28,232 nucleotides of DNA. It comes from a virus. A program made the position numbers and the translations under genes. Each line of letters opens with the position of its first letter. The first letter of the stretch is position 1. The notes under the pieces are model-generated. The model searched no databases. It was given only the letters and a program-made list of their open reading frames with translations, and was not told the DNA's origin. The stretch is taken from positions 1-28,232 of the IMG/VR virus record IMGVR_UViG_3300009593_000092; one strand, written 5' to 3'. Positions 1 through 28,232 of the stretch are shown here, in pieces.

Positions 1-255
1 AAATAACCACTCAAGCGGTTTTCCATCTGAATCAACTGAACGCATAAACTCATCACACAGATAGTTTCTCGCTCTGGTGATAAGGGATTCGTTGAAGATG
101 TAATAAAATTTATGTTGGACTTGACATTGTGCGAGAAGAATCGCCAAGTCAATACAACTCTTTGCGTACATTCCGTGACAGTTCCCGCCGTACATTGGCG
201 TCGCTATCATCATGGACTTACCTTTAAGAGTGTCTGGTCCGATTTTTAGTTCCAT
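1..255 (-). CDS. Glycosyltransferase-like protein, N-terminal part (runs off window)
   Basis: An open frame starts at ATG 255 and stays open for 85 codons to the window edge. The N-terminus has a beta-strand followed by MIATPMYGGNCHGMYAKSC and later FNESLITRARNYLCDEFM. This matches the start of GT-A-fold glycosyltransferase-like proteins common in marine phages, where the ATPxYG strand binds the nucleotide-sugar and the SLITRARN segment follows. The DxD motif that would confirm catalysis lies beyond the window, so enzyme activity is inferred. A sigma70-type promoter sits about 35 bases upstream and a terminator separates the gene from its neighbour, so it is an independent, probably early transcription unit. 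Confidence 0.6.
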   Translation of the reverse strand, partial: MELKIGPDTLKGKSMMIATPMYGGNCHGMYAKSCIDLAILLAQCQVQHKFYYIFNESLITRARNYLCDEFMRSVDSDGKPLEWLF

Positions 256-290
256 AGGTTACTTTCTATAAGTTTTCATTCACAGGTCAT

Positions 291-318
291 AGTATATCAT
301 AGTTTTCTGCTCTGTCAA
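291..318 (-). promoter_or_regulatory. Sigma70-type early promoter for the glycosyltransferase-like gene
   Basis: Read on the minus strand, a perfect -35 TTGACA (318-313) is followed after 16 bases by TATACT (296-291). The predicted start is about 30 bases before ATG 255. It belongs to the same promoter class as those at 1884, 4375, 4810, 5283 and 6090. Confidence 0.75.
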
Positions 319-325
319 GTAAAGT

Positions 326-366
326 GAGCAAAAAAATGGGGAATGGGTCCCAACTCCCATTCCCCT
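326..366 (-). terminator. Rho-independent terminator after the CobS-like gene
   Basis: On the minus strand GGGGAATGGG pairs with CCCATTCCCC across an 8-base loop. The stem is immediately followed by seven T residues. It lies just past the stop codon of the AAA+ gene (393) and just before the next promoter, so it insulates the two transcription units. There is no T-run on the plus-strand side, so it acts in one direction. Confidence 0.85.
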
Positions 367-392
367 GTGAGGAATAATACCCCACGTTTTAT

Positions 393-1823
393 TTAGAAGG
401 GTATTTCTGCACCTTCGTCTGTTGGACTGACTGCTTCTCCAGTCTCTTCCGAAACGTTCTCATCAACCTTAGTGTAAAGGTCAATGAATGAAGTTTTGGT
501 TATGTCATCAAACCTGTTGAGACAAAGTTCAATAGCTTTCATCTTATCTTTGAAGATAGAGAAAGCTTTGACGATGTGGACGATTCTACGAGTCGCGATT
601 AACTCATCGGTAGCTCCGTCAAAAAAGGTTTTACGAGTGATACTCGCCCAGTCAACCAGTTTGGTTGCGAAGTCTTCGTCCAGACAACCTTCCGCTCTCA
701 TAGCGTTGTTTATCATACGAATCTCAGTCGCACGAGCTGGATAGGGTTGTTCCATTGTGACAGGGAATCGGTCAAGGAACGCTTCGTTCATAACGTTGGT
801 TCCGATATAACGACCATCCTCTGAACCTTTACCCTTAGTGTTCGCAGTTGCGATAACTGTGAAACCTTCTGCGGGTTGGACATACTGGTTGATCTTTTTC
901 AAGAACAACGCTTTACCTTCCAGAACTGACTGGAGAGCCATAATCTTTGTAGACGCTAAGTCATACTCGTCTAACAGAAGAACTGCTCCTCGCATCATCG
1001 CGGTAGGAATAGGTCCCATCTGCCAAGTGGTGACTCCGTCTTTCAAAATGTAGTGACCAAGAAGGTCATCTTCGTCTGTTTCAACTGTAAAGTTGACGCG
1101 AATACATTCGCGGGTTAGTCTTGAACAAGTCTGTTCAACTCCAAAGGTTTTTCCGTTTCCAGAATGACCAGTGATAGCGATAGGGTAAAACTTCTTAGAC
1201 TTCAAAACTTTTTTGATGTCGGAAATGTTTCCCCATTCTACGAAAGTCTCATCTCGCAAAGGAACAAGGTTCTCTTCAGCGACATCAGCTACATCAACTG
1301 TAGTTTTCTGAATAACTGTATTTGAGGTTTTGGACTCAAAAGGAATGACTTTAGCAGTCGCAGTTGCGATGCGGTCTTGTGAAAAACGATAGACTCCGCG
1401 GGAGACTTGAAACGCATCTCGCATTGCGGTTTTATCAACTGGACGAACTCTCGCCTCTTTCATCGCTGCGATGAATTCTGAGGACTTAACTTCTCTGTCG
1501 CCAAATTTCTCATTGGCAAAGTCAACCATCTTCTCAAGGTTAAGTTGAGTAAGTGGTTCACCAAAAGATGACTTCACAGCTTTAATCTCCGTGGTATTAT
1601 CAATGATAGGGAGTTGATACAAGTCAGTATCAGTCTGCCATAATTTAATCCAGAGTGGGAAAGAGGAAGCGCCTCGCTCCTCTACAACCGACATAATTTC
1701 ACTCTTTGCGAAATTAACTCGGCCTGGATAAGTATTTAGAATAGCAGAAATGAGTTCCGCTCTTGCGGGAGTTATTTCTTTTTTGTATCGTTTAGTGATA
1801 CTTTCTGGTACTTCGTAAGTCAT
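393..1823 (-). CDS. cobS: CobS-like AAA+ ATPase (MoxR/metal-chelatase type)
   Basis: The protein has 476 residues. Walker A GHSGNGKT is at 219-226 and Walker B VLLLDEYD at 281-288; the segment between them matches CobS (small ATPase subunit of aerobic cobaltochelatase) and other MoxR-class AAA+ proteins. The roughly 190-residue N-terminal part is phage-specific and unassigned. MoxR ATPases work with VWA-domain partners, and the next gene upstream encodes such a protein, so the two probably form one remodelling or chelatase-like complex. A role in cobalt insertion is only inferred; no CobN-like subunit is visible here. ATG 1823 has GAGGTC just upstream, a sigma70 promoter 60 bases away, and a strong terminator behind the stop. 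Confidence 0.8.
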   Translation of the reverse strand: MTYEVPESITKRYKKEITPARAELISAILNTYPGRVNFAKSEIMSVVEERGASSFPLWIKLWQTDTDLYQLPIIDNTTEIKAVKSSFGEPLTQLNLEKMVDFANEKFGDREVKSSEFIAAMKEARVRPVDKTAMRDAFQVSRGVYRFSQDRIATATAKVIPFESKTSNTVIQKTTVDVADVAEENLVPLRDETFVEWGNISDIKKVLKSKKFYPIAITGHSGNGKTFGVEQTCSRLTRECIRVNFTVETDEDDLLGHYILKDGVTTWQMGPIPTAMMRGAVLLLDEYDLASTKIMALQSVLEGKALFLKKINQYVQPAEGFTVIATANTKGKGSEDGRYIGTNVMNEAFLDRFPVTMEQPYPARATEIRMINNAMRAEGCLDEDFATKLVDWASITRKTFFDGATDELIATRRIVHIVKAFSIFKDKMKAIELCLNRFDDITKTSFIDLYTKVDENVSEETGEAVSPTDEGAEIPF

Positions 1824-1883
1824 ATGACCTCATAATGAATGTTGTTGGGAAACGTGGAGTCTCTTTCTCAACCCCACAAACAT

Positions 1884-1912
1884 ATTATCTCGCAAACTGG
1901 GAAATAAGTCAA
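1884..1912 (-). promoter_or_regulatory. Sigma70-type early promoter for the CobS-like gene
   Basis: On the minus strand TTGACT (1912-1907), a 17-base spacer, then GATAAT (1889-1884). The upstream flank reads GCATTTTTCAC, shared with other early promoters of this window. Confidence 0.8.
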
Positions 1913-1939
1913 GTGAAAAATGCATTTATTTTACTTTTT

Positions 1940-4348
1940 TTACGCGACCATTGTGACGAACTCTGTGAGAAATAATCTCTGGGACTTTCGTCTGTTTGCT
2001 AAACTCTTGAAAGAACGAGTAATAGAAGAGGTTTTGGAACCTGCTTCCAACCCGTGAAATTTTGCATCTGATTCGTCTGTTATCATCAGATTCTTATTTG
2101 GAACTGAGAACAGTTTTGAGTAACCTTTCGCTTTTCCTGCGATATATCCGTTCTTACGAATAATTCCTCTGGCTTCTTCAAGGTTAATGTCCATGTCGTT
2201 CGCCATGTGGTAGTTAAACTTTGGAAAGATATTAATACCAATGATTTGTTGACCAGTGCACTTTTCGAAAAAGGAAAGAAGATACTCAGTCGCATTGTTA
2301 CGATAATATCTCTGTCTTTTAGACTGAGCTGTTTTGCTCCAGACAGTTCCAGTTTTCTTGTGTCGGTAAACACAAATATCTTGACCAGTTACATGATGAA
2401 AGAACTTTCTTGTGGAAAGAATTCCCTCTCTGTTAGGTCTAGTTTCAAACTGACAAACTCCTGCTCCAGAACTGGACTCGCCGTCTGTCAGGAGAATGGT
2501 ATTACAGATATCAAGACCATACTGGTTTTTGAAATCGTTAACTAAGTCAATTCCAAGAATGATAACTTCGTTCAGAGGAGTTCCAGACAAAGGAATAGGA
2601 CATTGTCCCATGTCAGATAATGAGATAAGATATTCACCCATCAACTGAAATTCTCGTTTTGACATTTTGTCGTTGTAAAGTTCAAAGAACCTCATTGTGT
2701 GGTCCAACTGTATTTCACCTTCGACTTCTTCTTCCCTTCTTCTTGAGTTGATGAAACCATCGAACTCTTCAGAAAGTTTGTTTCCTAACGGAGAGTCATA
2801 CCTTCGTCCAAGTCCAAAGTTGGTAAACCCAAATACGCGAAAAGGGATTTTAACCATCTGACAAAACATCGCCATAAGGGCAGTTTGTTCAATAACTGTC
2901 CCAAAAACGTGTTGCATAGAACCAGAACAGTCAATGAAAAAGACCAGACCATGATTTTTACCTTCAGGTGTAGAGGTAACAGCTTTGAAAATGCGATCAT
3001 CGAACTTGTATTTGTAAAGGGATGAAGGGTTGATAATTCCAGACTGATGGATACGACTTCTTTCGTGCATCGCCGCGGACTTTCTCATTTCAAACTCTTT
3101 AACCATGTGACGAACCATCGGTTTGTTAGCAGCTACAAAGTTCTGATATCTGGAATTCTGGGAAGCTGAGTTTTCCCATCTATTAATGTGGTTATATCCC
3201 CAACCATACCTACCTGAGTATCTCTCTTCAAAGTTTGAAGTCTCTCCGTAAGTCTCGGTGAAATATTCCAACATGGTTTTGTAGTCAATAGTATAATCTT
3301 CGTGTTTGTATTCTGGAATAAAAGCGTTAAGGGTAACTCCCTCAAACTTGTCATCGGAGAGTTCGCTCTCATGTTGACGAAAGTTTGTGTCAGTAATAGA
3401 CAATGGGTCTTTATCAACGTGTTCCTCAAACCTATCCTGAGTAGTTCCAAAACCTCCGCCTTCGGTAGGGTCATGGTCTTCAAACTTCGTAGGTTCTTCG
3501 CTTTCTAGTTTTTCAGAGGAAACATCTTCCAAGTCTTTTGAACTTCCGCTTTTAACAGAACTATCTTTATCATCTTCAGCTCCTTCAGAACCTTGGCCAG
3601 GCTTACTTTTCAAACCTTGGTCTTTAGTTTCTTCGGAGTTATCGGAACCTTCTTCCATATCCGCTTCAGACTCCCCAGAACTTTTCATGGGTTCGTCACC
3701 TTCTTCAGACTCAGACTCCTCAATAGGTTGACTATTATCAAATTTCATATCTTCCAACATCGCTTGAATGTCGGTAGTCAACTCTTCGTCTTTTGCATAC
3801 TCCCAGAGGTCTAAGGTCAACTTTTCTGTATCATCCCAAGTCTCAAGGTTCATACCTCTCTCAATGAACTCCATCTCTTTTTCAGAGAACTTCATGTTCA
3901 GAGTCATTCCGACTTTAAAATACAAGTTGAACCTGTCAACAAACGGAAGATCGTTTGCATTCATGTTCTTAATACCAAAGAAGTCACGCTCAAGTAAGTC
4001 GTGATATCCGTTGATCATTCCAGACCTTCCGCCTGGGTATCGTCTTTTAATGAGTTTTTCAATACGAGCATCTTCAACAACATTCAAAAAACCTTTGAAT
4101 CTTGAACCTTTAGGATGTTTCTCAGAGTGGAAACCTTCAGCAGGTGTATGAAGTGCGTGGGATACTTCGTGGAGAACGAGTAGGTCATAAAGTGGACCAG
4201 ACATCTCTTTGAAGACAGGTAGGAAAAGTTTGCGGTTAATAGGGTCAAAAGCTGCAGTCTCAAGACCTTTATCGTGGACTACAGTGATGTTCTCAGTTGC
4301 CAACAACTGGGCTAACATCGATTTTTCTTGTCTTAGGGTATTTGTCAT
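1940..4348 (-). CDS. cobT: CobT-like protein: HExxH segment plus C-terminal VWA domain
   Basis: The protein has 802 residues. An HEVSH motif (60-64, HExxH) sits near the N-terminus. A long acidic Ser/Glu/Asp-rich linker runs from about 200 to 300. A VWA domain follows with the metal-dependent adhesion site DCSGS at 473-477. This order matches CobT-type cobaltochelatase subunits and related phage 'peptidase/VWA' proteins. I chose ATG 4348, which follows GAAAGGAACT. The in-frame ATG at 4366 lies between the promoter -10 box and this ribosome site and would place the Shine-Dalgarno inside the gene. Its likely partner is the CobS-like ATPase encoded next. Whether HEVSH is catalytic cannot be told. 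Confidence 0.8.
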   Translation of the reverse strand: MTNTLRQEKSMLAQLLATENITVVHDKGLETAAFDPINRKLFLPVFKEMSGPLYDLLVLHEVSHALHTPAEGFHSEKHPKGSRFKGFLNVVEDARIEKLIKRRYPGGRSGMINGYHDLLERDFFGIKNMNANDLPFVDRFNLYFKVGMTLNMKFSEKEMEFIERGMNLETWDDTEKLTLDLWEYAKDEELTTDIQAMLEDMKFDNSQPIEESESEEGDEPMKSSGESEADMEEGSDNSEETKDQGLKSKPGQGSEGAEDDKDSSVKSGSSKDLEDVSSEKLESEEPTKFEDHDPTEGGGFGTTQDRFEEHVDKDPLSITDTNFRQHESELSDDKFEGVTLNAFIPEYKHEDYTIDYKTMLEYFTETYGETSNFEERYSGRYGWGYNHINRWENSASQNSRYQNFVAANKPMVRHMVKEFEMRKSAAMHERSRIHQSGIINPSSLYKYKFDDRIFKAVTSTPEGKNHGLVFFIDCSGSMQHVFGTVIEQTALMAMFCQMVKIPFRVFGFTNFGLGRRYDSPLGNKLSEEFDGFINSRRREEEVEGEIQLDHTMRFFELYNDKMSKREFQLMGEYLISLSDMGQCPIPLSGTPLNEVIILGIDLVNDFKNQYGLDICNTILLTDGESSSGAGVCQFETRPNREGILSTRKFFHHVTGQDICVYRHKKTGTVWSKTAQSKRQRYYRNNATEYLLSFFEKCTGQQIIGINIFPKFNYHMANDMDINLEEARGIIRKNGYIAGKAKGYSKLFSVPNKNLMITDESDAKFHGLEAGSKTSSITRSFKSLANRRKSQRLFLTEFVTMVA

Positions 4349-4374
4349 AGTTCCTTTCTCAATCATTGAAACCT

Positions 4375-4404
4375 ATTATAACGCTAACTCGACTAAAAAG
4401 TCAA
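4375..4404 (-). promoter_or_regulatory. Sigma70-type early promoter for the CobT-like gene
   Basis: On the minus strand TTGACT (4404-4399), an 18-base spacer, then a perfect TATAAT (4380-4375). Predicted transcription begins close to the rejected ATG 4366, supporting translation from 4348. The flank CATTTTTCAC before the -35 box is shared with the promoter at 1884. Confidence 0.8.
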
Positions 4405-4423
4405 GTGAAAAATGAAAAAACTT

Positions 4424-4549
4424 TTACTCAGACTCTTCGTCTTCCATACATGGTTCGCATGTATACTCGTAAGTTTCTTCATCGTATCCAAACTCAGGAT
4501 ACTCGTCTGTGTCAGACAGACAACCATATTTACACATTATCATACTCAT
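4424..4549 (-). CDS. Small acidic Cys protein, possible zinc ribbon
   Basis: A 41-residue ORF starts at ATG 4549, three bases after the stop of the gene upstream, so it is probably co-translated. Cysteines lie at 6, 10, 31 and 34, in the pattern C-x3-C-x20-C-x2-C, with aromatic and acidic residues between (about a quarter Glu/Asp). This spacing could bind one zinc as a small ribbon, but no family is recognised. Downstream it is followed by a T-rich tract and the promoter of the CobT-like gene. Small phage early proteins of this kind often target host proteins; that is inference only. Confidence 0.55.
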   Translation of the reverse strand: MSMIMCKYGCLSDTDEYPEFGYDEETYEYTCEPCMEDEESE

Positions 4550-4552
4550 ATT

Positions 4553-4768
4553 TTAACTTTCTAATCCGTGAGGATATTCAACTACGTGAGGAATAAATTC
4601 TAACTCTTCGTCAAAAAAGTTAGGTTGGGAAGCACACCGACTTTCAACCCATTCGCCAGTATGGTCTTTAAAGGTTTTCTTACCCCACATCATCATGTGG
4701 TTTAAACCTTCTTCAACCGACTCAACGGAGATTCTGTGTTCGATGAACTCGTTTTTTCTAATAGACAT
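4553..4768 (-). CDS. Hypothetical small early protein (71 aa)
   Basis: Unrecognised. The start ATG 4768 is preceded by AAGGAAAATT, a good ribosome site, and by a sigma70 promoter at 4810-4838. The protein is soluble-looking, with an amphipathic N-terminal half containing three consecutive Met residues (25-27) and an acidic C-terminus; it has a single Cys and no membrane segment. It is the first gene of a two-gene unit with the Cys protein at 4424. Confidence 0.7.
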   Translation of the reverse strand: MSIRKNEFIEHRISVESVEEGLNHMMMWGKKTFKDHTGEWVESRCASQPNFFDEELEFIPHVVEYPHGLES

Positions 4769-4809
4769 AATTTTCCTTTTTTAGGGTTTTTCTCTCACTC
4801 ACAGTATAT

Positions 4810-4838
4810 ATGATATCACAACTAAAAAAATAAGTCAA
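4810..4838 (-). promoter_or_regulatory. Sigma70-type early promoter for the 4424-4768 pair
   Basis: On the minus strand TTGACT (4838-4833), 17 bases, then TATCAT (4815-4810). The spacer is T-rich. The flank before the -35 box reads TTTCCC, as at 5283. Confidence 0.75.
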
Positions 4839-4870
4839 GGGAAATATCAACTTTTTTTCCTTTTTTTTCA

Positions 4871-5242
4871 TTATCTGTAACAGGGACCAGTCCATCTCAT
4901 ATTTCGTTCCATTGAGATGGTATCGAAAACTGAACAACGAGCGTGGTTCCTAGCTGGTGCCGCCCAACCTGCGGGAAGAAGAACATCTCCAAATTGAAAC
5001 TTCTTGTCATCGACACAGTTGACAATAAAAGCTGAAACTGAGTTGTCTGAAACAACCTTGATGTATTTTCTTCCAACAGTATAATGGAGTTTGTTACAAA
5101 ACTCTTCGTACATTTCGTGGGAACGACCATGTGGGTCTCTCCCTCTTCTTGACCATTCCAAGTAGTCATTCTTCATAACATTCATGAGTATTTCAACTCC
5201 TGCTTCCATTCTGTCTTTCATGTCACCTTCTGCGATATTCAT
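4871..5242 (-). CDS. Hypothetical early protein (123 aa)
   Basis: Unrecognised. ATG 5242 follows AAAGGAACGTT and a near-perfect promoter at 5283-5311. The protein is a mixed alpha/beta soluble type with many charged residues. The N-terminal 30 residues look helical; the middle contains WSRRGRDPHGRSHEMYEEF, and the C-terminus is rich in Arg, Trp and Cys (C66, C105 and C121 by rough count). No catalytic motif or membrane segment is visible. It is transcribed alone. Confidence 0.7.
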   Translation of the reverse strand: MNIAEGDMKDRMEAGVEILMNVMKNDYLEWSRRGRDPHGRSHEMYEEFCNKLHYTVGRKYIKVVSDNSVSAFIVNCVDDKKFQFGDVLLPAGWAAPARNHARCSVFDTISMERNMRWTGPCYR

Positions 5243-5282
5243 AACGTTCCTTTATTAGGGTTTCTCAATCAATTCAGATTAT

Positions 5283-5311
5283 ATTATACGCTATCTAGCG
5301 CAACAAGTCAA
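5283..5311 (-). promoter_or_regulatory. Sigma70-type early promoter for the 123-aa gene
   Basis: On the minus strand TTGACT (5311-5306), 17 bases, then perfect TATAAT (5288-5283). The upstream flank AAAGTGCATTTTTCCC is the longest version of the shared element. Confidence 0.8.
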
Positions 5312-5333
5312 GGGAAAAATGCACTTTTTTTCA

Positions 5334-5423
5334 TTAAAATCCGTGTGGAGTTCCCCAATGATAATAGGTAACTGCAACGAATATTATCTTCATAAGATGT
5401 TTCCAAATAAATAGTTCTATCAT
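5334..5423 (-). CDS. Possible 29-aa hydrophobic peptide
   Basis: A very short ORF whose ATG (5423-5421) overlaps the TGA of the preceding 51-aa ORF in a CATGA arrangement typical of coupled phage genes. It is mostly hydrophobic and aromatic, with IIFVAVTYYHW in the middle, so it could be a membrane peptide. The coupling and the absence of other coding in this stretch are the only support. It ends just before the next promoter. Confidence 0.35.
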   Translation of the reverse strand: MIELFIWKHLMKIIFVAVTYYHWGTPHGF

Positions 5424-5575
5424 GGTCTAGCGTCTACCCATATCTTTTTTACTCTAACATTTCTATGGCCGAGAAACTCCATATCAACTTTGAAACGATA
5501 TGCAGTCGTGGCTTTGTGAAAAGTCTCCATTACTTTACCTTTCACGGAGACCTCGTAAAGGTTTCTTTCTCTCAT
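5420..5575 (-). CDS. Small basic protein (51 aa)
   Basis: The start ATG overlaps the TAA of the metallopeptidase-like gene by one base (TAATG), which implies translational coupling. The protein is basic and beta-strand-like, with alternating charged and hydrophobic residues (VKGKVMETFH, then YRFKVDMEF). It has no Cys and no membrane segment. No family is recognised. The longer plus-strand frames over the same bases have no comparable start context and are treated as shadows. Confidence 0.5.
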   Translation of the reverse strand: MRERNLYEVSVKGKVMETFHKATTAYRFKVDMEFLGHRNVRVKKIWVDARP

Positions 5576-6063
5576 TATACAATTCCGTCTTTTTCAAGTT
5601 CTTTCCATTTTTTAAGGAAGGCAACCATATGTCCTTCTTCTTTACCTCTTGCCTCTTCTTCGTAAGGCATATCAAAATATTTCTGTAGAGAGTCAGCTTC
5701 GTGGTGAACTCCTTTGTAGTAAAGGTTTCCCTCTACGTAGACCAAAGTTCCTTGTATATACTGAGCGACATGAGTCATTTCGTGTGCAACGATATTGACT
5801 ACTTTACAGATACGCTCATCTGGGTGGAACTCTCTGTTCCAAGCATCGTGGGTTATTCGGTGGTAGTCAACAATGACTTCGTATTTTCGGAAGGAGTGAG
5901 GAATAGCCTCACCTTCGGAATGGTGGTGTTTGAACCTAAGAGTCAGGTCCAAGGAATCTCTATTTTCTTTTCCTATCATCCTGTCTAAAGAGACAGCAGT
6001 CATGACAGTCGCGGCTGTGGACAGTCGGTCAGGTAGATTTCTTCCAGTTATCTTGAATTCCAT
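5575..6063 (-). CDS. Putative zinc metallopeptidase-like protein (HExxH)
   Basis: The protein has 162 residues. HEMTH at 94-98 is a canonical HExxH zinc site within the helix IVAHEMTHVAQYIQG. A downstream YEEEARG at 134-140 could supply a Glu as third zinc ligand, the arrangement of gluzincin-type phage metallopeptidases. The N-terminal half (to about 75) is beta-rich. ATG 6063 follows AAAAAAGGAGACT, a strong ribosome site. It heads a unit with the two tiny ORFs at 5334-5575, under a sigma70 promoter with TTGACA. The substrate is unknown; the gene lies among probable early genes, so a host target is possible, by inference. Confidence 0.7.
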   Translation of the reverse strand: MEFKITGRNLPDRLSTAATVMTAVSLDRMIGKENRDSLDLTLRFKHHHSEGEAIPHSFRKYEVIVDYHRITHDAWNREFHPDERICKVVNIVAHEMTHVAQYIQGTLVYVEGNLYYKGVHHEADSLQKYFDMPYEEEARGKEEGHMVAFLKKWKELEKDGIV

Positions 6064-6089
6064 AGTCTCCTTTTTTATTTTACATATAC

Positions 6090-6118
6090 ATCATAACTGA
6101 AACTGAGGCGATTGTCAA
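6090..6118 (-). promoter_or_regulatory. Sigma70-type early promoter for the metallopeptidase-like gene
   Basis: On the minus strand perfect TTGACA (6118-6113), 17 bases, then TATGAT (6095-6090). It is divergent from the plus-strand promoter at 6193, and the pair shares the 200-base AT-rich gap 6064-6263. Confidence 0.8.
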
Positions 6119-6192
6119 GTCAAAAAAGAAAAAAAAGATTGTCAATGATATCAACCATTCACTATCAACTTTTCATTTTTCCGTCATTCTAC

Positions 6193-6221
6193 TTGATTTT
6201 TCCTAAATACTCTGTTATACT
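6193..6221 (+). promoter_or_regulatory. Promoter for the IscA-like gene (sigma70 with embedded late-type motif)
   Basis: TTGATT (6193-6198), a 17-base spacer, then TATACT (6216-6221) form a good sigma70 promoter. The spacer contains CTAAATAC (6203-6210), identical to the motif ahead of gp18 and sharing TAAATA with the T4 late promoter, so the gene may be read both early and late. Confidence 0.65.
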
Positions 6222-6263
6222 TATCTGTGTTACGGATAATAAATAAAACTGTGTAAGGACTTT

Positions 6264-6620
6264 ATGGATATTAGCTTAAGCGCTAGCGCACAAAGAATTA
6301 TTAATGAGACAATTGCGGAGGGAGAATATCTTCGTGTCTCTGCAAAGTCTGGGGGATGCTCTGGTTGGAAGTGGAGTCTTGAGACTGAAACTGGTTTGGA
6401 AGACCGAATGGACGATGTCTTCTTTACTGAGACTTTTGAGGTAAGATGTAACCATGATATACTTCATAAGGTTATCGGTTCTGTAACTATTGACTATTCT
6501 GATACTGGAAACTTAGTTGAGGATGGGTTTATCTTCCGTCGCCTCGTTGCCCCTGGCCACTCCTGTGGTTGTGGAGAGAGTTTCACTCCTATCTCTGAGA
6601 TACATAGCAATAAAGTATGA
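6264..6620 (+). CDS. IscA/HesB-like A-type iron-sulphur carrier
   Basis: The protein has 118 residues, the usual family length. The three Fe-S ligands of A-type carriers are present: C32 in GGCSG, and C101 and C103 in SCGCGESF; an extra C62 is not a family ligand. Such proteins accept or deliver Fe-S clusters or iron, and homologues occur in marine T4-like phages. ATG 6264 is preceded by AAGGACTTT. Its 3' end overlaps the convergent RuvC-like gene by 108 bases. Iron supply to the non-haem iron oxygenases encoded from 20276 onward is an attractive but unproved link. Confidence 0.85.
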   Translation: MDISLSASAQRIINETIAEGEYLRVSAKSGGCSGWKWSLETETGLEDRMDDVFFTETFEVRCNHDILHKVIGSVTIDYSDTGNLVEDGFIFRRLVAPGHSCGCGESFTPISEIHSNKV

Positions 6621-7079
6621 GTCTACAATATCGGACCAAGCTTTGAACTTTAGTTCTTGACCTGTCCTTTCTACAAATGCGTCATACATATCTAGTTTCT
6701 TCGCATTTCCCTTTCCTGTCGCATATTTCTTAACAGTCGTAGGAGGGACAGTTTCAAAAGGAACTCCGTAGTTCAACATCTCATGTTTCAATACCCCACC
6801 ATTCTCAGCTATCTTAGTGACGGCATCTCCTCTCGCTCCAAAAGCATAAGACTCCAACATAACAAGACCTCTATCTGCGGTAAGAATGGATAGAGCCCAG
6901 TCGGCTAGTCTTCGTCTTCTGTAGGTTTGAGAAAAGAAGTCTGGATAGGCTTTGACTGAAACAAATTCAGTAGACTCTTCTTTACCTAGACAGTAGCTAT
7001 GCCACTTGTCTTCCCAGACTTTTGTAATAGCGGGTGAAGTTAACGAATAGTCAACCCCCCAGAACGGAATTTTCCGCAC
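6513..7079 (-). CDS. RuvC-like Holliday junction resolvase
   Basis: The protein has 188 residues with an RNase-H fold signature: GVDYSLTSP at 8-16 gives the first catalytic Asp (D10), LESYAFGA gives E76, and the C-terminal WSDIVDSYF gives D150 and D153. The motif PTTVKKYATGKGNAKKLDM at 113-131 is typical of RuvC-type DNA binding. It would cut branched DNA during recombination and packaging, the role of endonuclease VII in T4. The start is GTG 7079, chosen because GAGGAAAAAGCTC precedes it and the Asp strand begins at residue 7. The last 35 codons are antisense to the IscA-like gene, an unusual convergent overlap. It overlaps the upstream Cys-protein gene by 29 bases. Confidence 0.85.
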   Translation of the reverse strand: MRKIPFWGVDYSLTSPAITKVWEDKWHSYCLGKEESTEFVSVKAYPDFFSQTYRRRRLADWALSILTADRGLVMLESYAFGARGDAVTKIAENGGVLKHEMLNYGVPFETVPPTTVKKYATGKGNAKKLDMYDAFVERTGQELKFKAWSDIVDSYFIAMYLRDRSETLSTTTGVARGNEATEDKPILN

Positions 7080-7443
7080 GAGCTTTTTCCTCTTCTACGC
7101 ATATTGGAAGTGTTCCATCAACAATTACTTGAACTTTTGGATTAAGTGGATTGTCTTCGACTACTTCTTCGAAAGTTATGGAATGACGGAGAGCATCTAC
7201 AGTACATCCACAAACGGACCTTATTTGTTCAGGCCAGAGTTGACTGGAAAACATCTGTGATTCTTCTATTTTATCAGAACAACCCTGAATGAAACCATAA
7301 ATCCATGCTGAGTTGTACCAATAGGGTTTTGCTCCGTCAGGATGGGCGTGAAGGCTAGAAGCCGTCAGAATCGCCATCATCGTAAAGACCAGCTTCTTTC
7401 TCTTCTTCAATCTCGTTATTGATTCTCTCAATGTCTGTATCAT
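7051..7443 (-). CDS. Secreted Cys protein with CxCxVD motif
   Basis: The protein has 130 residues. A basic stretch RLKKRKK (11-17), a hydrophobic core and SLHA|HP around 33 form a classical signal peptide, so the mature protein should be periplasmic. The mature part has W47, QGC (C55), C78-G-C80-x-V-D and C115. The same framework (W, QG, CxCxVD, distal Cys) appears in the lipoprotein at 13722. The first 30 or so codons lie inside the 3' end of the portal gene in another frame. ATG 7443 follows TTGAGACAAA; ATG 7380 is possible but would lose the basic n-region. The function is unknown; one disulphide or metal site is plausible. Confidence 0.65.
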   Translation of the reverse strand: MIQTLRESITRLKKRKKLVFTMMAILTASSLHAHPDGAKPYWYNSAWIYGFIQGCSDKIEESQMFSSQLWPEQIRSVCGCTVDALRHSITFEEVVEDNPLNPKVQVIVDGTLPICVEEEKARAENSVLGG

Positions 7444-8875
7444 TTTGTCTCAATATATTATGCCGTATCTCTTGGTCGGAGAAGTACCTACCACGATGGT
7501 CGATGGCTTGTCCAACGAGATTCAGTCGTTGTTCCATAAGTTCAGCATTCTTGAGTTCATCAAAATGAGTATCAGTTTCATAAACAAAGAGAATGTCGTC
7601 CCGAATTTGGTCCCAGTCCTCAGCCGATGCAATACCTTTTAACAGACATTGTTTTTTCATCAAGTCATAGAACAAGCCGTTAAAACGACTTCTGAGTCTA
7701 TCTAGGAATTTTCCAAATTTAATTTCATCCCTTGTTATCTCGGAAGCTCTACCAAAGAAACCAGATGACTGTTCATCTGACATTCTAGAGAGTGGGACAT
7801 TCAAGGCTTTGTAAAGTTTTTTCTGAAAGAAAAGAATATCTTCGATGTCGGCTAAGTTTTGACCGCCTGGCAAAGTAGTTATTTCTGTTCCTCTACCACC
7901 TTCTCTTCGTGGGAGCCAGAAGTCTTCAAGAATACTTGCAAACTTTCTGTCATCCTTTACTTCTCCAGTATTAGCGTCGTATACAATTTTGTTCTTGTAT
8001 CTCTGCATAATATCCCGCATATATTGTTCCGCCTTTATCTTTGGCAGGTTACCAACATCTACGTAGAATATTCTTCGTTCTGGAGCACGAGAGACACGAT
8101 AGATGATTTGGGCATCTTCTACCATTCTCAGGTTGTTTAGAGGTTTGATAGCTTTGTGTAGGTAACCAAGAACCATCTTGCGTCCAGCGTCCATGAGACC
8201 TGAACCAGAATACGCTATCGAATCCTTGGATATTTTGATTTGAGATTTACTCCCTGAGTCTTTCGTGAAGAAACCTGCAGGAGCGTAAATGTAATATTCA
8301 TCAAACTCAGGTATTATCGGTACATTCATTGAGTTCTGTAACTGTTCGGGAGAAGGGCGTCTTTCTTCCCTTACCTTTTTCAGTTTCAGCCCATCGATGA
8401 TACGGAGTTCTGTGAGACCTTCCTCTGGTTGCTTTGGGTCAATGATACAATGATAGTAGACTCTACCATCAATATACCAACGCTTGAATACATCGTAACC
8501 AAGATTGCGGAAGTCTAGAAGGCGTAGGATAGTCTTAAACTCACGATGGAGTTCTTTCTTGACTTTATCGCCTACGTTGAGGTTTGAAAGGTTGAGGGTG
8601 ACAAGATCGGTTTTCCCTGTGTCTACAATAATCTCATTAACGATATCATCGATTGCCGTCTCACACTCAGGTTGTAACGCCATACCACGATATCGGGCGA
8701 TTAAGTCAAACTCATTTTTGACTGTACCCTCAAGATCAAGGAACTGACCAAACGCCCCAGCACCAGAAGCAATGGAGGCTACCCCATCTTCTGGTTCTGG
8801 AACTGTAAAATGCTGAGAGGTCAGCTTGTCACTGTCGTCCTTCCCGATTGTAAAACCGAAAAGTTTGATTGCCAT
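7355..8875 (-). CDS. 20: Portal vertex protein gp20
   Basis: The protein has 506 residues (T4 gp20 has 524). Portal-family segments are clear: EFDLIARYRGMALQPECETA followed by IDDIVNEIIV near the start, the FRNLGYDVFKRWYIDGRVYY region, RRIFYVDVGNLPKIKAEQYM in the centre, and RMSDEQSSGFFGRASEITRD near 370. It would form the dodecameric ring at one capsid vertex that anchors the terminase and then the neck. It is the last structural gene of the minus-strand run; the prohead protease, scaffold and capsid genes that follow in T4 are not in this window. The acidic C-terminus overlaps the signal peptide of the next gene. Confidence 0.95.
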   Translation of the reverse strand: MAIKLFGFTIGKDDSDKLTSQHFTVPEPEDGVASIASGAGAFGQFLDLEGTVKNEFDLIARYRGMALQPECETAIDDIVNEIIVDTGKTDLVTLNLSNLNVGDKVKKELHREFKTILRLLDFRNLGYDVFKRWYIDGRVYYHCIIDPKQPEEGLTELRIIDGLKLKKVREERRPSPEQLQNSMNVPIIPEFDEYYIYAPAGFFTKDSGSKSQIKISKDSIAYSGSGLMDAGRKMVLGYLHKAIKPLNNLRMVEDAQIIYRVSRAPERRIFYVDVGNLPKIKAEQYMRDIMQRYKNKIVYDANTGEVKDDRKFASILEDFWLPRREGGRGTEITTLPGGQNLADIEDILFFQKKLYKALNVPLSRMSDEQSSGFFGRASEITRDEIKFGKFLDRLRSRFNGLFYDLMKKQCLLKGIASAEDWDQIRDDILFVYETDTHFDELKNAELMEQRLNLVGQAIDHRGRYFSDQEIRHNILRQNDTDIERINNEIEEEKEAGLYDDGDSDGF

Positions 8876-8894
8876 AATATTTTCTCTGTACTAA

Positions 8895-9473
8895 TTAGTC
8901 TTTAAGTTCACGAGTTGCGGACTTTTCAATCTCATAGTATTGATAAGCCATCTCAACTGTGAAAGATTCTATCGTATCGGTATCCCCATAACTTAAAGCG
9001 ATATCTCCAACGTTAACTGGGAACGCGGTATTGAACTTATATCTGCGAAGTTCGTTACCCTTCTTTCCAAGTTGTGTTACATATATAGTGGAAATTATTT
9101 CGCTATCGGAGTTAATCTCTACCTTGTTTCCAAATACGTTTGCGAAGTTTTGAATGTCGTGAGTCCACTCTTCAAAAGCGACTCTGATACTCATGTCCTC
9201 ATCGTTGTAAAAGGAAAGAGAGAGGTTTCCGTAAGAACGAGTTCCAGGCAGTTTCACCTGTCTTCCCATAAAACTAACAGGAATAGAACTGAGTTCTGTT
9301 GCAGGTAAACTCGCTGTCTGACACAATAAGAAGTGTTCAGGAGCGAATGTTGGTACGTTCTGAAAATACTGTTGCCCTTTTCCTTCAATACTTACAGCAA
9401 ATAAGTTAGGACGAGCACCAGCTTTTGGAAAACTCTTGATAAAATCATTTATCGAATATGCTACATCAGCCAT
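8895..9473 (-). CDS. 19: Tail tube protein gp19
   Basis: The protein has 192 residues, close to the T4 tail tube protein. It starts MADVAYSINDFIKSF and contains the beta-rich tube core: PATELSSIPVSFMGRQVKLP, SYGNLSLSFYNDEDMSIRVAFE, and a C-terminal SFTVEMAYQYYEIE. Hexameric rings of it stack inside the contractile sheath. ATG 9473 has a near-perfect AAGGAGATAA ribosome site, as expected for a very abundant virion protein. The gene sits directly behind the sheath gene with only nine bases between. Confidence 0.95.
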   Translation of the reverse strand: MADVAYSINDFIKSFPKAGARPNLFAVSIEGKGQQYFQNVPTFAPEHFLLCQTASLPATELSSIPVSFMGRQVKLPGTRSYGNLSLSFYNDEDMSIRVAFEEWTHDIQNFANVFGNKVEINSDSEIISTIYVTQLGKKGNELRRYKFNTAFPVNVGDIALSYGDTDTIESFTVEMAYQYYEIEKSATRELKD

Positions 9474-9482
9474 TTATCTCCT

Positions 9483-11627
9483 TTATACTGCCCCAACTGC
9501 TTCGCTAAATTCGACCCCAGAACGGACCGCAACGAATGTCAGTTGAATGAAGTTAATAGATTTAGTGGGCTTGATAAAGATATCAGCTGCGAACTTGTTA
9601 GCATCAATTAAGTCAGGAGTATTATTGGTTTCGTCACAAACAACTAAGAAGTCTGTGATACCTTGTCCTGATTTGATACCTTCCAAGAATCCCTCAATAA
9701 GTGAGGAGAAGTTCGACCTTGTGAACGCAGTATTGAACTGGAACAACTGGTCTCTCGCCGCTTGACCGATAACTTTTTCGCAGTAAATGAAAAGTCTACG
9801 GACGTTGATTCTGTCAAACGCACTTGGTTTTGGAGAAAGAGTTTTGTCACCAAAAAGAACTGTACCTTGGCCTGGGAAACTTACTACTGGGTTGTACCCA
9901 ATTCTGTAGAGTTCGTCCCTTTCTTCCTGTGTTGGATTGTAAGCCAAACGAATAGCACTGTTAATAGTACCTCGTTGGAATCCAGCAGGGGAAAACCATG
10001 TATCAGCGTCAGCGTCAGTCCTTGCAAGGATACCCGCAATGTCTCCGTTCAACGGAATCCAGCGATAGGTGTCATTGTATTTATCGTACTGATATCCCCA
10101 TCCAGTATCTAGGATAGAGTATGTTGACGATGTCAAGGATGTTCTGAAGTTTTTCAAATTTGAAAGTTCTTGATTTGGTTTGTTAACTACGTCTGAGAAC
10201 TCAGGAGAGATACAAACTACACAGTCCTTTCTCTTCCCTGCGATACCTGTGATGTAGTTAGCAAGTGTTGCCCCATCCCCTTCGGGTGGTGCACCCATCA
10301 TTATGATGGATATTTCAATAACGTTAGGGTCGTTGAACTTGTCCCATCCCAGTTGCATGTCGCCAACTGTGATAGCAGCTCCGTCACTTCCGCCAGTCAT
10401 TTCAAAGTAATAGTTTTGTTTGACTGTCGTAAAACGAGCGTTCTTTGTGTATCCTCCCCAGTCTCCAGTCGCCGCGGCCATCGCTTCGTTTGGATGGTTC
10501 AACCAAGCTACGTACTGTGAAGTGTTATTGATTCTCTGTTTGTAATAGATGCTCGCACCTTCAGGTGACTTTGCATCTCGACCTACAGACAAGTTAGACC
10601 ATGACTCAATGACATCGTCTTCTACTTCTGTCCAATCAGCGGCGTAGTCGTAGATAACACAATGTATTTCGTCATTTGTAGCGTTCGCTGTTTCAGCGTG
10701 ACTACTTGTGCCTGGAGCTGAGTCAAAGTTCAATGCGAACTTCCATCTCTTATCGTAACTCGTTCCACCTGCAATAGCGGTAGTCGAGATAGTATGTTTC
10801 AATGTCATTGAAGTCGCTGACTCAATGGAAACAATCTCTGATGTGTTAGCTCCGACAACAATAGAGTCTCCTACAATGAAGTCTGTATTGAAAGCTGTTC
10901 CAGTTCCAACAACTGTTAAACTGTTGGCTGTCAAGGATACTGTTCCAATCATATTGAAATCTTCAAAGTTGGAATGTATCATCCTTGTTGCGGTTGAACT
11001 CGCAGCTTGGTCGGCCAATGGATATGTGAAATCGCATTGGGTATTTGATGTTACTGAAGCAACGTGAAAAACGTTGCCGTTGATGGAGACTTTTGCTCCA
11101 ACAAATAATTCTTCGTCAAAAAGCGTACCTGTTCCTGTGCAGACTCCAGATACAACCTCACAAGTCCCAGACATTTCAATAGCTGGAGTGTCGGCTGGAC
11201 ACATAGCTATACCAAGGGAATTCCCCAAGGTGCCTGGAAATTTTGCTGCCCAGAACCTATTTGGAGTGGAATCTAAGTTTCCACCTTGGTCTGGGTCTAG
11301 TCCGATATAGGCGTCGGCGTTTTTAATCAAACGGCCTCCCCCATCAGTCGTAGCGTTCATTGCGTCATCAGCTACGACTCTGACTAATCTTAGGTTGTTA
11401 CTGTAGCTCAGGAAGTTTGCCGCAGCATAATAATGAACGTAGGTGTCTTCGTTAGGTGCTCCAAACCTCGCACGGAGGTTAGGTTCTGATGTCACCAATG
11501 TGATGTCATCAACTGGACCCCATACAAACTGTCCCACTCCAGCAGCGATAGAAGTCGCTACTGCAGGAGTTCCAGTAGTAAGGTCAATCTCCCTAATCGA
11601 GACGCCTGGACTTATTGGAAATGCCAT
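9483..11627 (-). CDS. 18: Contractile tail sheath protein gp18
   Basis: The protein has 714 residues (T4: 659). The N-terminus FPISPGVSIREIDLTTGTPA and the C-terminal half (IYCEKVIGQAARDQLFQFNT and the preceding strands) are characteristic of Myoviridae sheath proteins. The sheath surrounds the tube and contracts on infection. Residues 153-294 contain an insertion of two tandem beta-repeats (annotated separately), which accounts for the extra length. The ribosome site AAGGAGTTAT before ATG 11627 is strong, and a late-type CTAAATAC motif lies 47-54 bases upstream, in the 66-base gap after the terminase gene. Confidence 0.95.
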   Translation of the reverse strand: MAFPISPGVSIREIDLTTGTPAVATSIAAGVGQFVWGPVDDITLVTSEPNLRARFGAPNEDTYVHYYAAANFLSYSNNLRLVRVVADDAMNATTDGGGRLIKNADAYIGLDPDQGGNLDSTPNRFWAAKFPGTLGNSLGIAMCPADTPAIEMSGTCEVVSGVCTGTGTLFDEELFVGAKVSINGNVFHVASVTSNTQCDFTYPLADQAASSTATRMIHSNFEDFNMIGTVSLTANSLTVVGTGTAFNTDFIVGDSIVVGANTSEIVSIESATSMTLKHTISTTAIAGGTSYDKRWKFALNFDSAPGTSSHAETANATNDEIHCVIYDYAADWTEVEDDVIESWSNLSVGRDAKSPEGASIYYKQRINNTSQYVAWLNHPNEAMAAATGDWGGYTKNARFTTVKQNYYFEMTGGSDGAAITVGDMQLGWDKFNDPNVIEISIIMMGAPPEGDGATLANYITGIAGKRKDCVVCISPEFSDVVNKPNQELSNLKNFRTSLTSSTYSILDTGWGYQYDKYNDTYRWIPLNGDIAGILARTDADADTWFSPAGFQRGTINSAIRLAYNPTQEERDELYRIGYNPVVSFPGQGTVLFGDKTLSPKPSAFDRINVRRLFIYCEKVIGQAARDQLFQFNTAFTRSNFSSLIEGFLEGIKSGQGITDFLVVCDETNNTPDLIDANKFAADIFIKPTKSINFIQLTFVAVRSGVEFSEAVGAV
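10746..11171 (-). repeat. Two tandem beta-repeat modules inserted in the tail sheath
   Basis: Sheath residues about 153-217 and 228-294 align with each other: VxGTGTxF, then F-x-VG-x-x-(V/I)-x-(I/V), a Val-Ser-rich strand, then a Thr-Leu or Phe-Thr strand and a terminal Arg. The first copy has three Cys (156, 163, 198), the second none. Such 60-70 residue modules recur in marine phage tail proteins and are probably surface-exposed decorations. Confidence 0.6.
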
Positions 11628-11673
11628 ATAACTCCTTTTAGTTACAAATCGTCAGCAGTTGCGTATTACTAGA

Positions 11674-11681
11674 GTATTTAG
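11674..11681 (-). promoter_or_regulatory. Candidate late promoter of gp18
   Basis: CTAAATAC on the minus strand shares TAAATA with the T4 late consensus TATAAATA. It is placed so that transcription would start about 40 bases before gp18, between the terminase stop and the sheath gene. It is identical to the copy at 6203 and one base different from those at 18620 and 18644. Confidence 0.5.
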
Positions 11682-11693
11682 TAAAATCGAGTA

Positions 11694-13319
11694 TTACGAC
11701 AACCACGAATCGTCTCCATCTTTCACCACCATTGTGGGTGGTTCCTTATAGTCGTATTCTGTTATTCCGTCATCATAAAATCCAAACGGAGTTATATCAT
11801 CCCAAGTGTCTTGGTCGACATCTTGAAGGAATTCACTTCGTAGGGAAACCTCAATGAGGTCTTCAAAGTATTGTTGTGCAGAAAGCCAACCAAATAAGAG
11901 ACAACACATAACTAAATCATCCGTATTGCCTGGCTGGGCTTCCCAACTCTTCCCCTTCTGACAGAAGGCGTAAAGTTCTTGTATGAGGTCAACATCCTTG
12001 ATAATGACTTTATCACCTTCAACCATATTCTTGAACATATTTGCACCAATGTTCTTGGTTATCATAGTTTGTCTCAGTCCCATAGACGCGGACCTAGAGA
12101 AACCAGCAGAGATTACAATACCTTCTCTACCATTGTGTCTTGTCATTATCATATTCTCGTAACCTATGTCGGTTCGGAGGATATGACCTACTTGAGCCCC
12201 GACATCATTGGTTTCTACCAATACGTGGGCTTCATTATATTGTTTTGCTATCTGATGGATGAAGTTCGGGAATACCAGAGGAGTTACAGTATTATCTCTG
12301 TATTTCGCGACCATCATCGCAGGATATTGTGATACATTCCAAACTGTTATCGCTGAGTAGTCTTTTCCCTTTCCGTGGGCTACATCAGCCGTCAAAGCGT
12401 ATTGTTGGCCGTATCTGGGTTCTTCGTAGATATCCAGACCATTTCTGGAAAATACTGGTTCTTCCCATCTCAATAGCGTCAGTTTATCAGCGGAGATGAG
12501 TGTATCGGCTGAACCAATAAACTCTGTCTCAAATTCCTGTCTGAACTGTTCAACTGAAGTATTTCTTACCTGTTTCTTCTTCCACTTCTCATCTCGGCCA
12601 GGGACCTCAGACCAATGAACCTCTATCGGTTCAAAATCAGACTTTCCATCTGCCGCATCTGTCCACATCTTGTAGTAGTGGTTCATTCCTTTTGGAGTTG
12701 AGACAATTATCATTTTTGTCTCGTGACCAGAAGTAATAGTAGGATATACGGAACGAAAGAAGTCTTCGGCTATATGGGATTCAACAAAAGCAAACTCATC
12801 AAGAAAAACGAGATTAAAAGAACTACCGCGTATCGCTGACGAGGAAGTAGAGGAACTGATGATAGAACTTCCATTTTCCAGTTCAAAACTACCTTTATTC
12901 CAGACTCCAACCCCTTGTTGTATCCATGTAGGAAGGTGTTCGTATGCCAGTTGCATGCGTTGGAGTAGTTCTCTAGAAGTCGCCGCTTTATTAGCAAGTA
13001 ATGCAACCTTCTTACTCTCATTGAATAGAAGATACCAAAGTATGAACGAAATAACTGTGACACTTTTACCCGATTGTCTCCCAACTTTACAGATTGTGAA
13101 CCTATTCTGAGTAAAAGCGTTGACCATCCTGTGCTGAAACTTGTACATTTTGAATGGTACGAGTCCAACATCGAGTGATACGATTTTGATATATTTTTCA
13201 ATGAAATAGTTTGGGTCTTCAGCACACTTAATGTATTCTTTAATTTGTTTAGCGGAGAACTCTTGTTCCTGAAATTTAGCCTTTATCAGTGGATTCGATA
13301 TGTACGCTCTTTGGCTCAT
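11694..13319 (-). CDS. 17: Large terminase gp17 (packaging ATPase and nuclease)
   Basis: The protein has 541 residues. In the ATPase domain Walker A is KVGRQSGKS (78-86), Walker B LVFLDE (170-175), and the coupling motif is VSTPKG (207-211). In the C-terminal RNase-H-like nuclease domain the likely metal ligands are D312 (TADVAHG), E369 or D372 (VETNDVG) and D467/D468 (NTDDLV). It cuts concatemeric DNA and pumps it through the portal. ATG 13319 lies inside the end of gp16, with GGAG about nine bases upstream; the overlap is 44 bases and agrees with coupled translation of the two terminase subunits. Confidence 0.97.
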   Translation of the reverse strand: MSQRAYISNPLIKAKFQEQEFSAKQIKEYIKCAEDPNYFIEKYIKIVSLDVGLVPFKMYKFQHRMVNAFTQNRFTICKVGRQSGKSVTVISFILWYLLFNESKKVALLANKAATSRELLQRMQLAYEHLPTWIQQGVGVWNKGSFELENGSSIISSSTSSSAIRGSSFNLVFLDEFAFVESHIAEDFFRSVYPTITSGHETKMIIVSTPKGMNHYYKMWTDAADGKSDFEPIEVHWSEVPGRDEKWKKKQVRNTSVEQFRQEFETEFIGSADTLISADKLTLLRWEEPVFSRNGLDIYEEPRYGQQYALTADVAHGKGKDYSAITVWNVSQYPAMMVAKYRDNTVTPLVFPNFIHQIAKQYNEAHVLVETNDVGAQVGHILRTDIGYENMIMTRHNGREGIVISAGFSRSASMGLRQTMITKNIGANMFKNMVEGDKVIIKDVDLIQELYAFCQKGKSWEAQPGNTDDLVMCCLLFGWLSAQQYFEDLIEVSLRSEFLQDVDQDTWDDITPFGFYDDGITEYDYKEPPTMVVKDGDDSWLS

Positions 13320-13725
13320 CTTCGTATGCTCCTGATTTTATCGCTTTGAGTAAGTCCGCAGTTGAACCTACCATCACATTATTTTGAATATTAGTTTGTT
13401 TGTGGATGTCAGTCCCTTTTATCTTGTTCACTTTTCCGTGAAGGTCGACCAAGTCAGACTGAGCTTCCGTGTAAGCTTTGAATAGTTGTCCAAATACCTC
13501 AAATGCTCTTGGGTGTCCAGACGCTTTCGCGAGTTCAAGGGCCTCCTGCATAGCCTCAGCTTGCATTTCGACCCCTTGGTAAATATTTTCCCTCGCGTAT
13601 TCAAAGTCAGTATCTAGGGAAGCAGTATTGGATGGTGTCATGGTGGGCGTGGTGTCATCATGTTCCACCATGTCGGTAGTTGTCTCCTCTAAACCGAATT
13701 CTGAACGAAGCTCGAGGTCGTTCAT
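13276..13725 (-). CDS. 16: Small terminase subunit gp16
   Basis: The protein has 149 residues from ATG 13725. The helical core resembles T4 gp16: FEYARENIYQGVEMQAEAMQ, then HPRAFEVFGQLFKAYTEAQS and DLHGKVNKIKG. It would recognise viral DNA and stimulate gp17. I prefer ATG 13725 because it overlaps the TGA of the lipoprotein gene (ATGA) with AAGGCGCG upstream, and starts MNDLE as in related phages. The in-frame ATG at 13785 would add 20 residues antiparallel to no known domain and overlap the lipoprotein by 64 bases. The N-terminal 40 residues are Thr/Asp/Glu-rich and likely disordered. Confidence 0.9.
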   Translation of the reverse strand: MNDLELRSEFGLEETTTDMVEHDDTTPTMTPSNTASLDTDFEYARENIYQGVEMQAEAMQEALELAKASGHPRAFEVFGQLFKAYTEAQSDLVDLHGKVNKIKGTDIHKQTNIQNNVMVGSTADLLKAIKSGAYEDEPKSVHIESTDKG

Positions 13726-14138
13726 AGCATCGCGCCTTGTTGCTTGGGAGTATGCTGTAGTGTATTTTGAATCTTCTGTGTGCATTGTATATTTACTTTC
13801 GCCCAGTAGTCCTGTCTTCTCTTACTTATTGCAAGGTCAGTTTTGGTATCGCCTTGTCTTCTGGCTTTAAACTGGTTCTGTTGTTCATTATGTAAAAACT
13901 CGTAGGTAAAATCACCTCTGGTAATATCTACCAAACAGTCACAAATCGTCACTGCTGGAGCTGGGGGAACTCTTGACATTTGCTGTCCCTGAAAACAGCT
14001 CGTCCACATATTCCTTATCTCTAATGTGGGATAATCCCCTTGAAATTTGCTCTTCTTCGCTATCTTCTCTACCTCTATCGTTTTGGTACAACCACCGAGC
14101 AGCACCAACCCTATAAAGATAGTTAATATCTTCTTCAT
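13722..14138 (-). CDS. Lipoprotein with CxCxVD motif
   Basis: The protein has 138 residues. MKKILTIFIGLVLLGGC is a bacterial lipoprotein signal with lipobox LLGGC (C17), so the product should be lipid-anchored in a host membrane. The mature part has W45, C48, QG at 50-51, C66-D-C68-x-V-D, and C119, the same order as the secreted protein at 7051. ATG 14138 follows TAAGGAAAAAG. It lies between gp15 and gp16 and overlaps gp16 by 4 bases, so it is expressed with late genes. Possible roles are superinfection exclusion or a lysis function, both inferred. Confidence 0.75.
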   Translation of the reverse strand: MKKILTIFIGLVLLGGCTKTIEVEKIAKKSKFQGDYPTLEIRNMWTSCFQGQQMSRVPPAPAVTICDCLVDITRGDFTYEFLHNEQQNQFKARRQGDTKTDLAISKRRQDYWAKVNIQCTQKIQNTLQHTPKQQGAML

Positions 14139-14146
14139 CTTTTTCC

Positions 14147-14977
14147 TTAGGCGGTGTCAGACTCATCAGTCCAGTATGGAGAGAACGCTACTTCGGGACT
14201 ATATCTAGTAATATTGGTGTCAATCGTATATGAGTCAAACTCCGTAGCTGATGCAGGACTAGGAGAGATAACTATCTCAGAGTGCATGCCTGGGTCTTGG
14301 TCTTGTAAATCACCGAAAGTTCTTACTGTTACTTCTCTTATTGAGCCACCCTTACTTGAAATATCTTTAGTTCCAGCGAAGAAGTAAGCCCTCATCGTGA
14401 AACCCATTGTCCAGACCATAACTCTCGTTCCGTCTGCAGTCTGTTCGTAAGCATCATCCCATTGAACCGAATCTAGGATAAGCGGAATGTCGAGAGACAG
14501 TCCTTCCAAGGCTGGGTCACTAGATTTGAGTAATCTCAAGGATGCGGTGAAGTCAGGATGAAAGTTCGGTATTATCTGCTCGACTATTTGAGCCCCATCC
14601 TCTGTCGTTTTAGACCAGATGTGGAGTTCAAAGTTGATGTCGTAAGGAATGTGCATTGGAGTCTTAACTATTGCTCCTGCATTATTCCTACCTCTAAAAC
14701 TATTCAGAGGATTTAATTTTCTTGACAGGTCGTATTGAAAACCAGACACGAGAAACCCCATTCGTGGTAGAACCACGTTTGGTTTCCTGTTAAGAGTTGG
14801 GTCGCCAAGTATTCTCTGGCGATAATAGTCCCTACTAGCATAAGTTAGTGGGACACGAAAACGATTGACAACATTCTTGTCTTTGTCAAATCGTCTACAT
14901 TCGATATTGTTGAACAGAGTCCCAAAATATGCGACATATGTTCGTATGAACCTGTGATAAAAGTATCTTCCAAACAT
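14147..14977 (-). CDS. 15: Tail terminator / proximal sheath stabiliser gp15
   Basis: The protein has 276 residues (T4 gp15: 272). The start FGRYFYHRFIRTYVAYFGTL with FNNIECRR, the VPLTYASRDYYRQRI segment and PMHIPYDINFELHIWSKT followed by QIVEQIIPNFHP match gp15. It caps the tail tube and joins it to the neck. Its ATG overlaps the TAA of gp14 by one base, with GGAAA upstream. The last 50 or so residues are polar and variable. Confidence 0.9.
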   Translation of the reverse strand: MFGRYFYHRFIRTYVAYFGTLFNNIECRRFDKDKNVVNRFRVPLTYASRDYYRQRILGDPTLNRKPNVVLPRMGFLVSGFQYDLSRKLNPLNSFRGRNNAGAIVKTPMHIPYDINFELHIWSKTTEDGAQIVEQIIPNFHPDFTASLRLLKSSDPALEGLSLDIPLILDSVQWDDAYEQTADGTRVMVWTMGFTMRAYFFAGTKDISSKGGSIREVTVRTFGDLQDQDPGMHSEIVISPSPASATEFDSYTIDTNITRYSPEVAFSPYWTDESDTA

Positions 14978-16290
14978 TAGAAATTTCCGTCGCTAAATGG
15001 GTCAATCTCTGAGAAGTCGATGAAGGACTCTTCTTGTGTTCCTCCTATTTCCTCACCTTGTGAGGCTACCTCTTCGAACTCCTCATTTTGTGCCAGAACG
15101 TCCGCTGGAGTGTCCAGTTCTTCGTCTGGCGTAAGAATCAGAGTATCAGTAATACCTGCGAAGGAGCCTTCAGGGACAAATGTTAATCTCCTGAATGAAC
15201 CAGTCGTTATGATGGTAATACTGAATCTATCTACACCATTTTCGTCTATGATGTTACCCTCTTCGGCCTCCAGTTTCAGAGGTGATAAAGCCTCCAACTG
15301 AATGTCAAGAACAAGGTTGTCTCCGTTGTCTTCTGCTACGATTTGGTCAGTCGTTAGACCTTCCGTTGCTAGGTTCGCTACTGTATTCTCAATTCCTCCG
15401 ACAATAATGTCGTTTGCGGTAAAACCGCCCCTCATTGGAACTACAGTAAGCTTGCCAGTCCATTCATCGTGGTGCAGAACACGAGCAGAAGGAGAAGTTG
15501 AAGTATGGTCGTCAAGACCAAAATCACTTGTCTTGTAGATAACTTCCCCTCTATTAAAGGTTCCGTATCCCTCTTGGGTTGAAACGTAACACTCAGCTCG
15601 TCCCTGAGCATGGTTGTCTTCGATGGAATCAATTTCCCGAATACCTGTGTTAAATATCTCATTGCTATACTCCAGTAAATCGCAAACCATTTGATACTGT
15701 GGAATGATACCGCCTGGGTAGAAAGGCGCCTCGTGTTCAACGAAAGTTATCTGGAATACCTTTTTATTAAAAGGAAAGTATACCAAATCTCCTTCGAATG
15801 GTCGGGACCTTAAAGATGACTGGGAACCTGTTTCTAGAGCCAGAGTATGAATAATTCCATCTGACTCAGGTTCTAAAACAATGTTGTCACTTGTCGACCC
15901 AAATGAATTAAACTCCATTCGGAATGTATCAAAACCACGTTGGTCCTTCTGATATGCAGACTCATACGTATCTTGGTATTCAATAGTTTCCCATGTCTTC
16001 CTTGACATGGTTATTCTCATGCGGTCTTTTATCTCAAGACCAAATTTTGAGTAAAACTCTCCCTCGCCTTCAAATCCGTCTGTGTTCTCAATAAGAACAG
16101 CAACGTTGAAGGAAGAGTCAAACTTTAACTGTTGAGACTGACCAAAAATTGAGTCTTCTTCAACAGCGTCTTTTCTAGGCAGATAGATGATATCCCATCC
16201 ACCTAGAAAAATTGTTTCTGCTGTAAGTGAGTCTATTAGACCCTGTTGACCAGAGTCAGAGTAGGGTCGTATATAAGGACTTACTGGCAT
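14977..16290 (-). CDS. 14: Neck protein gp14
   Basis: The protein has 437 residues from ATG 16290. The N-terminal core SPYIRPYSDSGQQGLIDSL, followed by ETIFLGGWDIIYLPR and IENTDGFEGEGEFYSKFG, matches the gp14 neck protein of T4-like marine phages. It is far longer than T4 gp14 (256 residues): the C-terminal 150 residues are beta-rich, then strongly acidic (EEFEEVASQGEEIGGTQEE). ATG 16290 is preceded by GTGGAGAACA; the in-frame ATG at 16320 would read through the Cys-peptide gene and lacks this ribosome site. The gene starts inside the last codons of the Cys-rich peptide (10-base overlap). Confidence 0.88.
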   Translation of the reverse strand: MPVSPYIRPYSDSGQQGLIDSLTAETIFLGGWDIIYLPRKDAVEEDSIFGQSQQLKFDSSFNVAVLIENTDGFEGEGEFYSKFGLEIKDRMRITMSRKTWETIEYQDTYESAYQKDQRGFDTFRMEFNSFGSTSDNIVLEPESDGIIHTLALETGSQSSLRSRPFEGDLVYFPFNKKVFQITFVEHEAPFYPGGIIPQYQMVCDLLEYSNEIFNTGIREIDSIEDNHAQGRAECYVSTQEGYGTFNRGEVIYKTSDFGLDDHTSTSPSARVLHHDEWTGKLTVVPMRGGFTANDIIVGGIENTVANLATEGLTTDQIVAEDNGDNLVLDIQLEALSPLKLEAEEGNIIDENGVDRFSITIITTGSFRRLTFVPEGSFAGITDTLILTPDEELDTPADVLAQNEEFEEVASQGEEIGGTQEESFIDFSEIDPFSDGNF

Positions 16291-16376
16291 TGTTCTCCAC
16301 AAGGGGTGTATTCGTCGCACTCACAAGGATTGCAACTACAGTTTTCGCACTCACAGTTTGGGTTATCGCAGGACAT
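16281..16376 (-). CDS. 31-residue Cys-rich peptide (metallothionein-like)
   Basis: Nine of 31 residues are Cys, at 3, 8, 10, 13, 15, 18, 20, 26 and 30, giving three CxC and alternating CxxC spacings with Asn, Glu and Pro between. No signal peptide is present, so in the reducing cytoplasm it would bind soft metals (zinc, copper) as metallothioneins do; an alternative is a metal-stapled virion tip or plug. The ATG overlaps the TAA of the Met-rich gene (TAATG) with AAAGGG four bases upstream, and its end overlaps gp14. This context makes it very likely to be translated late. Confidence 0.7.
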   Translation of the reverse strand: MSCDNPNCECENCSCNPCECDEYTPCGEQCQ

Positions 16377-16825
16377 TAAGCCCTTTCGATACTAAGGTCC
16401 ATTGAGCCTGGGTCAAAGGTTACATTATAAGTAAACGATACTGGTTCCATTACTGAACCTGCCGTATCGTCAATATAAGTACAAGCTGAAGCTATCATAT
16501 CGTTAGCCCATGACATACCCTCGTCTTGGAGAGCTGCACCCATCATCGCACTTCCGTGATTCATCATTTCTCCCATGTCAGGCATAACTGGCATAGAAGG
16601 CATTGACTCGTCTGCTGGGTCAGCGATACGAGAAACCATATCCATCATTGAACTACAAGGTTGACTTGGGTCAGAGGAAACGACTTGGTCAATAACTGAC
16701 ATCGCTTCTTTGGGAATACATTTTTCAACCATTCCCATAACGTGTTCTTTCGCGAGGTTAGTCGCGGCATCGGCACAAAGTCCTCCGATTACATTTGTCA
16801 ACATAGGTACGAGCATTGGTAACAT
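16376..16825 (-). CDS. Met-rich protein of the neck cluster (149 aa)
   Basis: Unrecognised. About 21 of 149 residues are Met. Between about 73 and 95 Met recurs every two to four residues (MPSMPVMPDMGEMMNHG), resembling the methionine motifs that bind Cu(I) in copper proteins. Four Cys are scattered (17, 36, 57, 114). The N-terminus MLPMLVPMLTNVIGGLC is hydrophobic without a basic n-region and may be membrane-associated. The C-terminal 30 residues look like beta-strands. ATG 16825 has a strong AAAGAGGTAAGA ribosome site. It sits between a membrane protein and the Cys-rich peptide. Confidence 0.7.
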   Translation of the reverse strand: MLPMLVPMLTNVIGGLCADAATNLAKEHVMGMVEKCIPKEAMSVIDQVVSSDPSQPCSSMMDMVSRIADPADESMPSMPVMPDMGEMMNHGSAMMGAALQDEGMSWANDMIASACTYIDDTAGSVMEPVSFTYNVTFDPGSMDLSIERA

Positions 16826-16827
16826 TC

Positions 16828-17118
16828 TTACCTCTTTCTATTTACGTGGCCATCCACGACTGTTTCTAGTTTTACCAGACGCTCCTCGATGGTTCGAACT
16901 CGGACAATTGTGTCCTGAACTTCTGGTGGTGGTTTAAAACTGTTTATCCATGCAGTATTACCTTCTACCTGTTTCGAACCATTCGCCAGTTCATTTTCCA
17001 AATAACTGAGCCGTTCTGTGAGACTGAAGTAACCCCAGACTCCGATAGCTACCGCTATGATAAGTGATATTAAGTTTCTCAAGGGTATCTGCAATTCTGA
17101 ATTTTCATTAAGTTTCAT
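16828..17118 (-). CDS. Single-pass membrane protein with coiled coil (96 aa)
   Basis: I start it at ATG 17118 (MKLNENSELQIPL), which follows AAAAAGAAACACCTA; upstream in-frame ATGs lie deep in the preceding gene without ribosome sites. A charged cytoplasmic N-terminus is followed by a membrane helix at about 13-32 (LRNLISLIIAVAIGVWGYFS), then heptad-like helices at 34-48 and about 68-85. Proteins of this form (NEN-x5-PL-x-NLI, TM, VWGYF) occur in other marine T4-like phages without known function. The stop lies two bases before the next ATG. The topology could suit a spanin-like or holin-partner role; that is inference. Confidence 0.75.
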   Translation of the reverse strand: MKLNENSELQIPLRNLISLIIAVAIGVWGYFSLTERLSYLENELANGSKQVEGNTAWINSFKPPPEVQDTIVRVRTIEERLVKLETVVDGHVNRKR

Positions 17119-17449
17119 TAGGTGTTTCTTTTTTGGCGGATATTCGCTCATCAATTTGTTTAAGTTTTGTAGTGCTGACATGCACGACAAAATCTACAAT
17201 AACAGGTAACAAGTCCCTGAAAGAAAGTGCTACCAGAAATGCCACCAAATATTCGAACTCTTTGTATTCTTCCAAATGACTTATTTGAAAGATGTAGTAT
17301 ATGAACAACATTCCTGAGCCCATATAAACTGCGTTACGAAAGAAGTCGGCGAATCTTGTTTTGACATCCTTTACCATTACTAAGACTGAGTACAACAAAA
17401 TAAAAATACCCATCAATACTAAGTTTAAGTTTTCTAGCAGAGTCTCCAT
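17108..17449 (-). CDS. Three-helix membrane protein, holin-like (113 aa)
   Basis: Three hydrophobic helices are visible at about 7-26, 40-57 and 66-90, followed by a charged, basic C-terminal tail (KLKQIDERISAKKE). Size and topology resemble class I holins, but no family signature is recognised and no lysozyme gene is adjacent. ATG overlaps the TGA of the upstream gene by one base (TGATG), with GGAGG nine bases before. It is the second of three consecutive membrane-protein genes between gp13 and gp14. Confidence 0.75.
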   Translation of the reverse strand: METLLENLNLVLMGIFILLYSVLVMVKDVKTRFADFFRNAVYMGSGMLFIYYIFQISHLEEYKEFEYLVAFLVALSFRDLLPVIVDFVVHVSTTKLKQIDERISAKKETPNET

Positions 17450-17808
17450 CAGTGATGCCCTCCGCCATGTTGTTCTCTAAGGTCTTCTTGTCTACGAATC
17501 TCTTCGTTAGCATTTATCATAACCTCTTCTTCTGAGAGGTCACATTTGAATGCAGTTAAGATTCTATGGGCGCCTTTGCCCTGAAGTATCAAGTTTAATG
17601 ACTCTTCGTAGTTGTCATTCGCATCATCCATCTCATGGTCTACTATCTTCTGTAAATTCATGCTCTCTCTGTGCAGGATCTTTTCAACTATTAATGGAAC
17701 CTGACTTATTGAGTATGCTAACCATAAAACGGCAAATACGAGAATCCAGAGAACCTTAGACTGTTTCACGACCATCGCTGCTTCGTGTTTGTTGTCCACT
17801 TGGGCCAT
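17449..17808 (-). CDS. Single-pass membrane protein with His-rich tail (119 aa)
   Basis: A polar N-terminus is followed by one membrane helix at about 19-36 (VLWILVFAVLWLAYSI). The remainder is a helical, acidic domain with an isolated Cys in FKCDLSEEEV and the end HGGGHH. The function is not recognised. ATG 17808 has a strong AAGGAGAAGA ribosome site 23 bases after gp13, so it is the first of the small genes between gp13 and gp14. The terminal His cluster could bind metal, which fits the Met- and Cys-rich neighbours, but this is inference. Confidence 0.75.
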   Translation of the reverse strand: MAQVDNKHEAAMVVKQSKVLWILVFAVLWLAYSISQVPLIVEKILHRESMNLQKIVDHEMDDANDNYEESLNLILQGKGAHRILTAFKCDLSEEEVMINANEEIRRQEDLREQHGGGHH

Positions 17809-17831
17809 TCTTCTCCTTTTTTACTGTTTTA

Positions 17832-18611
17832 TTATTCTATGAAAAAATCCATTGGGAGTTCGTAATTCAGACTCATTTCTTCTTCGAGTCTGGCTAAGTT
17901 TTCTTTCGCTTCCTGCATAATAGCATCGCCATTCAGACTTACTCCGCCTGGCAATTGAACTCCTACCAACTTAACAAGGTTCGAACCCCATTGGTATCGA
18001 ACCAACTCTGTGGCGTATTTCTTCAACCACATATCTGAAAATGCATCTGTGTTCTCTGTAGGGTCGAGTCTTTTAAATGCAACCATTACAATATAGTCGT
18101 GCAAATTAATGTCTGGTGCCCTATTAGCAGAAAGTCCGTTTACTGCTGAGGACGGCCACATTAAGTCGAGGTAGAGTTTATCCGTATGTCTATTGAAACG
18201 TATGTTCTGTCCTCTACTTCCAAATGTTTCATCGATGAGGTCCAGATGTTCCATCGTCATATGAAAGTTAGAAAGATTTCCTTGGGTCAGGTGAGGCATC
18301 TCGTTCATCATGTATTGATACTTGAAGGAGAACATCCCTGAAATGTTTCGGTGAGAAATAGGCGGTAAAATGCGCTCGATACCGATGTAAGAATCTGTTA
18401 CTGGTATGTAAGTATTATCGATGTCAGTCTGAGTGACTTGATGTCTAACGTATGTTCTTTCGCTTCCATCAAAGTGATATTCCTGCCACTTCTGGACTGC
18501 TTCATCGATTCTGTCTTCAACCTGTTCATCAGCCACGTTTATCTCAATGACTGGTTTCCCAAGTTTACGGAGACAGTATTCTTTAAAGTCTGCTCTACTA
18601 GCAATCGGCAC
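17832..18611 (-). CDS. 13: Neck protein gp13
   Basis: The protein has 259 residues. The start SRADFKEYCLRKLGKPVIEI followed by DEQVEDRIDEAVQKWQEYHF is the hallmark of gp13 in T4-like marine phages; further on, YIPVTDSYIGIERILPP and MWLKKYATELVRYQWGSNL agree. With gp14 it closes the portal after packaging and connects head to tail. The start codon is GTG (18611) with TAGGGGGTCCA before it. Transcription probably starts from the CTAAATAG motif at 18644-18651. Confidence 0.92.
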   Translation of the reverse strand: MPIASRADFKEYCLRKLGKPVIEINVADEQVEDRIDEAVQKWQEYHFDGSERTYVRHQVTQTDIDNTYIPVTDSYIGIERILPPISHRNISGMFSFKYQYMMNEMPHLTQGNLSNFHMTMEHLDLIDETFGSRGQNIRFNRHTDKLYLDLMWPSSAVNGLSANRAPDINLHDYIVMVAFKRLDPTENTDAFSDMWLKKYATELVRYQWGSNLVKLVGVQLPGGVSLNGDAIMQEAKENLARLEEEMSLNYELPMDFFIE

Positions 18612-18617
18612 TGGACC

Positions 18618-18653
18618 CCCTAAATAGTTTGGTTTATTACTATCTATTTAGGG
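18618..18653. promoter_or_regulatory. Interlocked divergent late-type promoters in a perfect inverted repeat
   Basis: CCCTAAATAG (18618-18627) and CTATTTAGGG (18644-18653) form a perfect 10-bp inverted repeat with a 16-base gap. Each arm is therefore CTAAATAG on its own strand, the TAAATA core of T4 late promoters. The plus arm points into the 18662 gene and the minus arm into gp13, both with leaders of about 25-30 bases. Confidence 0.55.
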
Positions 18654-18661
18654 ATTATGAA

Positions 18662-20014
18662 ATGATTGAATGGGGATTATCCTTCGGGTCACACGACTCG
18701 GCTATTGCCGTATTTGAAGATAATGAGCTTGTGTTCGCCACAGAGGGCGAAAAATGGTCTCGCAGGAAGCACGATAAACAACTTTCACAAAAACTTCTCT
18801 CCTATGTTTTAGAAAAATGGGGAGAACCTACCGAAATTTACTACTTTGAAGACTGGGAAAAGAAAGAGCATAGGAGAAAAGTCGCAGGACAAGAACCTAA
18901 ACTCAAACCCAGTATGATGGCTGGAAAGCATTACAATGTTTGGAACATTACTGGTCACCATCATTCACACGCTAGCTGGGGCTATTATTCTAGTCCATAT
19001 ACTGACTGCACAACCATCGTCATCGACGCTATCGGTGAATGGGATACTATGTCTATCTGGAGATGCTCGGGGGGACGAATGTCAAAAATTTCAGGATGGC
19101 ATTATCCAGAGTCGTTAGGACTATTATATACTGCAGCGACAATAGCGGGTGGATGGAAACCCAACTCAGAAGAATACAAGATGATGGGCGCCTCAGCTTA
19201 TGGTCAAGGCGACAAAGAATATAAACATCTCAAAGAACTCTGGAAATCAGGATACAACTTTCATAAAGGATGGAAATATGAAGGTGACAAGTTTGAAATA
19301 GCGGCAGGTGCTCAGAGAGTTTATAGAGAAGCCCTAGAGTTGATAACAAGATACGTAACTGGACCTATTGTTCTCGTTGGTGGATGTGCGTTAAATACAT
19401 CTGCAAATAAAAATATTGGAGGAGAACTTTACATTCCTCCTGCTCCAAATGATGCTGGTTCGGCGATAGGATGTGTTTTAGCACATAAACAAATTCAACT
19501 TGACATCAACCCATTTTTAGGGTATAATATATCCAATGAACTTAAGCTAGAAAAACTATATGATTGCTTGGCTACCACAGGACTTGTGGGTTCTTGTCAC
19601 GGGCGTACAGAGTTCGGACCTCGTGCACTTGGTTCTAGGTCTATACTTGCTGACCCCCATGTTAAGGGATGGAGGGAGAAACTCAACAAGATCAAAAAAC
19701 GAGAACCTTGGAGACCATTCGGAATGATGTGTAGAGAAATAGACTTAGAGAAATATGTCTATAGACACAGACCTTCTCCTTATATGGACCAATGTTTTGA
19801 TGCCAAAGAAACCTTAGACGAATATGAAGACCTGAAACACAAAGACGGAAGTGTTCGTGTTCAGACAATAAAGAGTGACCATCCTCTTTGGCCTTTATTT
19901 GACAGATGGCCGATACTTGTAAATACATCGTTGAACTTGAACGGAAGTCCACTTGTCAACGATGAAGCCGACCTTGAAGAGTTTAAGAGGTCAACTGACT
20001 TAATGATACCATGA
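18662..20014 (+). CDS. Carbamoyltransferase (TobZ/NodU/CmcH family)
   Basis: The protein has 450 residues from ATG 18662 (AGGGA seven bases upstream; the earlier in-frame ATG 18629 overlaps the late promoter region). The Kae1-like N-terminal half shows LSFGSHDSAIAVFEDNEL, the EGEKWSRRKHD segment, the metal-binding GHHHSHASWGYYSS (98-111), VIDAIGEWD (D122, D128), EEYKMMGASAYG and VGGCALN. The C-terminal half has GRTEFGPRALGSRSILADP and WRPFG, then LVNTSLNLNGSPLV. The family transfers carbamoyl phosphate, through carbamoyl-AMP, to a hydroxyl group; known acceptors include antibiotics, Nod factors and, for phage relatives, 5-hydroxymethylcytosine in DNA. It is somewhat shorter than NodU (about 560). 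It leads the plus-strand cluster. The acceptor here is unknown. Confidence 0.88.
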   Translation: MIEWGLSFGSHDSAIAVFEDNELVFATEGEKWSRRKHDKQLSQKLLSYVLEKWGEPTEIYYFEDWEKKEHRRKVAGQEPKLKPSMMAGKHYNVWNITGHHHSHASWGYYSSPYTDCTTIVIDAIGEWDTMSIWRCSGGRMSKISGWHYPESLGLLYTAATIAGGWKPNSEEYKMMGASAYGQGDKEYKHLKELWKSGYNFHKGWKYEGDKFEIAAGAQRVYREALELITRYVTGPIVLVGGCALNTSANKNIGGELYIPPAPNDAGSAIGCVLAHKQIQLDINPFLGYNISNELKLEKLYDCLATTGLVGSCHGRTEFGPRALGSRSILADPHVKGWREKLNKIKKREPWRPFGMMCREIDLEKYVYRHRPSPYMDQCFDAKETLDEYEDLKHKDGSVRVQTIKSDHPLWPLFDRWPILVNTSLNLNGSPLVNDEADLEEFKRSTDLMIP

Positions 20015-20337
20015 TAATAACAAATACAATACTTACTGTACCAGACAAAGAGTTTTCCTTTAAAGACGAAATAAAAGAATATCTGTATCAGTTTGTAGAA
20101 AAACATCCTTTCAGAGTGTTGAACAAACGAATAGCTGACGCACATGGCGAGGACTTATTCTCAATGACATTCGTCCCACCAAACATCGCTGTACTTACTC
20201 AACGATATCCGTTGAAACAACAATACAAAAGCGTCTTAATATTGAGAGAAGACGCCTTCAACATCCTACGAGAAAATGGAATCAAAGTCGATACATCGTT
20301 ACCATTTGAAGCTGAATATCAGTCTGATTCTGAATGA
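20011..20337 (+). CDS. Hypothetical cluster protein (108 aa)
   Basis: Unrecognised. Its ATG overlaps the TGA of the carbamoyltransferase gene (ATGA) and its 3' end overlaps the next gene by 62 bases, so it belongs to the same transcript and is probably coupled. It is a soluble alpha/beta protein with no Cys, no membrane segment and an acidic C-terminus (AEYQSDSE). No catalytic motif is evident. Confidence 0.65.
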   Translation: MIITNTILTVPDKEFSFKDEIKEYLYQFVEKHPFRVLNKRIADAHGEDLFSMTFVPPNIAVLTQRYPLKQQYKSVLILREDAFNILRENGIKVDTSLPFEAEYQSDSE

Positions 20338-20767
20338 GATAGAAGCCGTCAAAGAAAGACTGACAGTCCTTGAATACCAGAACCAATGGTGTCTTCAGTT
20401 ACCAAAAGGTGAAACTAATCCGACATATGGTTCTCGCGAAGGTAAAGACCTAAAACACACAGAGTTAGACTTCAATGAATGGTTGTTTGAGGATATGGCT
20501 TATACTCGGACAGTAGTTGAACTGATGAAGATGACAAGAACAAGATACATGGAAAACGAACCTAAGTCTTGCATGTCTTACCACAAAGACCCCTCAAAAA
20601 GAATTCATATTCCATTGATAACTGACCCAGACTGTTTCATTCTGGTTGGGAAAACAATACATCATCTTGAAGTAGGTGACGCGTATCTCGTTGATACAAC
20701 GCAGAAACATTCCTTTATAAATATGAGTAAAAAGTGTAAGAGAGTTCATCTAGTAGGAGGAGTGTGA
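20276..20767 (+). CDS. Asp/Asn beta-hydroxylase-like 2OG-Fe(II) oxygenase (1)
   Basis: The protein has 163 residues. A jelly-roll core is visible: H103-x-D105 (YHKDPSKRIHIPL) and H145 (QKHSFIN) supply the iron site, and R156 (KRVHLVGG) is placed to hold 2-oxoglutarate. The order and spacing match the aspartyl/asparaginyl beta-hydroxylase family. The N-terminal MESKSIHRYHLKLNI aligns with MEDVQLIKLDI of the oxygenase at 24149, supporting ATG 20276 despite the overlap. Both proteins also share FxEMxYTxxV before the core. It presumably hydroxylates a small molecule or side chain. It ends in a GTGA overlap with the SGNH gene. Confidence 0.75.
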   Translation: MESKSIHRYHLKLNISLILNEIEAVKERLTVLEYQNQWCLQLPKGETNPTYGSREGKDLKHTELDFNEWLFEDMAYTRTVVELMKMTRTRYMENEPKSCMSYHKDPSKRIHIPLITDPDCFILVGKTIHHLEVGDAYLVDTTQKHSFINMSKKCKRVHLVGGV

Positions 20768-21354
20768 TATACATTTTCGGCGACTCGTTCGCAGAGCCTT
20801 GCGCTTCGAACCATGATTATCTATGGTACAAAAACATCTCAGCGGAAAAGAAGGTTCATTACGGCAAGTCGGCAACAGGTCCAATATATACTATGGGGAA
20901 AGTCTATGAGTGCATTGAGTCTCAGTACATAACCCCAGAAGATAAAATGGTTGTGATGTTGTCAGACCCAAAACGAGAGGACCATTACGATGGGATGCAT
21001 CTAAGAATGTGTCTTGCAAATTATATTTATTTTTTGAAGTCATATTCAGAGCAGTACAAAGTACGGATTATCGTCTTCACCTGTTTCGCTAAAATGCTTG
21101 ACCCAAAGATGGTTGAGAATATTGACTCGTTTCATTTTCGTTTCTACCCAAACTCTTTATCTTGGATATCGGCAAATGAAATAGGAGAAGAGATACCAGA
21201 AAGAGACTTGAGGTCCAACCACTTCAAGAAGAAAAACCATCTCGTTTTAGCTGGAATTATCCGCAACCATTTTTACGGACAAACTAACCCAGAAATCTGG
21301 GATATGAAAACCGACACATTTTACCCCTCTTCGGAGTTTATTTACGATGCTTAA
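20764..21354 (+). CDS. SGNH/GDSL-type hydrolase-like protein
   Basis: The protein has 196 residues. The N-terminal strand IYIFGDSFAEP carries the GDS motif with S8 as presumed nucleophile. SNHFKKKNHLVLA at 151-163 carries the Asn-His/His pair expected near the C-terminus of the fold (H153 or H159). D68 and the SATGP segment could be the remaining blocks. Members are esterases or acyl and acetyl transferases and hydrolases. The start is GTG 20764 with GGAGGA upstream and a GTGA overlap with the preceding oxygenase. In this cluster it may add or remove an acyl group or release a product. Confidence 0.7.
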   Translation: MIYIFGDSFAEPCASNHDYLWYKNISAEKKVHYGKSATGPIYTMGKVYECIESQYITPEDKMVVMLSDPKREDHYDGMHLRMCLANYIYFLKSYSEQYKVRIIVFTCFAKMLDPKMVENIDSFHFRFYPNSLSWISANEIGEEIPERDLRSNHFKKKNHLVLAGIIRNHFYGQTNPEIWDMKTDTFYPSSEFIYDA

Positions 21355-22639
21355 AATCTGCATTATTGGTGGAGCGACTGCAGGTTGGTGGACCGCAGGA
21401 GCAATAGAAAAACTTCTACCAGACACAAAGATTGTACTTTACGACTCACCAGACATTCCTCACCTCGGCGTAGGTGAATCAACCCTACCACAAATTAAAA
21501 CTTGGTTCGACTCTTTGGGACTTCAGGAACACGAATGGGTGGATGAATGTAATGCCGTAAAGAAATATGGAAACTACAAACAAGGATGGGACAACCCCAT
21601 TGGAGACCCTTTCATATTAAGATTCTGGTACAATCGTGGCCATTTCAAAGAGATGATGGCGGACAACACGATGTGGTCATACAAGCCTGGGTTTGACAGG
21701 AGACCAGACAAACAAAAGTTCTGGGATAAGATAGAGACTGACTACGACTATGCGTATCATGTTTGTGCAGAATCCTCTGGACTGATGATGAGGAAAACCT
21801 GTGAAAGAACAGAAGTTCGTGAAGAAACTCTGACAGAACTGCCTTCTGGGTTTGATTTGTATCTTGACTGTACAGGCTTTGGTCGTAAGTTCGTCAAGGA
21901 CTTTACAGAAATGCCCATTTCCAAAAACCATACATTAGACAGAGCGTGGGTTTGTCCGATGCAAAGAGAAGACTTTCCTATTACAGAATACACAAAAAGT
22001 ATTGCTCGTAGGTTTGGATGGCAGTTTCAAGTTGACTTACAGAATCGAACAGGAATTGGTTATGTCTTTTCTAGTAGACACATAGATAACCAGAGCGCTC
22101 TTCTTGAATACCAAACTTTCTGGAAAGAGGACATGGTCCCTGGTCAAGAATGGTTGCACGAGAATCAGAAACCCCTTCATCAAATACGCAAACCAATAGA
22201 AGGAGTTGAACCCAGACTTATACAATGGAAACCAATGGTTCTAGAAAATCCTTGGTCTGACAATGTCGTAGCCCTTGGGTCGGCCGCAGGTTTCGTTGAC
22301 CCTCTTGAAGCGACTGCGTTGTTCAACCTTCAGGCTGGGATTGAAACTCTAATCAAAGCTATTCAACGCGGGAGTAGACCAAAAGCATACAACCGACAGA
22401 TGAGAAACATCTGGAGAGATAGTTTACGTTTTCAGGAATGTCATTACATCAATAGCGAAAGAGAAGACACAGGATTCTGGAGAAGTATAACAAAGGAAAG
22501 ACCCGAATACTCAAAGAAAGCATGGGACTACTACAACAAATATACCTCAGAGTTTTCTAATATTTTTCCATCAGGTATTTGGGCTCAACAAAATCTTTAT
22601 CAAAACACACATAAAGAATATTATGAGACTGCGAACTAA
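21347..22639 (+). CDS. Tryptophan-halogenase-family flavoprotein
   Basis: The protein has 430 residues. The FAD site GGATAGWW (8-15), GVGESTLP (41-48) and GSAAGFVDPLEATAL (311-325) identify the flavin-dependent tryptophan halogenase family. K73 in NAVKKYGNYKQGW aligns with the catalytic lysine of PrnA and RebH (K79), and E321 in PLEATAL with their active-site Glu. The diagnostic WxWxIP motif is changed: the equivalent segment reads GWQFQVDLQNRTGIGYVFSS. The protein is about 100 residues shorter than PrnA. It may be a true FADH2-dependent halogenase on a non-tryptophan substrate or a monooxygenase. Cyanophage halogenase VirX1 is the closest known precedent in phages. Confidence 0.82.
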   Translation: MLKICIIGGATAGWWTAGAIEKLLPDTKIVLYDSPDIPHLGVGESTLPQIKTWFDSLGLQEHEWVDECNAVKKYGNYKQGWDNPIGDPFILRFWYNRGHFKEMMADNTMWSYKPGFDRRPDKQKFWDKIETDYDYAYHVCAESSGLMMRKTCERTEVREETLTELPSGFDLYLDCTGFGRKFVKDFTEMPISKNHTLDRAWVCPMQREDFPITEYTKSIARRFGWQFQVDLQNRTGIGYVFSSRHIDNQSALLEYQTFWKEDMVPGQEWLHENQKPLHQIRKPIEGVEPRLIQWKPMVLENPWSDNVVALGSAAGFVDPLEATALFNLQAGIETLIKAIQRGSRPKAYNRQMRNIWRDSLRFQECHYINSEREDTGFWRSITKERPEYSKKAWDYYNKYTSEFSNIFPSGIWAQQNLYQNTHKEYYETAN

Positions 22640-23588
22640 TTACAGATACAACGATTTCCTTCAGGAATGTGAAATCATCTGGAATGCATACGAGAAGAAA
22701 CTACCTCTCTTCTACAATACATCTGGTTCAACTGGGAAACCCAAACAGATAGAAGTTCCTTTTGAAGTCTACAATATGGCCGCTCAGGAATCTATCCGTG
22801 CTCAAGAGTTGACAGAGGAATCTCATATTCTGAGTATTACTCTACCACCAACATCAATCGGTTTTCCTACTTTGAGTATCCTGCCTTCTCATATCACAGG
22901 TTGTGATATGACTGTCAAGAAGTTTGACTCATCAACCTTCTGCGAGGACTTGGTAGGTGACGATTATACTCACAGTTTTTTCATTCCTGCAGTCTTTCGA
23001 ACAATGTCAAAGACAAAGAAATGGAAAGACCTTGACCTTTCACAATACGATGTAATTGGTTGTGGTTCAGACATTCCGCCAGAGAATATGAAGGACGAAC
23101 TTTTCTCAAAAGGCGTGGGTAGATTCTGGCATGTCTATGGTTCTACAGAGGTTCCACCACCCATCTCTGCATCTGGTGATATCAAACATTTTGGAGAAGA
23201 CCTGTCTCCAGACATTCGTTGGAAACGACAAGAAGACGGAGAGTTGTATATCAAATGGAAGGCTCAGGAATATTATTGGAAGTCTGGTGACTTAGTTGAC
23301 GAGAACTTGAGGATGATAGGACGTAAGAAGAATATTCTGCACCTAAGTTGTTCACAGGTTCACCCTGAGTTGGTTGAAAAGTTCGTTACAGACAATACAA
23401 ATGCAACTCGTGCTCGTCTATCAAAAGAAGGACAAGGTCTAAAACTAGAATATGAAGGTAGTGAAGACAAACAGATAATACTAGACAGGTTGGAAGAATG
23501 GTATCAAGGAGAGAAAGTCGACTGGAATATCGTTGCAGGTAAAATTCCCACTAACCATATGAATAAAGTTGTCAGGAATAAAAGTTAA
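22623..23588 (+). CDS. Minimal adenylate-forming (ANL/AMP-binding) enzyme
   Basis: The protein has 321 residues, against 500-600 for usual acyl-CoA synthetases or adenylation domains. All core motifs are nevertheless present: TSGSTGKPK (33-41), VYGSTE (171-176), YWKSGDL (218-224), IGRKKN (232-237) and a C-terminal lysine K315 in NHMNKVVR. The missing parts are the N-terminal region before the P-loop and much of the C-terminal lid. It should activate a carboxylate as acyl-AMP; no CoA- or carrier-specific site can be read. ATG 22623 follows AAAGAATATT and overlaps the halogenase gene by 17 bases, so flavoprotein and ligase are co-translated. Confidence 0.82.
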   Translation: MRLRTNYRYNDFLQECEIIWNAYEKKLPLFYNTSGSTGKPKQIEVPFEVYNMAAQESIRAQELTEESHILSITLPPTSIGFPTLSILPSHITGCDMTVKKFDSSTFCEDLVGDDYTHSFFIPAVFRTMSKTKKWKDLDLSQYDVIGCGSDIPPENMKDELFSKGVGRFWHVYGSTEVPPPISASGDIKHFGEDLSPDIRWKRQEDGELYIKWKAQEYYWKSGDLVDENLRMIGRKKNILHLSCSQVHPELVEKFVTDNTNATRARLSKEGQGLKLEYEGSEDKQIILDRLEEWYQGEKVDWNIVAGKIPTNHMNKVVRNKS

Positions 23589-24126
23589 AAGTTTAGACGC
23601 TTCGGACTTCCCTCATTTGAAGAAGTGGTGTCCTTGGTGGACTAAACAAGGAGTAAAAAATAATGGAACTGTTTATGATATGCATCTGGACAGACTGGAA
23701 CTATGTTTGCTAACCTATGTAGACGGAGAACTTGGTGCTATTTCAGGCGTTGAAGACATTGGGGAAGGAACTTTTAGGATTCTTACAAGAGCTGCGACTA
23801 CCCCACACAGACCTAGAAGTAGGTCAAGAGAGTTCTACGAGGACAATCTGTATCATTGGAGAGGCCACGCAGGTTTTGAGGTCGCATATATCAGAGACTT
23901 CCACCGAGCCGACGCGAAGTTCATCATGACCACTAATCATGGAGAACAATCGACAAGAACAATAAAGAAGTGGCGTCGTAGCTTTCGTTGCATTAAGAAA
24001 GAAGAATCCTATGAGATTGACCTTCATCATACAAAACAAATAGCCTGGCCAGTAGATGGCGATGCGTGTATTGAAATGGGTAGAGAAACATTTCCAATGT
24101 GGGAAGAACGCCTAAATAGACTATAG
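23569..24126 (+). CDS. Possible GNAT-like acyltransferase (185 aa)
   Basis: The likely start is TTG 23569; no ATG occurs in the first 37 codons, and the conserved-looking start IKVKSLDASDFPHLKKW is just behind it. The layout (N-terminal strand and helix, LLTYVDGELGAISGVED hairpin, RILTRAATTPHRPRSRSRE loop, then MTTNHGEQSTRTIKKWRRSF) resembles a GNAT acetyltransferase fold, whose arginine-rich loop binds the CoA pyrophosphate. The Q/RxxGxG/A motif is not clean, so the assignment is tentative. An acyltransferase next to an adenylating enzyme would make biochemical sense. It overlaps the ANL gene by 20 bases. Confidence 0.55.
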   Translation: MSGIKVKSLDASDFPHLKKWCPWWTKQGVKNNGTVYDMHLDRLELCLLTYVDGELGAISGVEDIGEGTFRILTRAATTPHRPRSRSREFYEDNLYHWRGHAGFEVAYIRDFHRADAKFIMTTNHGEQSTRTIKKWRRSFRCIKKEESYEIDLHHTKQIAWPVDGDACIEMGRETFPMWEERLNRL

Positions 24127-24148
24127 CACACCCTTTTGGAGAATATAT

Positions 24149-24847
24149 ATGGAAGATGTACAATTAATAAAACTTGACATCGATGTCGACAAAATAGTCG
24201 ATGAAGTTGAACGTTTAAATGAATATGAGTATTTCACAGACGCTTCAAGTCAGAAATTCAGGACTGAGTTCGGCTCTGATGGAAAGATATTCGCAGACAA
24301 AGGAAAAGAGGGAGTGGCATATTGTCACGATGGTCGTGCTAGACTTCAACTTCCAGACCATGTAGATGACCCCTTCTATCTGGTTGGCGGGTCGAGACCT
24401 GAGAAATTCGAAAAGGTAACTGAGTCTTGTCATCGTTCATACGCAGAATGTAAAGAGGCCAATCTCCAAGGGTGCGCTTGTAAGGACGATTGGACAAAGC
24501 CCGCGTTCAAAGAGATGGAATATACCAACCAAGTAATGGCAGAACTGGGCATGTGTAAAACAGGACTGGCGAAGATGCCTCCAAGTTACGCTCTACCCAG
24601 ACATGCTGACCCCCATGTAAAACTTCACGTACCAGTAAAATCTAATGAGGATGTCGCATTTCTTATTAAACAAGAAGACAAGTCGTGGAAAGCATACAAC
24701 CTACCTTCTGATGGAAATGCTTATCTGGTAAATGTGACTAAACCACACTCAGTATCAAATGCTTCTACAGAGAATAGAATTCATTTGGTAGGCGAGTTGT
24801 TGGATAACAGTCCTTACTCAAAACTTATTGATGAAGAGCTTAGATAA
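24149..24847 (+). CDS. Asp/Asn beta-hydroxylase-like 2OG-Fe(II) oxygenase (2)
   Basis: The protein has 232 residues. The iron site is H152-x-D154 (LPRHADPHVKLHVPV) and H200 (TKPHSVSN), with R210 (NRIHLVGE) for 2-oxoglutarate. It is a clear paralogue of the 163-residue protein at 20276. Before the core it has an insertion with four Cys at 94, 101, 109 and 111 (SCHRSYAEC ... GCACKDDW) absent from the paralogue; this may bind zinc or form a lid. ATG 24149 follows TTTGGAGAATATAT and is the only gene of the cluster with a real gap (22 bases) before it. Confidence 0.78.
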   Translation: MEDVQLIKLDIDVDKIVDEVERLNEYEYFTDASSQKFRTEFGSDGKIFADKGKEGVAYCHDGRARLQLPDHVDDPFYLVGGSRPEKFEKVTESCHRSYAECKEANLQGCACKDDWTKPAFKEMEYTNQVMAELGMCKTGLAKMPPSYALPRHADPHVKLHVPVKSNEDVAFLIKQEDKSWKAYNLPSDGNAYLVNVTKPHSVSNASTENRIHLVGELLDNSPYSKLIDEELR

Positions 24848-25499
24848 CCCAGTTCAATGTAAGTTCATACCTCATCTCCTTGAGTCTGGATATGAACATC
24901 TAGTAGAAGAAGTTAAAGATACAAAATGGGAAGTCGAGACCAAACCAGATGTTTCTGGAAAACATCGACTTGTCAAATTTACCTGCAAAGAAAATAGACC
25001 CCCTAAAAACTTATTTGAAGTACGACTTGAGATGGGCAGTGAAGCGCACTGCAAACGATATAAGTGGGTCGACATTCCTCTTCATGAATACGAACATGGT
25101 TTCAATGTTACCCCCGAAAGATATCAAGAAATAACGACCATGCCGTTTCCTTTCCTAGAGGACAGGAGACTTGAGATAATGTGTGCGGCACATTATACGC
25201 CAGGCCATACAGTAGAATACTCAGTTAAAAATGGGTATATTTTTGTTGACCTAAATCATGTAACCCTTGAAGCAGACTGGTGGATGAAAGACTGGATTCC
25301 ACTTACTGAAAATCAGGAACTTAAATTCCTGAGCGATAAATACTCCGTGAAATACGAGGATGGCGATTGGCTAGTCCTCAAGTTTAAGACACATAATGAA
25401 AGAGACAAATACCTCTCCAACGACTCTGAGTACAGAAAGCTCAAAGACCAGTATGGATGGAAAGAACACTTGGGAAAGTTTTTTAAAGTACAGCCCTAG
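24831..25499 (+). CDS. Hypothetical cluster protein (222 aa)
   Basis: Unrecognised. ATG 24831 is used; a TTG three bases earlier is also possible. The protein is soluble and aromatic-rich, with WVDIPLHEYEHGF, a beta-rich middle (HTVEYSVKNGYIFVDLNH) and a charged helical end. His-Glu-His residues in HEYEH and HVTLEADWW could coordinate metal, but no family motif is certain. It overlaps the oxygenase gene upstream by 17 bases and the next gene by 47. Confidence 0.65.
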   Translation: MKSLDNPVQCKFIPHLLESGYEHLVEEVKDTKWEVETKPDVSGKHRLVKFTCKENRPPKNLFEVRLEMGSEAHCKRYKWVDIPLHEYEHGFNVTPERYQEITTMPFPFLEDRRLEIMCAAHYTPGHTVEYSVKNGYIFVDLNHVTLEADWWMKDWIPLTENQELKFLSDKYSVKYEDGDWLVLKFKTHNERDKYLSNDSEYRKLKDQYGWKEHLGKFFKVQP

Positions 25500-26211
25500 A
25501 CTTTGGTATTACGCTGTCAAGCCTATCACTCCTTGTTCGTTTCCAAAGATAGACGATGAGGGATTCTTTTGCGAGTCAAAAGAGTTCGATGGTAAACTTC
25601 TCATCAAGTGGTCACTTCCAGAACTCAGGGGATATCAAATACCCAGACCCCTCCACGGCAGACACACTCACCATTGGTCATATGATACTTGGACTCTTCT
25701 TAATAAAGAAGGATTCCTGCCCGTGTTAGATTACGAATATGAAGAACCAGAGAAGATAGATGAAGAAAGATGGGACTACCTTCTAGAAAGACAAACACGT
25801 AAAATACTAAAGATAGAGGTAAGCGAAGATGTCTTCATACTATCATCCTGTTGTTACACAACATTCATATTTGAGTCTCCCCAAGAATGTAAAGGTATCA
25901 AATCATTTCGTTCGCAGTTTGATTTTTCTGCGATAGATGAGATGTTGACAGATAACCTTTACAACGATATTACTCCTGCTCTCTGGACTATTCCAAATAG
26001 TGATGAAGAAGGTATGGGTAACTTTTACAGAATGATTGACCCATTTCGTATGGCGTTAACTATTAAATTCAGAAAAACAAATGATATCTCGTTTGAACAA
26101 CTTGAAGACTACAGATGTGAGGTCATTGACCTGCCTCAGTTGAAGGAGTTTAAAGGTCCAAAGCGTATATACAAAGGTAAACTATTTGAGGTAGTCGATG
26201 GAGAAGAATGA
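25453..26211 (+). CDS. Hypothetical cluster protein (252 aa)
   Basis: Unrecognised. ATG 25453 (MDGKNTWESFLKYSP) is preceded by AAAGACCAGT; the frame extends further upstream to 25396, but that part is fully antiphase to the preceding gene and looks low-complexity (Thr/Ser-rich), so I exclude it. The central part has PRPLHGRHTHHWSYDTW, dense in His. The second half shows strands around VFILSSCCYTTFIFES and a helical end. It overlaps the next gene by 14 bases. Confidence 0.6.
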   Translation: MDGKNTWESFLKYSPRLWYYAVKPITPCSFPKIDDEGFFCESKEFDGKLLIKWSLPELRGYQIPRPLHGRHTHHWSYDTWTLLNKEGFLPVLDYEYEEPEKIDEERWDYLLERQTRKILKIEVSEDVFILSSCCYTTFIFESPQECKGIKSFRSQFDFSAIDEMLTDNLYNDITPALWTIPNSDEEGMGNFYRMIDPFRMALTIKFRKTNDISFEQLEDYRCEVIDLPQLKEFKGPKRIYKGKLFEVVDGEE

Positions 26212-26899
26212 ATACTATGAGCTTCACAAGCAGAATCTCATAACAACGAAATATAAAATCGATGTGGAACAATTTGAGGAGCAGATCAAATTATTTCCAT
26301 TTATGAAATGGGGCGATATGTATCCTGAGTTAGACAGGTGGGCAACTCCCCTAGTCAACTCAACAGGAATGCAATCTCAAGGAGAAGATGAGTCGATAGG
26401 TCCGTTGGACAGAACAAACTTTCTCAAGATGTATCCTCATCACAAACATCAAATATGGACAGACGACCATCTCCGTGACTGGAAAAACTACTTTGGTCCC
26501 AACGGAGCAAAGCCTACTGAGATGATGCTTGAAAACGATTTTCAAATGAAATGTCCAGCTCTAAGTATTACATCCTTAGACCCCATTGATGAACTGAAAC
26601 CATATATGTATCGGTCATCAATACTGAAGTGGAACTATGGAGCCCACTTTTTACGACACTACGATAACTGGTTTCCAGCCCAATGGATAAGACTCTGGGG
26701 CACAACCAGACCTGACAGAATGGTTCTCCGATATGAAGAAGGACACACAGGACAAATGATTGAGGAAAAAGCTATCGAGCCAGGCCAACTATATTTACAT
26801 GACTCCGTTAAACCTCACGAGGCGTTGGCCTATCGTGATGGAGTCTATCAATTTTTTATTGCATTAAACCCTGAATGTCTGAAGATAGGTATCTTCTAG
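26198..26899 (+). CDS. 2OG-Fe(II) oxygenase-like protein, Asp/Asn hydroxylase type (3)
   Basis: The protein has 233 residues. HFLRHYDNWFPAQWIRLWG gives H154-x-D156, and VKPHEALAYRDG gives H207 and R213; EPGQLYLHDSVKPH resembles the strand-turn before the distal His in this fold. It is more distant from the two other members than they are from each other, so the assignment rests on the metal triad and spacing. GAGGTAGTCG before ATG 26198 is a good ribosome site. The N-terminal 110 residues are unassigned. Its end overlaps the next gene by 25 bases. Confidence 0.65.
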   Translation: MEKNEYYELHKQNLITTKYKIDVEQFEEQIKLFPFMKWGDMYPELDRWATPLVNSTGMQSQGEDESIGPLDRTNFLKMYPHHKHQIWTDDHLRDWKNYFGPNGAKPTEMMLENDFQMKCPALSITSLDPIDELKPYMYRSSILKWNYGAHFLRHYDNWFPAQWIRLWGTTRPDRMVLRYEEGHTGQMIEEKAIEPGQLYLHDSVKPHEALAYRDGVYQFFIALNPECLKIGIF

Positions 26900-27405
26900 T
26901 ACCAAACTGTACAGAAGAAAAAGATTTAATAATACAAGAACTCTGTCACGACTATCGTTCCGTGACAATGAAGAAATGTCTACTCCATGAGTTTAAACCT
27001 ACAACTCCGTTTGACGAAAGTCGGACAGTAGGAATAAATTTACAGTTCACCAACGAAAAGGAATATGAGATGTTTCTGCAGTTTGTCTATGATAAACGCG
27101 GAAGTATTCATTACCCTCAAGCCCTTGACTGGTTACCAATATCAGAAGAGGAATGGAAGTCTGGAGAGATACCGAATCGGGAAACCCCTATCTATAAAGA
27201 GGGGGAAGTTGTCGACCAGTATGGACTTCAATGGTATCCCGAAAGAATAGAAAAGTATAGAAAAAAATACAAAGGCTACCGAATAAAAAACTTCGGCAAG
27301 TATAGAGAGAGTCTTGATGGTCAAGACTTATTTGTTACAACTGAAGATGAGGTTGAGGAGATAGACCCCATCATAGTTAAGTTTCCTTATTATGCAAACA
27401 AATGA
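26875..27405 (+). CDS. Hypothetical cluster protein (176 aa)
   Basis: Unrecognised. ATG 26875 lies within the end of the oxygenase gene, without a strong ribosome site, so translation is probably coupled. The protein is charged and aromatic; the segment VGINLQFTNEKEYEMFLQFV near 52-71 has the strand-helix style also seen near the end of the 24831 product (LVLKFKTHNERDKYL). The second half is Lys/Tyr-rich. It overlaps the next gene by 14 bases. Confidence 0.62.
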   Translation: MSEDRYLLVPNCTEEKDLIIQELCHDYRSVTMKKCLLHEFKPTTPFDESRTVGINLQFTNEKEYEMFLQFVYDKRGSIHYPQALDWLPISEEEWKSGEIPNRETPIYKEGEVVDQYGLQWYPERIEKYRKKYKGYRIKNFGKYRESLDGQDLFVTTEDEVEEIDPIIVKFPYYANK

Positions 27406-28000
27406 TTTTTCAATTCTGGAAAGACCCAGAGTTGACATTGTAGAAGGTGAAAAGTTCATAGACTTTGAACTCTACAGAACTCCTACCACTCGCTCATATC
27501 ACAAGATAGATTGGAATAATCTAACTATCCAACGTGTCAGAAGTCTTACAGACTACGATGGAGAGATACGAGCCAAAGCAACCATTTACTGGACTTATCC
27601 CAAAAAAGGTTTTGCGTCAGGTTCAATGCCCCACAGAGATGTGGAGTCTTGTTTAGCTACGCACGTAATTCCTCTGGAGGATAACTGGGAACCAGAATGG
27701 GGTGGACAGCTCCGTTTCTATGAGGACGGAGTTATCCCTCAAGACTACAGAAATATCATGGCAAAACTGGTGTCGAAACATCCAACTGAACTGGCTAAGA
27801 AACTATTAGACCAGTATAAAAATACTGGATGGAATCCACCTCATTTCTGGCAGATGGAAATGGACGCCAGAGAGTCCGTGATATTCAAGAACTCAACGAC
27901 ATCGTGGCATGGAGTCGCAGACTTGAGAACAACACAACCAAGAAGAGTGCTTATTATCACTTACCATAATAATGAAGACCCTTATAAATACGGCGACTGA
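27392..28000 (+). CDS. Prolyl-4-hydroxylase-type 2OG-Fe(II) oxygenase
   Basis: The protein has 202 residues. MPHRDVESCLATHVIPL carries H81-x-D83, WGGQLRFYED is the characteristic strand after it, and SVIFKNSTTSWHGV carries the distal H173, with R184/R185 (PRRVLIITYHN) binding 2-oxoglutarate. It belongs to the P4H-like oxygenases frequent in marine T4-like phages and differs in type from the three Asp/Asn-hydroxylase-like proteins of the cluster. ATG 27392 overlaps the preceding gene by 14 bases, and the stop overlaps the ATG of the transporter gene (TGATG). Confidence 0.85.
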   Translation: MQTNDFSILERPRVDIVEGEKFIDFELYRTPTTRSYHKIDWNNLTIQRVRSLTDYDGEIRAKATIYWTYPKKGFASGSMPHRDVESCLATHVIPLEDNWEPEWGGQLRFYEDGVIPQDYRNIMAKLVSKHPTELAKKLLDQYKNTGWNPPHFWQMEMDARESVIFKNSTTSWHGVADLRTTQPRRVLIITYHNNEDPYKYGD

Positions 28001-28232
28001 TGATTAATATTTATATCCTTGCAGTTATCATTCTATTTGTTCTTTTCCTTACTGTATCAAGGGGGAGGAACCATAACTATTTTATTCCAGAGAACAACTC
28101 AAATATGTCTGTAGGTTTTTCCTATGGTGCAACCCTTGTCTCAACCTCTGCTATCGTAGGTTTCGGAGGACTTGCAGGATGGTTAGGATACTCTGTATTC
28201 ACGCTCCTGTTCGCTCTCTCACTATCAACGTT
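28000..28232 (+). CDS. Sodium:solute symporter-family transporter, N-terminal part (runs off window)
   Basis: An open frame begins at ATG 28000, overlapping the TGA of the oxygenase gene, and remains open for 77 codons to the edge. Residues 3-18 form a first membrane helix, followed by a basic loop (SRGRNHNYFIPENN). SVGFSYGATLVSTSAIVGF then GGLAGWLGY is the start of the second helix region typical of the SSS family, where the small Ser/Ala/Gly residues near the helix break line the Na+ and substrate site. In the cluster it could import a precursor or export a product. Only the first 77 residues are visible, so substrate and completeness are unknown. Confidence 0.7.
   Translation, partial: MINIYILAVIILFVLFLTVSRGRNHNYFIPENNSNMSVGFSYGATLVSTSAIVGFGGLAGWLGYSVFTLLFALSLST

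Follow-up and report, generated by a model that had tools for sequence, protein, structure and literature searches.

A Cysteine-Rich Peptide Gene in a T4-like Neck Operon

The window, by which we mean the whole stretch of viral DNA analyzed (28,232 bases), carries T4-like late genes. On its minus strand the gene order is gp13-like, three small ORFs, a gene herein called p149, a Cys-rich ORF, and gp14-like. The features referred to below are as follows.

6264..6620, plus strand: A-type Fe-S carrier-like protein, IscA/SufA-like (Pfam Fe-S_biosyn, E 9e-5, 23.1 bits, cut-off 26.3)
14977..16290, minus strand: gp14-like neck protein, head closure Hc2 (PHROG phrog_460, E 1.8e-52)
16281..16376, stop codon included, minus strand: metallothionein-like peptide gene, 31 residues, nine Cys (translation)
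16295..16298, minus strand: likely gp14 ribosome site, GGAG, within the last codons of the peptide (read from the sequence)
16376..16825, minus strand: p149, a 149-aa protein, its stop overlapping the peptide ATG (ORF reading)
16381..16386, minus strand: likely ribosome site of the peptide, AAAGGG, 4 nt 5' of its ATG (read from the sequence)
16828..17808, minus strand: three small ORFs of 119, 113, and 107 aa, between gp13 and p149 (ORF reading)
17832..18611, minus strand: gp13-like neck protein, head-tail adaptor Ad2 (PHROG phrog_211, E 4.3e-35)

Read from 16376 to 16281, the Cys-rich ORF encodes MSCDNPNCECENCSCNPCECDEYTPCGEQCQ, in which nine of 31 residues are Cys, spaced as C-x4-C-x-C-x2-C-x-C-x2-C-x-C-x5-C-x3-C. 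The coordinates and composition given in the initial annotation are correct; the strand, which it left unstated, is minus. Its account of the translation signals also holds: AAAGGG precedes the peptide ATG by 4 nt, this ATG shares its A with the p149 stop codon (TAA, 16378 through 16376; TAATG), and the peptide ORF, ending at 16281, encloses the ATG of gp14 (16290 through 16288).

The upstream gene, p149, has no match in Pfam or PHROG, and no p149-like protein was found in cultured phages. It contains a Met-rich stretch, MPSMPVMPDMGEMMNHGSAMMG, that is largely replaced or missing in the relatives listed; a copper role for p149, considered from this stretch, was rejected because relatives lack the stretch or carry other residues at many of the Met positions. 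The three small ORFs are, by eye, membrane proteins at least in part, and the insert that they form may be a lysis cassette because one of them has a weak Rz-like spanin match (PHROG E 0.028). The nearest cultured relatives by gp14 are mostly cyanophages, and it is for this reason that we call the window phage marine.

Selection on the Cysteine Skeleton

Cys accounts for 53 of 5421 residues in the 12 large ORFs of the window. We shuffled the whole window 200 times with dinucleotides preserved and scored any open 31-codon stretch; the best stretch held eight Cys, nine were reached in 0 of 200, and the motif C.C..C.C..C.C was found in none of these shuffles. Among four neck-site copies (window, L079, L082, and L080), all nine Cys are kept in six of six pairs, despite TGT/TGC switches at two to six of the nine Cys codons per pair. 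The pooled pN/pS of this set is 0.30, with pN of 0.25 to 0.30 against pS of 0.89 to 0.98 for pairs that include the window, and a second set of four copies (L077, L154, L396, and L222) gives 0.28; the eight sequences were picked among the copies at hand.

The peptide ORF is a real gene, and its Cys skeleton is under purifying selection. A non-coding or chance ORF lying over the gp14 ribosome site has a negligible probability in our estimation: the ORF is short, and the gp14 start signals sit in its last codons, where constraint is partly not on the peptide, yet the pN/pS of about 0.3, the retention of nine of nine Cys across synonymous switches, and the shuffles all speak strongly against it. 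The suggestion of an easily missed, metallothionein-like gene within a late operon is supported, its Cys skeleton being under selection, and the family libraries tried give no match.

Presence and Absence at the p149-gp14 Junction

The junction between p149 and gp14 could be read in 13 contigs; a further copy of which only the end is present (L398) and three cut junctions (L081, L084, and L400) were left out. Ten of the 13 carry the peptide ORF (window, L079, L080, L082, L392, L077, L078, L396, L222, and L154), and in three (L073, L393, and L394) p149 directly abuts gp14. The neck-site gene is thus conserved but dispensable. Loss of the ORF beside conserved flanking genes had been named in the initial annotation as evidence against it; such loss is found in these three junctions, and the ORF is retained in the other ten. 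Among 64 more distant gp14 loci from the same scan (L401 through L464) the peptide was found in none; in L401 through L403 the C terminus of a gp13-like protein lies, by eye, directly upstream of gp14. The peptide is therefore not kept wherever gp13 and gp14 are kept, as a T4 neck or virion protein would be, given the three junctions and the 64 distant loci without it. At the neck site it was seen only in company of p149.

A Family of Short Cysteine-Rich Viral Peptides

The pattern NC.C..C.C.PC.C was found in 71 viral stretches, some of them antisense low-complexity noise, and a second pattern in at least 120 stretches; 28 bacterial stretches also matched. A filter that removed antisense low-complexity matches (SNCSC...) and copies inside ORFs above 50 aa reduced 220 rows to at least 141 stand-alone rows, with 15 rows bacterial and at least three contigs appearing twice. 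At least 99 distinct stand-alone peptides were left after filtering, at least 84 of them viral. The long form has about 26 to 46 residues, nine Cys, and the consensus MCxNxxCxCENCTCDPCECTxENPCGC; the short form has about 15 to 24 residues and six or seven Cys. The nine-Cys class (41 of 42 members with nine) was chosen by patterns requiring about nine Cys, and its uniformity is not independent evidence. Seven Cys columns are fully invariant in a hand-picked alignment of 29 rows.

The family profile A2 scores the window peptide at E 4.6e-11, the window peptide itself being included in A2, and the family profile recovers a copy in 13 of 13 known-positive records, several of whose peptides are rows of the profile. 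Pfam, NCBIfam, and PHROG models match none of the family peptides tried; for Pfam, nine family peptides hit no family at an E threshold of 10, with HMMER filters applied. A profile search of eight whole T4-like marine cultured phages found the peptide in none. With tblastn, the peptide and one relative returned nothing from cultured phages, a result that does not amount to absence because low-complexity masking probably hides the queries; blastn with the DNA of one relative gave short, chance-like matches only. The window ORF belongs to a widespread and apparently undescribed family of viral metallothionein-like peptides.

A similar Cys module, CEDC.CDPCEC, makes up the C-terminal portion of viral proteins of about 60 to 100 aa (L116, L123, L131, L144, L167, L215, and L225), whose N-terminal stretch carries, for example, EKRGRW or YQKRDIW; in these longer proteins the module is a movable Cys domain.

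Gene Neighborhoods and the Link to iscU

Genes adjacent to the stand-alone rows (at least 141) were clustered, and representatives were checked against Pfam. IscU contributes at least 21 neighbor proteins (one representative, Pfam NifU_N, E 1.6e-50); the other viral neighbors are SNase, Hsp20, M15 peptidase, and the T4-type prohead protease, and an Fe/Mn superoxide dismutase (SOD) lies two genes upstream of the peptide in at least eight viral loci. p149 also occurs in a second arrangement: at least 12 loci of a different phage group have a p149-like gene directly downstream of the peptide, with an M15 peptidase nearby. The peptide is not a neck specialty, and a link to the neck is not supported; the C-x-C-x2-C-x-C-x2-C-x-C form occurs in many viral neighborhoods.

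A microORF with the motif is present in 40 of 80 viral IscU loci, a set enriched by its query, which came from a peptide-bearing contig. All 40 copies are on the IscU strand, 10 upstream of iscU and 30 downstream; of the downstream copies, 25 overlap the iscU stop and five lie at 342 to 395 nt. In many of L228 through L260 the iscU end TAT GTG TAA overlaps the peptide start ATG TGT AA in a fixed 8-nt overlap. In other layouts the peptide precedes iscU by as much as about 1.2 kb, and several of these have an intervening SNase gene. Portal control loci have the motif in 0 of 79 over 720,500 bp, with no IscU or SOD; the 80th portal locus, L154, was left out as it was already in the peptide set, with a neck copy. 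Under a looser test (any ATG ORF up to 60 aa with at least six Cys, at least 18% Cys, and any spacing), 42 of 80 loci score in the first IscU set (41 on one strand, one on the other) against 7 of 79 portal loci (three and four). NifU_N was also found in 4 of 12 peptide contigs, within about 1.3 kb of the peptide, against 0 of 12 portal contigs; both sets were hand-picked, L150 was already known to have an adjacent iscU, and L162 has the layout of known near-iscU contigs.

None of 80 loci from a second viral IscU clade, retrieved with a query from a peptide-free locus, carries the peptide, and a NifU_N search of the window gave no match. The link between iscU and the peptide is strong in some lineages and absent from another. 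In L469 through L547, a large viral IscU clade with many contigs above 50 kb, no such peptide was seen within the 3 kb or less on each side.

Viral iscU and A-type carrier genes have been described in marine phages as auxiliary metabolic genes (PMC5332604, PMC9038755), and this published iscU is the same gene as the neighbor of many family members. The Cys-rich companion ORF goes unmentioned in the portions of these two accounts at hand, and the word "cysteine" is absent from the main text of PMC5332604. An IscA/SufA-like relative is present in 5 of 79 portal loci; the IscA/SufA-like gene of the window shares a contig with the peptide, and their membership in one system is only putative.

Cellular Relatives and Known Metallothioneins

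In three Oscillospiraceae contigs (L089, L093, and L100) a relative of the peptide, e.g., MNERTCTNPLCTCENCTCDPCLC..., overlaps the stop of a gene for an ArsR/SmtB-family regulator (L100, HTH_5, E 7.9e-12; the L089 and L093 regulators are 81 to 84% identical to that of L100). Bacterial metallothioneins are described as regulated by SmtB-type sensors (PMC9337993), and the overlap is the layout expected of a metal-induced metallothionein, such regulation being putative here. No ArsR/SmtB-type (or Zur) regulator gene was seen beside the window copy. The L100-type peptide occurs in one of 300 genomes of its family, that of L100 itself, and for a Verrucomicrobia-type relative the count within its family is 3 of 20 genomes; on the Cytophagales contig L086 an Fe/Mn SOD lies 41 bp downstream of the relative. 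ORFs of about 300 aa with repeated CxCEDCKCDPCxC-like units were also noted on Prevotella/Prevotellaceae MAG contigs (L085, L092, L094, L097, L101, L103, and L112).

With nine Cys in 31 residues, the window peptide has the composition of the metallothionein class, small proteins with about 20 to 30% Cys in CxC/CxxC arrays; metal binding in thiolate clusters, the other mark of that class, is predicted for it. Metallothioneins typically lack aromatic residues, and a Tyr is unusual among them; the window peptide has one Tyr and the other seven neck-site copies compared have none. With the β domain of vertebrate metallothioneins (fish MT_nc, 1m0j) it shares a length of 28 to 31 residues, nine Cys, and CxC and CxxC groups, but these groups come in another order, and the viral peptide is free-standing and acidic. 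In a PDB search with a threshold of E 10, the family profile picked out a single chain, this same fish metallothionein 1m0j, at a non-significant E of 0.56, and the peptide matches neither the vertebrate Metallothio model of Pfam nor, significantly, any PDB chain. The bacterial proteins BmtA and SmtA resemble the family in being small and Cys-rich, and a gene for an ArsR/SmtB-type regulator directly precedes the three cellular relatives. BmtA and SmtA have His ligands and a zinc-finger-like fold, whereas the window peptide has no His and is about half their length. Pfam Metallothio_Pro, the BmtA/SmtA model, was not matched by the nine family peptides, which hit no Pfam family at the threshold of E 10. 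Judged from these comparisons, the peptide is metallothionein-like in its expected role and lies outside every named metallothionein family tested. No phage metallothionein is described in the titles and abstracts among the matches listed, a scope that excludes most subscription journals.

Discussion

We consider it reasonably probable that the window ORF encodes a late-expressed viral metallothionein-like peptide, predicted to bind metal, that serves as a zinc/copper and thiol buffer in the infected cell and whose gene is an optional cassette. Among the three ideas of the initial annotation (loading metal into a virion part, buffering zinc or copper, or acting as a packaged effector), buffering is the best supported, with binding predicted. 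The overlaps would let ribosomes finishing p149 start the peptide and those finishing the peptide start gp14, and the peptide would be made late, with the neck proteins. It would fold only around metal, like the nine-Cys β domain of animal metallothioneins, which holds three divalent or about six Cu(I) ions, and may bind it in thiolate clusters of M3Cys9 or Cu6Cys9 type. Zinc/copper and thiol buffering could then protect metalloproteins and Fe-S assembly during the production of progeny. Because Fe-S scaffolds can be poisoned by copper and zinc, the pairing with iscU would be explained. The window peptide has none of iscU, SOD, or ArsR as a direct neighbor, and its proposed function is borrowed from relatives with which it has little in common except the Cys skeleton, a likeness that could be convergent. 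Also weighing against this reading are the second IscU clade devoid of the peptide, the enrichment of the first IscU set by its query, the three junctions and eight cultured phages without the ORF, the rarity of the ArsR pairing, and the Tyr of the window peptide.

A narrower role, as a dedicated Fe-S assembly partner of viral or host IscU, we regard as unlikely; instead of buffering in general, such a partner would carry iron or persulfide or guard specifically against copper. Several observations fit it: 25 of the 30 downstream copies run over the iscU stop, all 40 copies are on the iscU strand, the upstream layouts reach out to about 1.2 kb (several with SNase between), NifU_N was matched in 4 of 12 hand-picked peptide contigs against 0 of 12 portal contigs, and the window contig has an IscA-like gene. 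A second IscU clade that lacks the peptide in all 80 loci does not fit it, nor do the many peptide loci, those of the neck type included, with no iscU nearby; the window, without a NifU_N match, is one of them. That the peptide is a metal-loaded virion part, built into the neck beside gp13 and gp14, would suit its place in a structural operon and the overlap or close coupling of the neck-site copies with gp14. The clean absence of the peptide between p149 and gp14 in L073, L393, and L394 leads us to place this reading low, and the family occupies many sites away from the neck; metal loading into a neck part is very unlikely when the peptide is dispensable to phages that share these neck genes.

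Two further proposals concern the infected cell. Nine thiols on a free-standing peptide could in principle strip zinc from host proteins to aid takeover, an otherwise speculative idea that we hold to be highly improbable: late expression, expected from the structural operon, would be the wrong time for takeover, and the cellular relatives sit behind ArsR. Scarcely probable, too, is a role in lysis, in concert with p149, holin-like, and M15 endopeptidase genes. The p149-like gene directly downstream of the peptide in the second phage group (at least 12 loci), with the M15 peptidase close by, is in its favor, but a lysis role for p149 is only putative, and no such association is seen where the peptide overlaps iscU or adjoins the prohead protease.

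Returning to the buffer, we offer tentatively, as possible rather than probable, a broader proposal: that phages, probably marine, carry a mobile, undescribed metallothionein family that serves as a module for metal homeostasis. Some would have it fused by overlapping frames to viral iscU, with translation of IscU then also producing a thiol peptide that guards or feeds Fe-S assembly during infection, and the neck copy would be the same tool placed in a late operon. If true, a recurrent metallothionein-like partner would mean that phages also supply their hosts with metal buffering, and would make the question of how phages keep metals in order during added Fe-S metabolism directly testable. 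The family also illustrates a class of genes below 50 codons that is missing from Pfam, NCBIfam, and PHROGs as tried.

Elsewhere in the window, the plus-strand run at 18629 through 28000 contains, by eye, genes for a NodU-like carbamoyltransferase, a tryptophan-halogenase-like flavoprotein, and an AMP-ligase, together with several 2-oxoglutarate/Fe oxygenase-like proteins, and looks like a phage-borne biosynthesis cluster.

What the first reader, a model, noticed from the sequence alone, without database searches (positions are those of the whole stretch)
18662..28232. A 9.5-kb phage cluster combining halogenase-type, adenylating, carbamoylating and hydroxylating enzymes
The sequence shows at least twelve plus-strand genes with 4- to 62-base overlaps: carbamoyltransferase, three Asp/Asn-hydroxylase-like and one P4H-like oxygenase, SGNH hydrolase, tryptophan-halogenase-type flavoprotein, minimal ANL enzyme, possible acyltransferase, four unknowns and a transporter. 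Known families of each type decorate small molecules, glycans, peptides or nucleobases. Their compact co-transcription next to late virion genes suggests one pathway: a carboxylate activated as acyl-AMP, ring or side chain oxidised or halogenated, hydroxyls installed and carbamoylated. Possible products are a secreted metabolite, a modified virion or host surface group, or hypermodified DNA. I know no described phage pathway with this set.
Basis: partly seen in the sequence, partly recalled or inferred. Interest (0 to 1): 0.92.

Follow-up and report, generated by a model that had tools for sequence, protein, structure and literature searches.

The report
Marine phage multi-enzyme tailoring gene island
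A marine T4-like virus of bacteria carries, next to its virion genes, the left end of what in related viruses is a 29-50 kb block of genes for unusual chemistry (oxidation, carbamoylation, acylation); a core of about seven of these genes stays together across distant phages, so it probably makes one unknown product, but what that product is remains unproven.

Summary
Thirteen overlapping plus-strand genes plus a truncated one start at 18662, divergent from the virion genes of a T4-like myophage. Confirmed: NodU/TobZ-type carbamoyltransferase, tryptophan-halogenase-family flavoprotein, minimal ANL enzyme, two PF05118 hydroxylases; a P4H-like oxygenase is just sub-threshold. The 'possible acyltransferase' has a GNAT fold; one unknown (g2) models as a dimeric alpha-beta barrel. 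The transporter is unconfirmed.

A core (carbamoyltransferase, g2, flavoprotein, GNAT+ANL pair, g11 oxygenase, usually a PF05118 hydroxylase) recurs, reshuffled but mostly together, in nine other contigs. g2 and g11 are fused in four. In relatives it belongs to a 29-48 kb island with 13-20 radical-SAM genes. A divergent late-type promoter pair upstream is identical in a relative whose flanking genes differ at about two thirds of synonymous sites.

So this is probably one phage tailoring pathway inside the known 'host recognition' hypervariable slot. I favour a heavily modified glycan-type or small-molecule decoration made late. Halogenation is not established: catalytic Lys and Glu are kept, WxWxIP is lost. 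DNA hypermodification is disfavoured, not excluded.

The parts
18612..18661 (.). Divergent late-type promoter pair: CCCTAAATAG (+ at 18620) and CCCTAAATAG (- at 18651)
   Evidence: all 50 bases identical in L001, and G001 has a divergent CTAAATA pair at the same place. CTAAATA is the late-promoter motif reported for T4-like phages in PMC1524935. Promoter function inferred
18662..20014 (+). g1 O-carbamoyltransferase, NodU/TobZ family
   Evidence: Pfam PF02543 and PF16861, phrog_1601, PDB GdmN/TobZ
20011..20337 (+). g2, 108 aa, predicted dimeric alpha-beta barrel (ABM-like) protein; fused to g11 in four relatives
   Evidence: AF2 pLDDT 91.1; Foldseek 3e-4; VIA Z 8.5, middling; fusions in L009, L036, L037, L038
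20276..20767 (+). g3 Asp/Asn beta-hydroxylase-like 2OG oxygenase
   Evidence: PF05118 1.4e-9; H103-x-D105, H145, R156 invariant; PDB 7v4f beta-hydroxylase 1e-21 with profile
20764..21354 (+). g4 SGNH-hydrolase-like protein (motif only)
   Evidence: No library hit; homologues throughout the islands
21347..22639 (+). g5 tryptophan-halogenase-family flavoprotein; K73 and E321 kept, WxWxIP degenerate (GWQFQVD)
   Evidence: PF04820 6e-61; 13-sequence alignment with Syn10 and HTVC008M proteins; PDB VirX1 8e-31
22623..23588 (+). g6 minimal ANL adenylate-forming enzyme, with C-terminal subdomain motifs
   Evidence: PF00501 1.4e-11; TSGSTGxPK, YGSTE, SGD, GRKKNI and MNKxxR invariant in four sequences
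23569..24126 (+). g7 GNAT-fold N-acyltransferase
   Evidence: AF2 pLDDT 77.5; Foldseek 2e-5; VIA Z 10.8 (3.7 A over 156 residues), listed rows are GNAT folds; beside ANL in most relatives
24149..24847 (+). g8 second PF05118 hydroxylase, with its own upstream CTAAATA at 24112
   Evidence: 2.4e-7
24828..25499 (+). g9 unknown, no relative found
25396..26211 (+). g10 unknown, no relative found; start uncertain
26198..26899 (+). g11 putative Fe(II) oxygenase with invariant HxD...H; core gene
   Evidence: no Pfam or PDB match
26875..27405 (+). g12 unknown, no relative found
27392..28000 (+). g13 P4H-like 2OG-Fe(II) oxygenase
   Evidence: PF13640 E 1.5e-5, 26.3 bits against a 27-bit cut-off
28000..28232 (+). 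g14 hydrophobic protein cut by contig end; transporter not confirmed
   Evidence: no hit
17832..18611 (-). Head-tail adaptor Ad2 (gp13-type), the conserved virion gene bordering the island
   Evidence: phrog_211 4e-35

Best explanation
The cluster is the proximal part of a phage-borne tailoring pathway in the hypervariable ('host recognition') island of a marine T4-like myophage. Shown by computation: the genes form a co-oriented, overlapping unit; a core (g1, g2, g5, the g6+g7 pair, g11, usually a PF05118 hydroxylase) is kept together across divergent phages; g1-g5 are under purifying selection; a late-type promoter lies at the head. Inferred: g6 activates a carboxylic acid as acyl-AMP/thioester, g7 puts the acyl group on an amine, g2+g11 and the PF05118/P4H enzymes hydroxylate the scaffold, g5 (reduced flavin from a nitroreductase neighbour in relatives) oxidises or halogenates it, and g1 O-carbamoylates a new hydroxyl. 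In relatives radical-SAM enzymes modify it further. The likeliest product is a heavily modified glycan-type or small-molecule decoration made late in infection, for the virion/tail or the infected cell's surface.
For: Conserved core in nine other contigs with reshuffled order. g2-g11 fusion in four. GNAT and ANL adjacent in the window, G002, G003, G004, L036, L037 and L038, one gene apart in L050, and in the same block in G001. Nitroreductase near the flavoprotein in G001-G004 and L050. g7 is GNAT by fold. Catalytic Lys/Glu of g5 and HxD...H motifs conserved. Divergent CTAAATA pair in the window, L001 and G001; in the window 4 of 7 such sites lie within 80 nt upstream of a same-strand start against an expected 5% (binomial about 2e-4 by my arithmetic). 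Same slot as the host recognition cluster, and HTVC008M has four 2OG oxygenases divergent from the same virion gene. G004 also holds a cytidylyltransferase and DegT and class I aminotransferases, and the islands of G001, G002 and G004 end in a shared gene block.
Against: No product, substrate or expression data. No nucleotide-sugar pathway or confirmed glycosyltransferase in the window itself; the end-of-island proteins of G001 that I read as glycosyltransferases had no Pfam hit. g9, g10, g12 and g13 have no relatives in the other islands, so part of the window set is lineage-specific. The window shows no radical-SAM gene, although its contig ends inside the island. G004-type relatives have a 202-aa ANL without the C-terminal part, so the adenylation step may not be intact in all.
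Confidence: 0.4

Rival explanations
1. The genes do not form one pathway. The hypervariable slot accumulates independently useful auxiliary enzymes (2OG oxygenases, flavoproteins, transferases), each acting on a different host or phage target.
For: The slot is known to be hypervariable. Cultured phages carry the halogenase and carbamoyltransferase families singly and far apart. g9, g10, g12 and g13 are private to the window. g5 is closest to G004 (63%) while g1 is closest to G001 (62%), so the parts have different histories.
Against: The same seven or so families stay within a few kb to about 15 kb in nine other contigs despite shuffling and deep divergence. g2-g11 is fused in four, GNAT and ANL stay together, and the head promoter is conserved in the close relatives.
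Confidence: 0.2
2. The unit makes a diffusible specialised metabolite (siderophore-like, signal or antibacterial) that the infected cell secretes.
For: ANL+GNAT, flavoprotein and carbamoyltransferase are typical natural-product tailoring families; g14 could be an exporter or importer.
Against: No assembly-line enzyme or dedicated scaffold synthase was seen; g14 is unconfirmed; late timing leaves little time for a diffusible product; location beside tail genes.
Confidence: 0.17
3. Post-translational (RiPP-like or virion-protein) modification: radical-SAM/SPASM proteins and Asp/Asn hydroxylases act on a peptide or tail protein, and carbamoylation and acylation decorate the modified residues.
For: Twitch-domain radical-SAM family (NF033640) and PF05118; the G001 island lies beside very large tail proteins of up to 3545 aa.
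Against: No room for, and no conserved, precursor peptide: no gap over 30 bases in the window or over 32 in G001. The only conserved small ORF (DUF6356, G001-G003) is missing elsewhere. No precursor-binding domain was reported in the proteins scanned.
Confidence: 0.13
4. DNA (or RNA) hypermodification: hydroxylated bases are carbamoylated and acylated to evade restriction.
For: A phage carbamoyltransferase of this Pfam family acts on 5-hydroxymethylcytosine (PMC8670742); a QueC-like PP-loop protein lies in relatives.
Against: In that study the DNA-acting enzymes co-occur with thymidylate synthase/dCMP hydroxymethylase; PF00303 is absent from all seven records searched, including one that contains a 161-kb phage contig. 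No TET/JBP or other base-specific enzyme was recognised in the proteins scanned. Late-type promoter.
Confidence: 0.1

Closest known systems
Host recognition cluster of pelagimyophages / hyperplastic region of cyanomyophages (PMC7029224; Millard 2009 as cited in PMC3037559)
   Same: Same place in the virion-gene block, large, plus tail-side neighbours; glycosyltransferase and radical-SAM cassettes already noted there
   Different: Described as non-syntenic; here an enzymatic core of about seven families recurs across divergent phages and is not described in the papers read
Viral flavin-dependent halogenase VirX1 (cyanophage Syn10; Gkotsi 2019)
   Same: Same fold family, catalytic Lys and Glu kept
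   Different: About 25-27% identical, shorter, WxWxIP replaced by GW(Q/T/E)F-type sequences throughout the subfamily, embedded in a conserved gene set
5-hydroxymethylcytosine carbamoyltransferase of phages (PMC8670742)
   Same: Same carbamoyltransferase family in a phage
   Different: Partners are 2OG, ANL, GNAT and flavoprotein genes rather than thymidylate synthase; the position I infer to match TobZ W408 is Ser in g1
TobZ/GdmN/novobiocin O-carbamoyltransferases
   Same: Carbam_trans N and C domains, sequence match in PDB
   Different: Act on known antibiotics; acceptor of g1 unknown
Phage-borne biosynthetic gene clusters (Dragos 2021, cited in PMC10452541)
   Same: Phage carrying multi-gene metabolite biosynthesis
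   Different: From memory these are temperate phages with classical clusters; here a T4-like phage with an undescribed gene set and no assembly line

Membership tests
NodU/TobZ carbamoyltransferase | Carbam_trans_N and Carbam_trans_C domains | tested here: met
   1e-30 and 2e-35
NodU/TobZ carbamoyltransferase | O-carbamoylation of a known acceptor | not testable with these tools
   Needs assay
Flavin-dependent halogenase | PF04820 family and GxGxxG-type flavin motif | tested here: met
   (GGATAG in the window, GGxxxG in relatives)
Flavin-dependent halogenase | Catalytic Lys (PrnA/RebH K79) and Glu | tested here: met
   K73 and E321 invariant in 13 sequences
Flavin-dependent halogenase | WxWxIP motif | tested here: not met
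   GWQFQVD in window, GWTFEVN/GWEFEIS/GWQFQID in relatives, GWVWNIP/GWVWKIP in Syn10/HTVC008M; so not filed as a proven halogenase
ANL adenylating enzyme | P-loop TSGSTGxPK, A5, A7/A8 and C-terminal Lys motifs | tested here: met
   Invariant in four homologues
ANL adenylating enzyme | Full N-terminal subdomain as in typical 500-aa members | tested here: not met
   Pfam profile matched from position 170; minimal form
GNAT acyltransferase | GNAT fold | tested here: met
   (predicted structure, Z 10.8)
Asp/Asn hydroxylase-like 2OG oxygenase (g3, g8) | PF05118 and HxD...H...R | tested here: met
2OG oxygenase (g11) | HxD...H motif on a double-stranded beta-helix | tested here: inconclusive
   Motif invariant; fold not modelled; no Pfam or PDB match
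SGNH hydrolase (g4) | SGNH blocks and fold | tested here: inconclusive
   Motif by eye only; no profile match
Host recognition cluster of marine T4-like phages | Between neck genes and tail module of the virion block | tested here: met
   Left border gp13-type gene in the window, L001 and G001; right border tail/baseplate-side genes in G001
Host recognition cluster of marine T4-like phages | Non-syntenic between genomes | tested here: not met
   Core set recurs, with order changes; this feature is descriptive in PMC7029224, so the slot assignment stands
5hmC DNA carbamoylation system | Co-occurring thymidylate synthase/dCMP hydroxymethylase | tested here: not met
   PF00303 in 0 of 7 records; fragments, so absence is not proof

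The most novel reading that the evidence does not exclude
Some marine T4-like phages devote 30-50 kb to a single late-expressed biosynthetic programme with 13-20 radical-SAM enzymes, 2OG oxygenases, a flavoprotein and acyl, carbamoyl and amidino transferases, building a decoration of a chemical class not known from any virus.
Probability: 0.3. Interest if true: 0.93.

Novelty: new variant of a known kind. Interest (0 to 1): 0.74.

Why it matters
If the core is one pathway, these phages make a complex product of their own late in infection. That would connect the long-noted but unexplained halogenases, carbamoyltransferases, 2OG oxygenases and radical-SAM genes of marine T4-like phages to one function, and point to new enzymes. 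It also gives a concrete, testable gene set (g1-g8 and g11) instead of isolated 'auxiliary' genes.

Tried and rejected
DNA-level search of deposited phages with the whole cluster: no match. ANL, g2, g4, g7, g9, g10, g12 and g14 proteins: no match in deposited phages; the four oxygenases gave one hit, Mosig EXVC030M. The only hit to ANL in 84,980 species genomes was in a Chloroflexi MAG contig (L050) that is itself a phage-type island: GC 28.7% against 38-43% in other contigs sampled. No g11 in 150 other genomes of that phylum. So a cellular source cluster was not found with these searches, the first of which is motif-based.

TATAAATA (T4 late motif) showed no excess; CTAAATA overall is not in excess either, only its position at gene starts is. 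It shows no such bias in G002 (0 of 8), one site of 9 in G003 and 3 of 20 in G004, so the promoter argument holds for the window/L001/G001 lineage.

RiPP precursor: no room. g2 fold match is middling (Z 8.5), so 'cofactor-free oxygenase' is not claimed. A saxitoxin-like reading (amidinotransferase plus carbamoyltransferase) was set aside: the rest of such a pathway was not seen (from memory only). The VirX1 primary paper is not held. Promoter- and terminator-consensus scan gave nothing useful.
Full report
What was checked. The window is a whole 28,232-base IMG/VR record, a fragment of a T4-like myophage: portal, tail sheath, terminase, head-closure and head-tail adaptor genes run on the minus strand. 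The terminase is closest to Methylophilales, Pelagibacter and cyanobacterial T4-like phages at 51-54% identity, so the host is unknown. From 18662 to the end, 13 complete and one cut gene lie on the plus strand with no gap over 30 bases. Family searches confirm the carbamoyltransferase, the Trp-halogenase family protein, the AMP-binding enzyme and two PF05118 oxygenases; g13 is just under its cut-off. The libraries scanned do not recognise g2, g4, g7, g9, g10, g11, g12 or g14.

Sharper assignments. g7 was modelled with nine sequences (pLDDT 77.5) and is GNAT by Foldseek and by VIA-align (Z 10.8, 3.7 A over 156 residues). g2 (pLDDT 91) resembles dimeric ferredoxin-like / antibiotic-biosynthesis-monooxygenase proteins, with middling scores. 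g11 carries an invariant HxD...H, so a third oxygenase of this kind is likely but its fold is untested. g6 keeps the ANL motifs from the P-loop to the C-terminal lysine, although most of the N-terminal subdomain is missing. g5 keeps Lys73 and Glu321 in an alignment that includes two Syn10 proteins and the HTVC008M protein, but the WxWxIP motif is GWQFQVD and is similarly degenerate in its own subfamily. It may halogenate, or it may be a flavin oxygenase or oxidase.

Relatives. L001 (9.5 kb) repeats g1-g5 and the start of g6 in the same order, with 62-88% protein identity. pN/pS is 0.12-0.35, against 0.10-0.19 for three virion genes. G001 (80.8 kb) has the same left border (gp13-type 66%, terminase 64%) followed by homologues of g1, g7, g3, a nitroreductase, g2, g5, g6 and, after radical-SAM and unknown genes, g11. 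G002, G003, L050, G004, L036, L037 and L038 hold most of the set in other orders. In L009/G004, L036, L037 and L038 g2 and g11 are one protein. The GNAT gene is adjacent to the ANL gene in most of these, one gene apart in L050 and in the same block in G001. Identities differ by gene: g5 of the window is nearest G004 (63%), g1 is nearest G001 (62%) among the more distant contigs, so cassettes are exchanged while the set is kept. L038 has a different, 25%-identical flavoprotein and L037 shows none in the stretch read.

The island. In G001 the plus-strand block is 12363-41501 (29 kb) with 14 radical-SAM matches. In G002 it spans roughly 10475-58457 and in G004 2058-50521; those contigs hold 19-20 and 13 radical-SAM matches. 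Recognised families in one or more islands are QueC-like, nitroreductase, SPASM/twitch radical-SAM, B12-binding radical-SAM, DegT and class I aminotransferases, cytidylyltransferase, 2OG oxygenases and MORN repeats. Amidinotransferase-like, sulfotransferase-like, SGNH-like and end-of-island glycosyltransferase-like proteins are my reading of the sequences; those tested had no Pfam hit. A 474-aa radical-SAM protein is 83-91% identical between phages whose tail tubes are about 24-27% identical, and deposited phages have only 27-29% relatives. The window itself has no radical-SAM match but ends inside the island.

Timing. The 50 bases between the gp13-type gene and g1 carry two divergent CCCTAAATAG elements and are identical in L001, while the two neighbouring genes differ at about 0.66-0.70 of synonymous sites; G001 has the same divergent CTAAATA pair. 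CTAAATA was described as a late-promoter core in a T4-like phage (PMC1524935). In the window 4 of 7 sites, and in G001 7 of 20, lie within 80 nt upstream of a same-strand start, where 5% and 3% are expected; G002 shows no such bias. A second site precedes g8. Late expression with virion genes is therefore likely in this lineage, but is inferred.

Known context. Marine T4-like phages have a large variable 'host recognition cluster' between VrlC and gp14, averaging 44.6 kb in pelagimyophages, with glycosyltransferases and, in one comparison, added radical-SAM cassettes (PMC7029224). HTVC008M has four 2OG oxygenases divergent from its Ad2 gene, while its halogenase sits beside terminase and its carbamoyltransferase lies 65 kb away near UDP-glucose dehydrogenase, methyltransferase and glycosyltransferase genes. 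Trp halogenase, carbamoyltransferase and 2OG oxygenases are listed as sporadic genes of cyanophages (PMC3037559). So the families and the slot are known; the recurring combination is what I did not find described in the seven paper searches made.

Mechanism. I commit to one tailoring pathway (about 0.4 for the full statement, including a glycan-type or small-molecule decoration). Shown: gene set, co-inheritance, motifs, selection on g1-g5, promoter position. Inferred: order of reactions, substrate, destination. DNA modification is disfavoured because the validated phage DNA carbamoyltransferase co-occurs with thymidylate synthase (PMC8670742), which none of seven records here contains, although six are fragments and the seventh is a draft genome. 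A RiPP is disfavoured because there is no room for a precursor. Independent auxiliary genes remain possible, mainly because g9, g10, g12 and g13 have no relatives in other islands.

Limits. Contig sampling used motif-based scans that miss distant relatives, so counts are lower bounds. ORF starts were called by rule. Some genes were read by eye. No host, expression or chemistry data exist here.

Noticed in passing
L016-L017 (G001:C1:12363-41501), G002, G004, G010:C1: Extraordinary density of radical-SAM genes in phage islands (13-20 per contig), including a 474-aa twitch/SPASM-type protein 83-91% identical across otherwise divergent phages.
   Followed up: partly
G010:C1 (161,038 bases) and C19 (L050, L057): A T4-like phage genome at 27.5-29% GC sits in a Chloroflexi metagenome-assembled genome whose other contigs sampled are 38-43% GC; probably mis-binned, possibly a host hint.
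   Followed up: partly
window:6264-6620 (+): Single plus-strand HesB/IscA-like (PF01521, just under cut-off) Fe-S protein gene among minus-strand virion genes, with its own upstream CTAAATA at 6203.
   Followed up: no
window:9483-11627 (-), residues about 225-300: Tail sheath carries an inserted stretch that matches tail-fibre PHROGs (phrog_1980, 2712, 24607).
   Followed up: no
L009:11672-12280, L036, L037, L038: A 202-aa ANL-like protein truncated after the A5 region, always beside the GNAT gene; unclear how it could adenylate without the C-terminal domain.
   Followed up: no
L009:14122-14976, L036:5483-7267: MORN-repeat proteins inside the tailoring islands, function unclear.
   Followed up: no
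window:393-1823 and 1940-4366 (-): AAA_5 ATPase beside a large protein that looks VWA-like (CobS/CobT-like pair by eye), also present in G005, L012 and L013 close to another halogenase-family gene.
   Followed up: no
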